Assembly (NCBI GenBank): GCA_017994635.1
Contig: JAGOKK010000002.1
Location: 1 to 60,861, forward strand
Source: Candidatus Cloacimonadota bacterium
GTDB lineage: Bacteria > Cloacimonadota > Cloacimonadia > Cloacimonadales > Cloacimonadaceae
Length of the DNA: 60,861 nucleotides
Direction: 5' to 3'
Numbering within the stretch: the stretch's first letter is position 1; the number at the start of each line of letters is the position of its first letter. Below are positions 1 to 60,861 of this stretch, in pieces. The position numbers and the translations under genes are program-made. A model generated the notes under the pieces. It ran no database searches and was not told the origin of the DNA. It was given only the letters and a program-made list of their open reading frames with translations.

Positions 1-305
1 ATGGTACGGATTCCTACATTGCCTTCCGGGTGAATGGTGCCAGTATGGAGCCGCAGATACTCCACGACGATATTGTACTGATCAGGAAGCAGTCAGACTG
101 GCGCAATACCGATGGTAAAATCTGTGCGGTCAGATACGAGGGAGGCATTACCCTGAAAAGGATTCAGGACGATCCCCAGCAGATGAGAGTGATCCTCCAA
201 CCCCTCAATAAAGACTTTCGGGTTCTTATTATAGACGAGTTTCAGACTGGCGGCTTAGAGATGATCGGCCCCATAGCGCTTCAGTTGCGAGTCCACAAAA
301 TCTGA
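1..305 (+). CDS. S24/LexA-type repressor C-terminal domain (5' truncated)
   Basis: The gene runs in from the left edge; its first complete codon is at 3-5. The visible part is a peptidase S24 fold: the serine of the NGASMEP motif (Ser codon 42-44) and the general-base lysine in ITLKR (Lys codon 156-158) are both present, so the self-cleavage dyad of LexA, UmuD and phage CI-like repressors looks intact. The DNA-binding half, if present, lies outside the window, so LexA cannot be told from a phage- or XRE-type S24 regulator. The apparent internal ATG at 30 is not the true start, because the conserved DSYIAFRV lead-in to the serine motif is coded upstream of it. The gene ends at TGA 303-305, and a bidirectional terminator follows at about 550. 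Confidence 0.8.
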   Translation, partial: GTDSYIAFRVNGASMEPQILHDDIVLIRKQSDWRNTDGKICAVRYEGGITLKRIQDDPQQMRVILQPLNKDFRVLIIDEFQTGGLEMIGPIALQLRVHKI

Positions 306-628
306 TGACCCCTCCCAAAAATCTGATGATCTGAAACCAGTCCAAAAACAGCGCATATTTGCAGAATTCGTGATACAAAAACGTCCAGAAAAGTCCAAAA
401 GGCACTGTGACATATTCCAAAGCCAGTCCTATTTATCTCTCCACCAATCAAAGCCTTAAGACCACTGTGACACGTGATACTCATTTGCAGATTTGGGTGA
501 GAGTTTGTAGGAGCCTTAGAATCTGACCTTTCCCTCGGACATATAAAAAATGCCCGGCAATCCGCCAGGCTATTTTTTCCGTTTCAAGGCAAGAGTCATC
601 TGCATATCAAATAATCTCCCCTAAACCC
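306..628. other. non-coding gap between S24 gene and tRNA-Thr
   Basis: No plausible gene is seen on either strand. The stretch has a few short direct repeats: AAAATCTGATGA at 297-308 and 318-329, CACTGTGACA at 403-412 and 463-472, and CGTGATAC at 369-376 and 473-480. A hairpin terminator lies at 545-578. The repeats may be decayed sequence; no function is assigned. Confidence 0.5.
545..578 (-). terminator. rho-independent terminator, probably bidirectional
   Basis: The arms GCCCGGC (552-558) and GCCAGGC (564-570) form a 7-bp stem with one G-T pair and a 5-nt loop. A-runs precede it and T-runs follow it on both strands. On the minus strand it follows tRNA-Thr; on the plus strand it could end the S24 gene transcript. 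Confidence 0.7.
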
Positions 629-694
<66 letters not shown>

Positions 695-704
<10 letters not shown>

Positions 705-1366
705 TTTTTGTATAAAGTCAACTTTGCATTGTCTTGAGGCGAATCGATCAATCTCAGCTTAATCCTGCGGATGTCTCCTTGATCGGATACGCTGAGAGGA
801 TTATCCACATTGTAGAACACAGTGGTAAGGAGATCTACGTTTACTAAGGAGCTTTGTTCTGGATTCCGGGGAAAGAAGCAATCCCGGCTATTCCATTCCA
901 ATAAAGTACTACCATCATCAGCCGTCATCCAATCCGGGATCATCATCTTGTAACTCATGCTGATGGTAACCATGCCCTTCTTCCCTTTAAAGACATCCCT
1001 TGCAAGAGATACGCAGTAAACTCCAGCATCTGGTTTCAAAAGGTCATCCATCGTCAGCACTGGTTCAAAATGCCGAGGATCAAGCCCCCATGTGTATGAG
1101 AAGGGAACACTTTGACCATCGATCTTGATGCGTTCCACATAGGCCTGTTTACTGATAAAGAAGCTGTAGTAATCGGCTTGAGCAAGCATATCAGCATCGA
1201 TCACGAATTCAGCAGACGCGTAGAAGCGATTGATCACAGTGCTGATGCTCACCGAAAGATTGTACTCTTCAGTTTGTAACAGTCTAAACTGAAGTTGCTC
1301 TTCAGATGCCCACAGACTACCGATCATGATGCCCATGATGAATAGTAATAATGCAATCTTACGCAT
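695..1366 (-). CDS. small exported protein of unknown function
   Basis: About 223 aa. The start at 1366 is chosen because AGGAG sits 6 nt upstream and the protein then opens with a typical signal peptide (MRKIALLLFIMGIMIGSLWA); the in-frame ATG at 1396 would add 10 residues before the signal. The mature part looks like a mixed beta-rich periplasmic or surface domain. It has a central segment around DWMTADDGSTLLEWNSRDCF and no family I recognise. The last residues (KKLN) and the TAG stop lie inside the acceptor and D region of tRNA-Thr on the same strand, a 10-nt overlap. It follows the CapA-type gene at 1434 after a 67-nt gap and may be cotranscribed with it. Confidence 0.75.
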
Positions 1367-1433
1367 TGGATCTCCTATAGCTGATATATGAGGCAAAGTC
1401 TTTAGACACGGTGTTTAAGTCAAGTGAAATCGC

Positions 1434-4388
1434 TCATTTCATCAGGATCGCCTTGGCTACGCCTTGCCTGTTCCCGCTTCTGAGGCGTAAGAAGTAGATT
1501 CCTGAGGCAACAGCATTCCCGCGTTGATCCCGACCATCCCATGTGACAATGTGGTCACCTTTGAGCATGTCCTGATAGAGTAGAGTACGCACCTTCTGCC
1601 CTTTCAGATTGAATATATCGAGTATTGTTTGTGCCGATTCACTGAGATTAAAACTAATACGCGAGCTTGGATTGAAGGGATTGGGAGATACTCTTACAGG
1701 GATTGTTAACGGTTTTGTTCTTGATCGTGAACGTAGAATTTGAGAACTATAGGCGATTTCCGTCAGGTACGTAGTGATAGACTTAGCATCATCCTGGCTC
1801 CGGGACTGCATCCAATAGTAGTTGTTGGGACCAGGAATCTGTTGCAGATCTGCACAGCTTTGCCATGGGGTCCATTCGATCAGCCCCACGTTGTCAAACC
1901 AGGCAGCGGCCGATTCACCGTTTCCTGAAAAGCTGAGCTTCATATCCCAATACCATGCATCAGGGGGAAGTAGCATGTCCCTGGAGAAAAAGGTCCAATC
2001 GGTATTGCCAGTTAAACCAGTAGTTACATCCACAGAATAGACCGGACTGTAAGAGGTGCGCATCGTGTAGAATGAAACTGAAATATTGGCAGAAGTAGCG
2101 CTTCTGGTTTTGATCCAGCCGTGGAGGGTGTAACGCTTGGTGTTGTCGTATAGTTTCATCTTATCTGGCAACGTGCTGGTGCTTGATCCTCCGTTTGAGC
2201 TGAGGCGAGCGCAACGTTGTCCGTCAAAGGCTTCCGGCAGGTCTTCCCCGATGTTCCACGAGCTGGAGCCTTCATCCTCAAAATTCCCATACCAAAGTAG
2301 TTCTGCACCAAATGAATGCTCAGATTGTATTGTGGGCTCAACCAAGTTTATACTTGCTACACTGCCCAAACGGGGCAACTTCACAGGAACAGTGTATTGA
2401 TAATCTTCATCATGGGAAACGAAGTTTTGCGTGGTGCTCCATTGATTCGGTACCTGATGGAAATCCTCGGGATTGCTTACCACATGTGCAATTAGCGATT
2501 CCTTATCAACAGCCAAAGCAGTTCCTAGTTCTGTAGATTTCATGGCCAGGTAATCCAGAATATACAGGCCCAATTGCCCCGTGGCTGGCTTGGGGATGTA
2601 TTCGTCGATATACACTGGACGAACTCGATAGTTTCTGAAGCCATCTGGATAGGCATCGGCATAAAAAATCATGGATGGCATGCATTCAGGGTAATTGAGA
2701 TCAAAAGCGAAATTTCCCAGTGAGTGGGCAATCACTTTGCCGTTATATAGCTCTATGCCCTGGATGATATGCGGATGATGAACGATCACCATATCCGCCC
2801 CACTGTCGATAGCACTATGGCGTATATCCAGATCCCATTGATGTGGAATATCGCTGCGCAGGCTGTAATCCTCATCTTCTGTGTCGCCTAAAAAAGGGTT
2901 GAGATCCTTGTCATAACCGGATCCTGGAGCGATGGAATACTCGCTACCTCCATGCATCTCCACAATCCTCAGATCGGCAATGCCTTCTACAGTGGATAGC
3001 TGCTCTGCCACATAATGAGGTGTCATATAGGCAAATCCTGGTTTGTTGAAACCTGCCTGCAGAAATGGCTGCGCGTTGTTGTATTGACCGGTGCGGTCGC
3101 TGGAGCGCAACAACGCCACATTGATTCCTTTGCGGTTTATGAATGCCGGTAGATAAGCGTTGTAGGAATCCTCAGCTGCTCCACTGTAGATGATGCCAGC
3201 GGTGGTTAAATTGCCCTGCATCTGCTGCAAGGCACTCAATCCGTAGTCCATTGTATGGTTATTCGCCAGACTCACCACATCGATGCCGGCAAAGCTTAAC
3301 CCGCTCACGTTGGCAGGATTGCCCCTGTACACTACCGATTTAGTGGGATGCGGACTGCCAATATTGGAGAGTACAACTTCGAGATTGGCCACGCTGATAT
3401 CCGCGCCATCGCCGAGCATGGGCAGGGTAGGCGAAAAGATCGCATTCACACCCAGAGTGGGAATGATACCTCCATACTGCTCATAACGTCTTGCGAGCAT
3501 CACATCGCCAACGAAGTTCATGGTTAGAGGCAAGGAGGACGGCCCTTCATCCAGCACTACCGAAGTGGAGGCATAACCCCAGCAATTGTCATTGTCCATC
3601 ACGCTTAGTGATACCGTATAGTCGTGAGCATCCGTGATAGAGTAATTGTGGCTGGGATTTGGCAGATTACTGCTCTCGCCATCCCCAAAAGACCAATGAT
3701 ACGTCCAGTCTTCACTATCTGTATCATCGATCACTGCCTCAAATTGTACCGTCACGTCACGATCATTGCGCCAGGCGGGAGGGCCCTGCATGATGCTAAC
3801 CATAGGAGCCACTGGCAGATCATCACTAATGTCAAGAATGCTATCAAAACGCAGGCTGCGATTGCTAACGCCATCAAGATCGTTGATATATACGATGGAG
3901 ATGAGAGTCGGACTGTAGTCAAAGAAAGCATTCCAATCTGCGCCAACGGGCAGGTTATACAGGTTCCAGACATTGGAGGGAAATGCTCCTTGATATACAG
4001 GAACCCACACTTCAATATCCAGGGTACGAGTTCCGGAAAAGCTATAGAAAAGCGTGTGCGTACTATCAGAAAAGGCGATGCCTTGAGCTTTAGCGCCTGA
4101 AGTATACATGGCAGCCAGACTGATCACAGCGTTCTCTCCTAACGCAAGCGGTGAGATCTGCTGCTCTTTCCAGGTGTTGCCATCCAGACGAAGAGAGTAT
4201 GCTGAACCTTCGTAGGTTACGCTGGCATCCAGCGCCCAGGCATTTGGATCGATATCTTCAGTGCCCCATGAACTTAGATTCACCACCCCGCTCTCGAAGT
4301 CTTCGATTACCGAATAGCGATCTGCGCAGTAAGCTTCGGTCAAGCCCAGCATCATAAAAAGAACAATGGCAAGGTTCAAACGTGGCAT
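1434..4388 (-). CDS. secreted CapA-family (PGA_cap) phosphoesterase-like protein with PKD and C-terminal sorting domain
   Basis: A 984-aa secreted protein starting at ATG 4388, with GGGGAGG 6-7 nt upstream. Visible parts in order: signal peptide (1-22); a beta-sandwich, carbohydrate-binding-like region (about 25-190); a PKD domain (about 195-280, WSFGDGESS); a CapA/PGA_cap metallophosphatase-like domain (about 287-575), with the family motifs NFVGDVMLAR, VANLEVVL, SLANNHTMDYG and VIVHHPHIIQG; a second beta-sandwich region (about 690-850); and a FlgD Ig-like tail (about 895-984) with SPNPFNPSSRISFNL and GIYFLRL. CapA proteins are linked to poly-gamma-glutamate capsule export, and the fold is that of calcineurin-type phosphoesterases. 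The tail resembles sorting domains of FCB surface proteins. Inference: a surface or exported hydrolase; the substrate is unknown. Confidence 0.87.
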   Translation of the reverse strand: MPRLNLAIVLFMMLGLTEAYCADRYSVIEDFESGVVNLSSWGTEDIDPNAWALDASVTYEGSAYSLRLDGNTWKEQQISPLALGENAVISLAAMYTSGAKAQGIAFSDSTHTLFYSFSGTRTLDIEVWVPVYQGAFPSNVWNLYNLPVGADWNAFFDYSPTLISIVYINDLDGVSNRSLRFDSILDISDDLPVAPMVSIMQGPPAWRNDRDVTVQFEAVIDDTDSEDWTYHWSFGDGESSNLPNPSHNYSITDAHDYTVSLSVMDNDNCWGYASTSVVLDEGPSSLPLTMNFVGDVMLARRYEQYGGIIPTLGVNAIFSPTLPMLGDGADISVANLEVVLSNIGSPHPTKSVVYRGNPANVSGLSFAGIDVVSLANNHTMDYGLSALQQMQGNLTTAGIIYSGAAEDSYNAYLPAFINRKGINVALLRSSDRTGQYNNAQPFLQAGFNKPGFAYMTPHYVAEQLSTVEGIADLRIVEMHGGSEYSIAPGSGYDKDLNPFLGDTEDEDYSLRSDIPHQWDLDIRHSAIDSGADMVIVHHPHIIQGIELYNGKVIAHSLGNFAFDLNYPECMPSMIFYADAYPDGFRNYRVRPVYIDEYIPKPATGQLGLYILDYLAMKSTELGTALAVDKESLIAHVVSNPEDFHQVPNQWSTTQNFVSHDEDYQYTVPVKLPRLGSVASINLVEPTIQSEHSFGAELLWYGNFEDEGSSSWNIGEDLPEAFDGQRCARLSSNGGSSTSTLPDKMKLYDNTKRYTLHGWIKTRSATSANISVSFYTMRTSYSPVYSVDVTTGLTGNTDWTFFSRDMLLPPDAWYWDMKLSFSGNGESAAAWFDNVGLIEWTPWQSCADLQQIPGPNNYYWMQSRSQDDAKSITTYLTEIAYSSQILRSRSRTKPLTIPVRVSPNPFNPSSRISFNLSESAQTILDIFNLKGQKVRTLLYQDMLKGDHIVTWDGRDQRGNAVASGIYFLRLRSGNRQGVAKAILMK

Positions 4389-4548
4389 ATATCCTCCCCG
4401 TCAGATTTGTCTTCACTGATAATATGCAATAATTGTTCCACATAGCCAATCTGACAGGATCAGGTAAATCTGCATTATGCAGCAAAAAATCTGGTTTTTA
4501 TCAATGCGTGGATTAGCTTTTATGGTATCATAAGCCTGGAGGTGAGTC

Positions 4549-5118
4549 ATGATACGACGGTTAGTGTTGCGTAGCAGAAGTTATCGTAGATTTATCGAAG
4601 TAAAATCCATTCCAAAGAAAACCCTCAGAGATCTGGTGGATCTGGCCAGGCTGTCTCCCAGCGCAGCCAATATGCAAAACCTCAGGTATTGGCTGGTGGA
4701 ATCCGGTCCCGGCTGCGACAAGGTGTTTCCTTGTCTGAAGTGGGCAAACTATCTCAAGGAATGGGGCGGTCCGCAGTCAGGAGAACGCCCCTCGGCGTAT
4801 ATCATTGTGCTGGCACCTCACAATATTACCAAATTTCACTATTATGACTGTGGCATCGCCTGCCAGACAATGATGTTGGGCGCTACTGACTGGGGTATGG
4901 GAGGTTGCATGATCGCTTCCATGGATCGGGAACACCTTCAAAGGGTGCTAGGCTTGCCCGAAGATATGGAGGTCATGCTCGTTCTCGCTCTGGGTTTCCC
5001 CGCCGAAGAAGTAGTTGTGGAGAGTATCGATCGTGAAGGCAACATCGAATACTGGCGGGATGAGAAGGACAGACACCACGTTCCCAAGCTGGATCTTGAT
5101 ACTTTGGTACTGAATTGA
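4549..5118 (+). CDS. nitroreductase family FMN oxidoreductase
   Basis: A 189-aa protein starting at ATG 4549 with a strong GGAGGTGAG site. The N-terminal RSYRRF and the stretch LVDLARLSPSAANMQNLRYWLV are typical FMN-binding elements of the nitroreductase fold, followed by HYYDCGIACQTMMLGATDWGMGGCMI near residues 104-127 (family core helices) and the closing ALGFPAEEV. Family members are homodimeric flavoenzymes that use NAD(P)H to reduce nitro compounds, quinones or flavins; the natural substrate cannot be read from sequence. It stands alone: the CapA-type gene is divergent on the left, and an operator-like palindrome separates it from xseA on the right. Confidence 0.88.
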   Translation: MIRRLVLRSRSYRRFIEVKSIPKKTLRDLVDLARLSPSAANMQNLRYWLVESGPGCDKVFPCLKWANYLKEWGGPQSGERPSAYIIVLAPHNITKFHYYDCGIACQTMMLGATDWGMGGCMIASMDREHLQRVLGLPEDMEVMLVLALGFPAEEVVVESIDREGNIEYWRDEKDRHHVPKLDLDTLVLN

Positions 5119-5250
5119 TCCCAACCCCATCCCATTCCATGGATTCTCACCCAAAGAGACAGGGGTAGCTGTGACAATTAAGTGCATAATTGGCAATAGC
5201 TCATCCCTGACTCCCCCTTGACGACCTTCATCACTACCTTTCACAGTCCT

Positions 5251-5290
5251 TATCAAGCCTTAACAATTAAGGCTTGATATGGGCTATACT
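5251..5290 (+). promoter_or_regulatory. 13-bp inverted repeat with -10-like box upstream of xseA
   Basis: TATCAAGCCTTAA (5251-5263), loop CAA, then TTAAGGCTTGATA (5267-5279) form a perfect inverted repeat. TATACT (5285-5290) looks like a -10 box, and TTAACA (5260-5265) inside the repeat could be a weak -35 with 19-nt spacing. No T-run follows on the plus strand, so an operator overlapping a promoter is favoured over a terminator. Confidence 0.45.
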
Positions 5291-5368
5291 ACCACTGGAT
5301 CAAGAGTCTGAAAGGGGCCAATCCAAAGTATATTGACAAAAATCGCGCATGCATTTTCATGTGCGAAT

Positions 5369-6712
5369 ATGGATAGTACTAACGTTTTCAGTGTTTTTGA
5401 GATCTCGCGCCATCTCCGCCAGATTATAGAGAGCAGCATTGATGCACTCTACGTGAAGGGAGAGATATCGAACTTTGTGCATCACAGCTCCGGACATATG
5501 TACTTTAATCTGAAGGATGAGTATGCCACTCTGCGCTGTACTTTTTTTAAGAACTCAAACTACCGGCTGAACTTCAAGCCTGCCGATGGACAGAGCGTGG
5601 TCTGTTTTGGCAAGATCACTCTTTATGAGAAGGGCGGCACCTACAATCTGAACGTTAGCAGTATGATCCCTGCTGGTATGGGAGACATGCAAGCCCGCTT
5701 TGAAGCGTTGAAAAAGAAGTTGGAAGCGGAAGGTCTCTTCGATCCCGCACGAAAGAAGAAACTGCCTCCTTACCCCCAAAGAATCGGCATAGTTACCTCT
5801 CCCACTTCGGCTGCTTTACAGGATGTGATGAATATCCTCAAACGTCGTTTCCCGGTAGATGCTTTTGTGTATCCCGCACTCGTGCAAGGCAATGAAGCTC
5901 CTCTTACTCTGATCAAAGGGATTAGCTATTTCAACCAGATTATGCCTGTGGATTTGATCATCCTCACTCGCGGTGGAGGTTCGCAAGAGGATCTCTTTTG
6001 CTTCAACGACGAGGGCCTGGCTCGTGCCATCCACGCCTCAGAAATACCGATTATCTCTGCGGTGGGACACGAGATAGATTTCTCCATCAGCGACTTCGTT
6101 GCGGATCTTCGTGCACCCACACCCAGCGCTGCGGCAGAAATCGCCGTGCCAAACAAAGAAGATTTGATCTCCTATCTGGCTTCTCAAGAGCAACGCTTCA
6201 AACTGGCAGCAGAGCACTTCATTGCAAAACGAATCGCAGGGCTAAACGACGCGAGGCATAGACTTGAGGCTTACCATCCTCAGAGATTGTGGCAGGACTA
6301 TCAGCAGCGTTTTGATATGGCAAGTATGGCCCTCATGAACATCCGCCACTTGATCAAAGAGCCAGCTTTGCGCCTTGAACGTGTACAGAACCGCTTGCTG
6401 AATTTCTCCGATGGAAGGTTCACAGCCCGCATCACAGAGTATCGTCACCTCCTGCATCAATTGAGGCAGAATTTGGCTATCCTGAGCCAGACATCTATCA
6501 GCGATAGAAAACAACAGTTAGAGCTACTTAGTGGAGTTCTTAGCCAGCAATCTCCAGGTAATATCATGGAAAAAGGCTGGCTGCTTGCCAGGAAGGGCAC
6601 AAAGGTGATCAAAAGTGTTCAGGATCTTCAGCCTGGAGATAGAATCAATCTGCAGATGCACGATGGTCAGGCTGATACTGTGGTCGAGACGACAAGGGAG
6701 GAGGCACTATGA
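5369..6712 (+). CDS. xseA: exodeoxyribonuclease VII large subunit
   Basis: Catalytic subunit of exonuclease VII, which cuts single-stranded DNA from both ends into short oligonucleotides. From ATG 5369 the protein is 447 aa. An N-terminal OB fold (about 1-100, VKGEISNFVHHSSGHMYFNL) is followed by the catalytic core with GIVTSPTSAALQDVMNILKR, ILTRGGGSQEDLFCFNDE and ISAVGHEIDFSISDFVADLR, then a long helical region. The start at 5369 matches where family members begin; a TTG at 5333 would add 12 residues, and neither has a clear ribosome site. The small subunit XseB is not next to it; the gene overlaps the next CDS by ATGA. Confidence 0.93.
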   Translation: MDSTNVFSVFEISRHLRQIIESSIDALYVKGEISNFVHHSSGHMYFNLKDEYATLRCTFFKNSNYRLNFKPADGQSVVCFGKITLYEKGGTYNLNVSSMIPAGMGDMQARFEALKKKLEAEGLFDPARKKKLPPYPQRIGIVTSPTSAALQDVMNILKRRFPVDAFVYPALVQGNEAPLTLIKGISYFNQIMPVDLIILTRGGGSQEDLFCFNDEGLARAIHASEIPIISAVGHEIDFSISDFVADLRAPTPSAAAEIAVPNKEDLISYLASQEQRFKLAAEHFIAKRIAGLNDARHRLEAYHPQRLWQDYQQRFDMASMALMNIRHLIKEPALRLERVQNRLLNFSDGRFTARITEYRHLLHQLRQNLAILSQTSISDRKQQLELLSGVLSQQSPGNIMEKGWLLARKGTKVIKSVQDLQPGDRINLQMHDGQADTVVETTREEAL

Positions 6713-8127
6713 AGAAAGCCATCTTTCTGATCCTGGTATTCAACCTTGCCATCCTGAAGGCAGAAATACGCTCCCTCTGGGTACTCCCCTGGAATATCAA
6801 GACTCCTAGTGCCATTGACAAATTGATAGAAGATGCCATACTGTATAACCAAAACGAATTGCTGGTGGAGGTTCGCTATCGTAGCGATGCCCTATACACT
6901 CCAAATCGACTTTCCAACACGTATTCCAATCCAGAACCGCGTAGCTACATCATGGAAGGATCTAACTTCGACCCGCTGGCTTACACATTGGCCCGGGCGA
7001 AGGAGCACGGCATCAGAGTTCAGGCCTGGCTGGTAGTCTTCAATGCGACCCCGCTGGATGCACAACACTTAAGTAAAAACTATATCTATCAGCATCATAG
7101 AGACTGGATAACCACCGATTCTCATGGACGTCAGATGCGCTCACCCGAGCAATACGGATTTTTCCTGGATCCCGGCATTCCTGGTGTTCAGAATTACTTG
7201 CTGGATGTCTTTAGCGACATAGTGGTTTCCTACCCTGATCTGGCCGGTATCCATCTCGATTATGTACGTTATCCCAGCACGAACTTTGGTTATCATCCCA
7301 TCTCCGTATCGCGTTTCCAGGAAGCGAAGCGCTCGCAAGAACTATCCTGGAATGAATGGCGTACCCGGCAGGTTACCCAATTTGTGGAAAAACTCCGGGA
7401 TCGTCTGAACAAAATCAAACCAGATATGATCCTCAGCGCTGCTGTCTTTTCCAATATTTACGACGCCCGCGTTGCTTACGCGCAGGATTGGTTCGATTGG
7501 TTGAACAGAGGATTGATAGACTATGCCTACCCCATGAATTACGTCACCAAATACAGCAGCTTCAGCAAGCAGACGGAGTTGATGGAAGATAACGGGCATA
7601 CGGACAAGATCGTAATGGGTCTCAGAGCGTGGAATGCGCGAGGTGGATCTTTACTGGAAAGTGCCAGCCCCAGTTATAACATAAACCACATTGAAGAGCG
7701 CATACGTCACATCAGAAGCCGCAGTTTTGCCGGTATCGCACTCTTTAGCTATGAAGGGATAAACAAAGGCAACGCACTCAGTCACCTTGCGGACCGTGTC
7801 TTTGTGGATTCAGAACCGCTTGAGCCTCTTGCATCTCCTCTGCCGGCTGCTGATGTACACTTGTCTGTGATAGATCAAGTTTTCGGTCTGGACTTTGTGG
7901 TTCCTATTGAAGGGCGTTGGCATTGGGAATTATTGAACGAGCAAGACGCAGTAGTATACAGCCGTTTCCGCTATTATACTAAAGGCAACAATCATGACGA
8001 ATTCGAAGGCACTCTGGCCAATGGCGAGAAGATTCCTGCAGGGACCTATCTGCTTAGCCTTTACATGCCCGGAACTGAGCACAAGTACTTGATCCCCATA
8101 TCATTCGGAGCACTTCATCTTGAGTGA
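6709..8127 (+). CDS. GHL10-family glycoside hydrolase-like exported protein
   Basis: A 472-aa protein whose ATG overlaps the xseA stop (ATGA). It has an N-terminal signal (about 1-18) followed at once by EIRSLWVLPWNIKTPSAIDKL, the start of the glycosyl hydrolase-like 10 (DUF187) barrel. Later signatures are LVEVRYRSDALY, GIRVQAWLVVFNATP, the block WITTDSHGRQMRSPEQYGFFLDP and GIHLDYVRYPS, which match strand ends of a TIM barrel. The last 100 residues look like a beta-sandwich with a degenerate FlgD-like ending (GEKIPAGTYLLSLYMPG). Members are believed to act on envelope polysaccharide or peptidoglycan; activity here is not known. It sits with a flippase and a glycosyltransferase, which supports a cell-surface glycan role. 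Confidence 0.85.
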   Translation: MKKAIFLILVFNLAILKAEIRSLWVLPWNIKTPSAIDKLIEDAILYNQNELLVEVRYRSDALYTPNRLSNTYSNPEPRSYIMEGSNFDPLAYTLARAKEHGIRVQAWLVVFNATPLDAQHLSKNYIYQHHRDWITTDSHGRQMRSPEQYGFFLDPGIPGVQNYLLDVFSDIVVSYPDLAGIHLDYVRYPSTNFGYHPISVSRFQEAKRSQELSWNEWRTRQVTQFVEKLRDRLNKIKPDMILSAAVFSNIYDARVAYAQDWFDWLNRGLIDYAYPMNYVTKYSSFSKQTELMEDNGHTDKIVMGLRAWNARGGSLLESASPSYNINHIEERIRHIRSRSFAGIALFSYEGINKGNALSHLADRVFVDSEPLEPLASPLPAADVHLSVIDQVFGLDFVVPIEGRWHWELLNEQDAVVYSRFRYYTKGNNHDEFEGTLANGEKIPAGTYLLSLYMPGTEHKYLIPISFGALHLE

Positions 8128-9574
8128 CCTGAGCAAGCAGGCTGCTTTTCTATCCCTGGCAGATTTTATCCGCTTCTTTCTCAAGACCGTAATCGGGATT
8201 GCCCTGGCGAGGTTGCTCAGCCCCGCCGATCTCGGCAGCTATCGACAGCTTTTCTTGATCTATAGCACTCTGGCAGGAGTAATGCTCTTGGGTTTCCCTC
8301 AGAGTATGCAGTATTTTCTCCCCAGGACAAAGAGCATCGAAGAGCAGATCCGCCTGATCAGTCGTACATTATGCGTAGTGAGCATTTTGGGGATAGTATC
8401 TGCCGCTCTGATCTACCTGCTTCGCTATAACATTGCATCAGTGTTCAACAACCCTGTCCTGGCAGAGCTCTTACCTTTGTATAGCCTCTACCCCATCTTT
8501 ATGTTTATCACTCAGATTTACTCCTCTGTAATGCTGGGGCTGAAGGAATCGCGGAAAAGCGCTTGGTTCTTGATCTACGGTATTGTTTGCGATCTGATAC
8601 TTGTCCTGGCTGCGGCTATCTTTTGGAACGATCTGAGTGTTATTGTCTGGGCTCTGTTGATTTCTGCCGTTTTACAATGGTTGTATGCCCTTTGGTGCCT
8701 GAGAGACATGAATAGGCCGGGACAGACGGATTTGTTCGCCGGTTTCAAAGAACAGCTAGCGTACACAGTTCCTTTGGGATTGTCACTTTTAGTTGGCATA
8801 CTCAGTGTGCAGCTCGACAAACTGATGATATCCGGCTTCTTCAATCCTGAATCCTTCGCTATCTTTTCTCTGGGAGCTATGGAACTTCCACTGATCGGGA
8901 TTGTGATAAACTCGGTCAATTCAATTTTACTACCGAACCTTAGCGCTATGGATAAACAGACCCTGAGTTCGGTCTATAGCGCGTCGGTGCGCAAGAACGC
9001 CATTATAGTGTTCCCCCTGGCAGTAGTATTTTATCTCTTCGCGGCAGAGTTCATCACCTTCGTGTATGGTATTACTTACCTGGAATCTGCCGTTTACTTC
9101 AAGATATATCTCCTGCTCCTGCCACTGCGAGTGGCAACCTACGGAATCATCTTCCAGGCCAGGGGCAGAACAAAACTTGTGATGTACGACGCACTACTCA
9201 TGCTGGGGCTGAATGCTCTGCTGAACTACGTCATGATCAGAGCCTGGGGCATGCAAGGCGCGGCATGGGCCACGGTGATCGTCAGTTGGTTGATCCTGCT
9301 GGTCTATCTATGGCAGATCAAGTATTGTCTGGCCTTCCGGATCTCTTCCCTCTTCCCGCTTAAATCCTTGTTCCTGAATCTGTGTGCCGCGATGATCCCC
9401 ATCTTTGCCGTCCTCCATCTGGCGCCCCACATTACAGTGTCCTTCTGGCGCATGATCCTGGGTGGCAGCCTTTACGCTGTGTTGTATCTTGCGCTGGCAC
9501 TCATCATGAAAGTAATCAAAGCATACGACATTGCCTTTGCTAAAGATCTCATTCTAGGTTTGATAAAGCGTTAG
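8120..9574 (+). CDS. polysaccharide/lipid-linked oligosaccharide flippase (MOP superfamily, Wzx-like)
   Basis: A 484-aa integral membrane protein with about 12-14 hydrophobic segments. It opens with the typical ALARLLSPADLGSYRQLFLIY region of Wzx/RfbX-type exporters. The start is TTG at 8120, 8 nt inside the upstream gene, with GGAG upstream; no better ATG gives the conserved N-terminus. The family moves lipid-linked glycans across the inner membrane. Overlap with the GHL10 gene and a 3-nt gap to the glycosyltransferase suggest one transcript. The transported glycan cannot be told from sequence. Confidence 0.87.
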   Translation: MSDLSKQAAFLSLADFIRFFLKTVIGIALARLLSPADLGSYRQLFLIYSTLAGVMLLGFPQSMQYFLPRTKSIEEQIRLISRTLCVVSILGIVSAALIYLLRYNIASVFNNPVLAELLPLYSLYPIFMFITQIYSSVMLGLKESRKSAWFLIYGIVCDLILVLAAAIFWNDLSVIVWALLISAVLQWLYALWCLRDMNRPGQTDLFAGFKEQLAYTVPLGLSLLVGILSVQLDKLMISGFFNPESFAIFSLGAMELPLIGIVINSVNSILLPNLSAMDKQTLSSVYSASVRKNAIIVFPLAVVFYLFAAEFITFVYGITYLESAVYFKIYLLLLPLRVATYGIIFQARGRTKLVMYDALLMLGLNALLNYVMIRAWGMQGAAWATVIVSWLILLVYLWQIKYCLAFRISSLFPLKSLFLNLCAAMIPIFAVLHLAPHITVSFWRMILGGSLYAVLYLALALIMKVIKAYDIAFAKDLILGLIKR

Positions 9575-9577
9575 CTC

Positions 9578-10633
9578 ATGAAAAGTCTGCTCTTTTACCC
9601 CCATCTTTCATCCTTTGTGCGAGCTGATATTGATATTCTCAGCAGTTTTGGTAGGTTGCAATGCGTTGATTTGCGACAAAGCAAAAACAAAGGGGCATAT
9701 CTGAAGATGATGTTTTGGATCCCCTGGTATATTCTGAGGCAATCCAAATGCACGCTATGCCTCACCTGGTTTGCAGATTATCATGCAGCGGTTATGGTCT
9801 TTTGGGCAAGGTTTCTAGGACGCAAATCAGTTGTGTTTATCGGGGGATATGACGCCGTGCATTATCCAGAGTTTGCCTATGGTATATATCAATCTCCCCT
9901 GCGGCGTTTCTGCGGTGTGTATGCCTTGAATCATACAGATCTCATCATCGCAAATCATAAAGCTTTGCTTTCTTCTGATAATCGCTACTACAAGCCCAAA
10001 GGACATCCAGAAGGGATCTATCGTCTGATCCCATCGCTAAAGACCAAAGCCCTGGTAGTGCACAATTGTATCACCACCCCCCCACCAGATGCCTTTTCTC
10101 AGGCCAGAAACAAGTGTGTCCTAACCGTGGGCAGCACTCCCAGACTGCAAGATTTCATCAATAAGGGGTTTGACCTCATGCTAAAGGCTGCAGCAAACTA
10201 CACGGATTGGACTTTCATATTCGTGGGAATCGATGCCAAATGGAATGAGCAACTGGAAAGCGCATATCAACTGAGCAGTTATCACAACTTGAAGATTTAT
10301 CACACCATAGAACATGCGGAAGTCCTTGCCTTGATGAACGATGCTGATATCTACGCTCAGCCATCGATCTCCGAAGGCATGCCCAATGCGCTGCTGGAAG
10401 CCATGCTCTATGGCTGTAAACCTCTGGGATCAAATGTGGCAGGCATTCCCACCCTGATCGGTAATTGGGGTAAGATTATCCTGCATCGCAATCCGGGAGA
10501 ATTAATTGACGCCTTGGAGGAACTGATGTCACTCAAGGTGGACCGCAGCGCCATGGCCATTGATACTGCAGAGCGCTTCTCCGTTGCACGACGTGAACAG
10601 GGACTCAGAGAAGCTCTACAAAGACTGCAGTAA
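9578..10633 (+). CDS. glycosyltransferase, GT4-like
   Basis: A 351-aa GT-B fold protein. The C-terminal half has the retaining-GT signature SISEGMPNALLEAMLYG with the two glutamates of the EX7E motif, then GCKPLGSNVAGIPTLIG, typical of the nucleotide-sugar site. The N-terminal half (VVFIGGYDAVHYPEF) is the acceptor domain. ATG 9578 follows the flippase stop by 3 nt. With the neighbouring flippase it likely extends an exported glycan; donor and acceptor are unknown. Confidence 0.88.
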   Translation: MKSLLFYPHLSSFVRADIDILSSFGRLQCVDLRQSKNKGAYLKMMFWIPWYILRQSKCTLCLTWFADYHAAVMVFWARFLGRKSVVFIGGYDAVHYPEFAYGIYQSPLRRFCGVYALNHTDLIIANHKALLSSDNRYYKPKGHPEGIYRLIPSLKTKALVVHNCITTPPPDAFSQARNKCVLTVGSTPRLQDFINKGFDLMLKAAANYTDWTFIFVGIDAKWNEQLESAYQLSSYHNLKIYHTIEHAEVLALMNDADIYAQPSISEGMPNALLEAMLYGCKPLGSNVAGIPTLIGNWGKIILHRNPGELIDALEELMSLKVDRSAMAIDTAERFSVARREQGLREALQRLQ

Positions 10634-10753
10634 CCTCCCACCCTTCTACTCTTTACAGACAGGCGAACAATGCCGGTCTGCTGGGTGTATGCATCAGGCA
10701 TATATGCTGTTTTCGAATGCTCTGCCACCGATGTGGGATCTGTTTATGCGTCC

Positions 10754-10793
10754 TAGAAACAAAATGGCAGACACCCTCTAAGGATATCTGCCA
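10754..10793 (-). terminator. rho-independent terminator of the response-regulator gene
   Basis: On the minus strand TGGCAGA (10787-10793) and TCTGCCA (10765-10771) form a 7-bp stem, followed by TTTTGTTT. It lies 27 bp beyond the stop codon of the response regulator. Confidence 0.6.
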
Positions 10794-10819
10794 AACAATG
10801 TATCCGGTCTGCCAAGGGA

Positions 10820-11191
10820 CTAATCTTCTTCCAATACCTGTGTAATGGTACTGATGAGATCCTCTCGCATAAAGGGTTTTTGCAGTGCGGCTTTGGCACC
10901 CAGCTTCTGAGCAAGGGGCAGGTAACTGTCGGGGCCGAACTTACCCCCTCCACTCATCGCTACTATCTTTAGGGTAGGGCATATCTCAAGCAATTCCTGA
11001 ATGGTCTCCAGCCCTTCTTTATCGGGCATAATGATATCGGTAAGGACCAGATCGGGACCAAATTGCGAACACACCTCTATAGCCTGATTGCCATCCCCTG
11101 CTTGCCGAACTTCAAAGCCGGCCTTGCTTAACATTTGTACGAGTACTCTTCTGAAACTGTCGTCGTCTTCAATCACTAAAATCTTTGCCAT
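10820..11191 (-). CDS. single-domain response regulator (CheY-like receiver)
   Basis: A 123-aa protein made only of a receiver domain. The acidic pocket is E8-D9-D10, the phospho-acceptor is D52 in LVLTDIIMPD, the switch serine is S80 (AMSGG), and the conserved lysine is K105 in LQKPF. There is no output domain, so it must act by protein contact. AAGGA sits 8 nt before ATG 11191. No histidine kinase is near; the only neighbours are tRNA-Phe upstream on the same strand and the terminator downstream. The GGGKFGPDSYLPLAQKLGA segment resembles stand-alone receivers common in deltaproteobacteria and FCB bacteria. Confidence 0.92.
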   Translation of the reverse strand: MAKILVIEDDDSFRRVLVQMLSKAGFEVRQAGDGNQAIEVCSQFGPDLVLTDIIMPDKEGLETIQELLEICPTLKIVAMSGGGKFGPDSYLPLAQKLGAKAALQKPFMREDLISTITQVLEED

Positions 11192-11344
11192 GATACAAAT
11201 CCTTGATCCTCGATATTTGCTTGATGCTTGGCACCATCTTCCCGATAATGCTTTTTGTGTAAAGGGATTTCTTCAGCTTTGGCCATTAACATCCGAGAAT
11301 TACTGTGGACATATTTCCACACCCATATCCTCAGAGCAGAAAAA

Positions 11345-11420
11345 TGGTGGCGAGACCCAGAATTGAACTGGGGACACAAGGCTTTTCAGGCCTCTGCTCT
11401 ACCGGCTGAGCTATCTCGCC
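11345..11420 (-). tRNA. tRNA-Phe (anticodon GAA)
   Basis: Read on the minus strand: acceptor GGCGAGA (11414-11420) pairs with TCTCGCC (11349-11355), the D arm is GCTC/GAGC, the anticodon stem GAGGC/GCCTT holds loop CTGAAAA (anticodon GAA), and the T arm is CCCAG/CTGGG around TTCAATT. The discriminator is A (11348) and CCA is encoded at 11345-11347. Confidence 0.95.
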
Positions 11421-11565
11421 ACACAGTGAGGAGCATACAAAAGGAAGGGGCTGTTTCTGTCAAGCTTTATCTTGCCACGCTAGCCTTGAGGTAACCATAT
11501 CAGCCTCGATTACAATCACCTAAGTCTAGGCTTATATGATTATGATAAAGTTACTTAGTTATCGG

Positions 11566-13401
11566 TTATTCCACTGTGACGCTTTTTGCTAGATTGCGGG
11601 GCTGATCCACGTCATATCCCTTCAGATCAGCCACATGATAGGCCAGCAATTGTAATGGTATCACAGTCAAGAGCGGCTGCAGGTTATTTAAAGTATCCGG
11701 GATGAAGATCACTTGTTCGCTGATCTTTTGCAGCTCGGTATCACCCTCAGTAGCGATTGTGATCAGCCTAGCCTTTCGAGCTCGCACTTCCTGCAGATTG
11801 GAGTATATCTTGTCGTACAAGGGATCCCGAGTGGCAATGGCAATTACAGGCATATTCTCGTCAATGAGTGCGATGGGACCATGTTTCATCTCCGCTGCGG
11901 GGTATCCTTCAGCGTGGATGTAAGAGATCTCTTTGAGCTTCAGAGCACCTTCCAGGGCTACGGGATAGTTCACGCCTCGCCCCAGATACAGAGCATGCGC
12001 GCTGTCTTTTACGGCAGCGGCGATATCTCTGATGACATTATTGAGCTTTAGGATTTCACTCACCTTAGCAGGTATGGACTCTAATTCCTTTATATACTCT
12101 ATACCTTGTACATTGGAGATGTGATTCATACGCCCGATGAAGATCCCAAGGAGCGTAAGGATGGTCACCTGAGAAGTGAAGGCCTTGGTGCTGGCCACAC
12201 CGATCTCACTACCTGCGTGAATATACGCACCGCCATCGCTTTCCCTAGCTACTGTGGAACCCACCACATTGGTGATGCCAAGCACTCGAGCGCCCTTCGC
12301 TTTGGCCTCGCGCATGGCGGCCAGAGTATCGGCAGTTTCACCTGATTGGCTGAGTACAAAGACCAGAGTATCTTCTGGGATGATAGGATTCCGATAGCGA
12401 TACTCGCTGGCATATTCAGCGTGTACAGGTATTCTCGCCATATCCTCGATGATGTATTTGCCGATCAGAGCAGCGTGATAAGAGGTTCCGCAGGCGATGA
12501 GATGTATTTGCTTGATCTTACGCAGTTCAAAGCTTGGCAGATTTAGCCCGCCAAGGCGAGCGGTACCCAAAGCTTCGTTGATTCGGCCTCGAAAGCCATT
12601 GTCGATGGTTGTGGGCTGCTCAAAGATTTCCTTGAGCATAAAATGCTTAAAATCGCCCTTCTCGATTGCGGATATATCCCAATCGACCACCGATATCTGC
12701 GGTTTCACATTTGTCTTTTGCAGAGTGGATATCTCAAAGCCATCACTACGCACCACGCACAGCTCACCGTCCTGTAGATAAATCACTCGCTTGGTATGGA
12801 TTATAATGGCGCTCACGTCGCTGGCCACAAAGTGTTCATTATCAGCTATCCCGATGATCAAGGGACTGCCTTTACGCACGGCAATCAACTTATCAGGATT
12901 GTTTTGATCGATCACCACCAGGCCATAGGTGCCTTCCACGCGCTTCATGGCTTCGCGAACGGCATCTTCCAGCCTACTTTCGCTTTTACTGAATTGCTCG
13001 ATCAGATGCGCCAGGACTTCGGAATCGGTATCGCTGTGGAAGACATGTCCCAATTCTATTAGCTGTTGTTTGAGAACCTTATAGTTTTCGATGATACCGT
13101 TATGCACGATCGCCAGAGAGTTTGAGCAATCTGTATGTGGATGTGCATTGATCTCATTAGGCTCTCCGTGCGTTGCCCATCTGGTGTGGGCGATAGCGAT
13201 ATTACTGTCGCATTTACTGGGTTCCGGCAGGCTTCTTTCCAGCTCAATGATCTTGCCTTTCTTTTTATACACCTGCAACTCGCCATTATGAATGAGGGCT
13301 GTGCCAGAGGAGTCATAACCCCGGTATTCCAACCGCTTCAAGGCCTCTATCACAATGGGCAGAGCGCTACGATGGCCGATATATCCTACTATTCCACACA
13401 T
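11566..13401 (-). CDS. glmS: glutamine--fructose-6-phosphate aminotransferase (isomerizing)
   Basis: Makes glucosamine-6-phosphate from fructose-6-phosphate and glutamine, the first step to UDP-GlcNAc for peptidoglycan and lipid A. The 611-aa length is standard. MCGIVGYIGH places the catalytic Cys2 at the mature N-terminus of the class II glutaminase domain. Two SIS sugar-isomerase domains follow (about 285-425 and 455-600), including FVLSQSGETADTLAA, and the typical end DQPRNLAKSVTVE is present. The start lies 13 nt inside the upstream ABC permease gene, so there is no untranslated leader and no room for a glmS ribozyme; translation is probably coupled. Confidence 0.97.
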   Translation of the reverse strand: MCGIVGYIGHRSALPIVIEALKRLEYRGYDSSGTALIHNGELQVYKKKGKIIELERSLPEPSKCDSNIAIAHTRWATHGEPNEINAHPHTDCSNSLAIVHNGIIENYKVLKQQLIELGHVFHSDTDSEVLAHLIEQFSKSESRLEDAVREAMKRVEGTYGLVVIDQNNPDKLIAVRKGSPLIIGIADNEHFVASDVSAIIIHTKRVIYLQDGELCVVRSDGFEISTLQKTNVKPQISVVDWDISAIEKGDFKHFMLKEIFEQPTTIDNGFRGRINEALGTARLGGLNLPSFELRKIKQIHLIACGTSYHAALIGKYIIEDMARIPVHAEYASEYRYRNPIIPEDTLVFVLSQSGETADTLAAMREAKAKGARVLGITNVVGSTVARESDGGAYIHAGSEIGVASTKAFTSQVTILTLLGIFIGRMNHISNVQGIEYIKELESIPAKVSEILKLNNVIRDIAAAVKDSAHALYLGRGVNYPVALEGALKLKEISYIHAEGYPAAEMKHGPIALIDENMPVIAIATRDPLYDKIYSNLQEVRARKARLITIATEGDTELQKISEQVIFIPDTLNNLQPLLTVIPLQLLAYHVADLKGYDVDQPRNLAKSVTVE

Positions 13402-15395
13402 TCTTTTGCACCACAGGCTTTGTTAAAAAGATACAAGGCCAACAGGAATACAGCCAGAGCTGGTGCTGCCACCCAATAATGCAGATTGTCGGCATCACTG
13501 ATCAGAACCTTGATCCAGGGCTCTGCGGCAAATGCCGTGAAAAACAATGCCAGGCCGTTATTTATGGCATGCGAGAGCATGGACAGGTAGATCGATCCGC
13601 TTTTCAAGGTGATGTAGCCTAGTAACAATCCCAGGAGGAAGACTGGGACAAAGCGGAAAGGATCCAGATGGAAAGCAGCAAAGAGAAGAGCGGTAAGTAG
13701 GATGGTAATCTTTGTACCATACTTCTCAAAGAAGCGAGGGAACAATCCCCTAAAGAGCAGTTCTTCGCACACTCCGGGTGCTACTGAGATCACTAAAAAG
13801 CTCTGCCACAAAGGGACATCCTGGATGAATAACTTGCCAAGGTTCTCCAGGTACTCTTTGGGGAAAGGCCAGATTGTGTTGATCACTTGCGATAGAATCG
13901 CCACCAGCATAGTCGCAGGAATTGCCATTATGGGAATCAACAGCGCAGGTAGGAGCTTAGGGGCTTGCAAACGTAGCACTTGATTTGGCTTCATTTTGAG
14001 TAGGCGGATGATCAAGAGCACTGGAAGAGCGATGATGATTAGCTGTGTCTTGATCAGACCGCGAAATAGATCCTGCCCCTGCCAGTAAGAACCTAGATAG
14101 TACAGGAGTATCAGGGCGAGTGAGAAATAGATCAGGCCGTTGTAGGGATTGAAGAAAGCCCCTTTATTCTTCTTGATGCCCTTTAGGCTGCTGCCATCGT
14201 CATCCGAGCGGAAGAGTATGCTTTCGGTCTTGAAAAGCCTGATAGTGCCCCAGATCGCAAATATATCCAGTGCCAGCGTGCTGATGATTGTGATCAGAAG
14301 ATGGCTGATTTGATAGTCCTCGATCATCACTGCCTTGAAGAGTAGAGCGATATTGACCACCGGGATCAACGCCAGCAGATTGCTCATCTCGATGGCAGGC
14401 AGGAAACTAATCATAGCCAGCATCATTGATACAATCAGCAGCGGTTGTTCATAAGAACGGGCTTCCTTCATATTGCGGCTGAATGTGGATATGGAGAGCA
14501 GTACCGCGGAAAAGAAGGTCGCCAGAGGCAGCATCGCCGCCAGAAGAATGAATATGGCTTTGAGGGGCATTTCTACCCCGGCCATTTCCACGCCTGACTG
14601 GCTAAGCATGTATTTCAATGAAACACTTATACTAAATAGGTTTACGATCAGATTCACCATTCCCAATACGAGGATGGTAAAGTACTTTCCGATCACGATC
14701 TCCATGCGGCCTACGCCCGATACCATCAGGGTTTCCAGGGTCTTGCGTTCCTTTTCTCCTGCTACAAGGTCTGCAGCAGCCACGGATGCCCCGGAGAGCA
14801 GCATGATGATCATTATATATGGCAGAACCATTCCCAGTAACATACCCATCTTGCGTTGCGAAGTAGCCGTATCCACCTGGCGCAGATCAAGCAACTTCAT
14901 CAGTTCGGGATCTACTCCAGATAACTTTAGCTGATCCGTCATCAAGCGCTTTTCGCTACCTGCCAGGATTTCCTTGATCTTCTGAAATGAGGTGGAGCTG
15001 CGCTCGTTAGCTGCGTCGTACTGAACGTAGACATGATAGGTATTTAATCCCAACGCGGTCAGTGAATCCTTGATAGTCACTATCGCTTGTATCTCTTTTA
15101 CGGTGTACATGCTTTGAGTATTATCTGCAGTGGGAATAAAGCTGAAATTTTCCAGCTTTTTCAGATCTGCTATCAGCGATGCGCTAATCGCATTATTCAC
15201 GCTATCGGCGATCGCCACTGTGGCTGCTTGCTTCTCCAATACTCCAGTTTGCCTGGTCATGATGGCATTGAAGCCTATGATCATCACCGGATACAGGATT
15301 ACGGGCAGCAACAAAGTGGTAAACAGCGTTCTTTTATCGCGCAGGAGTTCCAGAAACTCCTTTCGGAATACGATCATAACTTGTTTAAAATTCAT
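13389..15395 (-). CDS. ABC-2 (NatB-type) permease fused to a CPBP-family intramembrane protease
   Basis: A 668-aa membrane protein. Residues about 1-400 are a NatB-like ABC-2 permease: MNFKQVMIVFRKEFLELLRD, one TM, a large extracytoplasmic loop, then five TMs with LVAGEKERKTLETLMVSG. Residues about 430-650 are a CPBP (CAAX-protease-related) domain, with the catalytic Glu-Glu at 544-545 in GVCEELLFRG, the second histidine motif AAFHLDPFRF and SHAINNG. Such fusions are known in NatAB-type exporters, where the protease part is unexplained. It overlaps the ATPase gene by 11 nt and glmS by 13 nt. Substrate is unknown; sodium, peptides or modified lipids are possible. Confidence 0.88.
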   Translation of the reverse strand: MNFKQVMIVFRKEFLELLRDKRTLFTTLLLPVILYPVMIIGFNAIMTRQTGVLEKQAATVAIADSVNNAISASLIADLKKLENFSFIPTADNTQSMYTVKEIQAIVTIKDSLTALGLNTYHVYVQYDAANERSSTSFQKIKEILAGSEKRLMTDQLKLSGVDPELMKLLDLRQVDTATSQRKMGMLLGMVLPYIMIIMLLSGASVAAADLVAGEKERKTLETLMVSGVGRMEIVIGKYFTILVLGMVNLIVNLFSISVSLKYMLSQSGVEMAGVEMPLKAIFILLAAMLPLATFFSAVLLSISTFSRNMKEARSYEQPLLIVSMMLAMISFLPAIEMSNLLALIPVVNIALLFKAVMIEDYQISHLLITIISTLALDIFAIWGTIRLFKTESILFRSDDDGSSLKGIKKNKGAFFNPYNGLIYFSLALILLYYLGSYWQGQDLFRGLIKTQLIIIALPVLLIIRLLKMKPNQVLRLQAPKLLPALLIPIMAIPATMLVAILSQVINTIWPFPKEYLENLGKLFIQDVPLWQSFLVISVAPGVCEELLFRGLFPRFFEKYGTKITILLTALLFAAFHLDPFRFVPVFLLGLLLGYITLKSGSIYLSMLSHAINNGLALFFTAFAAEPWIKVLISDADNLHYWVAAPALAVFLLALYLFNKACGAKECVE

Positions 15396-16152
15396 GGGCT
15401 TGCACCTCGGTCTCGGTGGATGATTCGTTTACATACTGTACAAATATATCGTCCAGATCGCTCTGTCCCGTATTGGCACGCAATTCGTCCAGAGTGCCTT
15501 CAGCCAGGATCTTTCCGCGATGGATCATCACCACTTTATCGGCCAGACGCTCTGCCTCACGCATGATGTGAGTACTAAAGAGAACGCATTTCCCACGTTC
15601 CTTGCAACTTCGGATAAAGGCAACTATAGTCCGTGCAGTCAGTATATCCAGACCCGCTGTGGGCTCATCAAAGATCATTACCGGGGGATCGTGGATGATG
15701 CTACGTACGATGGAGACCTTCTGCTTCATTCCCGTAGAGAGAAACTCGATCTTTTTGTCCATGAAGTCCTTCATATCCAACAGTTCGCTCATCTCATCCA
15801 TCCGGCGGGTGATATCGGCATCCTTCATCGAATAGAGCCTGCCGAAATAGCGGATAAACTCATGAACGCGAAGACGATTGTATAGCCCGGTATCTCCAGA
15901 TAGGAAACCGAGGTTTTCCCTTACCTTATCAGGATGGGAAAGGATATCCCAGCCCTGTATTTCTGCCGTGCCGGAGCTTGGCTTGAACACCGTGGAAAGC
16001 ACCCTCATCGTGGTGGTCTTCCCCGCTCCATTTACCCCCAGGAGGCATACAATCTCGCCGTCGTTGGCATAAAACGATACGTCTGCAACTGCTTGAAAGA
16101 CACTACCATCCTTTTTGGGGAATTCCTTCACCAAGTTTTGAACTTTGATCAT
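15385..16152 (-). CDS. ABC transporter ATP-binding protein (NatA-like)
   Basis: A 255-aa nucleotide-binding subunit. Walker A GVNGAGKTTT lies at about 39-48, signature STGMKQKVSIVRS near 135, Walker B IFDEPTAGLD near 157 and an H-loop at STHIM. The start is ATG 16152 with AGGAG 6 nt upstream; a TTG three bases earlier is less likely. It pairs with the overlapping NatB-CPBP permease to form an exporter. Its stop is followed by no gap and the operon continues into glmS. Confidence 0.92.
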   Translation of the reverse strand: MIKVQNLVKEFPKKDGSVFQAVADVSFYANDGEIVCLLGVNGAGKTTTMRVLSTVFKPSSGTAEIQGWDILSHPDKVRENLGFLSGDTGLYNRLRVHEFIRYFGRLYSMKDADITRRMDEMSELLDMKDFMDKKIEFLSTGMKQKVSIVRSIIHDPPVMIFDEPTAGLDILTARTIVAFIRSCKERGKCVLFSTHIMREAERLADKVVMIHRGKILAEGTLDELRANTGQSDLDDIFVQYVNESSTETEVQAHEF

Positions 16153-16162
16153 CAAAGCTCCT

Positions 16163-17554
16163 TTATAGATTTTCGATATTCTTCAATGCTTTGGGTGCCG
16201 TGGCTGGCGTGATCCCTTCCTGAGTAGCATAACCTGCCACAGGGCTACCTGTGGGTTTGCCTTCTGCATCTTCGCGGTAAAAATCCAGAGCGATGCGCAC
16301 TGTTTTGCCATCAGCTTCCACTATGTCCTTACCCTCAGCATCGGTGGCAAAAACGTTGTCATAAAGCCAGGCCAGACCGATAGCAGCAGTCCCATGCTCT
16401 TCATTCACGTTCTTACGCTTTGAACCAATGGCCAGGCGCTGATCCAGAGAAAGATTGGGGGAATTGATGCTGGAAGTTACAGAGCCTAATCGCTTTCCGT
16501 TCAGATATACTCCCCGGCCGCTCACGATCCCTTCGCTAATGATGATGAACATTCTTTTACTTACCCCTGCGGCGATCGCTTTGGCCAGGGCTGCCTTGCC
16601 AACAAAATCGTCTTTGGTCATATCCACAGCGGCATCAAAGAGTGGAGCATTAACGGGTATATGATGGGGATCATATTCCTGACCCATCAGTGGAAGACCA
16701 AAAGCACCGGCAGAGATGCGGTTTTCATCACGTCCTCCCAAGCCAACGAGGAGACCACCCAGTTCGAGCGCGCGGCTGACGATCTTCTTAAAATCTTCTG
16801 CGGCTTTTGCCACTGGGATATAGCATTCCCAGCCCCAACGATTGGTGTATCCCGTACGGCTGAAATAATATTTGTGCCCATCAAGTTCCACTTCGTTGAA
16901 GCTGAAGAAATTCATGTTCTTATCTGGATTACTGCGATTCTTCATCACGTCAGCACCATAGATCTCTTTGATCAGCTTGTAAGACAGGGGACCCTGGATG
17001 TCCACCTTGACCAGGGTATCGGAAATATCTTCTGCCATTACCTCTTCCCCGTCCTTCTTGTTGCGCATGATGCGATCTATATCAGCGATCAATTGCACCT
17101 TCTCGCTATGCTGTTCGCCCTCTCCAGTGATATCGTGTCCGGCATTGATCACCAGTATGAATTCGCTCTCCGAAAGGCGCATTAGAATTAAATCGTCCTG
17201 TACACAACCCTCTTCGTTTAGCAGCAAGGTGTATTTGCAGGACCCGATCTTCATATCCACGATGTTAGCGCCCAGGCTGCGATGAAGCAGAGTAGCGGCG
17301 TCTTTGCCCCAGAAGTGTAATTGAGCCATGTGATCGATGTTGTAAATAGCTACCTTATTCACGGCTGCGGCTTCTTCCAATACGCTGGTAAGGTAATTCA
17401 CAGCCATATCGTATTCCCCAAAGTTACTGCGTTTTACCGCCGAGACCGGGATGTTTTTGTATTTTGCCAATAGTGGAAGATACCAGTTTTCCTCCAGATC
17501 AAACAAGAAAGTCTTGCGAATGCTTTTTGGAAAGTCAAAGCCGTAGGTCTGCAT
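16163..17554 (-). CDS. GcvT-family aminomethyltransferase-like protein (long form)
   Basis: A 463-aa protein with the folate-binding GcvT/YgfZ-type fold: MAQLHFWGKDAATLLHRSLGAN, GCVQDDLILMRL, FILVINAGHD, the later DVQGPLSY-like VDIQGPLSYKLI, and the C-terminal barrel (FVGKAALAKAI, GSVTSSINSPNLS). The glycine cleavage T protein passes the aminomethyl carbon of glycine to tetrahydrofolate. This copy is about 100 aa longer than typical GcvT (near 360 aa), with an N-terminal lead and an extended tail carrying DFYREDAEGKPTGSPVAG. No gcvH or gcvP is adjacent, so another methyl- or formyl-transfer role is possible. AGGAG precedes ATG 17554. Confidence 0.8.
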   Translation of the reverse strand: MQTYGFDFPKSIRKTFLFDLEENWYLPLLAKYKNIPVSAVKRSNFGEYDMAVNYLTSVLEEAAAVNKVAIYNIDHMAQLHFWGKDAATLLHRSLGANIVDMKIGSCKYTLLLNEEGCVQDDLILMRLSESEFILVINAGHDITGEGEQHSEKVQLIADIDRIMRNKKDGEEVMAEDISDTLVKVDIQGPLSYKLIKEIYGADVMKNRSNPDKNMNFFSFNEVELDGHKYYFSRTGYTNRWGWECYIPVAKAAEDFKKIVSRALELGGLLVGLGGRDENRISAGAFGLPLMGQEYDPHHIPVNAPLFDAAVDMTKDDFVGKAALAKAIAAGVSKRMFIIISEGIVSGRGVYLNGKRLGSVTSSINSPNLSLDQRLAIGSKRKNVNEEHGTAAIGLAWLYDNVFATDAEGKDIVEADGKTVRIALDFYREDAEGKPTGSPVAGYATQEGITPATAPKALKNIENL

Positions 17555-17689
17555 GGTTATTACTCCTAATAATGTTTTTTCTTTCCATGCAAATAAATGC
17601 GCGCTTTTTGTAAAGCCATTTTTTCTATGGATTATGTCACAAGCTTCAATCTGAGGGATAACTAAGCCTACCTAACCCCTGGAGATCAT

Positions 17690-17761
17690 CCCAAGCACAT
17701 CCCAAACACAACCCAAGCCTGGCTCAGGATGTGTTTGGGATGTGCTTTGAAAGAACTCGGT
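17690..17761. repeat. 11-nt-phased inverted box array, copy 1
   Basis: Six-base boxes start exactly every 11 nt: CCCAAG 17690, CCCAAA 17701, CCCAAG 17712, CTCAGG 17723, TTTGGG 17734, CTTTGA 17745 and CTCGGT 17756. The left arm 17693-17710 and right arm 17730-17747 are a perfect 18-bp inverted repeat with a 19-nt loop. No T-run follows. It lies about 135 bp upstream of the GcvT-family start and 370 bp upstream of nqrB. Confidence 0.75.
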
Positions 17762-18068
17762 CTAGCAGTCAGTACCATAAGAGCAGATTGTGTCTTCTAC
17801 ATGGGATCAAACACGATATGATTCCACGCAACCAACGCATTTCCCGGTGATTATTACATGTTTTCTGAGGTCATCTGGTGTACACGAAACGGTGAATAAT
17901 CAGTATTAACTCCCTCTAGCCCGCCCGAATAGTAACAATTTGTACACATCAGTGATGTTATGGATGATAATGCTTTTATCATCTCACATCAAACATTGTT
18001 TTACGTATCCGTAAAATGATTGGCTTTCATATAAATGCCACTATTATATGCTAATAGGCACTTTCCTG

Positions 18069-18097
18069 TTGACAAATTACCCTTAGCTGGATTATCT
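18069..18097 (+). promoter_or_regulatory. sigma70-like promoter of the nqr/rnf operon
   Basis: TTGACA (18069-18074), a 17-nt spacer and TTATCT (18092-18097) lie about 30 bp upstream of the chosen nqrB start codon. The -35 is a consensus match and the -10 a good partial match. Confidence 0.6.
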
Positions 18098-18127
18098 TGT
18101 TCTTAATTAATGGTGAAGGAACCTCCT

Positions 18128-19045
18128 ATGTTTGAGAGAATACTAAAGCAGCAGATGATGAATCGGGTTTTATACGCATTGGTTCCAGTGTTGCTTTTCT
18201 CCGTCTATCTCTTTGGACTGCGCATATTTGCCGTTGTTGCGACTGCGAACCTCGCCGCCTATCTTACCGAGTATTTATTCGTTTTTAGGAAGAATGGCGG
18301 GAAGGTTTCGATGGCTGCATTTGTGACGGCATCACTGGTAGCACTCAGTTTACCGCCTACCATTCCTCTGTGGATATCGGCGGTATCGGCGATAGTGTCC
18401 ATCGCCTTCGGCAAGATGGTCTTTGGCGGGTTCGGCACGAATATCTTCAATCCAGCAATTTTGGGCCGCACCTTTGTATATATCTCCTTCCCCAATCAGA
18501 TGACGATTTCCTGGCTCAGACCGTTCGTGGATTTCCCGGGTGGTTTCACCCACTGGACAGCTTCTGAGGGGATGCAAACTGGGGCAACCATTTTAAATAC
18601 TTACCGCGCGAGTGGAGAATTACTCTCCGGCTTTAGGGATGCCTTTCTAGGATTTGTGTCAGGCTCAGCAGGCGAAACTTCTGCCCTGATCATCCTGTTG
18701 GCAGGACTGTATCTGATCTTCACCAAGACCGCCAAATGGCAATCCATGCTTAGCACCGCACTTTCCCTATCGATCTTCAGCTTTGTCTTTTATCCAGCAG
18801 TAAATCCCTTTTTTTTCCTGGTAAGCGGAGGAGCCATGTTTGGCGTGGTCTTTATGGTCACCGATCCCATCAGTAGTCCCAAGGGAAAGTATGCCATCTG
18901 GATCTATGGGCTTCTAGTAGGCTTCCTCACTGTGTTCATCCGGCGCTATTCGCTTTTTGCCGAGGGCTTTATGTTTGCCCTGCTCCTGGTAAATGCTTTT
19001 ATGCCGCTGATTGAATACGGTTTGGAAAAGGCTGGTATCAAATGA
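18128..19045 (+). CDS. nqrB: Na+-NQR subunit B / RnfD-like membrane flavoprotein
   Basis: A 305-aa membrane protein with about 10 hydrophobic segments. The start at 18128 is chosen for AAGGA 7 nt upstream; ATG 18110 would add six residues. It has the NqrB/RnfD motif GGFGTNIFNPAILGR and a covalent FMN site MQTGATILN (Thr-154). Length is nearer RnfD than Vibrio NqrB (about 410 aa). In both families this is a core subunit of the ion-pumping path. It is the first gene of a tight run that ends in a NqrF-type subunit, so it is named nqrB here, but rnfD would be equally fair. No NqrA or RnfC gene lies upstream. Confidence 0.85.
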   Translation: MFERILKQQMMNRVLYALVPVLLFSVYLFGLRIFAVVATANLAAYLTEYLFVFRKNGGKVSMAAFVTASLVALSLPPTIPLWISAVSAIVSIAFGKMVFGGFGTNIFNPAILGRTFVYISFPNQMTISWLRPFVDFPGGFTHWTASEGMQTGATILNTYRASGELLSGFRDAFLGFVSGSAGETSALIILLAGLYLIFTKTAKWQSMLSTALSLSIFSFVFYPAVNPFFFLVSGGAMFGVVFMVTDPISSPKGKYAIWIYGLLVGFLTVFIRRYSLFAEGFMFALLLVNAFMPLIEYGLEKAGIK

Positions 19046-19701
19046 AAGATAGCTTTTGGTATCCCATCATCTTTATGCTAATCGTAGTGATCATCTTTGT
19101 GGGTGTACTGGCCTTGATGTTTCGCATGAGCGAGGCCAAGATCGCCGCCTATGAACAGGATAGCTATCAGAAGCAGGTGCTAAAGGTTTTATCCGCCAGG
19201 ATCGCTGCGGTAGGCGATGATGACGTATCGACCCTGCTGGCAAGTTATCCTGAAAGCTACGAGCGTTTTGTGAAACCTTTCCAGATCACAGGATCGGATC
19301 GCCCAGCCTTTGCAGCAGTAGTGAATGACAGCACCGTGGCATACTGTTTTGAGATCCAGGGTAAAGGATTGTGGGGCAGCATGAGAGCCTTGGTTTCCAC
19401 TAGCCCGGATTTGACAACGATATCGGATTTTAGCATCGTGAATCAGATCGAAACCCCAGGCCTGGGCGCGCGCATTGAGGAAGACTGGTTTCTTGCCCAA
19501 TTTCGCGACCGCATCTTTGTACAAAACCCTGATGCGGATGATGTAACCCCCACTTATGAATTCATCGCTGAAACTCAGGAACCGGAGAATGAAGGACAAC
19601 TGAAACGGGTAACAGGTGCCACCATCACATCAGCCGCAGTGGTGAGAATGCTAAAAGATGAATTCAACATTATCTATGACCAGTTGCGGGAGCCTAAGTA
19701 A
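19042..19701 (+). CDS. nqrC: Na+-NQR subunit C / RnfG-like FMN-binding protein
   Basis: A 219-aa protein with one N-terminal TM (about 6-28) and a periplasmic FMN-binding domain. ETPGLGARI near residue 138 and the flavinylation motif VTGATITSAA (Thr-194) are diagnostic of NqrC/RnfG. FMN is normally attached by ApbE, which is not in the window. It overlaps the preceding stop by ATGA and ends one base into the next gene's ATG. Length is close to RnfG (about 206 aa) and shorter than Vibrio NqrC (about 257 aa). Confidence 0.88.
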   Translation: MKDSFWYPIIFMLIVVIIFVGVLALMFRMSEAKIAAYEQDSYQKQVLKVLSARIAAVGDDDVSTLLASYPESYERFVKPFQITGSDRPAFAAVVNDSTVAYCFEIQGKGLWGSMRALVSTSPDLTTISDFSIVNQIETPGLGARIEEDWFLAQFRDRIFVQNPDADDVTPTYEFIAETQEPENEGQLKRVTGATITSAAVVRMLKDEFNIIYDQLREPK

Positions 19702-20297
19702 TGAAAGCAAAAGCAATATTTATCACCAGTGCCTTCACGGAGAACTCAGTGTGGCGACAAATCCTGGGTATCTGCTCCGCCCTAGCGGTGACCAATCTGA
19801 TGAAAAACAGCTTGATCATGGGCTTGGGGGTAACCTTCTCCCTCGCCTTTGCCAATCTTACCATATCATTCATCCGCAATTGGACGCCCCGTAGCGTTCG
19901 CATGATGGTGCAGACCCTGATCATTGCCGCGTATGTGATCATTGTGGATATCTTTTTGAAAGCGAATATGCCCGAAATCAGCAAGCAACTGGGGCCTTAT
20001 GTAGGCCTGATCATCACAAACTGTATATTGATGGGCAGGGCTGAGGCTTTTGCCTCGCAAAACAACCCAATTGATTCACTAATCGACGGCATAGGTGCTG
20101 GTACAGGTTACACCCTTGTACTGCTCGCGATCTCCTTGGTGCGGGAGCTCTTTGGTTTCGGCACCATATTCGGGTACCGCGTGATGGGTTCGTGGTGGAC
20201 ACCCTGGAGCATCATGGTGATGGCGCCCAGTGCGTTCTTCATCCTGGCTATGCTGATCTGGTACATCAACACACGTTTTTATAAGGCGAAAGTATAA
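19701..20297 (+). CDS. nqrD: Na+-NQR subunit D / RnfE-like membrane protein
   Basis: A 198-aa membrane protein with six predicted TM helices. LGICSALAVTNLMKNSLIMG and GLIITNCILMGRAEAFAS are the conserved half-helix motifs of NqrD/RnfE, carrying the cysteines (ICSAL and ITNCI) that hold the intramembrane iron centre together with NqrE. Start and stop codons touch those of its neighbours, which implies translational coupling and equal stoichiometry. Confidence 0.92.
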   Translation: MKAKAIFITSAFTENSVWRQILGICSALAVTNLMKNSLIMGLGVTFSLAFANLTISFIRNWTPRSVRMMVQTLIIAAYVIIVDIFLKANMPEISKQLGPYVGLIITNCILMGRAEAFASQNNPIDSLIDGIGAGTGYTLVLLAISLVRELFGFGTIFGYRVMGSWWTPWSIMVMAPSAFFILAMLIWYINTRFYKAKV

Positions 20298-20884
20298 TGG
20301 ATATAAGCGCTTTTGTACTGTTTTGGGCCGCGATTTTCACCAGTAATATCCTGCTGACGAACTTCCTCGGCATGTGTTCTTATCTCTCGGTTTCCAAAGA
20401 AATCGAATCTTCGATCGGGTTGGGGATTTCAGTGGTTTTTGTACTCACCGTCACTGCCGGATTGAACTGGCTGGTATATAACTACATCCTCATTCCTTTC
20501 AATATAGTATACCTGCAATACATAGTGTTTATCATCGTGATCGCTGCTTTCGTGCAGTTCCTGGAGCTTCTGATCGAACGTTATGCTCCCGCCCTGTACT
20601 ATTCTCTGGGCATATTCCTGCCGCTGATCACGGTAAACTGCGCCATCTTTGGAGTAAGCCTTTTCATGGTAATTCGAAACTACAATTTCCTCCAATCCAT
20701 AGCCTTTGGCGCTGGAAGCGGGATCGGTTGGTTGCTGGCGATCATGATGCTGGCTGGTATACGCCGTAAACTTAAAGACAAGATGGTACCCCAAGGCTTG
20801 CAGGGTGCTGGAATATCGCTGATTATCACCGGGATCATGGCGATGGGCTTTGTGGGATTTTCCGGGATCGTGCAAATTCAATGA
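20297..20884 (+). CDS. nqrE: Na+-NQR subunit E / RnfA-like membrane protein
   Basis: A 195-aa membrane protein with six predicted TM helices, homologous to NqrD in inverted topology. Signatures are NILLTNFLGMCSYLSVSKEIESSIGLG and ITVNCAIFGVSLF, each with the cysteine of the shared iron site. It starts at the last base of nqrD and is followed after 12 nt by nqrF, whose ribosome site AGGGGCAAAGGG lies in that gap. Confidence 0.92.
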   Translation: MDISAFVLFWAAIFTSNILLTNFLGMCSYLSVSKEIESSIGLGISVVFVLTVTAGLNWLVYNYILIPFNIVYLQYIVFIIVIAAFVQFLELLIERYAPALYYSLGIFLPLITVNCAIFGVSLFMVIRNYNFLQSIAFGAGSGIGWLLAIMMLAGIRRKLKDKMVPQGLQGAGISLIITGIMAMGFVGFSGIVQIQ

Positions 20885-20896
20885 GGGGCAAAGGGA

Positions 20897-22000
20897 ATGT
20901 TTGAAAGAATAGTTACCGACATCACAGTGATGAGTACCATCGGGGTGATCCTCGCCCTGATCATGGTAATTGCTCAGCGCTGGCTGAGCAATTACGGCGA
21001 AGTGACAGTGAATATCAATGGGAAAAGGGACCTCACGGTCACAGGGGGTAATACTCTACTAAACACATTGTCCGACAAACAGATATATATCCCCTCAGCT
21101 TGCGGAGGCAGAGGATCCTGCGGTGCATGTAAATGTAAAGTGGAAAGTGGCGGTGGACCCCTCTTGCCCACAGAGAGGCCTTTACTCTCGAAAGCAGAGA
21201 TCGAGGGCAATGTCCGCCTGGCATGCCAGGTGAAGGTGAAAACCGACATCAACATCGAGATCCCGGAAAGTATTTTTAACATCAGGCGCTTTGACAGCGT
21301 GGTGGAGGAGATCATAGACTATACCTATGATATCAAGGGGATTACCTTTAAGCTGACTGATGGCCAGACGATTGATTTCAAGGCCGGTCAATATGTGCAG
21401 TTGGAAAGCAAACCTTATGATAAGATCAAGCAAAAGGTCATTCGCGCTTATTCGATATCTTCCAAACCCGAGCTGAAAGATAGGATCCAGCTCATCATCC
21501 GTCAGGTTCCCGAAGGTATGTGCACGACTTGGGTTCACAAGCATCTCAAGGTTGGCGACAAAGTCAATTTCACCGGTCCCTACGGGGATTTTTACCTCAG
21601 AGACACCTCTGCGGACATCTTGTTTGTAGCCGGAGGATCAGGTAAGGCACCCATCAAATCTATCTTGGAACACCTTCAGGAGGTTGGCACAGAGAGAAAA
21701 ATGACGTATTTCTTCGGAGCTCGTACAGCTAAGGACTTGTACCTTACTGAGGAGATGAAGGCTTTTGAGGAAGTATTTACTGAGTTTGAGTATGTACCGG
21801 TGCTCTCTCATCCAAACACTGAGGACAATTGGACGGGGAAAACCGGTTTCGTGATGCCATATTTTAAAGATGCCATTCGGGACCCCCAGAACACTGAAGC
21901 TTATCTTTGCGGAAGCCCAGGTATGATCTCTGCGGTTACTAAAGCGCTAAAGGAATATGGCGTGGCAGAAGGACAAATATATTACGACAGTTTTGGGTGA
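20897..22000 (+). CDS. nqrF: Na+-NQR subunit F, NADH:quinone oxidoreductase (ferredoxin-FAD-NADH domains)
   Basis: A 367-aa NADH-oxidising subunit. It has an N-terminal TM anchor (about 10-28) and a 2Fe-2S ferredoxin domain with Cys69, Cys75, Cys78 and Cys110. A ferredoxin-reductase-like module follows, with the FAD motif RAYSIS (about 195) and the NADH-side motifs VAGGSGKAPIKS and YLCGSPGM. This is diagnostic of NqrF, whereas Rnf complexes use RnfB/RnfC instead. Electrons from NADH therefore enter through FAD and 2Fe-2S as in Na+-NQR. The protein is about 40 aa shorter than Vibrio NqrF, mainly in the flavin region. Confidence 0.93.
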   Translation: MFERIVTDITVMSTIGVILALIMVIAQRWLSNYGEVTVNINGKRDLTVTGGNTLLNTLSDKQIYIPSACGGRGSCGACKCKVESGGGPLLPTERPLLSKAEIEGNVRLACQVKVKTDINIEIPESIFNIRRFDSVVEEIIDYTYDIKGITFKLTDGQTIDFKAGQYVQLESKPYDKIKQKVIRAYSISSKPELKDRIQLIIRQVPEGMCTTWVHKHLKVGDKVNFTGPYGDFYLRDTSADILFVAGGSGKAPIKSILEHLQEVGTERKMTYFFGARTAKDLYLTEEMKAFEEVFTEFEYVPVLSHPNTEDNWTGKTGFVMPYFKDAIRDPQNTEAYLCGSPGMISAVTKALKEYGVAEGQIYYDSFG

Positions 22001-22001
22001 T

Positions 22002-22457
22002 ATGATGAAAAAGACTCCAAAGGAACAAAAAATTGCCGCCAAAATGCAACCTGGTGTGATCACCTACGGGGGCTTTTTGGGTACTGACGATCGCAGTTAT
22101 ATGCAGATCATTACAGATGATGATAAGACTCTGGCAGCCCTGGGTAAAAGTGCCGAAGAAGTGGCCGATCGCCTGGAGTATTTCCAGCAGGTAAGCTTTG
22201 ATTCCTTTGAATCCAGCGCTACCATCGAAAACACTTGGGATGTAACCACCGAAGTGGTACGCGGTTATCTGCCCTGCCCCTTTATGCACCAAGGGATGTA
22301 TCGAAAGAGCTATACCACGGTGACAAACCTGAAGAGTAAAAAGAGTTTCACCTATTCTTCCTTGAATATACACCTGATCAGGGTTCATCACTTCTTTGAA
22401 GGCAGAAACTCGCACTTTCGTCTGGATCCCGCGGAAGTGGTCAAAGAACTCTTTTAG
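22002..22457 (+). CDS. unknown protein at end of nqr operon
   Basis: 151 aa from ATG 22002, one base after the nqrF stop; the in-frame ATG at 21957 would overlap nqrF by 44 nt. No signal peptide or TM segment is seen. It is charged and mixed alpha/beta, with a central DVTTEVVRGYLPCPFMHQGMY and a C-terminal SLNIHLIRVHHFFEGRNSHF that is rich in histidine and aromatic residues. I do not recognise the family. Tight spacing suggests cotranscription with the redox pump. Confidence 0.7.
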   Translation: MMKKTPKEQKIAAKMQPGVITYGGFLGTDDRSYMQIITDDDKTLAALGKSAEEVADRLEYFQQVSFDSFESSATIENTWDVTTEVVRGYLPCPFMHQGMYRKSYTTVTNLKSKKSFTYSSLNIHLIRVHHFFEGRNSHFRLDPAEVVKELF

Positions 22458-22467
22458 AAAATAATCA

Positions 22468-22494
22468 TTGACTTTGGATGCCCCTCAGTATTCT
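22468..22494 (+). promoter_or_regulatory. weak promoter candidate before zinc-ribbon gene
   Basis: TTGACT (22468-22473), a 15-nt spacer and TATTCT (22489-22494) lie upstream of the AGGAG site of the 58-aa gene. The spacer is short, so the call is tentative. Confidence 0.3.
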
Positions 22495-22546
22495 TGGTTC
22501 TCTTGAGTGAATAGCTAAAGATATTAGGAAATACAAGGAGTTCCAA

Positions 22547-22723
22547 ATGCCGAAGACCAATCGTGGAAAAGAAGTCAAGAAGATGCCGAACGCTGGACGC
22601 GGGGAATGCCCGGTCTGCCATCGTACCGGCGTGAAAGTAATCTATGAAGTGAAAGCCGGCGACAAGAGCATCAAGGTCTGCAAGACCTGCAAAGCTCTAC
22701 CCGCGGAAAAGCTCACAGCATAA
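22547..22723 (+). CDS. 58-aa basic zinc-ribbon protein
   Basis: A short gene with AGGAG 7 nt upstream of ATG 22547. The protein opens with the lysine-rich MPKTNRGKEVKKMPNAG and has two CxxC pairs, CPVC (21-24) and CKTC (45-48), spaced like a zinc ribbon, joined by a beta hairpin VKVIYEVKAGDKSIKV. The size, basic tail and ribbon resemble small ribosome- or RNA-associated proteins, but I cannot assign a family. A terminator follows 20 nt after the stop, so it is probably a single-gene transcript. Confidence 0.8.
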   Translation: MPKTNRGKEVKKMPNAGRGECPVCHRTGVKVIYEVKAGDKSIKVCKTCKALPAEKLTA

Positions 22724-22741
22724 GATCCCTACCCGGATTTA

Positions 22742-22769
22742 GGGGAGAGCCTGGCTCTCCCTTTCTTTT
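22742..22769 (+). terminator. rho-independent terminator after zinc-ribbon gene
   Basis: GGGAGAG (22743-22749), loop CCTGG and CTCTCCC (22755-22761) are followed by TTTCTTTT. It ends 7 nt before the rsmA start codon. Confidence 0.8.
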
Positions 22770-22775
22770 ACCCTC

Positions 22776-23555
22776 ATGAAAGCGATCAAAGAACTGGGAC
22801 AGCATTTCCTGACCGATGGCTCCATCGCCGATGCCATAGTGGATTTGGCAGATATCCAGAAAGGTGAGGATGTTTGGGAGATCGGCCCCGGACCGGGAAT
22901 CCTCAGCGCTGCCCTCCTGGCCAGTGGAGCCACAGTGCGTGCTTTTGAACTGGACAAGCGCATGGCTGAACTACTTGGTTCCCGCTTTCAAGCCAATTTC
23001 GCCCTTGTGCTAAAGGATATCCTCAAGGTAGACTGGACAGCAGAGCTTGCCGCATATCCAGTGCCGATCAAGCTCGTGGCCAACATCCCCTATCAGATCA
23101 CCTCTCCCCTGCTCTACATGCTGGAAGAGCACAGCGCAAGCTTTCAGTGCATAGTCTTGATGCTGCAAAAGGAAGTAGCCGAACGTCTGGCCGCCAATCC
23201 TGGCAATAAGAGCTATGGGCCGTTGACCCTTAGACTGGGGCTAAAGTATGATACACAGATCAAGATCATGGTAAGCAAAGAGAACTTCGATCCTGTGCCA
23301 AAAGTGGATTCGGCGGTGGTGCTGATGCGTCCCCGTGCCATTCCAGCCCTCATCGAACATCCCGATGTATATCGTAGAGTCATCACGGCTGCTTTCGCGC
23401 ATCGCCGTAAAACACTCAGAAACAATCTGATCCCTCTGGTTGGACGCCCTCATTTGACTGCCTTGGAAACCTGCGGCATCGATCTGGGCAGACGTGCGGA
23501 AACCCTCAGTGAAGCGGATTTTATACGTCTTAGCGATCTCGTGGCTGCTCTCTAG
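22776..23555 (+). CDS. rsmA: 16S rRNA dimethyladenosine transferase (KsgA)
   Basis: A 259-aa SAM-dependent methyltransferase that dimethylates the two adjacent adenines near the 3' end of 16S rRNA during 30S maturation. It opens with KELGQHFLTDGSIADAIVD, the family hallmark (usually LGQNFL). The SAM site VWEIGPGPGILSAAL lies at 32-46 and the catalytic motif ANIPYQITSPLLY at about 103-115. The C-terminal helical domain includes AAFAHRRKTLRNNL. It starts right after the upstream terminator, without an obvious ribosome site, and overlaps the next gene's start. Confidence 0.95.
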   Translation: MKAIKELGQHFLTDGSIADAIVDLADIQKGEDVWEIGPGPGILSAALLASGATVRAFELDKRMAELLGSRFQANFALVLKDILKVDWTAELAAYPVPIKLVANIPYQITSPLLYMLEEHSASFQCIVLMLQKEVAERLAANPGNKSYGPLTLRLGLKYDTQIKIMVSKENFDPVPKVDSAVVLMRPRAIPALIEHPDVYRRVITAAFAHRRKTLRNNLIPLVGRPHLTALETCGIDLGRRAETLSEADFIRLSDLVAAL

Positions 23556-25299
23556 CCCCTGCCTCTTTGCCCAAAGCAGAGGAGTGGAGTTTTACCTATA
23601 TAACAGTGATAATACCCGCGTCTTGGAATCGCTGATGCAGTATCAGATGTTCCCAATGCAACATGGGGTACTGGATATCCACGGCCAAAGCTCCTGGGAA
23701 GAGCGCCTGAACTTCAATCAAGAGATCCGCAGATCATTGCTTGGCAGTAGCTTTGGTTACCAAATTGGCAATGCTTTGCATAGCCTATTCATGGACTACA
23801 GCTCACATTACGATGCCAGTGACCTGGATCCCACCGCCTATGTAAACAAAAACGGCAATTTGGGCTATCGGCTCTATTACAATCCAATCGACAGCCTGTA
23901 TGTGAATGCTGAAGCACGGGCTCTAATCCGCAAGGAACAAGATCGCTATCTGTTGGGCAACCATATCATGAGCGAAGGGATGCAGTTCTCTTCAGGATTT
24001 ACCTATCATCCTTTTCGAGATAAAATTGACGCACGCCTTTCGGCAAATATGGAAGATCGCTCTCTGGATTGGGAAGCCTACCGCCTGGCCAATGCCAATC
24101 TGAGCTTTATATGGTCTGGCGATTATCTGGATTGGGATAATAGCTTCGCCATTTCTGGTCGCCGGGATAAGATCTACAATCTGCTCTCCAATGACGGAGC
24201 CAAAAGCAGCTTCTATCAGCAACTCGATACCCAGAAGCGCAGCACTCTGGATATAAACAGTGAACTCAGCTATTACCCCGGGGAAAGCATCGAACTGCGT
24301 TTGAACGAAAGCTACTCAGAACGCAGAACCAGAATGAGCGAAAACATCATCCGAAATAATGGAGAGTTTTACAATCAACTGAGCCTCCAGATGGATTATT
24401 ATCCCACTACGCGCTTATTCATAAATGCCAGGGCCGCCCACAACATGAATATCAAGGATTTTAATTACGCAGAAAACACCCGACATCTGGAAAATCGTTC
24501 CATGAGTAGCATGGTAGCATGGGAATACGCGGACTTCGATTCCTTGATAGTGACTCTAAGCATCGACCTGCAAAAAACCGAATTCCCCAAGAACGATCAT
24601 AAGTGGGACAACGACCTTCGCACTCGTAGCGTGCGAAGTTCCTGGAAGCATTACTACCGGGACCATATCCGCTTTACTAACAACCTGGCTTATGAGATCA
24701 GGGAGGATGTGTATATCGATTCATTACTCTCTGCAGGTAACTATGTGCTGAGAAGCCTCAGTTATATGCCCCAGGCAGACTTACTGCTCGGTGACCGGCT
24801 CTGCTTCAGTCAGTCCTATCAAATCCGAGCGGACTACACAGACTTCGGATATCCCTCTGAGAATACCGATAGATTATACCGCCAGCTGGCATTCCGTTAT
24901 AGCCTGATCTTCGACTCATTCCCCTTCGTGGCACGGGCCGGGGATGACAAATGGTTCCTGATGCCCTATCGAACCAACCGCGGTTCTGCATTTCTAGCCG
25001 ACCTCAGCTTCAGCTACGAAGAGAATCAATACGCCATGGAGCAGGAGCGCTACTATCTGATTAACACAAAGAACCGTCGCTATACATCATCGCTCACCAT
25101 CCGTCACGACATCGGCGAGTTCTACTATAGCATCAAACCTCAATATATGTGGGGAACCTGGGAAGAATATAGCGTAGTAGCCGGGATTAGTTGGCAATTT
25201 GACAATCAGTCGTTCCTCGAGCTTACCCTCACACCTATCTCCGAAGAACGAGATGACATCGACTGGCGAAGCTCCGTAAACCTATCTCTGAGGTTTTAG
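23509..25299 (+). CDS. probable outer-membrane beta-barrel protein
   Basis: From GTG 23509 the protein is about 596 aa and opens with a clean signal peptide (MKRILYVLAISWLLSSPCLFAQ); a GTG at 23494 would add five residues. Either start lies inside rsmA (47-62 nt overlap). The mature part is rich in alternating aromatic and polar strands ending in short turns, with many tyrosines and tryptophans. The last strand ends in F (SVNLSLRF), a usual signal for outer-membrane insertion. No family is recognised. Inference: a surface barrel expressed behind rsmA, function unknown. Confidence 0.75.
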   Translation: MKRILYVLAISWLLSSPCLFAQSRGVEFYLYNSDNTRVLESLMQYQMFPMQHGVLDIHGQSSWEERLNFNQEIRRSLLGSSFGYQIGNALHSLFMDYSSHYDASDLDPTAYVNKNGNLGYRLYYNPIDSLYVNAEARALIRKEQDRYLLGNHIMSEGMQFSSGFTYHPFRDKIDARLSANMEDRSLDWEAYRLANANLSFIWSGDYLDWDNSFAISGRRDKIYNLLSNDGAKSSFYQQLDTQKRSTLDINSELSYYPGESIELRLNESYSERRTRMSENIIRNNGEFYNQLSLQMDYYPTTRLFINARAAHNMNIKDFNYAENTRHLENRSMSSMVAWEYADFDSLIVTLSIDLQKTEFPKNDHKWDNDLRTRSVRSSWKHYYRDHIRFTNNLAYEIREDVYIDSLLSAGNYVLRSLSYMPQADLLLGDRLCFSQSYQIRADYTDFGYPSENTDRLYRQLAFRYSLIFDSFPFVARAGDDKWFLMPYRTNRGSAFLADLSFSYEENQYAMEQERYYLINTKNRRYTSSLTIRHDIGEFYYSIKPQYMWGTWEEYSVVAGISWQFDNQSFLELTLTPISEERDDIDWRSSVNLSLRF

Positions 25300-25303
25300 T
25301 TGA

Positions 25304-25434
25304 CAGGAATGCCCATGGCAAAAGCATTGTTCCTGCCAGGTACGGTCAATGTCCGAGTGTGAATCATGTCAGATCGGGAACGAAGCAGCATTAAGCAAAT
25401 CCGGATATGTGTGCTGCTACCTGGCATTTTCTTT
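25304..25434 (+). ncRNA. structured leader or terminator with competing hairpins
   Basis: Hairpin A: CAGGAA (25304-25309) pairs with TTCCTG (25330-25335). Hairpin B: TGCCAGGTA (25334-25342) pairs with TACCTGGCA (25418-25426), enclosing AGCAGCA (25384-25390) with TGCTGCT (25412-25418); it is followed by TTTTCTTT (25427-25434). A and B share bases 25334-25335. It lies between the barrel gene and the carboxypeptidase, so it may be a complex terminator or an attenuator-like leader. It matches no known RNA family that I recognise. Confidence 0.4.
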
Positions 25435-25518
25435 ATGCTTCGGCTGCAAAATTGCACTATCTCAACTCAGAGATTTATCAGGGCCGGCAATCACGATGAT
25501 CCGGCGAAGGATTTATAG

Positions 25519-28371
25519 ATGAACAAGCTTTTAATGCTAATCGCATTCTGCCTTTTGGCAGGGGCATTGGCAGCATTCCCAGCACATATTCAAAGCTGGG
25601 ACATCACTCACGACGTAGAGGTGATAAACAAGCTGCAGATCAGCATCGATCAGGTTAATCACAGAACTGGAGCAATCACCGTTTACCTCCGTGATGAAGA
25701 AGAATTTCGTCTCTTACAGGCAAATGGTTATGACCCCGTCAGGATGCCTGACGACGCCAGGGATTACTACTTGGAACTGCTGGATAGCACTCGTAACAGC
25801 GACAATCCTTTAAACCAATACTACAGCATTGATGAATACAACTCCTTCATGCAGAACGTGGCAAACACCTATCCCTCTATATGCCAATTGGTCCAGTATG
25901 GTACTAGCGGGCAGGGTAGACCGCTTTATGCAGTGAAGATATCCGATTTTGTGCAGGTAAACGAAGCTGAACCGGAAGTGAAGCTGATCGGGAGCATTCA
26001 TGGTGACGAAACGGTGGGCTACGACATGCTGATTCGCACTATCAATTTGATGTGTCAGAGCTATGGCACCGATCCCCGCATCACCAGTATAGTTGATAAC
26101 ACCGAGCTTTGGATCTCCCCCATGATGAATCCCGATGGATACGTGCTGGGGCAACGTTACAACGCAGCAGGAATTGACCTGAACCGCAATTTCCCCATGC
26201 CTACAGGAATTACCAATCCGGATGGCAACCCCACTGCTGTAGAAAACCTTGCCATGATGAACTTTAGCCAGGAGCATAACTTCGCTATCGGCATAAACTT
26301 CCATGGCGGTGCCCTAGTATTGAACTACCCTTGGGATTACACTTATACGCTAGCTCCGGATAATGACCTTGTGATCGATATGTCGCTTACATATTCCATC
26401 CACAACAGCCCCATGTACAACAGCGATGAATTCTATCAGGGCATTACCAATGGCGCGGCATGGTACATAATCACCGGCAGTATGCAGGATTGGAATTATG
26501 CCTTCACTTCAAATATCGAACTTACCGCAGAGATCAGCAACGTAAAATGGCCTGCAGCCTCCACCCTGGATGGCTATTGGAACGACAATCGTGAATCGAT
26601 CCTATCCTTCATCGAATATGCACAGAAAGGCATCATGGGAAGGGTGATGAGCAATGCCACAGTCCCTCTAGCCGCCACCATTGAAGTAGGAAGCGAAGGA
26701 AAAGTGATCAATACTGATCCAGCGCAAGGAGATTTTCAAAGGGTTCTCATGCCTGGTACCTACACGGTTACAGCTAAAGCAGAGGGACATCTACCTCAAA
26801 GCATAGAATTGACGGTTCCTGCTACCGGCTTTGTAACACATGATTTCTGGCTGGAAGTGGCTCAGCAAGTGGATTTTAACGGGATTGTGCGAGACATGGA
26901 AGGCTTCCCAATTGGTTCTGCCAGTGTGCTGATCAATACCAGCAGCCCTGTCACTACCGTCACCAATACCGATGGTAGCTTCAGCTTTCCGGATCTCTAC
27001 GAAGGGAATTATCAGATGCAAGTAAGCGCTCCCGGTTATGCAATGCATGCTTCAGAAATCCAGCTAAGAGCTGGAGATCTAGGCACTCACGCCGTCATCG
27101 TTCTAGGCGAAGCGCTATTTGTCGATGATTTTGAGACCGATCTTAGCGCCTGGATCACCACAGGGAGCTGGGGACGCAGCGAAGTGGACGGATCCTGGGT
27201 ATTAACCGATTCTCCTTCGGGCAACTACAGTAGCAACCAAAATCGGGCCGTACGATTAAGCAACCCCATTTCCCTCGTCGGAGTGCAAAATCCCAGCCTT
27301 AGCTTCCGTGCCAAATGGGACCTCGAAGCCGGTTATGACTACGTGTATGTGGAAGGCTCTTCCGACGGCAGCAATTGGATTCAGATCGGCAGTTTCACTG
27401 GATCCCAGAATACATGGACAGAGCAGGTCTTCCCCATTGGTTCCTTTGCAGGCAGTCCTTTCCATCTGCGCTTCCGCCTACGTAGCGATTGGTCTCAAAA
27501 CGCAGACGGCATCTATATCGACAATGTGTTAATCTCTGGTCAGGATACATCAATCACGATGTTCGGCGATGCCAATGGCGATGGTATCATAGACATGTCT
27601 GATCCCCAAGCCATACTTGAGCACGCCGTAGGAAACATCGTCATCACAAATCTTCAGGCCTCCGATTTGGATATGCAGACCGGGGTAACGGCTCTTGATG
27701 CTTACATGGTTTACCTTTACGTCAGCAGTCCATCCTTCAGATTCCCCGTGCAATGTGGGACAGCCCATCCCTTATCCGAAGTATCGGTCACCAACCATCT
27801 GGAGGATTCCACTCTCAGCTTGAGCTTCGAGAGTAATGACGCATTGCACAGCTTTTACATGGACGCACCTTTCGCCATTGACTGGGTAAGCATTGATCCA
27901 GGTTCAAATTGGATTCAAGCACTAAACTCAGCCGAAGGCAGATTTGCCATGATCGGCCATAATTTCTACACCTCCCATACCATAGGCTTGATTGATCCCT
28001 CCAACAGCTTTAATATTCCGGCCCAGATCAATGGCTACGATAGCGTGATCAGAGTGAATCCTTCGGCTCTGGACGATCCCCATAGTCCTGAGTTGCCCCT
28101 CAGCCTGACCCAGAACCATCCCAATCCCTTCAACCCAAACACCACCATCGCATTTTACCTGCCGCAGTCTGGCCTTAGTACGCTGCAGATATTCAATCTC
28201 AAGGGACAATTGGTCAAGACACTTGTTCAGGGCAATCTGGCTGCCGGCAATCATCAAATCACTTGGGATGGGCATGACTCCAATGGGATGGATGCAGCCT
28301 CAGGGATCTATTTCTACCGTCTGCATAGCTCCGGTAAATCCCTAGAGCGCAAGATGGTGCTGAGCAAATGA
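25519..28371 (+). CDS. secreted M14 zinc carboxypeptidase with regulatory-like, dockerin-like and sorting domains
   Basis: A 950-aa secreted protein. Signal peptide 1-18; a propeptide-like region (about 20-90); an M14 carboxypeptidase domain (about 95-360) with zinc ligands His161 and Glu164 (GSIHGDETVG) and His262 (GINFHGGALV), substrate-binding MMNPDGY and GIDLNRNFP, and a Glu334/338 region (NIELTAEIS) for catalysis. Two carboxypeptidase-regulatory-like beta domains follow (about 373-440 and 450-530), then a MAM-like sandwich (530-675), a dockerin-like calcium repeat (GDANGDGIIDMSD, about 682) and a FlgD-like tail with NHPNPFNPNTTIAFYLP. It removes C-terminal residues from peptides outside the cell or at the surface. 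Its stop overlaps the next gene by ATGA. Confidence 0.92.
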   Translation: MNKLLMLIAFCLLAGALAAFPAHIQSWDITHDVEVINKLQISIDQVNHRTGAITVYLRDEEEFRLLQANGYDPVRMPDDARDYYLELLDSTRNSDNPLNQYYSIDEYNSFMQNVANTYPSICQLVQYGTSGQGRPLYAVKISDFVQVNEAEPEVKLIGSIHGDETVGYDMLIRTINLMCQSYGTDPRITSIVDNTELWISPMMNPDGYVLGQRYNAAGIDLNRNFPMPTGITNPDGNPTAVENLAMMNFSQEHNFAIGINFHGGALVLNYPWDYTYTLAPDNDLVIDMSLTYSIHNSPMYNSDEFYQGITNGAAWYIITGSMQDWNYAFTSNIELTAEISNVKWPAASTLDGYWNDNRESILSFIEYAQKGIMGRVMSNATVPLAATIEVGSEGKVINTDPAQGDFQRVLMPGTYTVTAKAEGHLPQSIELTVPATGFVTHDFWLEVAQQVDFNGIVRDMEGFPIGSASVLINTSSPVTTVTNTDGSFSFPDLYEGNYQMQVSAPGYAMHASEIQLRAGDLGTHAVIVLGEALFVDDFETDLSAWITTGSWGRSEVDGSWVLTDSPSGNYSSNQNRAVRLSNPISLVGVQNPSLSFRAKWDLEAGYDYVYVEGSSDGSNWIQIGSFTGSQNTWTEQVFPIGSFAGSPFHLRFRLRSDWSQNADGIYIDNVLISGQDTSITMFGDANGDGIIDMSDPQAILEHAVGNIVITNLQASDLDMQTGVTALDAYMVYLYVSSPSFRFPVQCGTAHPLSEVSVTNHLEDSTLSLSFESNDALHSFYMDAPFAIDWVSIDPGSNWIQALNSAEGRFAMIGHNFYTSHTIGLIDPSNSFNIPAQINGYDSVIRVNPSALDDPHSPELPLSLTQNHPNPFNPNTTIAFYLPQSGLSTLQIFNLKGQLVKTLVQGNLAAGNHQITWDGHDSNGMDAASGIYFYRLHSSGKSLERKMVLSK

Positions 28372-28856
28372 AGCCCGTTCCAAGCTTAGTCCTACTACTC
28401 ATGCTCCTGATCAGCTTTGCGTCTTGTCGGGCTGCCGATACACAGAGTTCATCCGAGCAGAAACCAACTTTTCGCAAGGATGGCAGCCTTGAGATACGCT
28501 CACCCAAAGGAGAATTGAAAGCCAGCTTCGAGATCGAGATCGTCAGTTCCGATTATGAACTCGCCCGGGGCTTGAAGTACCGGGAGAGCATTGGGGATAA
28601 TCAGGCAATGCTCTTCGTTTTTGACTTTTCTGATTACCATTCCTTTTGGATGCAGGATACTTACCTCAGCCTTGACATGCTGTTCATCGATAGCGACAGC
28701 CTGGTGGTAAACATCGCCAAACACACTACTCCCTTTAGTGAAGATCAAATCTACCCTGAAAAACCGATCATGTTTGTGCTGGAGACCATCGCCGGCACTG
28801 CCGATAAACTAAAACTGGAACCCAAGGATAAAGTAACATGGATCTCCAAAAAGTAG
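28368..28856 (+). CDS. DUF192-family lipoprotein
   Basis: A 162-aa protein with a lipobox-type start (LLISFASC, Cys20) and a DUF192 domain from about 50 to 160. Typical motifs are ELARGLKYRESIGDNQAMLFVF, FWMQDTYLSLDMLFID and AGTADKLKLEPKDKV. The family is widespread in the periplasm, often beside metal or redox genes, without a settled function. It overlaps the carboxypeptidase stop by 4 nt and the next gene start by 19 nt. Confidence 0.9.
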   Translation: MKPVPSLVLLLMLLISFASCRAADTQSSSEQKPTFRKDGSLEIRSPKGELKASFEIEIVSSDYELARGLKYRESIGDNQAMLFVFDFSDYHSFWMQDTYLSLDMLFIDSDSLVVNIAKHTTPFSEDQIYPEKPIMFVLETIAGTADKLKLEPKDKVTWISKK

Positions 28857-29731
28857 CGATACTGGCATTGATCATCCTGCTCGGCCTTTTCGCCTGCAAA
28901 GGCAAGCCCGCAAGTGATGAAGATATCTCCCCCAACGACGGACAAAGTGAATACACTCCAGAGGCAAATGAACCTGAAGCAGAGGCCGATTCTGACGCAG
29001 ATCTCAGCCCATTAAAGAGTTATCAATACACATGGTCTGAAGATGACGATTTGCCCCCCGTTGTGATCATCATTGATGACTTTGGCAATAGCGCCGGAAA
29101 GCTTCTGGAAAATTTTGCCGATCTACCTGATGAAGTCGTTTTTGCGGTGCTGCCGGATCTCCCCCACACTGAGACAGCAGCCAAACTAGCGCATAGAAAG
29201 GGTCACGAAGTGATCATTCACGTTCCCATGCAAGCTGAAGGTAACTCAGTAAGTCCCGGTAAGAAATACATCAAAGCTGGAATGCCTGAGTCTGATATAA
29301 AAGAGATTATGGCAGATTTCATCGCGCAGATACCCATGGCAATTGCCGCTAACAACCACATGGGAAGCGCCGCAACCGCAAATCGGGAGACCATGAACTC
29401 AGTACTGCACGAATTGAAACAGAATGGTCTCTTCTTCATCGACAGCGCCACCACTTCCAAGAGCGCGGCATACTCCGCTGCCAGAGAACTGGATGTATTC
29501 AGCACTCGTAGGGATATCTTCCTAGATGTGCCCGATGTAACTGACGCTACTATCATCAGCAAAATTGAATCCCTGGGCAAGTACAAAGGCCGCAAGGAAC
29601 CCATAATCATCATTAGCCACTGTCACAACTACGACAAACTACAGGCAATGAAGAAGTTTATCGCCCAGATAGAAGATATGGGTATAAAGATAGTCTCGCT
29701 GAAGAAAGCGTTCCCCGAAGCCAGGGCTTAG
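28838..29731 (+). CDS. divergent polysaccharide deacetylase-family lipoprotein (YibQ/DUF610-like)
   Basis: A 297-aa lipoprotein: signal ending LLGLFAC (Cys21), an acidic low-complexity linker (about 24-60, SPNDGQSEY...), then the divergent NodB-like domain (about 70-297). The opening PPVVIIIDDFGNSAG holds the paired aspartates, and VIIHVPMQAEG, NNHMGSAAT, FFIDSATTSKS and IIISHCHN are the usual metal-site motifs. Family members include periplasmic YibQ-type proteins, thought to act on glycans next to EnvC/FtsX-type peptidoglycan systems. The gene ends a rightward run and faces the aldo/keto reductase gene convergently. Confidence 0.9.
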   Translation: MDLQKVAILALIILLGLFACKGKPASDEDISPNDGQSEYTPEANEPEAEADSDADLSPLKSYQYTWSEDDDLPPVVIIIDDFGNSAGKLLENFADLPDEVVFAVLPDLPHTETAAKLAHRKGHEVIIHVPMQAEGNSVSPGKKYIKAGMPESDIKEIMADFIAQIPMAIAANNHMGSAATANRETMNSVLHELKQNGLFFIDSATTSKSAAYSAARELDVFSTRRDIFLDVPDVTDATIISKIESLGKYKGRKEPIIIISHCHNYDKLQAMKKFIAQIEDMGIKIVSLKKAFPEARA

Positions 29732-29800
29732 AACTACTCCTTTGTCGCTTTTTCTTATACTTCAGCTACTAATGGCATGACAGTTACAAATCGTCTGGCT

Positions 29801-30922
29801 TCAGCTCAAGTGCTCAGCAATCACTTTCATCCATTTATCAATAGTGATGTGCTGGGGGCATTTGGATAGACAAGCTCTGCAACTGACGCATTTATCAGCT
29901 CGATTGGCCTCCGGAATAAACATCTCGTATTCCCTTTTGTGTCTTTCTTTGTTTTCGAACATCACAGCTTCGCAATATATACCGAGCACCGAGGGAATCT
30001 CAACCCCCTGGGGACAGGGCATGCAATACCGGCATTCTGAACAAATGTAGGGCACTTTATTCAGGTACGCCCTTCGAGCTTTGCGATAGAGGGCAAGTGT
30101 TTTATCGTCAAGGGAGTTTGCTTTGGCCTTGTTAGCAAGATGGAGATTATCCTTTAGCTGTTCCATACTGGACATCCCGGATAACAGTACAGTGCATTCC
30201 GGTAGATTCCAGACCCAGTTCAAGGCTCTCTCAACGGGACTGCGGGAGTCTTTGGCCCATACTCTTGCCACTTCTGGGGGCATGGTTTGGATCAGTTTTC
30301 CACCTCTTAAGGGCTCCATACTGATAATGCCCAAGCCTTTTTCGGCAGCGATTTGCAAGCCCCTCAGCCCGGCTTGATAGTGAGTATCCAGATAGTTCAG
30401 CATGAATTGGGTGAAATCCCAATCCCAGGAATGCAAGATCTTTTTAAAGGTGGGGAAATCATCGTGAAAGGAAAAGCCGGCATAGCGGATTCTGCCATCG
30501 GCTTTTGCAGTGGCCAGAAAGTCAAAAACCCCCAGCTTCTTCATCTCTTTGAAAGAACCTTTGTTCAGCGCGTGCAGGAGGTAGTAGTCGATGTAGGATG
30601 TCCCCAGTCGCAGTAACTGCTCGTTCAGATACTTATCCATATCCTCTCGGGTTTTGACCTTCCAGCAGGGAAGTTTGGTGGCCACATACACTTTTCTGCG
30701 GTCGATCTGAGCAAGAAACTTACCTACCAGAGGTTCGCTTTCGCCATCATGATAAGGCCAGGCGGTGTCGTAGTAATTGATGCCTTTGTGGTAAGCCTCC
30801 ATCAGCATTGCCAGCGCTTGGTCTTCCTCGATCTTTCCCTCTTTCGTGGTGGGGAGCCTCATGCATCCGAATCCAAGGATGGAGAGTTTATCGGGGGATT
30901 TTGGCATTTTACGGTATTTCAT
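29801..30922 (-). CDS. aldo/keto reductase with C-terminal 2x[4Fe-4S] domain
   Basis: A 373-aa oxidoreductase. An N-terminal AKR barrel (about 1-280) opens with KLSILGFGCMRLPT; catalytic-type residues appear in YYDTAWPYHDGESE (Asp/Tyr) and TKLPCW (Lys). The C-terminal ferredoxin-like domain has CSECRYCMPCP (about 296-306) and CVSCRACLSKCPQ (about 345-357). Such fused proteins are common in anaerobes and probably pass electrons between NAD(P)H and ferredoxin-like donors; the substrate is unknown. It starts 4 nt inside the uvrC stop. Confidence 0.92.
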   Translation of the reverse strand: MKYRKMPKSPDKLSILGFGCMRLPTTKEGKIEEDQALAMLMEAYHKGINYYDTAWPYHDGESEPLVGKFLAQIDRRKVYVATKLPCWKVKTREDMDKYLNEQLLRLGTSYIDYYLLHALNKGSFKEMKKLGVFDFLATAKADGRIRYAGFSFHDDFPTFKKILHSWDWDFTQFMLNYLDTHYQAGLRGLQIAAEKGLGIISMEPLRGGKLIQTMPPEVARVWAKDSRSPVERALNWVWNLPECTVLLSGMSSMEQLKDNLHLANKAKANSLDDKTLALYRKARRAYLNKVPYICSECRYCMPCPQGVEIPSVLGIYCEAVMFENKERHKREYEMFIPEANRADKCVSCRACLSKCPQHITIDKWMKVIAEHLS

Positions 30923-32736
30923 GCTTTCTCCTTATGATAGTGCTCATATATAGTCTGAGCAGATTTGCTGCCAATTCCTTTTATCTTTACCAATTCATCG
31001 ATCTCCGCTTCCTTTACCCGGTCAACGCTACCCAGTTCTTTGAGCAGGAGAAACTTGGTGCTCTCTCCCACACCGGGGATATCCTCCAATTCACTGATCA
31101 GGGTGCGCTTGTTACGACGGCTGCGGTGAAAAGTGATGGCAAAGCGGTGCGCTTCATCGCGGATGGTGGTGACCAATCGTAATGCTGATGAAGAGCGGGG
31201 CAAGATGACGGATTCTGAATATCCGGGCACGAATATCTCTTCCGCCCGTTTTGCCAAAGATACGATGTATATATCCGAAAAGGCTGATTCTTCCAGGACC
31301 TTGCTGCTGGCATTGAGCTGACCCTTCCCTCCATCTATGATAAAGAGATCAGGTTTCATCTCCGCTTCGCGTTCCAATTCATTCAGAAAGCGTCCCAAGG
31401 TTTCCTGCAGAGCGGCATAATCATTCTGAGTATCAATGGTGCGGATGATGTAATGCCTATAATACTTCTTTTTGGCTTTGCCATTTTCAAAGTAGACCGC
31501 ACTGGAAACAGTGTCCGTGCCCTGAATAGTGGAGATATCCATGCAGACAATCTTGCGGGGCAGTCGGTTCAGACCCAGGCTTTCCTTCAGTTCCTGGATG
31601 GGAAAGATTGTGCGATTCGCTTTGCGAAGGTGGGAGAGTTTCTTTTCTTCGATCAAGTGGAAGGCATTGCGCTTTGCCATGGCCAGCAGTTTGCTGCGTT
31701 CCCCTCTTTGAGGAAGTGACGTCCTATGCTTCAGCCAGGCGCTGAGGGCTTCGTAGTCGTCAGGTTCAAACGGCAAAAGGATCTCACCCGGAAGATCGTC
31801 ACGCTGGGCGTAATAGAGCTTCAGAAAGGACGCCAAAATGTGTTCCCGACTTTCATGTGCCACGTTTTTAAGCGGGTAGTTCTCTTGATTGATGATAGCG
31901 CCTTCCTGCATCTTCAGGATCAAACACACTGCGTCGTTTTCTTCCTGATAATACCCGATGATATCGATGTTCCGTTTATCCGCATACAAGACAGTTTGCC
32001 GCTTTTGAATCTTTTGAATGGAGATGATGCGGTCGCGGATTCTGGCAGCTTCTTCAAACTTCAGGTCAGCAGAAAGCGCGTTCATTTCCTCGCGGTACTC
32101 ATCCAGCACTTCCTCGTAACGCCCCTCAAAAAAGCGGATCATCTTGTTCACGATCAGCATATACTGCCCCTGAGAGATTTTACCGATGCAGGGCGCGCTG
32201 CACTTGCCCAATTGGTAATTGATACAGGCTTTGCTAAATACCACCTTACCAATGGGAATCTTACGCGTACAATCTCTTATGGGGAAAAGCCATTCAAAGC
32301 TGCGTAAGGTGCGGCGTAAAGACTGGACGTCGGTGTATGGGCCAAAATAGCGCGAGCCGTCCTTTACGATATCCCGGGTAACAAACACGCGTGGAAAATC
32401 CTCATAAAGAGTTACCTTTACATATGGATAACGTTTATCGTCCTTTAGCAGGATATTGTATTTGGGCTGATGCCGCTTGATCAGAGTAGCTTCCAGCAAG
32501 AATGCTTCCGCTTCGCTATTGGTAATGATGTATTCCAGTTCGGCGATGTGCTTCACCAATTGCTCGGTCTTGGGATCTTTGGGACCTGAGCTCAAATAGC
32601 TCTTCACCCTGTTCTTCAGTAACAGGGCTTTACCCACATAGATTACCTCTCCCTTGTCATCCTTCCAGATGTAGATTCCCGGGCTTTCGGGCAAAAAAGC
32701 GATCTTTTCTGCTATTTGCGGAGTAGGCGCTTGCAT
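30919..32736 (-). CDS. uvrC: excinuclease ABC subunit C
   Basis: A 605-aa nuclease subunit that makes both cuts around DNA lesions handed on by UvrAB. ATG 32736 is chosen because the family starts just before the GIY-YIG domain (PGIYIWKDDKGEVIYVGKA); an upstream in-frame ATG at 32880 lies inside murJ and adds 48 unrelated residues. Order: GIY-YIG nuclease (about 12-90), cysteine cluster KACINYQLGKCSAPC, UVR motif LKFEEAARIRDRI (about 205), RNase H-like endonuclease with FIIDGGKGQLNA, and tandem HhH (GVGESTKFLLLKELGS, IKGIGSKSA). It overlaps murJ by 25 nt. Confidence 0.95.
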   Translation of the reverse strand: MQAPTPQIAEKIAFLPESPGIYIWKDDKGEVIYVGKALLLKNRVKSYLSSGPKDPKTEQLVKHIAELEYIITNSEAEAFLLEATLIKRHQPKYNILLKDDKRYPYVKVTLYEDFPRVFVTRDIVKDGSRYFGPYTDVQSLRRTLRSFEWLFPIRDCTRKIPIGKVVFSKACINYQLGKCSAPCIGKISQGQYMLIVNKMIRFFEGRYEEVLDEYREEMNALSADLKFEEAARIRDRIISIQKIQKRQTVLYADKRNIDIIGYYQEENDAVCLILKMQEGAIINQENYPLKNVAHESREHILASFLKLYYAQRDDLPGEILLPFEPDDYEALSAWLKHRTSLPQRGERSKLLAMAKRNAFHLIEEKKLSHLRKANRTIFPIQELKESLGLNRLPRKIVCMDISTIQGTDTVSSAVYFENGKAKKKYYRHYIIRTIDTQNDYAALQETLGRFLNELEREAEMKPDLFIIDGGKGQLNASSKVLEESAFSDIYIVSLAKRAEEIFVPGYSESVILPRSSSALRLVTTIRDEAHRFAITFHRSRRNKRTLISELEDIPGVGESTKFLLLKELGSVDRVKEAEIDELVKIKGIGSKSAQTIYEHYHKEKA

Positions 32737-34274
32737 AGGCTGGAAGTAGCTTCGCGTAAGTAACTGAGCCTTAAGATCATGCCCAGGAGATAAAACAAGC
32801 CGAAGCAAAAAATGGCAATCAATCCGGATTTGAACACCAGGCCAATCTTGGAGTACCACATCAGCGAGGCATAGAGCCATGATCCGCAGATGAACACTAC
32901 TATGCAGATACCAAGGCTCTTGGCCAGATTGCTGCCAATCCCCGCAAAACTCACTTGGGGCAACATTTTGGCAATCAACGCCCGCAGAATCAGGTAATTC
33001 ACCAGCGCTGTTATTGAGGTGGAAAGAGCAAGGCCACGATGCGCCATGAATTGCATCAGGATGAAGTTCAGCACTACATTTAAGGCAACCATCGCCGCTG
33101 CTAGCTTTACCGGGGTTCTGGTATCCCCATGAGCATAGAATAGCGGAGTTAGAGTTTGATTCAGGCTGTAAAAGATCAAGCCCACGGAGTAAAAGATCAG
33201 AGCCTGGGCGGTCATTACTGATGCGCGGGCATCAAAGGCACCGTGGTTAAACAGGATATCCACATAGTCCGAGGCTGAGATCAGGATAAGCGTGGTGACC
33301 GGCAGCATGATATAGCTGAGATTCAACGTTGTAAAACGGATCCCCCGGGAGAGTTCTGAATAGTCCTGCTTGCTCACAAGTCTGGAATACATCGGCAATA
33401 CGGCGGTGGATGCGCTGATGGCAAAGATCCCCAAGGGAAGCTGCATCAAACGGTTTCCATAACCCAAAGCCGTGATACTGCCCACGGGTAAAAAACTGGC
33501 CATCAGAGCGTCGGCGATCAGATTTACTTCTCTGATCCCGATCCCCAGCATGGCCGGCACAAAGCGCTTCCAGAGCGTTACTAGAGCTTCACTGCCCAGA
33601 TCCAGCAAGATACGGAAGCGATATCCCACTTTCTTCAAATAAGGAAAATTCACCACTGTTTGCAGGATACCACCCACAAAGACGCCCCAGCCAGCCACGT
33701 AGATCAGCTCTTCGGCAGGCATTTTCCAGATCAGCCAGGGCAGGATAACCATCAGGATCATGCCGATGTTTAAGAGAGCGCTGGACAGGCCGGTCATAAA
33801 GAAATAATCGTGGGAATTGAGGATGGCGATGAAGGTAGAGGACAGGCCAATGAAGAAAAGATATGGAAAGATGATCCGGGTAAGCTTGATCGCTACTATG
33901 GTGCTGGCGGGATTCAAACCCGGATAAAGTAGCTTTACGATCAGAGGAGCAAAAGCGATACCGATCACAGTGAGGATCAGGAGGAAAAGCGTGAGTATGC
34001 TCAGCATGTTCAAGGCAAAATCAATCTGATGCTGACGGTCCTTCTTGTAGCCGATATCATTATAAATGGGGACAAATGCCGTGGACAGAGCGCCTTCGCC
34101 AAAGAGTCGGCGCAGCAGATTGGGAATGTTATAGGCAACGTTGAAGGCGTCGTTCAAATATCCGCCGCCAAAGAAGAACGCCATCACCTGATCGCGAACC
34201 AGCCCCAAGATACGGCTTAGGAACACCGCGATGCTCATCACACTGATGTTCTTTGCCAGTTTCTTTTCGCTCAT
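32712..34274 (-). CDS. murJ: lipid II flippase MurJ
   Basis: A 520-aa membrane protein with about 14 hydrophobic helices, the MviN/MurJ flippase that moves lipid II across the inner membrane for peptidoglycan synthesis. The start MSEKKLAKNISVMSIAVFLSRILGLVRDQVMA and NLLRRLFGEGALSTAFVPIY are clear family motifs. It overlaps holB by 4 nt at its start and uvrC by 25 nt at its end, so the run GNAT-holB-murJ-uvrC-AKR is probably one operon. Confidence 0.95.
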   Translation of the reverse strand: MSEKKLAKNISVMSIAVFLSRILGLVRDQVMAFFFGGGYLNDAFNVAYNIPNLLRRLFGEGALSTAFVPIYNDIGYKKDRQHQIDFALNMLSILTLFLLILTVIGIAFAPLIVKLLYPGLNPASTIVAIKLTRIIFPYLFFIGLSSTFIAILNSHDYFFMTGLSSALLNIGMILMVILPWLIWKMPAEELIYVAGWGVFVGGILQTVVNFPYLKKVGYRFRILLDLGSEALVTLWKRFVPAMLGIGIREVNLIADALMASFLPVGSITALGYGNRLMQLPLGIFAISASTAVLPMYSRLVSKQDYSELSRGIRFTTLNLSYIMLPVTTLILISASDYVDILFNHGAFDARASVMTAQALIFYSVGLIFYSLNQTLTPLFYAHGDTRTPVKLAAAMVALNVVLNFILMQFMAHRGLALSTSITALVNYLILRALIAKMLPQVSFAGIGSNLAKSLGICIVVFICGSWLYASLMWYSKIGLVFKSGLIAIFCFGLFYLLGMILRLSYLREATSSLCKRLLRK

Positions 34275-35374
34275 GAGCTCTTTCTGAGGAGATTGCGCAA
34301 GTTTAGAAAGAGATTTAACTGTAAAATGCCCGGATTCACGTTTCCGCCCAGTTTGCGATTATAGTCGTCCAGCAACAGCAGGAAATCCGGAACTCCTTCA
34401 GTTACAGCATCGTCAGCCAGTGAACTCAACAATTCAGCTTTGTCCAGATTGGTGATCTCCCCCGGAGCGTAACGTACAATGGCCAAGTCGTTTACGATGA
34501 TCCCCAGATAGGATATCAAATCGCTCACCTGATCTTTGCTTTCTTTACCCTTGGTGGCCAGGGCCAGGTATTCCAATCCGGCGTCTCTGGCAGCCAGATC
34601 AAGCATCTCGAATGCCTTGATGCGAGTTGTGTTGCTGCTGTCCTGAGCTACGCGGATGGCTGTCTTCAGGTTACCGCCGCTGATCCGGGCTGCACTTTTG
34701 GCCATCACGGTATCCACGGCAAATTGATCGAAGAGGATCTCCTGAATCACCGCTTGCGAGAGAGGCTTGAAATACACCGGCTGGCAGCGGGAGACGATCG
34801 TGGGCAATAGCTGCGGCAACCTCTCTGTGATCAGGATGATCACGGTCTGATCGGGAGGTTCTTCCAGCGTCTTCAAAAAGGCATTGGCAGTGGAAGTATT
34901 CATCATATCAGCATTTTCGATGATCACAACCCGATAGTCACCCTCGTGGATGGAGAGCTCCAGGCGCTTAATCAGCAAAGCGATGCTTTCTTTGCGAATC
35001 TCGGTGGACCCATTGAAATAAAACTCTGCCCAGGGACTGTCCTTTTTGTTCTGGATATATGCGTTATACTGCGCAAGACCCTCCGGATCCTTGATTTCAC
35101 CATCTACACTCAGTTTCAAGTTTGTGGTGGGGAACAGGTAATGAAAATCCGGATGCTCCAGGGCCATAAACTTATGGCATGAAGCACAGACTCCGCATGG
35201 GCGATACTCGCTGCTGGATAAGCAATTCAACGCCATCCCGAAATACAATGCAGTGATGAACTTGCCAACGCCGTCTCCCCCGTGAAAAAGGTAAGCCTGC
35301 GATATCCTATTGTTTACAATCGCGCTGCTCAGCAGGTCGATTACCTGACTCTGCCCTTTAATCTTGCGAAACAT
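34271..35374 (-). CDS. holB: DNA polymerase III subunit delta'
   Basis: A 367-aa clamp-loader AAA+ subunit. RKIKGQSQVIDLLSSAIVNN opens the protein, followed by a degenerate Walker A GGDGVGKF at about 32-39 and a four-cysteine zinc module (CLSSSEYRPCGVCASC). The sensor-type VVIIENADMMNTSTANAFLKTLEEPP and SRCQPVYF complete the family signature. It acts with delta and tau/gamma to load the sliding clamp. It lies 3 nt after the GNAT gene stop on the same strand. Confidence 0.9.
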   Translation of the reverse strand: MFRKIKGQSQVIDLLSSAIVNNRISQAYLFHGGDGVGKFITALYFGMALNCLSSSEYRPCGVCASCHKFMALEHPDFHYLFPTTNLKLSVDGEIKDPEGLAQYNAYIQNKKDSPWAEFYFNGSTEIRKESIALLIKRLELSIHEGDYRVVIIENADMMNTSTANAFLKTLEEPPDQTVIILITERLPQLLPTIVSRCQPVYFKPLSQAVIQEILFDQFAVDTVMAKSAARISGGNLKTAIRVAQDSSNTTRIKAFEMLDLAARDAGLEYLALATKGKESKDQVSDLISYLGIIVNDLAIVRYAPGEITNLDKAELLSSLADDAVTEGVPDFLLLLDDYNRKLGGNVNPGILQLNLFLNLRNLLRKSS

Positions 35375-35377
35375 GTT

Positions 35378-35983
35378 TTATACGATGGTTATCTTGCTGC
35401 GACCGGCTTCATCGCTGATGGAGTATTCAAAGGTTTTGCGAACAATAGGGCTCTTGAATTCTGATGCCAGAATGTCGTAGATCAGGATGTCGTGATATTC
35501 TCCAGCCATAAACTGGGCATTACGCCGCGCGCCTACATACTTGAAGCCAACCTTTTCGTAGCATTTCACAGCCCGCTGGTTGAACTTCACTACTTCCAGA
35601 GAGATGCTATTCAGATTCATGATATTAAAACCAAAATCCAGGATCAGAGAAGTAGCTTCTGCTCCGATACCTTGATTCCAGTAAGTCTTTTCGCCGATGA
35701 ATATGCCAAAGGAGGCGTTGCGATTGACTTCGTTTACATTGTGCAAACCGCAATTGCCGATCACTTTATTTGTATCCTTTTCCACGATCGCGAAGATGAT
35801 GGAATGCGCCATCAGGTGTTTCAGGATATCCCTTTCCCTGTCTATATCTACCACCTGAGCGGAAAACAAGACAAACTGACCAATCTCCAGATCGTTTACC
35901 CACTCGGTGTAGCGCTCTGCGTCTTCCAGTGATACCGGCGACAGGTAGCACTTTTCTCCTACAAGCTTGCGAAAGTATTTCAT
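35378..35983 (-). CDS. GNAT-family N-acetyltransferase (RimJ/RimL-like)
   Basis: A 201-aa acetyltransferase with a RimJ/RimL-type fold: EKCYLSPVSLEDAERYTEWVND at the start, the acetyl-CoA region IFIGEKTYWNQGIGAEATSL (about 92-112) and NLNSISLEVVKFNQRAVKCYEKVGFKYVG. It lacks a signal peptide. The tail (ISDEAGRSKITIV) extends about 25 aa past the usual domain. Substrate unknown; ribosomal or other protein N-termini and small amines are usual. AGGTAG precedes ATG 35983, and a phased repeat array lies 120 bp upstream. Confidence 0.88.
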   Translation of the reverse strand: MKYFRKLVGEKCYLSPVSLEDAERYTEWVNDLEIGQFVLFSAQVVDIDRERDILKHLMAHSIIFAIVEKDTNKVIGNCGLHNVNEVNRNASFGIFIGEKTYWNQGIGAEATSLILDFGFNIMNLNSISLEVVKFNQRAVKCYEKVGFKYVGARRNAQFMAGEYHDILIYDILASEFKSPIVRKTFEYSISDEAGRSKITIV

Positions 35984-36102
35984 GATCTACCTCGATTATT
36001 TCGTTTATCTTCAATCTCACAGTCCCCCGATTCTGTCAAGCAGATTGTGGTCTTTTTATAAAGACTTTCATGCCTTTTAGCTACAATCTTGCCCCTTGCC
36101 AT

Positions 36103-36185
36103 CCTGGACTCAACCCAAACTCTTCTTGAACGCCTCCTGAACCGGGTTTGGGAAGAGTTCAGGAGGCCTTCTGGTTCGGCTCAGG
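36103..36185. repeat. 11-nt-phased inverted box array, copy 2
   Basis: Eight boxes at exact 11-nt steps: CCTGGA 36103, CCCAAA 36114, CTTGAA 36125, CCTGAA 36136, TTTGGG 36147, TTCAGG 36158, TTCTGG 36169 and CTCAGG 36180. The left half is C-start/A-end and the right half T-start/G-end. TTTGGG complements CCCAAA, and GTTCAGGAGGC complements GCCTCCTGAAC (36132-36142). It lies upstream of the GNAT gene and beyond the M42 gene terminator. Confidence 0.75.
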
Positions 36186-36198
36186 CTACAAGGGGGAA

Positions 36199-36228
36199 AG
36201 TAGAAAGGGCTGCCTTTTAAGGCAGCCC
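36199..36228 (-). terminator. rho-independent terminator of M42 peptidase gene
   Basis: GGGCTGCC (36221-36228 read on minus), loop TTAAAA and GGCAGCCC (36207-36214) make a perfect 8-bp stem followed by TTTCTACTTTC. It lies 35 bp past the M42 stop. Confidence 0.75.
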
Positions 36229-36262
36229 ATAGCAGAGGAGTATTTGGATCAGATAAATAGCG

Positions 36263-37321
36263 TCATCTGCTCAGATCAATCTTGTCGTCGAGCATCTTGA
36301 TGAATGCCACCAAGAGTTTGACGGCATTATCCAGATCGTCGAGACTGATCACCTCATTGGGTGAGTGCATGTAGCGATTGGGGATGCTAAGGACAGTAGT
36401 GGCCACACCACCGGCCTGAGCGTGGATCCCATCGGCGTCCGTTCCTGTGCGACCGGGGGCAATTTCTATTTGCAAGGGGATTTTGTGCTTTTTGGCCAGC
36501 TCACGTAACATACTGTTTACTTTGGGGTGTAAAGCAGCGCCCAGCGCCAACACAGGCCCCTTGCCCAGGCCCACATCACCGAATACACGTTTGTCGGCTC
36601 CGGGGATGTCTGAGGTAAAGGTAACGTCCACTGCAATGGCAATATCGGGCTTGATATTGTATGAACTGGTGATTGAGCCTTTCATGGTGGTCTCTTCACC
36701 AACTGATGCTACGGCGTAGTAGTTAACTTTCAGAGGTGTTTTAGCCAGTTCTTGCATGACAGCTGCGGCGATATATACTCCTACCTTATTGTCAGTAGCT
36801 TTGCTGACAATACGATCTTCAGATAGTTCTTCAATATTGCTATCGTATGTGACTATATCACCTATACATACCTTACTTTCAGCATCAGCTTTATCCTTTG
36901 CTCCTATATCGACCCAAAGGTCTTCCAGCTTCAGTTTACCCACCTCAGAATCACCGCGCATCATGTGCACAGCCTTCTTGCCGATGATGCCACGCACCAC
37001 GTGGCCTTCATGATGGATATCCAGACGCAAGCCTGGCAGAAGGTTGACATCGAAACCACCCAGGGTTTTCAGATACAGATAACCGCTTTCATCGATGTAA
37101 TTGACCATAAAGCCGATCTCATCGGCGTGACCAACGATCATCACCTTCAATTCTCCGCTACCACGCTTGAAAGCGATCAAATTGCCATTAATATCGGAAG
37201 AAATGTCATCGCAACTACCCTTCAGGAACTGGCGGGTGATATCCTGAGCTGCGCTCTCAAATCCAGAAGGACTGGGAACACCCAGCAGATCATAGAGATA
37301 TTCTTTATTCTTTGCTTTCAT
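36263..37321 (-). CDS. M42-family metallo-aminopeptidase (FrvX/glutamyl aminopeptidase-like)
   Basis: A 352-aa cytosolic peptidase of the TET-like M42 family. Metal-site motifs are seen in order: VGHADEIGFM (His65, Asp67), KATDNKVGVYIA, VGEETTMKGS (catalytic and metal glutamates), ALAVDVT-like AIAVDVTFTSDIPG and the final histidine in NRYMHSPNEV. GRTGTDADGIHAQAGGV is the substrate-site loop. M42 enzymes remove N-terminal residues from peptides and form large tetrahedral complexes, matching an amino-acid-fermenting lifestyle (inference). The gene follows the cupin gene after 10 nt. Confidence 0.93.
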   Translation of the reverse strand: MKAKNKEYLYDLLGVPSPSGFESAAQDITRQFLKGSCDDISSDINGNLIAFKRGSGELKVMIVGHADEIGFMVNYIDESGYLYLKTLGGFDVNLLPGLRLDIHHEGHVVRGIIGKKAVHMMRGDSEVGKLKLEDLWVDIGAKDKADAESKVCIGDIVTYDSNIEELSEDRIVSKATDNKVGVYIAAAVMQELAKTPLKVNYYAVASVGEETTMKGSITSSYNIKPDIAIAVDVTFTSDIPGADKRVFGDVGLGKGPVLALGAALHPKVNSMLRELAKKHKIPLQIEIAPGRTGTDADGIHAQAGGVATTVLSIPNRYMHSPNEVISLDDLDNAVKLLVAFIKMLDDKIDLSR

Positions 37322-37331
37322 CAGAGCACCC

Positions 37332-37727
37332 TTAGCAGTTATTGGCTTCTTCGTCGGCGAATGGATTGAGGGTTTTCTTGACCACCGGTTTTTCGTGCGG
37401 GATCAGGCAGAGGAACTTGAGTGTATCAGAACCGGTATTGCGAAAGGCATGCATCATACCAGGATCCACATACATTATGTCGTTTTCGGTAAAGGGGATA
37501 TCTCCCCGCTCAGTCACCAGAGCTCCCGTCCCGGAGAGACAGTATAGCTCATGCTCCCAATCATGCTGATGATAAGGGGTATTTCCGCCGGGCTCCACCT
37601 CAAACATACGCATTGCAAAGGTGGGCGCTCCGTCCTTTTGGGAGATCAGCCAACGGATTTTTGCTCCTTTAGCACCCTCCACATCTACGTTCTCGAGTTC
37701 CACATTATCAAAATGTACTACTTTCAT
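37332..37727 (-). CDS. cupin-domain protein
   Basis: A 131-aa single-domain cupin. The metal-binding histidines and glutamate are in GNTPYHQHDWEHELYCLSG and the second motif in VDPGMMHAFRNTG. GGAGG precedes ATG 37727. Small cupins serve as isomerases, dioxygenases or sugar and ligand sensors; nothing here selects one. It shares an operon with the M42 peptidase. Confidence 0.88.
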   Translation of the reverse strand: MKVVHFDNVELENVDVEGAKGAKIRWLISQKDGAPTFAMRMFEVEPGGNTPYHQHDWEHELYCLSGTGALVTERGDIPFTENDIMYVDPGMMHAFRNTGSDTLKFLCLIPHEKPVVKKTLNPFADEEANNC

Positions 37728-37849
37728 GGATTCCTCCAGTTACTTATTCATTTAGTAAAAGTATAAGTGGATTATGGCCTTTTGCCACAAGAAGGCAAAG
37801 CGATGGATTGAAATCCCATAATTGCACTGAATAAGGGTGGTGATGGGGA

Positions 37850-38419
37850 TCAGTAATCGATATCCTCTACGAACGTGGTATCAGGAGGAGCCTGGGGTCC
37901 CTTGGAGAGGTAAAGCCGCACGGTGCTCTTTTTTTCCACCTTGCTCCCGCCCATGGGTACTGTGCGCATTACCGCATTTCGAGGCGCAGTATCGCTATAT
38001 AGGGAATCCACTATCGAGCTGCGAAGTTCATGGGCCCGGATGGCCAGTAGCGCTTCCTGAAAGCTGTATCCAGTCACATCAGGTACCTGCACCATCTTGC
38101 TGCCTTTGCTGATGATGAGTTGCACTGTGCCATCTTCCTTGATGCGGCTGCCTGGTTTGGGAGATTGCTCCAGCACTTCTTCAGCTTTGGCGGTCTCGGA
38201 AAATAGAGAATCCTTTACCACCACGTGGAGCTTTTCCTGTTGTAAAATACGTTTGGCTTGAACGAGCCCAAGGCCTGTGACATCAGGAGTTTCTACTACC
38301 GAAGGACGCCCCAGTACTAAGGGAAATATGAGCTGCGAAAAGATGAACGCGGTCACAAAGATGATTCCAAAGGCAATTCCCGCCAGATAGCCGATTTTAG
38401 TCCAATTGATCTGAGACAT
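37850..38419 (-). CDS. membrane-anchored PASTA-domain protein
   Basis: A 189-aa protein with an N-terminal TM (about 9-33) and two PASTA repeats (about 40-108 and 110-178), each with the VxTPDVTG / VPDVTGYSF opening and the KPG or SKG turn. PASTA domains usually bind muropeptides on serine/threonine kinases or PBPs. Here there is no kinase or transpeptidase domain, so it may be a periplasmic muropeptide-binding adaptor. AGAAGG precedes ATG 38419, 12 nt after rsmB. Confidence 0.88.
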   Translation of the reverse strand: MSQINWTKIGYLAGIAFGIIFVTAFIFSQLIFPLVLGRPSVVETPDVTGLGLVQAKRILQQEKLHVVVKDSLFSETAKAEEVLEQSPKPGSRIKEDGTVQLIISKGSKMVQVPDVTGYSFQEALLAIRAHELRSSIVDSLYSDTAPRNAVMRTVPMGGSKVEKKSTVRLYLSKGPQAPPDTTFVEDIDY

Positions 38420-38431
38420 TGTATATACCTT

Positions 38432-39748
38432 CTATTTTATTCTTTGTAGTTTTGCCCCAAATGAGCCGTCCATAAAATGACGGAAGGGAATGGTCTTCAA
38501 GAAGCCGTTCTCAGTGTAATCAACAGGGATGTAGTTTTCCGCCCGCACCAGAGAAAACTTGGGATTCCTGGCCAGGAACTTCTCGATCTGCGCCTCGTTT
38601 TCCTCTGGATTCATGGTGCAGGTAGAATAAACCATGAAACCCTCCGGCTTTACGAAGTTGGCAGCATGTTCCAGGGCTTTCTCCTGAAGTTTTATCAGTT
38701 CGGCGATGTCATTATGCGCCTGCCAGCGGAGATCTGCCTTGCGGGAAAAAACACCCCAGCCCGAGCAGGGAGCATCGACCAATACTCGGTCATAAGCTGG
38801 CGCGACAGGTCCATATTTCAAGGAATCAGTAACAATCTGAACGATATTGGTAAGCTGCAGACGGTCTGCGGCCTGCTTGAGCAGCTTCATCTTGTTTGGT
38901 ATCTTATCCACTGCGATTACTTCGCCGGTATTTAGCAGCTTTTCTGCGATGTATGTGCACTTGCCGCCCGGAGCAGCAAAAAGATCGAGAACGGATTGCT
39001 CCGGCTTGGGATCCAAGAGCTCCACCACCAGCGCAGCCGAGGTATCCTGCACCGAGAAATAACCCTCGGAAAAGGCAACTTCATTGAGCACTTCGCTGCC
39101 ATGAGTGGTGTGAAACATCATGGGGCTCGCCACGGAGGGGATGATATCAACGCCTCTGCGTTCAAAATATGTCATCAGTTTCTGGGCAGTGGTGGCCGTT
39201 TGATTTACCCTGATGTGCAGCTCCGGATTCTCATTGTAATACAGCGCCAGCATCTCAGTATCCTCTATCCCCCATAAAGAGATCCAGGTCTGAATCAGTT
39301 CCGGCGGATAAGAGTGCTCGTAAGCAATGCGTAAGGCTGGGTCGTCAGGATAGCTTATCTCTTTATTGCGCAGATAGTTTCTAAGCACTGCATTGACAAA
39401 ATCCCCGATCTGAGGGGAAAGCAGAGTCTTGGCCAGCTCCACAGTCTCGTTCACTGCTGCGTGTTCGGGGATGCTATCCAGGTATTTGATCTGATACAGG
39501 CCAAGATAGAGCAGGATCTTTATCTTCAGGTCTGTGGTGGCGTATTTTTGGGGATCGGTCAGATGCGTCAGGATAAAATCCAGGTGTTGGCGCATTTTTA
39601 TCACGCCCTTTACTGTGGTGTAATACAGGGCAATATCCTGGCCTTCGCTCTTGAGTTTCTTAGCTCTCTGCTGGAGCATCGCGTCTGAAAACTCTGCATT
39701 CTTGAGTACTTTCAGAATGGTGCTGTATGCCTCGTTGCGGAAGCTCAT
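38432..39748 (-). CDS. rsmB: 16S rRNA (cytosine-C5) methyltransferase RsmB
   Basis: A 438-aa enzyme that methylates C967 of 16S rRNA. It has an N-terminal NusB-like helical domain (about 1-140, LLYLGLYQIKYLDSIPEHAAVNETVELAK) and a C-terminal SAM domain: LDLFAAPGGKCTYIAEKL (about 246), catalytic Cys in VDAPCSGWGVFSRK and second Cys in YSTCTMNPEENE. Its ATG overlaps the ruvA stop (ATGA). E. coli RsmB is 429 aa, so the length is typical. Confidence 0.95.
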   Translation of the reverse strand: MSFRNEAYSTILKVLKNAEFSDAMLQQRAKKLKSEGQDIALYYTTVKGVIKMRQHLDFILTHLTDPQKYATTDLKIKILLYLGLYQIKYLDSIPEHAAVNETVELAKTLLSPQIGDFVNAVLRNYLRNKEISYPDDPALRIAYEHSYPPELIQTWISLWGIEDTEMLALYYNENPELHIRVNQTATTAQKLMTYFERRGVDIIPSVASPMMFHTTHGSEVLNEVAFSEGYFSVQDTSAALVVELLDPKPEQSVLDLFAAPGGKCTYIAEKLLNTGEVIAVDKIPNKMKLLKQAADRLQLTNIVQIVTDSLKYGPVAPAYDRVLVDAPCSGWGVFSRKADLRWQAHNDIAELIKLQEKALEHAANFVKPEGFMVYSTCTMNPEENEAQIEKFLARNPKFSLVRAENYIPVDYTENGFLKTIPFRHFMDGSFGAKLQRIK

Positions 39749-40341
39749 TTCGCCCTCTGATAGAGACGCTTGATCACTTCTTTGATCAATTGCTCAGTGG
39801 GCATTTTACGATCTTCTTCGCTGAGCAGCTTTAGTTCACGTTGGATCAAAGCGACATTGAATCCCAGAGCCATCAGGGCATTCTCCACTTCCAGAGAAGC
39901 ATTGTCGCCATGAGCGCTATCATCCACATAGTCCATCAGCACATGCACCCGGTCTTTTAGCTCCATTATCAGCCGCTGCGCACTCTTCTTGCCAATCCCG
40001 GGAACGCGGGTAAGCAAACCTTCCTCACCACTGCGCACGCTTTTTACAAATGCGGATACGCTAAGGGTCGAAAGCACAGAGATGGCGATCTTCGGGCCGA
40101 TTCCGCTGACGCGCGTAAGAATCTGGAAAAGTTCGCGCTCCGCCATGGTGGCAAAGCCGTAGATGCGCACGTCGTCCTGGGAAATGGCGAGATAAGCATA
40201 GAGGCAATATTCTCTATTCACTTCCGGTAAAACCTCAAAAGTGGAGACGGGAATCTTCAGCTCCCAACCGATACCTGCGGTTTCGATCACAGCCAGCATG
40301 GGTGATTTGTACCTTAGCTGCCCCTTTAAGTAATGTATCAT
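39745..40341 (-). CDS. ruvA: Holliday junction DNA helicase subunit RuvA
   Basis: 198 aa from ATG 40341, chosen because AAGGA sits 6 nt upstream and it overlaps the ruvC stop as ATGA; the ATG at 40356 adds five residues and has no site. An OB fold is followed by two HhH motifs, FQILTRVSGIGPKIAISVL and RVPGIGKKSAQRLIMELKD, and a C-terminal domain that contacts RuvB. It binds four-way junctions as a tetramer. ruvB itself is not in the window. Confidence 0.95.
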   Translation of the reverse strand: MIHYLKGQLRYKSPMLAVIETAGIGWELKIPVSTFEVLPEVNREYCLYAYLAISQDDVRIYGFATMAERELFQILTRVSGIGPKIAISVLSTLSVSAFVKSVRSGEEGLLTRVPGIGKKSAQRLIMELKDRVHVLMDYVDDSAHGDNASLEVENALMALGFNVALIQRELKLLSEEDRKMPTEQLIKEVIKRLYQRAK

Positions 40342-40823
40342 ATCTTGTCCTTCCATTTTGTGCGGTTGAAATGCGCTGTAGCTATCGCCAATGCGTCATA
40401 GGCGTCGTCGCGCAGGCTCTTGTGGCTGAGATCATATAATTGGTGGATCATATAGCGCACCTGGGCTTTGGTGGCATTGCCGTTCCCGACCACAGCTTTC
40501 TTCACTTCGCGTGGCGAGTATTCGACGAATGGGATCTGATGCTGGGCCAAAACAAGCAGGATGACCCCGCGTGCATGCCCCAAAGTGAATGTACTCTTTA
40601 CATTCTTGGAAAAGAACATCGCCTCCACAGCAGCGCAGTCCGGTTTATAATCACTTAGTATCTGATCCAGCCTGGCATGCAAAGCGCTCAACCTCGCCCC
40701 TAAATCAAGCTCGCGGGTTACGTCTATCACGTCGCAACCCGCGGCTATTACTTTTCTTCCTTCTGTTTGGATAAGCCCAAAGCCGCAATAGCGACTGCCT
40801 GGATCAATACCCACAATCATCAT
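40338..40823 (-). CDS. ruvC: Holliday junction resolvase RuvC
   Basis: A 161-aa resolvase. The acidic catalytic residues are seen: Asp7 in VGIDPGSRYCGFG, Glu in CAAVEAMFF, and the C-terminal pair in SLRDDAYDALAIA. It cuts Holliday junctions after RuvAB branch migration. It is 5 nt after yebC and overlaps ruvA by 4 nt, giving the common order yebC-ruvC-ruvA. Confidence 0.95.
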   Translation of the reverse strand: MMIVGIDPGSRYCGFGLIQTEGRKVIAAGCDVIDVTRELDLGARLSALHARLDQILSDYKPDCAAVEAMFFSKNVKSTFTLGHARGVILLVLAQHQIPFVEYSPREVKKAVVGNGNATKAQVRYMIHQLYDLSHKSLRDDAYDALAIATAHFNRTKWKDKI

Positions 40824-40828
40824 GGGTG

Positions 40829-41578
40829 CTATTCCTGGGCTAACTTGGCCATTACCTCATCGGAGAATTCAAAATTGGCATAGACCTTTTGCACGTCGTC
40901 CAAATCCTCGATCATCTCGATCAGACGCATCAGCTTTTCGGCCACATCATCTGCATTAACGGTATTTTTGGGCACTCTGGTGAGCTCGGCATTCAGTATG
41001 GGGAAACCAAGCGCTTCCATATTTCCCAGCACAGTGTGAAACTCGCCCGGATTTGTATAAACATCAAAGTACTCATCACCGGTTTCCACGTCGTCCGCAC
41101 CAGCTTCCAAGGCTTGCATCATGAATTCTTCTTCGTCCAGACCAGCAATAGGCACATTGAAGTAACCCTTCAGATCGAAGTTCCATGAAACGGCTCCGGA
41201 CTCGGCCAGATTGCCGCCATACTTGGAGAACATGTGCCGCAAATCGGCAACCGTGCGATTCTTGTTATCAGTCATTACATCCACTACGATACCGACGCCG
41301 TTGTGCCCGTATCCCTCGTAGGTAATCTCTTCGTAAGTAACGCCTTCAATCTCGCCGGTTCCGCGTTTGATGGCGCGTTCGATGTTTTCACGCGGCATAT
41401 TGGCGGATTTGGCGGCAAGAATGGCAGTTCTGAGCCGTGGATTGGTCTCAGCATCGCCCCCGCCGCTTTTGGCAGCCAGAATGATTTCCTTTACGATGCG
41501 GGTGTAGATCTTCCCGCGCTTCGCGTCAGTCGCGGCCTTTTTGTGTTTAATCGTGCTCCACTTATTGTGTCCGGACAT
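40829..41578 (-). CDS. yebC: YebC/PmpR-family regulatory protein
   Basis: A 249-aa protein with the invariant opening MSGHNKWSTIKHKKAATDAKRGKIYTRI and NMPRENIERAIKRGTGE. Recent work on this family links it to translation of hard-to-read proline-rich stretches as well as to transcription control (established for other species). It stands upstream of ruvC, the classic neighbourhood, and after the EF-G-like gene. Confidence 0.94.
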   Translation of the reverse strand: MSGHNKWSTIKHKKAATDAKRGKIYTRIVKEIILAAKSGGGDAETNPRLRTAILAAKSANMPRENIERAIKRGTGEIEGVTYEEITYEGYGHNGVGIVVDVMTDNKNRTVADLRHMFSKYGGNLAESGAVSWNFDLKGYFNVPIAGLDEEEFMMQALEAGADDVETGDEYFDVYTNPGEFHTVLGNMEALGFPILNAELTRVPKNTVNADDVAEKLMRLIEMIEDLDDVQKVYANFEFSDEVMAKLAQE

Positions 41579-41592
41579 ACATACCTCTTTAT

Positions 41593-43650
41593 CTATTGAA
41601 CGTCGTTATCCTGCCAAGCAGCAACCACCTTCTGGGTGATTTCTTCGGGTACTCTTTCGTAATGTGAGAATTCCTGAGTAAAGCGACCGCGTCCCTGCGT
41701 GAAAGACTTGAGAGCAGGGAAATAGCTGTACATTTCAGCCACTGGCATCTGTGCGCTCAGATACTGTTTCTTACCGCGCTGTTCCATACCCATAATACGG
41801 CCACGACGAGTAGAGATATCACCCATCACATCGCCCATATACTCTCCGGGAACGATGATCACCAGGTTGTGAATGGGCTCCAGAAGAATAGGTTTGCATT
41901 TCTTGAAACCTTCTTTGAGCGCCATGGACGACGCGATCTTGAAAGCCATTTCCGAACTGTCCACATCGTGATAACTGCCATAATAGACCTCTACGGAGAC
42001 GTCCACCACTTGATAACCGGCGATAATGCCCTTTTCCATTGTTTCCACGAGACCTTTCTCAATGGCAGGAACGAAGTTTGAGGGAATCACACCGCCAACG
42101 ATCGCGTTTATGAATTGGAATCCTTCACCACGTTCGGTCGGTTTGATACGGAAATATACATCGCCATACTGCCCGCGTCCACCAGACTGTTTCTTATGCT
42201 TGTAGTTGCTCTCGGCAGAAGCAGTAATGGTCTCTTTATATTGGATGCGCGGAGCTTTGAGCTCAGCTTCGACCTTGTAACGGTTCTTCAGCTTTTTGAG
42301 CACCAATTGAAGCTGTTGATCGCCCATGCCGGATAGCACATTCTCATGAGTCTCAGCGTTTAGCTCATAACGAATGGTGGGATCTTCTGCGATCACTCTT
42401 TGTAGTGAGCTGCCGATCTTGTCTTCATCGGATTGATTGACGGCTTTGATGGCCTGCCAGGTAGTAGCAGTGGGAACATCAGTGGGCATCATAGCGTGAC
42501 GTGCATTGGGAGCTACGATGCTATTCATCACTTTGGCATTCTTCAGCTTTACCAAGGCTCCGATCTCACCTGCGCGGATCTCTGAGCAGTCATGACGGTT
42601 CTTACCGAGCATGAAATACATGTTCCCGGCCTTGTCCTTGGCTTCCTTTTCGGGAGTATAGAATTCGGTCCCAGTTTTGAGGGATCCCGAGAACATCCTC
42701 ACATAGGCAAAATCCCCCATGCTGGGATCGGCATATAGCTTGAAGATGTAGCCCAGCAGCTCGCCATTGGCTGAAGCTACAAAGCTTTTCGGAGCATCAC
42801 CTTCCAGGAGTTCCATGTTGGCACAATCCTCAGGGGAAGGAAGATAATCAATCACAGCTTGCATAAAAGCCTGTACACCCACGCCAGTTCCGGCAGAGCA
42901 AACAAAGGCGGGGACCACTTCGCCGATGGCAATGGCAGATCTGAGCCCGGCAATCAGTTTGTCTTGAGGGAGTTCCATGTTTTCCAGGAACTCATTGAGC
43001 AGCTCTTCAGAAGTCTCAGCCACTGCTTCCATCAGATGCAATCTAGCTTCTTCCACCGCATCTGTCATATTAGCGGGGACATCGCTCTCCACACCTGACT
43101 TGATGGCCTTTTGGCGGATCACATCCACCACACCCTCAAAGGAGCCTTCTTTACCAATGGGGATATGTACTTTGACGGGATTGATCCCGGTATTTTCATG
43201 AATGGCTTCCAGGGTCTTGTCGTAATCTGCATGCTCGTTATCCATGCGGTTAACCAGGATTACCTTACCCTTTTTCTTGCCATCTACCTGCTCCAGAGCA
43301 AGCTCAAGGCCTACTTCGAAACCGCCGGTAGCATTGGCGACAATTACCACATTCTCCACCGCGGGAAGAGCTACGATGGCATCACCCACAAAGTCTGGAT
43401 AACCAGGCGCGTCAAGGATGTTTAGCTTGTGATCGTTAAAATTGGCATAACCGATGGACAGCCCCAGGGACATCTTCTTCGCGGTTTCTTCTGGATCAAA
43501 ATCCATGACGGTATTGCCCTCGTCAATCTTGCCAAGTCTATTTGTACTTTTGCTAAGATAAAAGATTTGTTCAGCCAGGATGGTCTTTCCGGATCCACTG
43601 GAACCCATCAGCATCAAGTTGCGTAACTTCTTCATAGAGTATTCTTTCAT
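41593..43650 (-). CDS. EF-G-2-type translational GTPase (EF-G-like paralogue)
   Basis: A 685-aa GTPase with the EF-G domain order. The P-loop is MGSSGSGKTILAEQ instead of AHIDAGKT, switch II is LDAPGYPDFVGD, and the NKxD motif reads VNRMDNEH. These features, shared with the T. thermophilus EF-G-2 type, mark the paralogue group rather than the main elongation factor. Domains II-V are intact (KSGGRGQYGDVYFRIKP, PGEYMGDVMGDISTRRG). The exact job is unsettled; translocation under stress or ribosome recycling are the usual suggestions. GAGGAA precedes ATG 43650. The main fusA is not in the window. Confidence 0.92.
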   Translation of the reverse strand: MKEYSMKKLRNLMLMGSSGSGKTILAEQIFYLSKSTNRLGKIDEGNTVMDFDPEETAKKMSLGLSIGYANFNDHKLNILDAPGYPDFVGDAIVALPAVENVVIVANATGGFEVGLELALEQVDGKKKGKVILVNRMDNEHADYDKTLEAIHENTGINPVKVHIPIGKEGSFEGVVDVIRQKAIKSGVESDVPANMTDAVEEARLHLMEAVAETSEELLNEFLENMELPQDKLIAGLRSAIAIGEVVPAFVCSAGTGVGVQAFMQAVIDYLPSPEDCANMELLEGDAPKSFVASANGELLGYIFKLYADPSMGDFAYVRMFSGSLKTGTEFYTPEKEAKDKAGNMYFMLGKNRHDCSEIRAGEIGALVKLKNAKVMNSIVAPNARHAMMPTDVPTATTWQAIKAVNQSDEDKIGSSLQRVIAEDPTIRYELNAETHENVLSGMGDQQLQLVLKKLKNRYKVEAELKAPRIQYKETITASAESNYKHKKQSGGRGQYGDVYFRIKPTERGEGFQFINAIVGGVIPSNFVPAIEKGLVETMEKGIIAGYQVVDVSVEVYYGSYHDVDSSEMAFKIASSMALKEGFKKCKPILLEPIHNLVIIVPGEYMGDVMGDISTRRGRIMGMEQRGKKQYLSAQMPVAEMYSYFPALKSFTQGRGRFTQEFSHYERVPEEITQKVVAAWQDNDVQ

Positions 43651-43747
43651 GTTATTCCTCTTGTGTTTATCTCGATTCTTATATACAGTTTAACTACGAT
43701 GAACAAGGATTTTATCAGTGTACTTGGTGTCAATGCTTTTGTTTTGC

Positions 43748-43776
43748 TTGACATATCACTTTCCTGATTAATGATC
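43748..43776 (+). promoter_or_regulatory. promoter candidate for small membrane protein
   Basis: TTGACA (43748-43753) is consensus. The -10 is unclear: TTAATG at 14 nt or ATGATC at 17 nt downstream. It lies 27-50 bp upstream of ATG 43803. Confidence 0.35.
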
Positions 43777-43802
43777 GTTTCAAAACAATCTGGAGGTTCC
43801 CA

Positions 43803-44078
43803 ATGGAACAAGAAACCCGTCAGTTCACCGCTCATGAACAGCTCGCTCCCATTATGACTGTCGGTAACTGGATAGTTACCATGCTTTTAATGATTATCCC
43901 ATTCGTAAACATCATTCTCCTGATCGTTTGGGCTGCCAGTTCGGGTGAAAATCCTAACCGCAGGAATTGGGCAATTGCCTCTCTCATCTTCATGGCGATT
44001 GGCATCGTACTCTGGTTGATCCTGGCCAGCACTCTCGTAGGCCTGATGAGCAGTTTGACCGGCGGTATGTCTTACTGA
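43803..44078 (+). CDS. small two-TM membrane protein
   Basis: A 91-aa protein with GGAGG 7 nt upstream. Two hydrophobic helices (about 20-43 and 55-80) are joined by a polar loop with SSGENPNRRNW, a pattern common in small membrane proteins of FCB and Firmicutes genomes. Function unknown. It is divergent from the EF-G-like gene and convergent with the prepilin peptidase gene. Confidence 0.8.
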   Translation: MEQETRQFTAHEQLAPIMTVGNWIVTMLLMIIPFVNIILLIVWAASSGENPNRRNWAIASLIFMAIGIVLWLILASTLVGLMSSLTGGMSY

Positions 44079-44103
44079 TTCTTAACCCCACGTATCTTAT
44101 TGC

Positions 44104-44149
44104 CAAAAAACATTCACGCCGGTTTGGGTATTCCTTGCCGGCGTGAATG
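44104..44149 (-). terminator. rho-independent terminator of prepilin peptidase gene
   Basis: A perfect 12-bp stem (CATTCACGCCGG, 44111-44122; CCGGCGTGAATG, 44138-44149) with a 15-nt loop. On the minus strand it is followed by TTTTTTGG. On the plus strand there is no T-run after the stem, so it mainly serves the minus-strand gene. Confidence 0.8.
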
Positions 44150-44177
44150 CATATAGCAGAAGACATATATCTACGTC

Positions 44178-44936
44178 TCATATAGGCAGGTAGCTAAGGA
44201 TACTCTCTCCACCCAAGCAGATCCAGAGCAATACTGAGAGGGCGATAAAGTTTCCAAAGGCAAACACTTTGTTAGCGTCTCGTACGGCGAATATGAAGTA
44301 AATAATGCCCATCAAAGAGGCTAGAAGCACCACAAAGGGAAGACTGATCAGTCCCAAGAATGTTGCCACACCGGTAAGTAGCCATATATCGCCGCCGCCC
44401 AATCCATCTACTTTACGAGCTATGCGATACCCATAGGCCAGTAGCAAGAGAAAGCCAAACATCACTCCCCCCGATACGGCCGCATTTACAATCCCAACGT
44501 CACTCTGAGCAAAGAGGGCAAAGGCCAGGCCGATGGGAATCAGAGGGATGGAGAGCTTGTGCGGGATGATATGATGGAAGGCATCGATGAAGAATATGGG
44601 TATCATCCACAATGCCAAAAGCGCATACTTGAAGAAGACCACGTTGAACAGACCGTACTGCAAGAAAATGACGATCAGGAGCGAAGGCGCGATGATCTCC
44701 ACCAACAGATGATGCCAATGGATTCTGGCCCCGCAGTATTTGCACTTTCCACCCAGGAGAATCCAGCTTATAATGGGAATGTTCCACCAGATGGGTATGG
44801 GCTTGCCGCAATCTCCACAATGTGAGGCAGGATAGATGATGGATTCCTTGCGTGGCAACCGCCAGATCAGCACGTTTATAAAGCTGCCTAAAGCAGCGCC
44901 GACAAGGATCAGGATGATAATGACTACAGAAAACAA
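44178..44936 (-). CDS. pilD: prepilin peptidase (A24 family)
   Basis: About 252 aa from TTG 44936, placed after the AGGGGAG site; the TTG at 44957 would put that site inside the gene. It has the type IV prepilin peptidase/methylase fold: GAALGSFINVLIWRLP, two CxxC pairs (CGDCGKP, CKYCGA) of the N-terminal domain, and the catalytic Asp motifs FFIDAFHHIIPH and KVDGLGGGDIW. It cleaves and N-methylates prepilins or pseudopilins. No pilin genes are beside it. Confidence 0.9.
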   Translation of the reverse strand: MFSVVIIILILVGAALGSFINVLIWRLPRKESIIYPASHCGDCGKPIPIWWNIPIISWILLGGKCKYCGARIHWHHLLVEIIAPSLLIVIFLQYGLFNVVFFKYALLALWMIPIFFIDAFHHIIPHKLSIPLIPIGLAFALFAQSDVGIVNAAVSGGVMFGFLLLLAYGYRIARKVDGLGGGDIWLLTGVATFLGLISLPFVVLLASLMGIIYFIFAVRDANKVFAFGNFIALSVLLWICLGGESILSYLPI

Positions 44937-44950
44937 AACCGCTTCTCCCC

Positions 44951-45364
44951 TTACCAATCGGTGATGACAGATCTGTTCATCCAGCCCTGTCGCATTCTTA
45001 CTTCGAAGCTCATATTTTCACGCGGTTGATAACGCAGGGAAAACTCAGGAAGGAGCTTTGTGGAGTTATCGTCATTCATAGCGAATCCCTTGCTCATGGA
45101 ACCAAAATTCACAAAGTTCAGGTCCACATCCAGATCCATTTTGGGGCTGAGCTTGTAGGACAGGGTATTTGTGTACCTGGATAGATAGTAACCTTCCCCA
45201 CCGGAGCTCGTACCCGCCTCAAAGCCCATGGAATGTGACAGTTTAAGATTGGGCAAGGCGGATTTCAGCGCATAGGGGCTAAAGTTTGGACGCATCATAT
45301 TTAGCTGAGCCAGCAAAGGCAACATCGCCAAGCTGAGCGACAAGATTAACAAGAATTTCTTCAT
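44951..45364 (-). CDS. small exported protein of unknown function
   Basis: A 137-aa protein with a signal peptide (MKKFLLILSLSLAMLPLLAQ) and AGGAG upstream. The mature part has amphipathic strands (NTLSYKLSPKMDLDVDLNFV, PEFSLRYQPRENMSFEVRM), as in a small outer-membrane or periplasmic beta protein. Family not recognised. It lies just upstream of pilD on the same strand. Confidence 0.75.
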   Translation of the reverse strand: MKKFLLILSLSLAMLPLLAQLNMMRPNFSPYALKSALPNLKLSHSMGFEAGTSSGGEGYYLSRYTNTLSYKLSPKMDLDVDLNFVNFGSMSKGFAMNDDNSTKLLPEFSLRYQPRENMSFEVRMRQGWMNRSVITDW

Positions 45365-45423
45365 AGCATACTCCTTTGGAAGTATTCTCTGCGTTTACAA
45401 GATAATGCAATACACCATAATCG

Positions 45424-46635
45424 TCAAGCGTAAAACTCGTTCATCAGAGTTCCCAAGCTGCTGATGCCCTGATCGATCTGCTCAAGAGACGAGAAGGTGA
45501 AGTTTAGGCGCAGGCAATTGAATTTCTCCTGTCCCGTGGGATAAAACTGGCTGCCGGGGATGAAGGTAACCTTGTGTGCTTTGGCTTGTTCAAAGAGCTT
45601 ATCAGCATTCATATCTTCCGGTAACCATAGCCAGGTAAAGATACCTCCCTCAGGCTTGGTGTACTGGATATAGGGCGGTAAATGTTTGGACATCGCACTT
45701 AGCATCCGTTCCAAATAAGGCCGGTAGAAATCACAGATCGTATCGAGATGCGGCTGCATATAGCCTTCGGCCAGAAACCTGGCGGCCACTCTTTGAGATA
45801 CACAATCAGGAGTTACGTTCACTTTCTGCTGCCAGGAACACATTCTTTCGATCAAAGTGGGATTGCCTTTGGCAAAGGCCAGTCGCATGCCGGGACCGAG
45901 GATCTTGGAAAATGACACTACTTCAGTAACCACATCACTATTGCGATATTCTTCATTAGCAATGCGGAATAGGGTCGGCACGACATCTCCGCTGAAGCGA
46001 AGACGGGAATAGGGGTTATCCTCCAAAATAGGTATATCCATGGCCATCGCATATTCGATGAGGGCTTTGCGCCTCGCGTAACTCATCGTTAAACCCGCAG
46101 GATTGTGAAAATCTGGGATGGTGTAGATCATCTTCACTTTCTTCCCGGCCGCCAGAAGCTCATCGACCTTGGCTTGGAGCTTTACCATGTCTATTCCTTC
46201 CAGATCGAGTGGAATGCCAGCCAATTGTGCGCCAATTGCTTCGAATGCCACCAGAGAGCCCAGAAAGCTTGGAGCTTCACAAATCACCACGTCACCCGGA
46301 TCCACCAGCGCACGGGTCATATAGTAAATGGCATTAGTGGAACCTGCAGTGATCAACATATTATCGGGAGACAGATCATAGCCTTCCCATTTCATAAGCT
46401 CCTGTTTCAGCTCTTTGTCACCTTCGCTGGCTCCATACTGCAATACAGACATCCCTTCGTTGCCCACCACATCGGCATAGATTTTACTGAGGAGGTCGCG
46501 TGGAAACGTCTTCGGTGAAGGGAATCCTCCGGCGAAGGAGATCAATCCCGGAATCTCGCGAGTGGAAGCCACCAATTCCCGAATCATAGATGATTTCATG
46601 GTCCTGGTTGCTTCTGATAGTAATGATTTGATCAT
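45424..46635 (-). CDS. PLP-dependent aminotransferase, class I/II (2-aminoadipate/LysN-like)
   Basis: 403 aa from ATG 46635, which has AAGGA at a good distance; an upstream in-frame ATG at 46680 has none. The fold-type I aminotransferase core shows GLISFAGGFPSPKTFP at the start, LQYGASEGDKELKQ, VICEAPSFLGSLVAFEA and the PLP lysine region VVSFSKILGPGMRLAF. The opening GGFPSP is typical of the 2-aminoadipate/aromatic group, so several amino acids could be substrates. No pathway genes adjoin. Confidence 0.92.
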   Translation of the reverse strand: MIKSLLSEATRTMKSSMIRELVASTREIPGLISFAGGFPSPKTFPRDLLSKIYADVVGNEGMSVLQYGASEGDKELKQELMKWEGYDLSPDNMLITAGSTNAIYYMTRALVDPGDVVICEAPSFLGSLVAFEAIGAQLAGIPLDLEGIDMVKLQAKVDELLAAGKKVKMIYTIPDFHNPAGLTMSYARRKALIEYAMAMDIPILEDNPYSRLRFSGDVVPTLFRIANEEYRNSDVVTEVVSFSKILGPGMRLAFAKGNPTLIERMCSWQQKVNVTPDCVSQRVAARFLAEGYMQPHLDTICDFYRPYLERMLSAMSKHLPPYIQYTKPEGGIFTWLWLPEDMNADKLFEQAKAHKVTFIPGSQFYPTGQEKFNCLRLNFTFSSLEQIDQGISSLGTLMNEFYA

Positions 46636-46766
46636 TATTCCTTTTGTCCTTTTATATCTTATTTCTTTAATATCAGGCAAGGGTACAAATGTAAATCATT
46701 CCTGGCCCACGCATTCTGAAGCATAGACCGGACAAAGCATTGCCTTGCAGCGAAATGCTATTAGGA

Positions 46767-48062
46767 TCATGGGTAGATGCGATAGATCATCCTTGGGAAG
46801 GGAATAGTCTCGCGGATATGATGAATTCCGCTCATCCAGGTAACCAAACGTTCCAGGCCGATGCCAAAGCCACTATGAGGTACCGAACCGTACTTGCGCA
46901 GATCCAGATACCATTGATAATCCTCGATTGGCATTTCTTCAGCTTGCATACGGCTAAGGAGCAAGTCATAATCGTCTTCACGCTGGCTGCCGCCAATGAT
47001 TTCGCCAAATCCTTCCGGGGCTATCAAATCGCTGCCCAATACAACGTCGGGATTCTCGGCATCGCGTTTCATATAAAAAGCCTTGATGCCCTTTGGCCAC
47101 TTCTCAATGAAGATCGGTACAGGAGAACCTTCGGTAAGCATTACTTCGTCTGCCGCGCCGAGGTCGCTATCGTGATCGATCTCGCTGCCCTTTGCGCGCA
47201 GATATTCGATCACGTCATAATGCGTCATTTTTTTAAAGGGGGCATCAGCAGCTTTGAGCGCTTCCTTATCGCGCTCCAAAACATCCAGTTCGTGAGCACA
47301 CTTCGCCAATACGGTTCGAATCACGTGACGGATCAGGCCTTCCTGGATCGCCATATTCTCATCGTGTTCCACATAAGCCGCCTCGGCGTCCATCATCCAA
47401 AACTCTGTAAGATGCTTACGGGTCTTGGAGCGTTCTGCACGAAACACAGGGCCAAAATCGTAAACCCTGCCCAGGCTCATGATCCCAGTTTCCAGATACA
47501 ATTGTCCTGATTGAGAAAGATAGGCCTTTCCTTCATCGAAATAATCCAGTTCAAACAGAGTGGTAGTCCCTTCGCAGGCATTGGGCGTCAAAATAGGAGA
47601 ATCAAAGCGGAAAAAGTTATTGTCATTCAGGTATTCACAGATGGCAAAATAGACGGTGTGACGGATTCTCAGAACAGCCCACTGTTTGGGCGAACGAATC
47701 CAGAGATGGCGGTTTGAAAGCAGGAAATCCGGGCCATGTTCTTTTTTCCCGATCGGGTAATCTTCAGCAATTTGCACGCTCTCAACCGAAGTAACCGAGA
47801 GCTCATACTGACCAGCGATTTTTTGATGCTCTTTGGGGATCCCTGTGAGGATCACGCTGGATTCCAGACCCAACCTTTTGGCATTCTCAAAGGCCTCTTC
47901 GCCCATATCTGGTTTAAAAGCAACAGCTTGGATCTCGCCGCTGCCGTCCCGAAATATGATAAAGAGCAGTTTACCGCTACTGCGGATGTTTCTTACCCAG
48001 CCCTTCAGGCGGATTTCTTTACCCACATGGGCAGCGATGTCTTTCACAATGATGTCTTGCAT
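46767..48062 (-). CDS. asnS: asparaginyl-tRNA synthetase
   Basis: A 431-aa class IIb synthetase that charges tRNA-Asn. An OB anticodon domain (about 15-105, RLKGWVRNIRSSGKLLFIIFRDGSG) is followed by a catalytic core with motif 2 FGPVFRAERSKTRKHLTEFWMMDAE and motif 3 YGSVPHSGFGIGLERLVTW, and the AsnRS-type ending TIPFPRMIYRIYP. AsnRS is favoured over AspRS by the GGSQRE motif and the end. A weak 6-bp hairpin (AGCATT/AATGCT) lies past its stop. Confidence 0.93.
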   Translation of the reverse strand: MQDIIVKDIAAHVGKEIRLKGWVRNIRSSGKLLFIIFRDGSGEIQAVAFKPDMGEEAFENAKRLGLESSVILTGIPKEHQKIAGQYELSVTSVESVQIAEDYPIGKKEHGPDFLLSNRHLWIRSPKQWAVLRIRHTVYFAICEYLNDNNFFRFDSPILTPNACEGTTTLFELDYFDEGKAYLSQSGQLYLETGIMSLGRVYDFGPVFRAERSKTRKHLTEFWMMDAEAAYVEHDENMAIQEGLIRHVIRTVLAKCAHELDVLERDKEALKAADAPFKKMTHYDVIEYLRAKGSEIDHDSDLGAADEVMLTEGSPVPIFIEKWPKGIKAFYMKRDAENPDVVLGSDLIAPEGFGEIIGGSQREDDYDLLLSRMQAEEMPIEDYQWYLDLRKYGSVPHSGFGIGLERLVTWMSGIHHIRETIPFPRMIYRIYP

Positions 48063-48066
48063 TTGT

Positions 48067-49065
48067 CTATACCTTAATCTTCTTGTTTTTGAGCTGTTCG
48101 TCGATGATCTTCAATATCTGCATGGCCACGCTGAGGGCCTTGGTGCCGGCTTCTCCGTCCACTACTGGCCGCTTGTCCATGCTTATTGCCTCTACCCATG
48201 AGGCCAGTTCCATACTCAATGCATCTTGAGGCCCATCGCTGCAGTCGTAAACCTGTTGATCCACCAGTTTCTCAGGATCGATGTCTGTAGCGCCCATCAT
48301 AATCTGGGGCAGATACTTCATGATCTTGGGGCTTTTCTTGATCACCCGCGCTTGCTTGGCTTGAAAATCCAGACTGATATAGCTATCCTTTTGGAAAAAG
48401 CGGATCTTGCGCTCCAGTTTAAGAGATACGCGGGATGAAGTAACGTTGGCTATCGCTCCATTCTCAAACTCCAGACGGGCGTTGGCAATGTCGATACTTT
48501 TGGTAAAAAGCCCAATTCCACTGGCATGGATGGTCTTGATGGGACTATTGATGAAGCTCAGGATCAGGTCAATATCGTGGATCATCACATCCAGCACTAC
48601 TGGAACGTCAGTGCCGCGCTTATGAAAGGTGGAAATGCGTGTGGATTCGATAAAAAGTGGATCTTTGATATCATGCTCCACTTTTAGGATCACAGGATTG
48701 AACCGTTCTATGTGCCCCACCTGTATCTTCAGGTTGCGCTCTTTGGCCAGGGCGACCAGTTCTTCCGCTTGCCACAGTGCGCTGGTGATGGGTTTTTCCA
48801 AAAAGATGTGTTTACCCGCCTTCAGGGCAGGCTTTGCCAGATCATAATGAGCGGTGGTAGTAGCTGCGATATCGATGGCGTCGCAGGAATCGAGCATCTC
48901 TTCATAAGACGCAAAGCTCCTGGTGCCCAGCTTTTGAGAAATCTCGGCCGCGCGCTTGGCATCTTTATCATAGATGCCCACTAGGCAGGCGTGTTCCATA
49001 TTCTGAAACTTGCGGGCGTGATGCTGTCCCAAATGCCCGACGCCGACGACGCCAATCTTTATCAT
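48067..49065 (-). CDS. Gfo/Idh/MocA-family NAD(P)-dependent oxidoreductase
   Basis: About 332 aa from ATG 49065 (AGGA upstream); a TTG six bases earlier is less likely. The Rossmann motif KIGVVGVGHLGQHHARKF opens the protein and EKPITSALWQAEEL is the catalytic EKP region (about 90). Close relatives include UDP-GlcNAc 3-dehydrogenases and inositol or sugar dehydrogenases; the substrate cannot be chosen here. It sits between asnS and the threonine dehydrogenase-like gene with short gaps (4 and 12 nt). Confidence 0.9.
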   Translation of the reverse strand: MIKIGVVGVGHLGQHHARKFQNMEHACLVGIYDKDAKRAAEISQKLGTRSFASYEEMLDSCDAIDIAATTTAHYDLAKPALKAGKHIFLEKPITSALWQAEELVALAKERNLKIQVGHIERFNPVILKVEHDIKDPLFIESTRISTFHKRGTDVPVVLDVMIHDIDLILSFINSPIKTIHASGIGLFTKSIDIANARLEFENGAIANVTSSRVSLKLERKIRFFQKDSYISLDFQAKQARVIKKSPKIMKYLPQIMMGATDIDPEKLVDQQVYDCSDGPQDALSMELASWVEAISMDKRPVVDGEAGTKALSVAMQILKIIDEQLKNKKIKV

Positions 49066-49077
49066 TATCAATAATCC

Positions 49078-50031
49078 TTATTTGTTCAGCTTTGCGCCTA
49101 CTTTATCCAGCATATCACGGGTCATGCTATCCAGATCAAAATCCGGCTTCCATCCCCACTCATTTCTGGCTGCGCTATCGTCCATGCTATTGGGCCAGCT
49201 TTCGGCGATCTTTTGTTTGATGGGGTCCACATTGTAATTTAGAGTAAAATCGGGCATGTATTTGCGGATGGCAGAGGCGATGATCTCAGGATCAAAGCTC
49301 ATTGCGGTCACATTGAAGCAATTGCGGTGAACGAGCTTGGCAGGATCAGCTTCCATCAGTTCCACAGCGCTGCGCAGGGCATCCGGCATATACATCATAT
49401 CCAGGAAAGTGCCCTTGGCAAGGTTTGATGTGTAGCTCTTGTTCTTGATGGCTTCGTAGTAAATCTCCACTGCGTAATCAGTAGTACCGCCACCAGGCAG
49501 AGTTACGTTTGAAATGATGCCGGGGTAACGCAGACCGCGGGCATCTACGCCATATTTCAGATAGTAGTAATCGCCCAGGAGTTCACAGGCAACCTTGGAA
49601 ATACCATAGATCGTAGTAGGACGCATGATCGTATCCTGAGGTGTTTGATCCTGAGGAGTGGTGGGGCCGAAAGCACCGATGGACGAGGGAGTAAAGACAG
49701 CGCCTTTCACATCTTTCATCACTTCCAGACAGTTGAACGCGGTTTCCATATTGATCTTCCATGAGAAAGCGGGATTGGCCTCGCCTTTGGCGGAAAGCAC
49801 AGCCACTAGATTGAAGATGGTGTCAATCTTGTATTTACTAACGATCTCCTGCATAGATTTACCATCGATGGCATCCATTTTGGCGGAGGGACCACCTTCC
49901 ATCAAATCCTGAGGAAGCGGAGTGTGATTGTAAGTGGCGACAACGTTGTTCTCGCCATAAATTGCTCTGAGATAGGGTACGAGTTCCGATCCGATCTGAC
50001 CGGCGGCTCCAATGACCATGATATTTTTCAT
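49078..50031 (-). CDS. tdh: L-threonine 3-dehydrogenase, short-chain (epimerase) type
   Basis: A 317-aa extended short-chain dehydrogenase. NAD motif GAAGQIGSEL at 8-17, catalytic YxxxK as Tyr142-Lys146 in TTIYGISKVACELLG, and FLDMMYMPDALRSAVELM and EWGWKPDFDLDSM characteristic of the NAD-epimerase-like TDH group. The enzyme oxidises threonine to 2-amino-3-ketobutyrate, which a ligase (Kbl, not seen) turns into glycine. A phased repeat array lies 180 bp upstream. Other epimerases remain possible. Confidence 0.87.
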   Translation of the reverse strand: MKNIMVIGAAGQIGSELVPYLRAIYGENNVVATYNHTPLPQDLMEGGPSAKMDAIDGKSMQEIVSKYKIDTIFNLVAVLSAKGEANPAFSWKINMETAFNCLEVMKDVKGAVFTPSSIGAFGPTTPQDQTPQDTIMRPTTIYGISKVACELLGDYYYLKYGVDARGLRYPGIISNVTLPGGGTTDYAVEIYYEAIKNKSYTSNLAKGTFLDMMYMPDALRSAVELMEADPAKLVHRNCFNVTAMSFDPEIIASAIRKYMPDFTLNYNVDPIKQKIAESWPNSMDDSAARNEWGWKPDFDLDSMTRDMLDKVGAKLNK

Positions 50032-50209
50032 AGGTTTTACTCCTTGGACAAGCTCTAGTTTCTATGGTACACCTATTTTCAGCTCATAATAATTGTCAAC
50101 TACAATGTGGCACACATATTCCCCCCTTTTTCAGACCAGCCTGTTTGTCGGCTTCCAACCATCGTGAATTACCCATATGCAGGCCATCTGCCTTCCAGGC
50201 AACTAACTT

Positions 50210-50281
50210 CTCAGATACACTCCAAGCTCATCTCAAACACATCCCAAGCCCGATTCGGGAGGCCCATGAGATGCTCTTTGA
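50210..50281. repeat. 11-nt-phased inverted box array, copy 3
   Basis: Boxes at exact 11-nt steps: CTCAGA 50210, TCCAAG 50221, CTCAAA 50232, CCCAAG 50243, TTCGGG 50254, CATGAG 50265 and CTTTGA 50276. The order and the switch of polarity after the CCCAAG box match copy 1 (CCCAAG, CCCAAA, CCCAAG, then the inverse set, ending CTTTGA). Long perfect arms are lacking, so the phase is better kept than the pairing. Confidence 0.7.
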
Positions 50282-50369
50282 TAATGCAGCAAGCATAAGG
50301 TAGAGAGAGAGGTCAATCTACGCCCACGAAGTAGTGAATGCACTGCAATGTTGCAGCCTTCCGTATTTC

Positions 50370-50390
50370 CAGAAAGCAGTTTGCTTTCTG
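50370..50390. other. perfect 9-bp hairpin
   Basis: CAGAAAGCA (50370-50378), loop GTT and TGCTTTCTG (50382-50390). It has no T-run and lies about 70 bp upstream of the rubrerythrin-like ATG, so it may be an operator or leader hairpin. Confidence 0.4.
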
Positions 50391-50460
50391 ACTTGTCTAT
50401 CATCGATACTTGGTTAATGTATCTTTACGATCCCGAAAAAAAGTGTATCAGAGGTTACAA

Positions 50461-50965
50461 ATGGCAACGAAAACAGTGATGATGCGTTCTATCAAAAAAA
50501 GCCATGCAAGGCGAGATGGACAGTGTAACGATCTACCAGAGTGCTGCGGGATACAGCAGTGATCCCGAAGTGAAAGAATTCTTTCTCTCCCGCATGAAAG
50601 AAGAAGAAAGACACTACAACTCCTTACTGGAATACTACAACCTGGTCAACGAGGACAAAGACCTAAGTGATATAGAAAACACCCTGGCATTTGAGAACTT
50701 GGTGGACTCCATCTTCTCATCCACATTCATCAAACGGATTGGCGGAGACCAGGTACTATTTTCGGCGATATCCACTGCTTTGCTCCTGGAGAAGAACGCT
50801 ATCGAATTCTACAGCAAATGCGAACAGGAGACAGAAAACAAAGCATTACAAAGCTTCTATGGCGTGATGGTGAAGTGGGAAACAAAGCATTATGAAGACC
50901 TGGTGGAAATCCAAAAGGAAGCAGAAGAGTATTACTGGCAAATAAATGACTTCCAGCCCTTCTAA
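50461..50965 (+). CDS. rubrerythrin/ferritin-like diiron protein, frameshifted at an A7 run
   Basis: AGAGG precedes ATG 50461, but that frame runs only to a nearby stop. The rest of the protein lies in the +1 frame. Dropping one A from the A7 run (50494-50500) joins MATKTVMMRSIKKAMQGEMD to the longer part and gives a 167-aa rubrerythrin-like four-helix protein. The diiron pattern is visible: Glu18 (QGEMDS), ExxH as EERH (48-51), EKNAIEFY and ExxH in ETKHYEDL. No rubredoxin tail is present. Such proteins handle peroxide or store iron in anaerobes. The break may be a sequencing error, a real mutation or transcriptional slippage. The gene meets recO tail to tail with a 4-nt overlap. Confidence 0.8.
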
Positions 50966-51696
50966 GAGACTGGGAGAAATTGCAACAACACGTTCAGGCT
51001 TCTGAGCTTTAGCGTCTGTTTGAAGTGCTGGTAGTAGTAGTCCCCGAAAAAGGCTGATATCTCCCTGGCCGCGGCCCTAGTTACGGTCAAATCACGGTAG
51101 TGGTTGGCTATCTCGGGCAGAGCATAAAGGATGGACGCAGCTTCTGTGCCAAAGGAGACGATCTGCGAACCAGCTGCGGTGTGGCACGAAGTGCAGTATA
51201 GATCGCCGGATTTGGTGTGCCCGACCATCTTTCCCTGCCCTTTGCACATAGAGCATTCTCTCACATCCAGATCTACCCCCAGCATGATACAAAGCCGAAT
51301 GATGAGCCGCCAAAAGAGGAAGATGCCACCACTGGAAACAGTCTTTAGATAGTCCAGATACGTTTTTAGCAGGGCATAATAAACCTCTGATTCGCTTTTA
51401 GGAATGAGGATCTGAGCCAGGAGCTCAGCTCCGCAATCCGCCGCTGCCCAGGTGGAGGAAGAGGGGTATTGATCATATTCCCTCAATTCACGCAGGTCCT
51501 TCAGCAAGTATAGCCCTTCATCATGGGGTTCCATCAAGTTGAATTCGTATTCCCACATGCGATGGATACCCTCTGCTTTCTTCCGGATCCCTTTGGCGAT
51601 AATGGCGATATTCCCCACTCCACTGGTCAGAACTCTACAGATCTGGCTGCTCTCCGAATAGGGAATGATGGATACAACGATTCCTACAGTCTTCAC
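50962..51696 (-). CDS. recO: DNA repair protein RecO
   Basis: A 244-aa recombination mediator that helps load RecA on SSB-coated DNA. It starts with GTG 51696, which overlaps the rqcH stop, with GGAG upstream. An N-terminal OB fold (about 1-80, VVSIIPYSESSQICRVLT) is followed by a helical domain with a four-cysteine zinc site, CSMCKGQG and YCTSCHTAAG. A similar zinc site is found in Deinococcus-type RecO. Confidence 0.9.
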   Translation of the reverse strand: MKTVGIVVSIIPYSESSQICRVLTSGVGNIAIIAKGIRKKAEGIHRMWEYEFNLMEPHDEGLYLLKDLRELREYDQYPSSSTWAAADCGAELLAQILIPKSESEVYYALLKTYLDYLKTVSSGGIFLFWRLIIRLCIMLGVDLDVRECSMCKGQGKMVGHTKSGDLYCTSCHTAAGSQIVSFGTEAASILYALPEIANHYRDLTVTRAAAREISAFFGDYYYQHFKQTLKLRSLNVLLQFLPVS

Positions 51697-53102
51697 AATC
51701 CCAATTCACTCCTCACAGCCCGCATATCCATGGGATTGGCAAAGCAAGTCTTGTAATTGGTATAGGTCACAAATCCGGCAGCGCTACCTCTGGGTTTGCG
51801 GACATAGCGAATCTGTGTGTAATCCACCGGTACATTGATCGAGAACTTCGCGCTGGAGTACCACGCAGCCAGAGAGCTGCAAAGCCTGATGATCTCTGCC
51901 CCTGGCTCTTGCTTGTGGTAGTTTCTCAGTAGCACATGCGCTCCGCGATAGATGCGACAATGAAACCACCAATCCTGCGCTTTACCCAGCTTTGTGGTAA
52001 TATAGTCGTTTTCCTTCGCCTTGCGTCCGATATATACATGCCAGTTTTCATCCAATCTCAGATTCAATATTCTATCGGTCTGTTGGACTTTCTGGCTCAT
52101 CACCTGTAGATTGTCGCCACTCTCCAGATCCAGATCTTCCCCACTCTCTAGGCGCTTGATCAGGGACCCAATCCTGATGATCTCCGCCTCCGTTTTGGCG
52201 AGGTTTACTTTGATGATCTCCAATCCGTGCTTGGCTTTGTGGTATTTTTTAATATAGCTATTCAAGTTTTGTTGGGGGCTTTTTCCTGCTTGTAGAGGGA
52301 TATCCATCTCTTCCAGATCGGGGCTGAGATAGTTTGTGGCGCGTACCATTTGTTGTCCCGCGTTGATGGATTGCAGCACTGGTTTGAGGGCTTCCGCGCA
52401 GGTTCTGTAATACTCGGCTTTTTCAGCATTCTGTAGATCCTGGGCTTGCATCTCCTTTCGCTTCGTGGCTTTCTTTAGCTCGCGCTGTAAAAGCTTGAGC
52501 TTACTCTTTAAGGCTTGATTGTTGTCGCTGTCTTGCAGACTTTTGGCATAACATAAGGCAAAGTAATCATTCACTGAATCAGCCATCTGAGAATCGCCAA
52601 GAGGAAATCCCGGTACAGCTATTGCTTCGGGCTGAAAGCTTGTTCTGGGTGGATAGTAAGGTTGATTGGGTAGCACCATCCGCATAGGATTTTCCGATAG
52701 ATTGTACTTGGTGATGGCGTCCACCACGATCATACCTTCTCTTTTACACAGTATCACATTGGGCTTTGGAGGCATGAATTCCATAACTAGAGTGTACTTT
52801 TTGCACTCTCCGTACATATCAATGTGATCTACCCAGAACTCCATGATGCGATCGGAGGAATGGATGCGGCAGCCGTAGATCTTGCTGTTTCGGAGCTGCG
52901 GCCATAGCTCTGGTCCTGGTTTAGCATCCGGGGCTATATCTTTAAAAAAGATAAAGCTATCTCTGGCAGAGAGTACCAGCACTAGAGTACGTCCATCTTT
53001 CAAAGATATGTACAGTCCAGCAGCCCCCAAATGTATTCTTTCGATCACAGCCTGATCTGAGGCGTAATCCTTTGCCCAGGCCGCAAGGTAAGCATGTTTC
53101 AT
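51693..53102 (-). CDS. rqcH: RqcH/NFACT-family ribosome quality-control protein
   Basis: A 469-aa NFACT protein; bacterial RqcH binds stalled 50S subunits and adds C-terminal alanine tails. An N-terminal NFACT-N region (about 1-170), a long coiled coil with LKLLQRELKKATKRKEMQAQ, and a C-terminal NFACT-R (DUF814) domain with the hallmark blocks ENDYITTKLGKAQDWWFHC, GAHVLLRNY, SKF-like SSAKFSINVPVDYTQIRYV and KPRGSAAGFVTYTNYKT. It is about 100 aa shorter than B. subtilis RqcH, mainly in the middle. Overlap with recO suggests one operon. Confidence 0.92.
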   Translation of the reverse strand: MKHAYLAAWAKDYASDQAVIERIHLGAAGLYISLKDGRTLVLVLSARDSFIFFKDIAPDAKPGPELWPQLRNSKIYGCRIHSSDRIMEFWVDHIDMYGECKKYTLVMEFMPPKPNVILCKREGMIVVDAITKYNLSENPMRMVLPNQPYYPPRTSFQPEAIAVPGFPLGDSQMADSVNDYFALCYAKSLQDSDNNQALKSKLKLLQRELKKATKRKEMQAQDLQNAEKAEYYRTCAEALKPVLQSINAGQQMVRATNYLSPDLEEMDIPLQAGKSPQQNLNSYIKKYHKAKHGLEIIKVNLAKTEAEIIRIGSLIKRLESGEDLDLESGDNLQVMSQKVQQTDRILNLRLDENWHVYIGRKAKENDYITTKLGKAQDWWFHCRIYRGAHVLLRNYHKQEPGAEIIRLCSSLAAWYSSAKFSINVPVDYTQIRYVRKPRGSAAGFVTYTNYKTCFANPMDMRAVRSELGL

Positions 53103-53188
53103 TTAATCTTCCAAAAACTTAATTGCCTTGACACAAAAGGCATGTATCTTCTGAATGACATAAACTAAAAACAGATCAGGAGTCAAGC

Positions 53189-54058
53189 ATGAAATTGCAG
53201 TATATCATCATTGCCCTGTTGGCAATCCTGGCCATTATCTTTGGAGTAGTGTGGATGAACGCCTCCAAAAGCAACAAGGAACTTATAAAAAACAACGAAG
53301 AACTAAAACAATTATACGAGAACTCCACTGCCACCATCGGTGAGATTCAAGAAAACCTGGAATCCCTGGATCAAGATCTATCGGGTCAGCTATTTACTCA
53401 GTCTGAAATACCCGGTGCTACCCCTGCCGATCGCCGTGAACGCCTGATCAGTTCCATCGCCAATATGCGTACACAGATCGAAGCAGACAAGAAAAAGATC
53501 GCCGCCCTGGAAGCTCAGCTCGCCAATTCTCAGACCCAGCTCAAAGGCGTGCAGGAAATCGTAGCTCGCCTGAGATCTTCTATCGAGGAGAAAGAGAAGA
53601 TCATGGACGAGTTGCAAACCAAAATGGGCATTCTGAACGAAACCATCGAAGAAGAAAGACGCAAATCACAAATGGAATTGGCGGCTCGCGATCTGAGCCT
53701 TCAAGAGAAAGATGAGGCCCTGTTGCAAGCTGAATATAACGCAAACTTCATCTACTATGTGGTCGGAACCCGTTCGCAGCTCCTCGAACAGGGAATCATT
53801 GACCGTAAGGGCGGAATCCTTGGCATCGGAAGAGTTACAGTAGTGAATAAAACCATTGATACAACGAAATTTACTGAGATAAACCTGCTGGATGATAACA
53901 CCATTTCCTTCCCCGCCACCAAGAAAGGATACAGCGTGCTAAGCAACCATGTGGCCACATCCTATGAAGTAACCAAGGAAGATGGTAGCTTTATGCTTAC
54001 CGTTACTGACCGGGAAAGCTTCCGTAAACAGAAGTTCCTAGTTATTGAATTACTCTAG
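53189..54058 (+). CDS. membrane-anchored coiled-coil protein
   Basis: A 289-aa protein with one N-terminal TM (about 4-24), a long heptad-rich coiled coil (about 27-190, with many E/K/Q/L positions) and a compact C-terminal domain (about 190-289) that begins NFIYYVVGTRSQLLEQGII. The layout resembles periplasmic spacer or adaptor proteins, but the family is not recognised. TTGACA lies at 53128 and AGGAG just before the start. A strong terminator follows the stop, so it is a separate transcript from the ABC gene. Confidence 0.8.
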   Translation: MKLQYIIIALLAILAIIFGVVWMNASKSNKELIKNNEELKQLYENSTATIGEIQENLESLDQDLSGQLFTQSEIPGATPADRRERLISSIANMRTQIEADKKKIAALEAQLANSQTQLKGVQEIVARLRSSIEEKEKIMDELQTKMGILNETIEEERRKSQMELAARDLSLQEKDEALLQAEYNANFIYYVVGTRSQLLEQGIIDRKGGILGIGRVTVVNKTIDTTKFTEINLLDDNTISFPATKKGYSVLSNHVATSYEVTKEDGSFMLTVTDRESFRKQKFLVIELL

Positions 54059-54431
54059 ACATCCATCCAGCTTTGTGATCACCTCACTAGATTACCAAAG
54101 GCGCTTTCGGGCGCCTTTCCTTTTCCACGGCATGTCCATCCCTTTGCGCGCTCGTAAGAGGATAGCATCATTTGGGAGTACGGTCAGAAAGAGTTTCATG
54201 ATAAGCTGATGAATGGACTTTTTTAGTTGACTAAAATTGCTGATCTTCGAGTCTGGGAATTTATGGGAACAGGTTTTATTCGCTGTGAGGATTCTTATGG
54301 AAAGCCATCCAACCTGGCACAGCAACGATTAGTGTAGGACGATGGTGAGTTTTCACCGCTTATCCTTCCGCAGAGCCTGTAGTAATATTATATTGGAATA
54401 CTAAAGATGATATCTGAACCGATGATAAGCC
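54059..54431. other. 373-bp gap between coiled-coil gene and FHA/ABC gene
   Basis: Apart from the terminator at 54097 nothing gene-like is seen. An open minus-strand frame (54092-54325) has a basic KLFLTVLPNDAILLRARKG segment but no ribosome site or family match, and is not called. Confidence 0.45.
54097..54124 (+). terminator. rho-independent terminator after coiled-coil gene
   Basis: AAAGGCGC (54097-54104), loop TTTCGG and GCGCCTTT (54111-54118) with a following CCTTTTCC. It lies 38 bp past the stop. Confidence 0.85.
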
Positions 54432-57400
54432 ATGCCAAAGAGTACCCTGATGCTTAGGATTCCTGCACAAAAGAGTGGGCAGGAACGCCTGAAAAAGACC
54501 ATCGACATGGTCACGAGGCTCTATGTATCTGTGCTTAAATCAGATAACGAGATCAGCAGCAACGAAATCAACATCCTGTACACACTTCTCACCAATCTCT
54601 TTTCCCAAGTGGATGTATCCTGGGAAGCTTATGTGCGCCAGATCATTGAGAGCGATTATGACATCAATGAGGTTCTGGACCATTTGGATAAACACCTCTC
54701 GCAGCTCGATAAGATACGACTGATTCAATCTTTGGTAATCATGGCGAAATCCGAAGGTGATTTTGCCATCTCCGAAATAACTGAGATCATGGATTTGGCC
54801 AGGCTGCTACAGCTCTCTACTGATGCCTTTATCCCTTTGATAGATTATTTTGAGACTGGCTCCAAGGTGCAGATCAGCATACCATGCAAGCACCACATCA
54901 GCCATGTGCGTCACTCCGTCTTTTCGGATTATGTGATCTTTGGTAATGGTCCTTACGCAGACATCAGATTTCGTAATGAGTCACTTTTGCCTTATGAGAC
55001 AGCGCTTTTTGCCATCGATAAGCTTTTTTTCCTCAGCATTGGCAATCAAAGCAACGTCCTGGTGGATGGTCAGCCACCTCCGCTGAACTCGGTCATCCTG
55101 CTAGCACCCGAAAGCACTTTGGAATTGGGTGGCAAGGAATTCAGCTCTTCCTGCCTGCAATTGATCTATACAAATCGTGCTCTGGATGACGACATCGTGT
55201 TTCGCAAAACCACTTATGACTTTATTGTGAGCAAGCAGAAACACTGGTTTGCCATTCAGGTGTTTGGCGGCACAGTGGCTTTGAACGGCAAAGAGATGTC
55301 CCACGCCAAGCGTCATGAGATATATTATGACGATCGCCTGCAGATTAAGGGCTATGCTCCCTTTGATCTGAGCATGGTAATCGAAGCCCGTAGCAGCATT
55401 GGCGTGGAGGATTACGTTCCGGCAAAGCTCTACATCTTGATGGAGCGAGACTATGTAAGCATCAGCCGCACCGACGCGGATTTCAGCATTGCCACCATCG
55501 AAATGAAGAACGGGACCTTCTATCTGAATCCACCCCGCAAAGGCTTCCGCATATTTGTGAACCGAAAACAGGTGGTGGATCCCTGCCCGTTGAACCTCAA
55601 TACAGATATTCTCACCATCGAGAAGCGCAACTATCGCATCAATAACTACTATGATCTGGTGGAAACACCCTTTGAAATCCAAAGCATGGTGGTTACTGAT
55701 ATCAAGCATTACTTCGCCGACGGAAAGGTAGCGCTGGATTCGGTGTCATTTGAAGCTCGAAAAGGGCAGATGATCGCGATCATGGGCCAAAGTGGCTGTG
55801 GGAAGTCGACTCTGACCAAGGTGCTTTCTACAGAGATAAGCCCTACCTACGGCCAGATATTGATCGACGGGAAAAACCTGGATGCAAGCATCAATTACTA
55901 TCTTGAATTCCTGGCCTACGCCCCGCAGGAAGACCTGCTATATCCAAATCTCAGTGTATTTGAGAACCTTTATTACCGGCTCAAACTCCGCAATCCCCTC
56001 TTGCCCACCACCAAGCTCATCCAAAAGGTCCAGATCATCATGCAGCAGGTGAATCTCTCGCATCACCGGGATACCATTGTGGGAGAGCAAAGAAGCAAGA
56101 ATCTCAGCGGCGGCGAACGGAAGAGACTGAACATAGCCCTGGAATTGCTCTTTGAGCCTACCATCATCATTTGCGACGAGCCTACCAGCGGGTTATCTTT
56201 CAATGACGCAGAGCAAATCATCGACATCCTCAGTTCCCTTACTCAACAGGGCAAGATCGTGATACTTACTATCCATCAACCCAATAGCAGCATCTTCCGT
56301 AAGTTTGACCGGGTTCTGATGATGGATATGGGCGGGAAACTAGCTTATTATGGACCCCCGCAGGAGGCTTTCGCCTATTTTGATGACGAGCTGAGCCGTT
56401 TGACCCAGCGCAGAAAAGAAATCGAGAAGAAAAGGCAGCTATTGACTTCAGATTATTTCTACGACCTCATCACTTACCCAGAGTTCAATGAGCGTGGTGA
56501 GCCGGTGTATCAACAGATTAATCAAACAGTTCAGATGAAACGGATGTTTCCGCCTGAGTACTGGCGTGACAAGTTCAAACGCAAGGTACTCTTTGAGATG
56601 ATCCAAAGTGAAGCTCCCAATCCTGGTGCTGCTCAGAGTGAATTCAAACAAAAGAAAAGGCATCTGGGGCTAACGGCCCATCTAATCCTGCTGTATACCT
56701 ACATCAGCCGCAGCTTTAAAATGAAGGTGCGCAATCGTACCAATAACCTTATTACATTCCTGGAAGCGCCTCTATTGGGGCTGGTGATATCCTTCATCCT
56801 GCGGCACACCACCACAGAAAGCTATTCATACAGTGAGAATAACAACATCTTCATCTATATCTTTGTGTCGCTGATAGCTTTCATCTTTTTGGGTATGTCA
56901 AACAGTATCGAGGAGATTCTCAGCGAGCGTAAGATCCTACTACGTGAGCGCTTGATGAATCTCAAGCTGAGGTACTATCAGGGCTCCAAATTGCTGACTT
57001 TGAGCTTTTTCAGCCTGATTCAAGCCATCCTCTATCACGTAATCGCAGCGTTGGTCCTGGGGATAGAGGGTCTATCCTTTGTAAGTATTGTGTACTTCTT
57101 TCTAGCTTCGATGATCGGCGTATCCATCGGATTGATGTGCTCTGCCTTTATCAAGGAAAACAGGGCTATCATCAATCTATTGCCCCTGATCCTGATCCCT
57201 CAGATTATCTTTGGCGGTGCAGTGATCGAGTTTGAGCGCATGAACCGCAATCTGAAAATCTATGGGAAGCATCCAATCCCGGAAGTAGTGCAAATGATTC
57301 CCTCGCGCTGGCTCTTTGAAGGACTAGCCACTGCCTATGCCAAGAACACCAAGTTTCACAGAGCTTTGGCCAAGATAGAAAAAAAGGAATTGACATATTT

Positions 57401-57713
57401 ACTGGATTATAAGAATGCTGCTATGTCCTCGGTAGACTTTCAGGAAAAGCGTTCTGAAATTTTTTACGCTAAGAAGGAAGTCGTCGAGCGATGGGATCCA
57501 AACCGCACCCTGAACAGCTATTTGAACGCATCAGTAAGCATGATGGATGGCAGGGTGTTAAACAGCAGTAGAAACGAGTTTCTGGCCAGTATCAAGATAG
57601 TCAAAGATAACAGGCTGAGAACGTGGAACCATAACGCGTTGGTGGTGATCTTGTTTGCCTTAATGATAAACATGGTCACGGCCTTGAAACTGAAGTATTA
57701 TTTTAAAGAATAA
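54432..57713 (+). CDS. TerB-like/FHA/ABCG-type exporter (Rv1747-like)
   Basis: A 1093-aa single-chain half-transporter with unusual sensory parts. Order: an all-helical TerB/DjlA-like domain (about 15-140, SDNEISSNEINILYTLL and AKSEGDFAISEITEIMDL); a first FHA-like beta sandwich (about 150-240, VIFGNGPYADIRF); a second, less clear one (about 245-330); a third (about 335-415, ISRTDADFSIATI); an ABCG ATPase (about 420-680) with Walker A GQSGCGKSTL at 452, signature LSGGERKRL at 558, Walker B IIICDEPTSGLS and H-loop TIHQP; and six TM segments (about 773-1090). M. tuberculosis Rv1747 has two FHA domains read by the kinase PknF (known). Inference: export controlled by phosphothreonine. Start 54432 has no strong ribosome site. 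Confidence 0.9.
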   Translation: MPKSTLMLRIPAQKSGQERLKKTIDMVTRLYVSVLKSDNEISSNEINILYTLLTNLFSQVDVSWEAYVRQIIESDYDINEVLDHLDKHLSQLDKIRLIQSLVIMAKSEGDFAISEITEIMDLARLLQLSTDAFIPLIDYFETGSKVQISIPCKHHISHVRHSVFSDYVIFGNGPYADIRFRNESLLPYETALFAIDKLFFLSIGNQSNVLVDGQPPPLNSVILLAPESTLELGGKEFSSSCLQLIYTNRALDDDIVFRKTTYDFIVSKQKHWFAIQVFGGTVALNGKEMSHAKRHEIYYDDRLQIKGYAPFDLSMVIEARSSIGVEDYVPAKLYILMERDYVSISRTDADFSIATIEMKNGTFYLNPPRKGFRIFVNRKQVVDPCPLNLNTDILTIEKRNYRINNYYDLVETPFEIQSMVVTDIKHYFADGKVALDSVSFEARKGQMIAIMGQSGCGKSTLTKVLSTEISPTYGQILIDGKNLDASINYYLEFLAYAPQEDLLYPNLSVFENLYYRLKLRNPLLPTTKLIQKVQIIMQQVNLSHHRDTIVGEQRSKNLSGGERKRLNIALELLFEPTIIICDEPTSGLSFNDAEQIIDILSSLTQQGKIVILTIHQPNSSIFRKFDRVLMMDMGGKLAYYGPPQEAFAYFDDELSRLTQRRKEIEKKRQLLTSDYFYDLITYPEFNERGEPVYQQINQTVQMKRMFPPEYWRDKFKRKVLFEMIQSEAPNPGAAQSEFKQKKRHLGLTAHLILLYTYISRSFKMKVRNRTNNLITFLEAPLLGLVISFILRHTTTESYSYSENNNIFIYIFVSLIAFIFLGMSNSIEEILSERKILLRERLMNLKLRYYQGSKLLTLSFFSLIQAILYHVIAALVLGIEGLSFVSIVYFFLASMIGVSIGLMCSAFIKENRAIINLLPLILIPQIIFGGAVIEFERMNRNLKIYGKHPIPEVVQMIPSRWLFEGLATAYAKNTKFHRALAKIEKKELTYLLDYKNAAMSSVDFQEKRSEIFYAKKEVVERWDPNRTLNSYLNASVSMMDGRVLNSSRNEFLASIKIVKDNRLRTWNHNALVVILFALMINMVTALKLKYYFKE

Positions 57714-57723
57714 GGAGTGTGAT

Positions 57724-58521
57724 ATGAAGACACGCATCATATTGGCAATATTGCTTTTAACGATGCTTTTTAGCGTTGCCTGCAAGAAGCGGGACAATTC
57801 CAAACCAGATCCCAGCATCGCTGAACAGGTAGTTACATTTGCCCCTCTGCCCTCTTTCAAGGAAGTGTATGAGGTTTTGGACCAATTGCAGACCAAAGAC
57901 ATCTCCGCGGCTGTTCCCAAGGAGTTGTACAAGACCAGTCAAGACGAAATACGCAATGCTTTCTCCCTTGGTCTGCTCACTGCTGATGCAGTTCTGGCCG
58001 CAAAGGGTAGAAACAGCAACAAGCTTAAAGACATTTCCGCGTCCATGATGAATCTCACTTCACTGCTGGCTCTCGAAGCAGAAGTAAACCAATTGGGCGA
58101 CGATCTGAGAACAATGATCGAGAAGCAGCAATGGGAAGAACTGGATGCCGCTCTGGACGCTCATAAAAAGAAAGTGGAAGATAGGCTCTGGGAAAGTGAA
58201 AACTACGATAATTACACCATTATGCTCATGGGTGGGTGGATTGAAGCCGCCAATAGAGTAGCCTGGCTATTGCAACAAAACTACGATGTAGAACGCAGCA
58301 AAGTCCTGGCTCAAAAGGGGACATTCAATCACCTCGTGACCAATATGAAGACTATTGATACTCCTCACTACCTAGCGGACGAAGCCTTCAAAACCAGTAT
58401 TACTCAGTTAGAAGAATTACAGCAAATCATCAATGCCGACACAAACGGCATCTATACCAAGGAACAGATCGACAGCATCATCAAAGGAACTGACGCCATC
58501 AAGGCAACATTCCAAAAGTAA
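57724..58521 (+). CDS. lipoprotein of unknown function, mostly helical
   Basis: A 265-aa protein with a lipoprotein-type signal (LTMLFSVAC, Cys20) and a helical mature part with regular heptad-like leucines and a conserved-looking LFSLGLLTADAVLAAKGRNS region. AAGGAGTG lies just upstream, and the gene begins 10 nt after the ABC exporter, so it is probably its partner. Family not recognised. Confidence 0.78.
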   Translation: MKTRIILAILLLTMLFSVACKKRDNSKPDPSIAEQVVTFAPLPSFKEVYEVLDQLQTKDISAAVPKELYKTSQDEIRNAFSLGLLTADAVLAAKGRNSNKLKDISASMMNLTSLLALEAEVNQLGDDLRTMIEKQQWEELDAALDAHKKKVEDRLWESENYDNYTIMLMGGWIEAANRVAWLLQQNYDVERSKVLAQKGTFNHLVTNMKTIDTPHYLADEAFKTSITQLEELQQIINADTNGIYTKEQIDSIIKGTDAIKATFQK

Positions 58522-58543
58522 TATGCGCATAGCTGATCACATT

Positions 58544-58586
58544 GCAAAGCATAGCCGGGTACCAAGCATAGTCCCGGCTTTGCTTT
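58544..58586 (+). terminator. possible terminator after lipoprotein gene
   Basis: GCAAA (58544-58548) and GCCGGG (58554-58559) pair with CCCGGC (58573-58578) and TTTGC (58579-58583), leaving a 5-nt left bulge. The tail is only TTTAC, so termination may be weak. Confidence 0.45.
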
Positions 58587-58647
58587 ACATCAGCTTTTAC
58601 CACGTAGTACTGACAGTTTAGCTATATCTCCAAGCCAAGGAAGTAGT

Positions 58648-59745
58648 ATGAAACACTGCCTGATAATCTTTTTTTCTATGCTTTGCATTTGTTCGTTGAC
58701 CGCAGAGAATGTCATCCTGAAAGATGTCCTCTGGGACGATGGTAAGGCCTTGGAACTGCATTGGGACTTGCCTTTCATGCCCGATTCTCTATCCCTTAGT
58801 ATCAGCGACCCAGAGGGCAACTTGATCCCAGCCCAGATCGAGCTGGGACAAACCGGAATGCTTCAGATTAGTGATCTGAATCCGGACTTCGAGTACAGTG
58901 CCACGCTAACAGCATACAAGGACGAACAGCCGCTCAGCTATCAAACCACCGGACAAGCGCGAGAACAGTGGTTCTATCTCCATAAGAGCGCGTTTCTTAT
59001 CCTTTTACTGTTGGTCTGTACTGCCATTATCTATTATATAACTGCCGCCAAACGAGGAAAAGACTTTTTTATAAGGCGCATCTCTGGGTTGGATAGCATG
59101 GAAGAAGCGATCGGCAGAGCCACTGAAAAAGGTAAGCCCATCCTCTTTGTCCCTGGGATTGGCGATTTGGATGATATTCAGACCATTGCCAGCCTTACCA
59201 TCCTGAGTCATCTGGCGCAGAGAAGCGCTGAATACAATACCGAACTCATCGTGCCCTGCCGCTTTTCTATGGTACTATCTGCAGCGAGAGAAGTGGTGAA
59301 GGAAGCATACATGAAAGTGGGACGCCTGGATGCCTACAAACCGGATAGCGTCTTTTACCTTACCGACGATCAATTTGGGTATGTGGCAGGCATTGATGGA
59401 ATAATGCTGCGCGAACAGCCTGCAGCGAATTTCTTCCTTGGTTCATTTTACGCGGAATCGCTGATCCTTGCGGAGACAGGGCATTCCACGGGTGCTATCC
59501 AGACGGCTGGTACGGCACAAGCGCATCAACTGCCTTTCTTTGTGGTATCCTGTGATTACACTCTGATCGGAGAAGAGCTTTTTGCTGCTTCCGCATATCT
59601 TTCCCGTGACCCGCAGCAACTCGGCAGCCTGAAGGGACACGATTTTGGTAAACTTCTTGTGATCCTGCTGATCATCGCAGGTGTAATCCTAGAGATAGCT
59701 GGAGTCTCAAATCTGAAAGACTTTATCGCGGGGGCTCTCATATGA
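58648..59745 (+). CDS. membrane protein of unknown function (possibly DUF6754)
   Basis: A 365-aa protein. Signal peptide (1-20), a fibronectin-like periplasmic region (about 22-108), one TM (about 115-135, FLILLLLVCTAIIYYITA), a cytoplasmic domain (about 140-340) with GKPILFVPGIGDLDDIQTI and LIVPCRFSMVLSAAREVVKEA, and a final TM pair region (about 335-360). The cytoplasmic block looks like DUF6754, but I recall this only moderately well. It overlaps the next gene by ATGA. Confidence 0.72.
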   Translation: MKHCLIIFFSMLCICSLTAENVILKDVLWDDGKALELHWDLPFMPDSLSLSISDPEGNLIPAQIELGQTGMLQISDLNPDFEYSATLTAYKDEQPLSYQTTGQAREQWFYLHKSAFLILLLLVCTAIIYYITAAKRGKDFFIRRISGLDSMEEAIGRATEKGKPILFVPGIGDLDDIQTIASLTILSHLAQRSAEYNTELIVPCRFSMVLSAAREVVKEAYMKVGRLDAYKPDSVFYLTDDQFGYVAGIDGIMLREQPAANFFLGSFYAESLILAETGHSTGAIQTAGTAQAHQLPFFVVSCDYTLIGEELFAASAYLSRDPQQLGSLKGHDFGKLLVILLIIAGVILEIAGVSNLKDFIAGALI

Positions 59746-60440
59746 AACGCTCTTTCCCACTCGTATTTGCCTTTATCGTAGGCTTTTTGGTGCTACTGGC
59801 GGAGTTTGTCCCGCATCGTCCCTTCAACCAACTGACATCCACTTTGGAAAACTGGTTTATGATAATCGCCGGCTTTGCAATTCTTTTGGGCCAGATTAGC
59901 CTGATCAGAGTAAACAGCAAGATTATCTCCAATAAGGAACACGACTGGCAGTATCACCTGGCAGGTATGACCAGCTTTGCTCTGATGTTGATCGTAGGAG
60001 TACTTTGGGGAATGCAGGAAGCTCCGGGGATTCTGGGTAGGGGTGAAGACATCGCCCTCTGGATGGGGATGAAACCCTTCGATTATCTCTTTACCTACGC
60101 TTACATGCCTCTGTCGGCGACAGTATTTTCCTTACTTGCATTCTTCATAGCCTCAGCAGCCTATCGGGCCTTTATCATCAGAGGTTTTGAATCCAATCTA
60201 CTGATGATCACTGCCGTCATCGTGATCATAGGACGCACCAGCATCGGCAGTATGCTCACCGGGGGGCTGCCGGAGTCGTGGTCTTTCTGGCATATACCAA
60301 ATCTGGCGGATTTTATCATGGAATACCCCAATACCGCAGCTCAGAGAGCCATCATGATATCTGCGGGGCTGGGGATCATCGGCAGCAGCCTGAGGATCAT
60401 TCTGGGCATCGAGCGCAGCTATCTGGGGGGTGACAAATGA
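59742..60440 (+). CDS. multi-TM membrane protein of unknown function
   Basis: A 232-aa protein with about seven hydrophobic segments and few charged residues between them. It starts with RSFPLVFAFIVGFLVLLAEF and carries VLWGMQEAPGILGRGEDIALW in a central loop. It overlaps both neighbours by ATGA, so the three genes are made together and probably form one membrane complex. Family unknown. Confidence 0.75.
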   Translation: MKRSFPLVFAFIVGFLVLLAEFVPHRPFNQLTSTLENWFMIIAGFAILLGQISLIRVNSKIISNKEHDWQYHLAGMTSFALMLIVGVLWGMQEAPGILGRGEDIALWMGMKPFDYLFTYAYMPLSATVFSLLAFFIASAAYRAFIIRGFESNLLMITAVIVIIGRTSIGSMLTGGLPESWSFWHIPNLADFIMEYPNTAAQRAIMISAGLGIIGSSLRIILGIERSYLGGDK

Positions 60441-60861
60441 AGATCTCCGCAGGCTTGGAACGCAGACTCATATACAGCATCCTGTTCATCGCCGTTGCTC
60501 TTCCGCTCTTGATCCCCATCGGCTGGAAAACTGATATCTCCGGCTACACCCAGATTGCCTATAATCTGGTAGAACAGGCACCCGAAGAAACGATAGCGCT
60601 AATCTCATTCGATTATGATCCATCCACCATGACCGAAGTGCAACCCATGGCAGAAGCTCAAATCGAACATGCTTTCAAGAGAAACCAACGAGTGATAGCC
60701 ACAGCCCTGTGGCCCATGGGAGTTCAGATGGCGGAAGAAGCCTTCAGGAAAGTGCTGCTGGATTATCCTGACAAAGAGTATGGCGTGGATTACGTAAATC
60801 TGGGCTACAAAGTGGGCGGGATGGTCACGATACAGGCCATGGGCCGTGACCTCCGCGAGGT
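60437..60861 (+). CDS. membrane-anchored protein of unknown function (3' truncated)
   Basis: About 141 codons are visible before the window ends. The start ATG overlaps the previous stop (ATGA). An N-terminal TM (about 9-27, LIYSILFIAVALPLLIPIGW) is followed by an extracytoplasmic or cytoplasmic domain with IALISFDYDPSTMTEVQP and NLGYKVGGMVTIQAMG. Function unknown; it is the third member of the unknown cluster. Confidence 0.75.
   Translation, partial: MKISAGLERRLIYSILFIAVALPLLIPIGWKTDISGYTQIAYNLVEQAPEETIALISFDYDPSTMTEVQPMAEAQIEHAFKRNQRVIATALWPMGVQMAEEAFRKVLLDYPDKEYGVDYVNLGYKVGGMVTIQAMGRDLRE

Follow-up and report, generated by a model that had tools for sequence, protein, structure and literature searches.

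Between the divergent genes for a GcvT-domain protein (- strand) and NQR2/RnfD (+ strand) lies an intergenic array of hexamer boxes, a setting that the original prediction had described correctly. The window, by which we mean the whole stretch of 60,861 nucleotides analyzed here, contains two further arrays, one flanked by M42 peptidase and GNAT genes and the other by divergent epimerase and rubrerythrin-like genes. Coordinates of the three corresponding elements, which fall into classes A and B, are listed in Table 1; element 2 has the termini CCCCCT...AAGGGG on its own strand. Within the window, self-matching at a lag of 11 nt is highest at array 1 (35/55) and second highest at 36108 (30/55), in the array that had been predicted to recur at 36103. 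The other proposed recurrence, at 50210, is real but weaker. When lags 5-30 (26 lags) were compared, a self-match of at least 32/55 was reached with lag 11 only. Seven boxes had initially been counted in array 1, and six of them hold (17690-17745), while the one at 17756 (CTCGGT) is weak. The perfect 18-bp inverted repeat was found as it had been described.

Table 1. Positions in the window of the three elements and of the internal features of element 1
Feature	Position	Strand	Remarks
Element 1, whole, class A	17663..17777	-	oriented by family alignment; model R2, E=1.6e-21
Boxes of element 1	17690 CCCAAG, 17701 CCCAAA, 17712 CCCAAG, 17723 CTCAGG, 17734 TTTGGG, 17745 CTTTGA		
Perfect 18-bp inverted repeat of element 1, left arm	17693..17710	+	
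Perfect 18-bp inverted repeat of element 1, right arm	17730..17747	+	
Element 2, class B	36087..36201	-	model R1, E=1.1e-21
Element 3, class A, decayed	50194..50308	-	model R2, E=1.7e-19

Copy number, layout and register

Two profile models identified 112-113 distinct elements, about 1 per 19 kb, in the window's own genome (G000), a Cloacimonadota draft of 2.12 Mb in 149 contigs that is 92% complete. A class-B two-box pattern, CYYGAACNCNWCYYGAACNC, gave 167 matches in this genome with at most one mismatch allowed, versus 1 for the reversed pattern, and the class-A pattern CYYAARCNCATCYYAARCNC gave 65 versus 12 for the reversed control. The further phased copies by which the original prediction was to be checked are therefore present, and the arrays of the window are three members of a previously undescribed palindromic repeat family of about 112 copies. 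The arrays have no match in Rfam, and no account of such repeats in Cloacimonadota was found in the open-access literature, which agrees with the earlier remark that no repeat family of this type was known. The arrays had also been called non-coding, rightly so: no reading frame is open across all copies, the best reaching 79% (class B), and a coding role was rejected on that basis. Contigs G029 C53 and JAKQNZ010000011.1, which belong to other bins, contain elements with immediate flanks matching those in G000 itself; they are probably misbinned and were excluded as independent evidence. A second repeat of about 150 bp is located near several elements (L155:2173-2412, with homologues at L145, L080, L141, L096, L097 and L115). 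It was rejected as a part of the elements, being a separate and unrelated family.

The array extends beyond the part first outlined, as a whole element measures about 105-115 bp and is composed of ten YYYRRR hexamers with a period of exactly 11 nt, five in each arm, with the arms inverted about a 5-nt centre. In centred alignments the hexamers occupy positions ±3-8, 14-19, 25-30, 36-41 and 47-52, and sequence similarity between copies ends at about ±57. A model of 7-mer boxes with a 4-nt centre was rejected; 6-mers with a 5-nt centre fit. Left boxes read CYYRAR and right boxes YTYRRG, both of which are versions of YYYRRR. The central switch of polarity noted earlier thus applies to the flanking letters and spacer, but not to the hexamer, a purine/pyrimidine code common to both arms. 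The outermost hexamers are similar to terminal inverted repeats, CCCYCT/AGRGGG in class B and a weaker CTRCCT/AGGCAG-like pair in class A, and the terminal inverted repeats in the related genome G063 are CTTGCT/AGCAAG.

Spacing is the constrained feature of the elements. Copies differ from each other by 34-40% on average in pairwise comparison, yet 176 of the 179 outer arms that could be scored retain the exact register, bearing out the emphasis that the original prediction had placed on 11-nt spacing as the mark of a phased family. A MAFFT alignment of 44 class-B sequences contains zero gaps. Because the element search demanded just two neighbouring boxes in register, this conservation is not purely due to ascertainment. 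Variable positions within class-B boxes change mostly by transitions; transversions prevail at three of the five positions of the class-B spacer, and 91-98% of units have A or T as the final base of the spacer.

Arm pairing and gene context

The initial description had allowed for an RNA structure, and hairpins transcribed as terminators, mRNA stabilisers or RNase III sites would relate the 11-nt step to one turn of A-form RNA. Arrays 1 and 2 do fold far better than shuffled sequences (z -5.7 and -3.7, respectively), and class-A elements in codirectional gaps take the gene-sense orientation in 12 of 17 cases. However, array 3 folds no better than its shuffles, and a terminator needs no exact 11-nt spacing. 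Gaps holding elements occur in every gene orientation, with 30 codirectional, 25 divergent and 14 convergent (n=69; simple ORF calls), and a terminator role was rejected because of this mixed context. Pairing of the arms in class B of G000 was 72.6% with the element's own partner arm versus 73.4% with shuffled partners, and in class A 69.5% versus 68.5%, with 15 of 500 shuffles as high. Four other species (G014, G022, G027 and G063) likewise gave no excess over partner-shuffled arms. Covariation of paired positions, the sign of a conserved structured RNA and a check suggested at the outset, was accordingly absent between the arms in all five species. Because the arms lack compensatory pairing, compensation does not maintain the dispersed elements as RNA stem-loops, and RNA structure was rejected for aged copies. 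The RNA reading is weakened both by this and by the gene orientations, and we regard it as very improbable. With no excess of own-partner pairing, the palindrome is thus maintained through the unit consensus. The initial description had alternatively proposed a protein binding one face of the DNA, and such a putative reader of the helix is possible.

Relatives, mobility and comparison with known repeats

A letter-blind pattern, (YYYRRR N5)x4 YYYRRR, has matches in 16 of 125 Cloacimonadota genomes. G000 alone gave 87 matches versus 0 with the reversed control, which produced 4 matches across 3 other genomes. Dispersed elements are built from the unit CCCGGG-AACTA in G014, CCTGGG-GTCCW in G022 and G027, and CCCGAA-TGCCA in G063, and many of these elements carry in-phase ends. 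Genera g1, g4, g5 and g10 keep the geometry with differing letters; the sequence classes are private to species or genera, and they have one geometry in common. Some low-count matches (G012, G056 and G078) are not clearly laid out as inverted arms and may instead be tandem repeats with no relation to the family. The identical layout with different letters among relatives suggests that it is the helical spacing that is preserved and not the precise sequence. Interspersed palindromes in bacteria are generally identified from their sequence and hairpin. In this case the letters turn over between genera while the phase of 11 bp and the arrangement of purines and pyrimidines are retained, so that sequence-based repeat finders would miss such families.

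Near-identical copies are found in unrelated flanks (e.g. L071 and L115, 96.5% over 143 bp), and between the epimerase and rubrerythrin-like genes, where array 3 lies in G000, no array is present in G005, G007, G008 and G011. Together these observations indicate REPIN/MITE-like non-autonomous mobile elements, and mobility is well supported; a mobile palindromic repeat had not been among the readings offered in the original prediction. In G011 the M42 peptidase gene has a decayed array next to it, at the site that array 2 occupies in G000, and this is more in keeping with retention or a hotspot than with a new insertion. An array of 11-nt step located upstream of nqrB in G010 likewise fits retention or hotspots. 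Neutral products of replication template switching, that is, palindromes with slipped 11-mers arising and decaying without function or a dedicated mobiliser, would agree with letters that differ freely between species and with old copies lacking compensation. We hold such an origin to be as improbable as RNA hairpins, since a process of copying and selection is needed to explain why indels are nearly absent, the ends are conserved and over 100 related copies lie at unrelated sites. We favor, at a probability of roughly 0.58, the reading that the elements are REPIN/MITE-like repeats of Cloacimonadota, palindromic, mobile and non-autonomous, with a body made of an array of 11-bp units. Under such a scheme we infer that young elements would be almost perfectly palindromic, would fold when the DNA is single-stranded and would be moved by a Y1 HUH transposase, the best candidate being an IS200-like subclass 1.2 TnpA, while the exact phasing would reflect a protein reading the stem or duplex one helical turn after another.

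ERIC-type repeats are about 110-130 bp long. The elements are comparable in size and, like BIMEs, ERIC-type repeats and MITEs, are intergenic imperfect palindromes, but we know of no 11-bp periodic body in any of these groups. Terminal inverted repeats of the kind found in MITEs are present in class B, in weaker form in class A, and in G063. Unlike MITEs, BIMEs and ERIC-type repeats, the elements showed no target-site duplication at the boundaries tested, and no related full-length parent transposon was found in the loci examined around matches. Similarities to the REPIN/REP-RAYT (TnpA_REP) system are more extensive in that REPINs are likewise dispersed, intergenic, palindromic, about 70-110 bp in size and present in many copies, with Y1 HUH transposase genes near the palindromes, here in sister genomes (PMC3116915, PMC6006769). 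A hairpin-capable palindromic pair in many intergenic copies is thus shared with REP/REPIN. However, the elements contain ten phased boxes and not two short REPs, the Y1 subclass is a different one, and the elements of G000 are evenly spaced whereas a random distribution has been described for REPIN doublets. REPINs also show compensatory changes (PMC3116915), and such hairpin-keeping changes are absent from the Cloacimonadota elements. Even when the most favourable offset close to the palindrome foot was taken, the GT[AG]G tetranucleotide of the REP foot was found in only 9 of 106 class-B arms and 5 of 82 class-A arms. Because this foot and the compensatory changes are lacking, the elements are not REP members and are best filed as working like REPIN/MITE. 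An 11-bp repeat unit is also known from parC of plasmid R1, where it is bound by an adaptor, typically a ribbon-helix-helix protein (PMC9426499); parC, however, is a direct-repeat plasmid centromere, whereas here inverted arms are found at about 112 chromosomal sites. The elements are bacterial interspersed palindromes of a previously undescribed, 11-bp phased form.

Even spacing and a candidate mobiliser

Same-contig intervals between distinct elements in G000 (n=34) range from 6.95 to 25.3 kb, with none below 6.9 kb. A single interval below 7 kb was observed versus about 15 expected by random placement, the coefficient of variation was 0.34 versus 0.83, and so few short intervals were obtained in 0 of 20,000 simulations. 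A 35th interval (138 bp, C149) was left out, as it reflects a partial second match close to an element at the end of a contig. Elements of either class share in the even spacing, which raises the question of target immunity or chromosome organisation; in this fragmented assembly it could be explained by target immunity, by selection against nearby repeats or by a host role. Chromosome-organising sites, forming about every 14 kb a multi-site platform for a putative DNA-wrapping or array-forming protein (gyrase-like, or ParR-like ribbon-helix-helix with one box per turn), would account for these intervals, and the indel-free 11-bp phasing and transition-biased class-B boxes suggest a reader of the duplex. 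However, even spacing is absent in the sister species G014 and G027, where about a dozen elements each are unevenly placed, and because of this a general housekeeping role is impossible. Even spacing would also arise from target immunity or from selection against repeats that lie close together, and the metagenome-assembled genome is fragmented. As such, we consider an organising role unlikely, and mobile repeats of the REPIN/MITE kind are the reading that we retain.

Transposase genes matching PF01797 were found in 18 of the 24 genomes examined. Many of the encoded proteins, including that of the window's own genome, are TnpA_Y1 subclass 1.2 by their Y motif (Y---Q--HH), and this subclass is low in copy number in the Cloacimonadota genomes. 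No REP partner is listed for TnpA_Y1 subclass 1.2 (PMC6006769), so that 11-nt arrays would be a first candidate, and a testable one. Of 15 subclass-1.2 loci, 6 have a palindromic or tandem 11-nt array no more than 1 kb away, versus 1 of 11 class-2 loci. Lag-11 arrays were found at 7 of 30 Y1 loci versus 1 of 36 control loci (Fisher p 0.014), an association that may be inflated, should 11-nt arrays also be common away from Y1 genes in G019, G023, G033 and G035; these four and G014 are the genomes with arrays near Y1 genes. In G014, TATAC-type arrays are present at 4 Y1 loci and at 0 of 11 other loci examined. Other Cloacimonadota genera have perfect hairpins of about 43 bp made of 11-mers (TACGGA/TCCGTA) near TnpA-Y1 genes (L304:1288-1370 and L310:548-640), as well as a shorter one (L317:220-290). 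The units of Y1-adjacent arrays are mostly unlike the dispersed YYYRRR ones. Additionally, Y1 genes are also present where a genome lacks YYYRRR arrays, and arrays are found in G004 and G011, neither of which has a Y1 match. Subclass 1.2 TnpA-Y1 is therefore a tentative mobiliser, with no solid link for the window species and no array beside the single TnpA-Y1 gene of G000 (C16). A wider proposal would be a repeat superfamily set by a helical-phase grammar (YYYRRR per 11 bp, inverted arms), mobilised by TnpA_Y1 subclass 1.2 and evenly distributed in one species. We view this as doubtful, if somewhat less so than an organising role; were it true, it would imply a new class of DNA-phase-reading element.

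Two further repeats were noted around these transposase genes. In G033, a long tandem array of direct 11-nt repeats (ATTGAGCAAGG-like; L303:1059-1290) is located upstream of a TnpA gene of subclass 1.2, and the only TnpA-Y1 gene of G000 is flanked by GC-rich hairpin-like repeats (GCCCCTTCGGGGC) at L336:2600-3150 and 3590-3808.

Follow-up and report, generated by a model that had tools for sequence, protein, structure and literature searches.

The intergenic DNA at positions 36101-36188 of the window (the whole 60,861-nt stretch that was analysed, contig C13 of the 2.12-Mb Cloacimonadota genome G000) raises the question of what a row of short boxes in an 11-nt register is for, i.e. whether it is folded as RNA or read as DNA. 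This array, copy 2, consists of eight ungapped 11-nt units, four in one sense followed by four in the opposite sense, with a C-rich and a G-rich end. From 36101 to 36188 the units are ATCCTGGACTC, AACCCAAACTC, TTCTTGAACGC, CTCCTGAACCG, GGTTTGGGAAG, AGTTCAGGAGG, CCTTCTGGTTC and GGCTCAGGCTA. The first four make up the left half (36101-36144, + strand) and are of the CNCYYGAAC type; the last four make up the right half (36145-36188, - strand) and are of the GTTCRRG type. The element is closed on the left by the C-rich TCTTGCCCCTTGCC (36087-36100), the inverted counterpart of the right end and at a position common to an ungapped alignment of 62 copies of its family (F1, below), and on the right by the G-rich CAAGGGGGAAAGTA (36189-36202), placed by the F1 alignment. 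An M42 peptidase gene lies on one side, with a hairpin 3' of it, GGGCTGCCTTTTAAGGCAGCCC (36207-36228, - strand), that is a probable terminator from its sequence and fold and is a neighbour outside the array. GNAT, DNA polymerase III delta', MurJ and UvrC genes lie on the other side; the relatives of this UvrC assign G000 to Cloacimonadota. The sequence-only reading had placed the array between the M42 terminator and a GNAT-holB-murJ-uvrC operon, and that operon assignment was right.

The strict 11-nt register of the eight boxes, which that reading had also proposed, was confirmed. Within copy 2 the identity at lag 11 is 0.49, compared with ~0.25 in the window, whilst lags 9, 10 and 13 stay at the background level. 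As an inverted array of period 11 it scores 0.61, a value reached by none of 2000 segment shuffles (best 0.47). The right half does complement the left half in the same order, as had been noticed: the innermost left unit, CCTCCTGAACC, pairs better with the second right unit (0.91) than with its mirror partner (0.73). This arises because the units of both halves resemble each other, and a pseudoknot is unnecessary to explain it.

Scanning the window gave outliers at period 11 alone, at 17687 (score 0.73), 36101 (0.61), 5231 (0.49) and 50216 (0.49), where the shuffle maximum was 0.46; at periods 8-10 and 12-14 the scores never rose above their shuffled values. The three sister arrays have other units. 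The array at 17682-17767 (score 0.73), inverted and with period 11, is built from unit family F2 (CATCCCAAACA / TGTTTGGGATG), and that at 50216-50290 (0.48-0.49) is a degenerate member of the same family. The array at 5230-5300 (0.49, near threshold) belongs to family F3 (ATCAAGCCTTA / TTAAGGCTTGA), which resembles family epsilon (TCAAGCGTTAA) of a second genome, G001.

Family F1 was traced through G000 using copy 2 as query and then a sequence-only profile of 18 copies. It occupies at least ~75 places (146 strand matches), nearly all in the same ungapped format; with 150 of the 344 candidates scored, this tally is a minimum. Copy 2 had been described as the longest copy, which is wrong, as the ~75 copies are of equal length: 62 of them align without gaps as 4 + 4 units, and the sole clear length variant (C137:4679-4798) has exactly one additional 11-mer. 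A profile-free detector applied to 416 kb of long G000 contigs returned 29 arrays in three unit families, F1 (CCTGAACTCCA), F2 and F3; at a score of 0.55, the numbers of arrays at periods 9, 10, 11, 12 and 13 were 1, 0, 24, 0 and 0, respectively. In general an array is ~90-125 bp long and has 6-8 tandem 11-bp units, a switch of direction at a central dyad and short inverted ends. Two recent subfamilies of G000, a and b, contain near-identical arrays that have 36-110 bp of left flank in common and unrelated right flanks, from which it follows that F1 copies disperse. The left flank GTGACACCCCTTTGACAATTCCCAGGATGAGCCAGACA is conserved before the recent copies of subfamily b (L149, L150, L153, L155 and L157) and is useful for dating the spread.

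The same format was found in relatives with other sequences. G001 is a complete genome of 2,246,820 bp, of which 1.6 Mb were scanned de novo. At a score of ≥0.6 there were 66 arrays at period 11 (best period-11 shuffle 0.57) and 16, 1, 0 and 0 at periods 9, 10, 12 and 13; the final catalogue holds 78 arrays in the 1.6 Mb, all of period 11 and all inverted. Their units fall into six unrelated sequence families (e.g. CATTGCTTACC, CTCCGTAACAC, ATTCCCATATC, CCATCCTCAAC and the epsilon unit above), two of which, beta and zeta, have overlapping profile matches and were treated as one in the cross-family tests. Arrays with unit sequences of their own are also present in the same-family genomes G005, G006, G009, G021, G048, G036, G035, G038 and G042. 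Among 20 pieces sampled from other Cloacimonadota genomes, which were not sorted by family, one (G049) carried an array. In 993 kb from other phyla there were just 3 weak period-11 matches at a score of ≥0.55, and the matches at periods 9 and 12 in that DNA probably come from biased composition. As period 11 alone stands out and other phyla gave so few matches, we rejected low-complexity or chance periodicity.

Some further observations were made in the relatives. Three short contigs, G008:C233 (L164), G014:C53 (L165) and G038:C28 (L166), carry arrays nearly identical to G000 copies, reflecting either binning contamination or recent transfer. Many G036 arrays are accompanied, at a distance of 150-270 bp, by a fragment of up to 33 nt that matches the query start, e.g. 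at C62:19441-19473 beside the array at 19621-19706, a hint that the element may be larger and composite. Close to G001 arrays there are also clusters of intergenic tandem repeats with periods of 99 and 88 bp (CGCTATCATTGTGTCGCCCTCCGGGCTTTTT; ATCGCCGGGTTGAAAACCCGTCGTTAATATCTGTCGTTCCTACGGAAC), at L242:18208-18557 (~658,208-658,557) and at 887,700-887,990, and modules like them (GTGTCGCCCCTGCCGGGGCTTTT) are found in G000 flanks; that both periods are multiples of 11 is perhaps chance.

The arrays keep their distance from one another along the chromosome. In G001 the median gap between arrays is 17 kb, and one gap of <7 kb was observed where 27.7 were expected from random intergenic placement (minimum 15 in 5000 simulations). 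The same was seen between families: there was one cross-family pair at <7 kb compared with 18.9 ± 3.8 when the families were rotated independently (minimum 8 in 3000 rotations). In G000, the 21 gaps range from 7.5 to 25.3 kb (CV 0.35), with none below 7 kb where about 10 were expected. Single-family minimum distances, read off tables, were ~8.5 kb in G005 and ~6.8 kb in G036, and the units of both differ from F1. The usual spacing is ~13-20 kb and the minimum is about 7 kb. G001 also has six long array-free gaps of 35-98 kb. An array-free stretch at 729-819 kb of G001 has a low GC content (33.4%) and is probably an acquired island. Spurious repeated ORFs (SQSPQTGQVYFN, VFTLQSIKSRIET) at 993-998 kb, inside the largest array-free gap, and at 1,490-1,498 kb look like translated CRISPR arrays.

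To what extent places are conserved was judged from orthologous genes. Among same-genus genomes, arrays lie 3' of the M42 orthologue, beyond the gene's own terminator, in G035 and G042 (score 0.59 each); those in G041 (0.50) and G040 (0.48) are weaker, and the last is uncertain because period 10 scores equal to period 11. In all of these the 11-mers are unlike those of copy 2. No array was found 3' of the M42 orthologue in G036, G037, G038, G039 or G043. None of the same-genus relatives has GNAT beside M42, an adjacency seen in G000 alone. The idea that relatives would keep the phase at the same interval whilst changing the bases was thus borne out in part: it holds in G035 and G042, weakly in G041 and G040, and not in the genomes that have no array there, and the GNAT-M42 interval as such is absent in the relatives. 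The GNAT-UvrC operon of G001 has an array ~80 bp beyond uvrC. Orthologues of the window gene at 16163-17554 have an array ≤650 bp upstream in G035, G038 and G042, and those of the gene at 49078-50031 have an upstream array in G038 and, weakly, in G039; the opposite side of the tested orthologous genes (these two and M42) was array-free in almost all cases. Conservation by position across the genus is therefore partial, with several relatives having no array at a given place. For a place-by-place comparison of G000 with G001 the gene order was too broken, leaving two comparable places. Between these two genomes, adjacency is kept for 123 of the 142 gene pairs that have no array between them and for 2 of the 11 that have one; where the intergenic gap is ≥100 bp, the comparison is 15/23 without an array versus 2/11 with an array (Fisher p 0.026; a small sample). 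Arrays sit at the borders of synteny blocks, where they may be either cause or consequence of the breaks.

We considered four other explanations. As structured RNA, the transcribed arrays would fold, either into one long hairpin or with crossing (pseudoknot-like) pairs, and act as terminator, attenuator or RNase III site. Single copies do fold with good energy: as single-stranded RNA, copy 2 forms a nested hairpin at -69 kcal/mol (z -4.2). The G042 array near M42 is an almost perfect palindrome, and an 11-nt unit corresponds to one turn of an A-form helix. However, there is no covariation. Mirror pairing across 59 F1 copies was 71.6% within copies versus 72.2% between halves of different copies, and in 18 copies 72.2% of positions were paired versus 73.0% in column shuffles. 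Pairing in G001 family alpha (0.768) was below that of swapped halves (0.805 ± 0.011). The innermost F1 units even avoid pairing (z -4.3), and in 46 of 58 copies their variable position is T-T or A-A, a pattern expected of units that are read in double-stranded form, with long perfect palindromes excluded. Searching the window against Rfam returned tRNAs and the SRP RNA alone, with no match to the array, and the G001 arrays show no preference for transcript 3' ends. On the covariation, swapped-half and shuffle tests we rejected an RNA hairpin or pseudoknot, and we regard structured RNA in general as highly improbable. The first reading had left a choice between pseudoknot-like pairing and a DNA-binding array; the DNA array is supported by the strict phase in ~75 copies, the unselected pairing and the orientation-neutral context, and the RNA pairing is not supported. 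The arrays might instead be sets of transcription-factor sites, each regulating the adjacent promoter. Phased multi-site operators exist, and some arrays are in divergent promoter regions (17682 and 50216 in the window). Yet in G001 the arrays occupy 21 convergent, 33 tandem and 21 divergent intervals (expected shares from intergenic length 24, 51 and 25%), i.e. convergent as often as divergent, and even spacing is not expected of a regulon. We consider this explanation less probable again than the RNA one, and from the neutral gene context a terminator or promoter role was rejected.

If the arrays were recombination or rearrangement sites, related copies would recombine and the chromosome would be shuffled in blocks of ~15 kb. 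The low retention of adjacency at arrays and the GNAT-M42 neighbours peculiar to G000 are in line with this, but the sample is small, breaks may merely be tolerated at array positions, and neither the 11-bp phase nor the spacing between unrelated families is explained; we find it improbable. The explanation that competes most closely is a MITE-like mobile palindrome, moved by a transposase in trans and subject to spacing immunity. It would have no host function, and its spacing would follow secondarily from target immunity or from counter-selection on nearby inverted copies. The recent subfamilies a and b, with common left and unrelated right flanks, speak for it, as do the dispersal of intergenic copies in any gene context, the inverted ends, and the presence of Y1_Tnp (RAYT-type domain) proteins, encoded by one gene in G000 and by three in G001 (two of which hold a stop). 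An array lies ≤3 kb from two of the three G001 genes but from neither the third nor the G000 gene, and the association is not significant. No target-site duplication was seen in the flanks of the recent F1 copies, where there is no empty site for comparison. Repulsion between families of unrelated sequence is not predicted by sequence-specific immunity, no array pair closely flanks a transposase (there being only one G001 gap of <7 kb), arrays reappear at orthologous places with different bases, and a mobile palindrome has no need for a strict 11-bp phase in six unrelated unit sequences. Taken with these points we judge mobility without host function to be unlikely, if a serious contender.

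The reading we prefer is that the arrays are a helically phased platform for protein on double-stranded DNA, marking the chromosome about every 15-20 kb, for which we put the chances as evenly balanced. The letters differ completely between array families and species whilst the phase and spacing stay constant, indicative of a chromosome-wide DNA signal that is so far undescribed. A putative oligomerising DNA-binding protein would bind the units as double-stranded DNA, its subunits placed one helical turn apart and its assembly made symmetric by the dyad. The resulting evenly spaced nucleoprotein knots might have a part in chromosome structure or segregation, acting as domain anchors or boundaries. 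Within one genome, the several unit families could have paralogous readers or share readers of broad specificity, all with the same job; on this proposal the families avoid each other, and can replace each other at one place, because all would do that job. More tentatively, the arrays may constitute a positioning code, i.e. evenly spaced platforms recognised by their format (11-bp phase and dyad inversion) and not by any single sequence, with several interchangeable unit families in each genome and fast base turnover between species. Such a code would represent a type of bacterial chromosome-structuring element that is new and has so far been seen in one Cloacimonadota family. A tandem-repeat DNA-binding protein as reader was rejected, as scanning G001 proteins for internal repeats yielded mainly secreted proteins, TPR-like proteins and CRISPR artefacts.

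The format, phase, spacing, cross-family repulsion, base turnover, unselected pairing, neutral context and enrichment at synteny breaks are what we observed; from them we infer that a protein binds, that it oligomerises and that the complexes have a structural role. Against the platform we count that no reader protein emerged, the G001 array-free gaps of 62-98 kb, the dispersal of copies in the manner of mobile elements, as seen in the recent near-identical subfamilies, and the partial conservation of position across the genus. The avoidance of nearby copies could stem from the mode of insertion rather than from functional selection.

As a rule, the bacterial chromosome sites known to date each consist of one conserved motif. 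If the arrays are functional, they represent a signal on the scale of the chromosome that is set by its geometry, namely by spacing, helical phase and inversion, whilst the bases change, and they open the questions of what sets a domain size of ~15-20 kb and whether a protein family reads phase over sequence. If they are mobile instead, unrelated families of mobile elements are under a common control of spacing, which would also be new. Under any reading the arrays are a large unannotated share of Cloacimonadota intergenic DNA. In the open-access journal literature searched, we found no description of such arrays, neither as repeats in Cloacimonas nor as evenly spaced palindromes.

Several known systems share features with the arrays. 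CRISPR arrays, with direct repeats and unique spacers of similar length, do not match, as the units here are contiguous and their orientation flips at the dyad. Gene cassettes and attC sites were also set aside, the arrays being scattered among ordinary genes outside cassette arrays, and so were the ends of autonomous transposons, since among the flank comparisons listed there was no common transposase gene beside the arrays. The dispersal of non-coding inverted-repeat elements is a likeness to MITEs and to target-immune transposons (Mu, Tn7), from which the arrays differ in their cross-family repulsion and phased units and in that no autonomous partner was found. That spacing arises through immunity is conceivable, given MuB cis-immunity (PMC7350765). 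ERIC sequences are dispersed intergenic palindromic repeats. REP/BIME elements are dispersed intergenic palindromes with lineage-specific sequences, in tens to hundreds of copies (PMC2817692). The arrays are like REP/BIME and ERIC in being dispersed, intergenic, palindromic, lineage-specific and present in many copies, but those elements have no fixed 11-bp period, no known even spacing and no format common to unrelated families, all three of which the arrays have. The arrays do not have the form of REP elements with a RAYT: those are single palindromes of ~20-40 nt with a conserved tetranucleotide foot, whereas the arrays are 90-125 bp long with 6-8 units and the F1 alignment shows no GTAG/GAGG foot.

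The nearest mechanical analogue is ParR/parC, which likewise has tandem units close to one helical turn in length. The parC iterons of plasmid R1 are 11 bp long. In type II plasmid partition, iterons in tandem, each spanning roughly one turn of the helix, seed a regular superhelix of ParR (PMC5016525), a ribbon-helix-helix protein in the system compared here. ParR/parC differs in being one locus with direct iterons beside its own operon, whereas the Cloacimonadota arrays number ~100, are inverted and chromosome-wide, have several unrelated units and have no adjacent operon. A centromere of that type, a single locus beside parM/parR, was rejected because each genome has dozens of arrays in all gene contexts. 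The chromosome-organising sites parS, matS and KOPS are many, short and chromosome-wide, and are read as double-stranded DNA, each being one conserved motif. The arrays resemble them as many short sites across the chromosome, and they too are predicted to be read as double-stranded DNA. However, parS, matS and KOPS keep their motif, whereas in the arrays the motif is free and it is the period, the inversion and the spacing that are kept.
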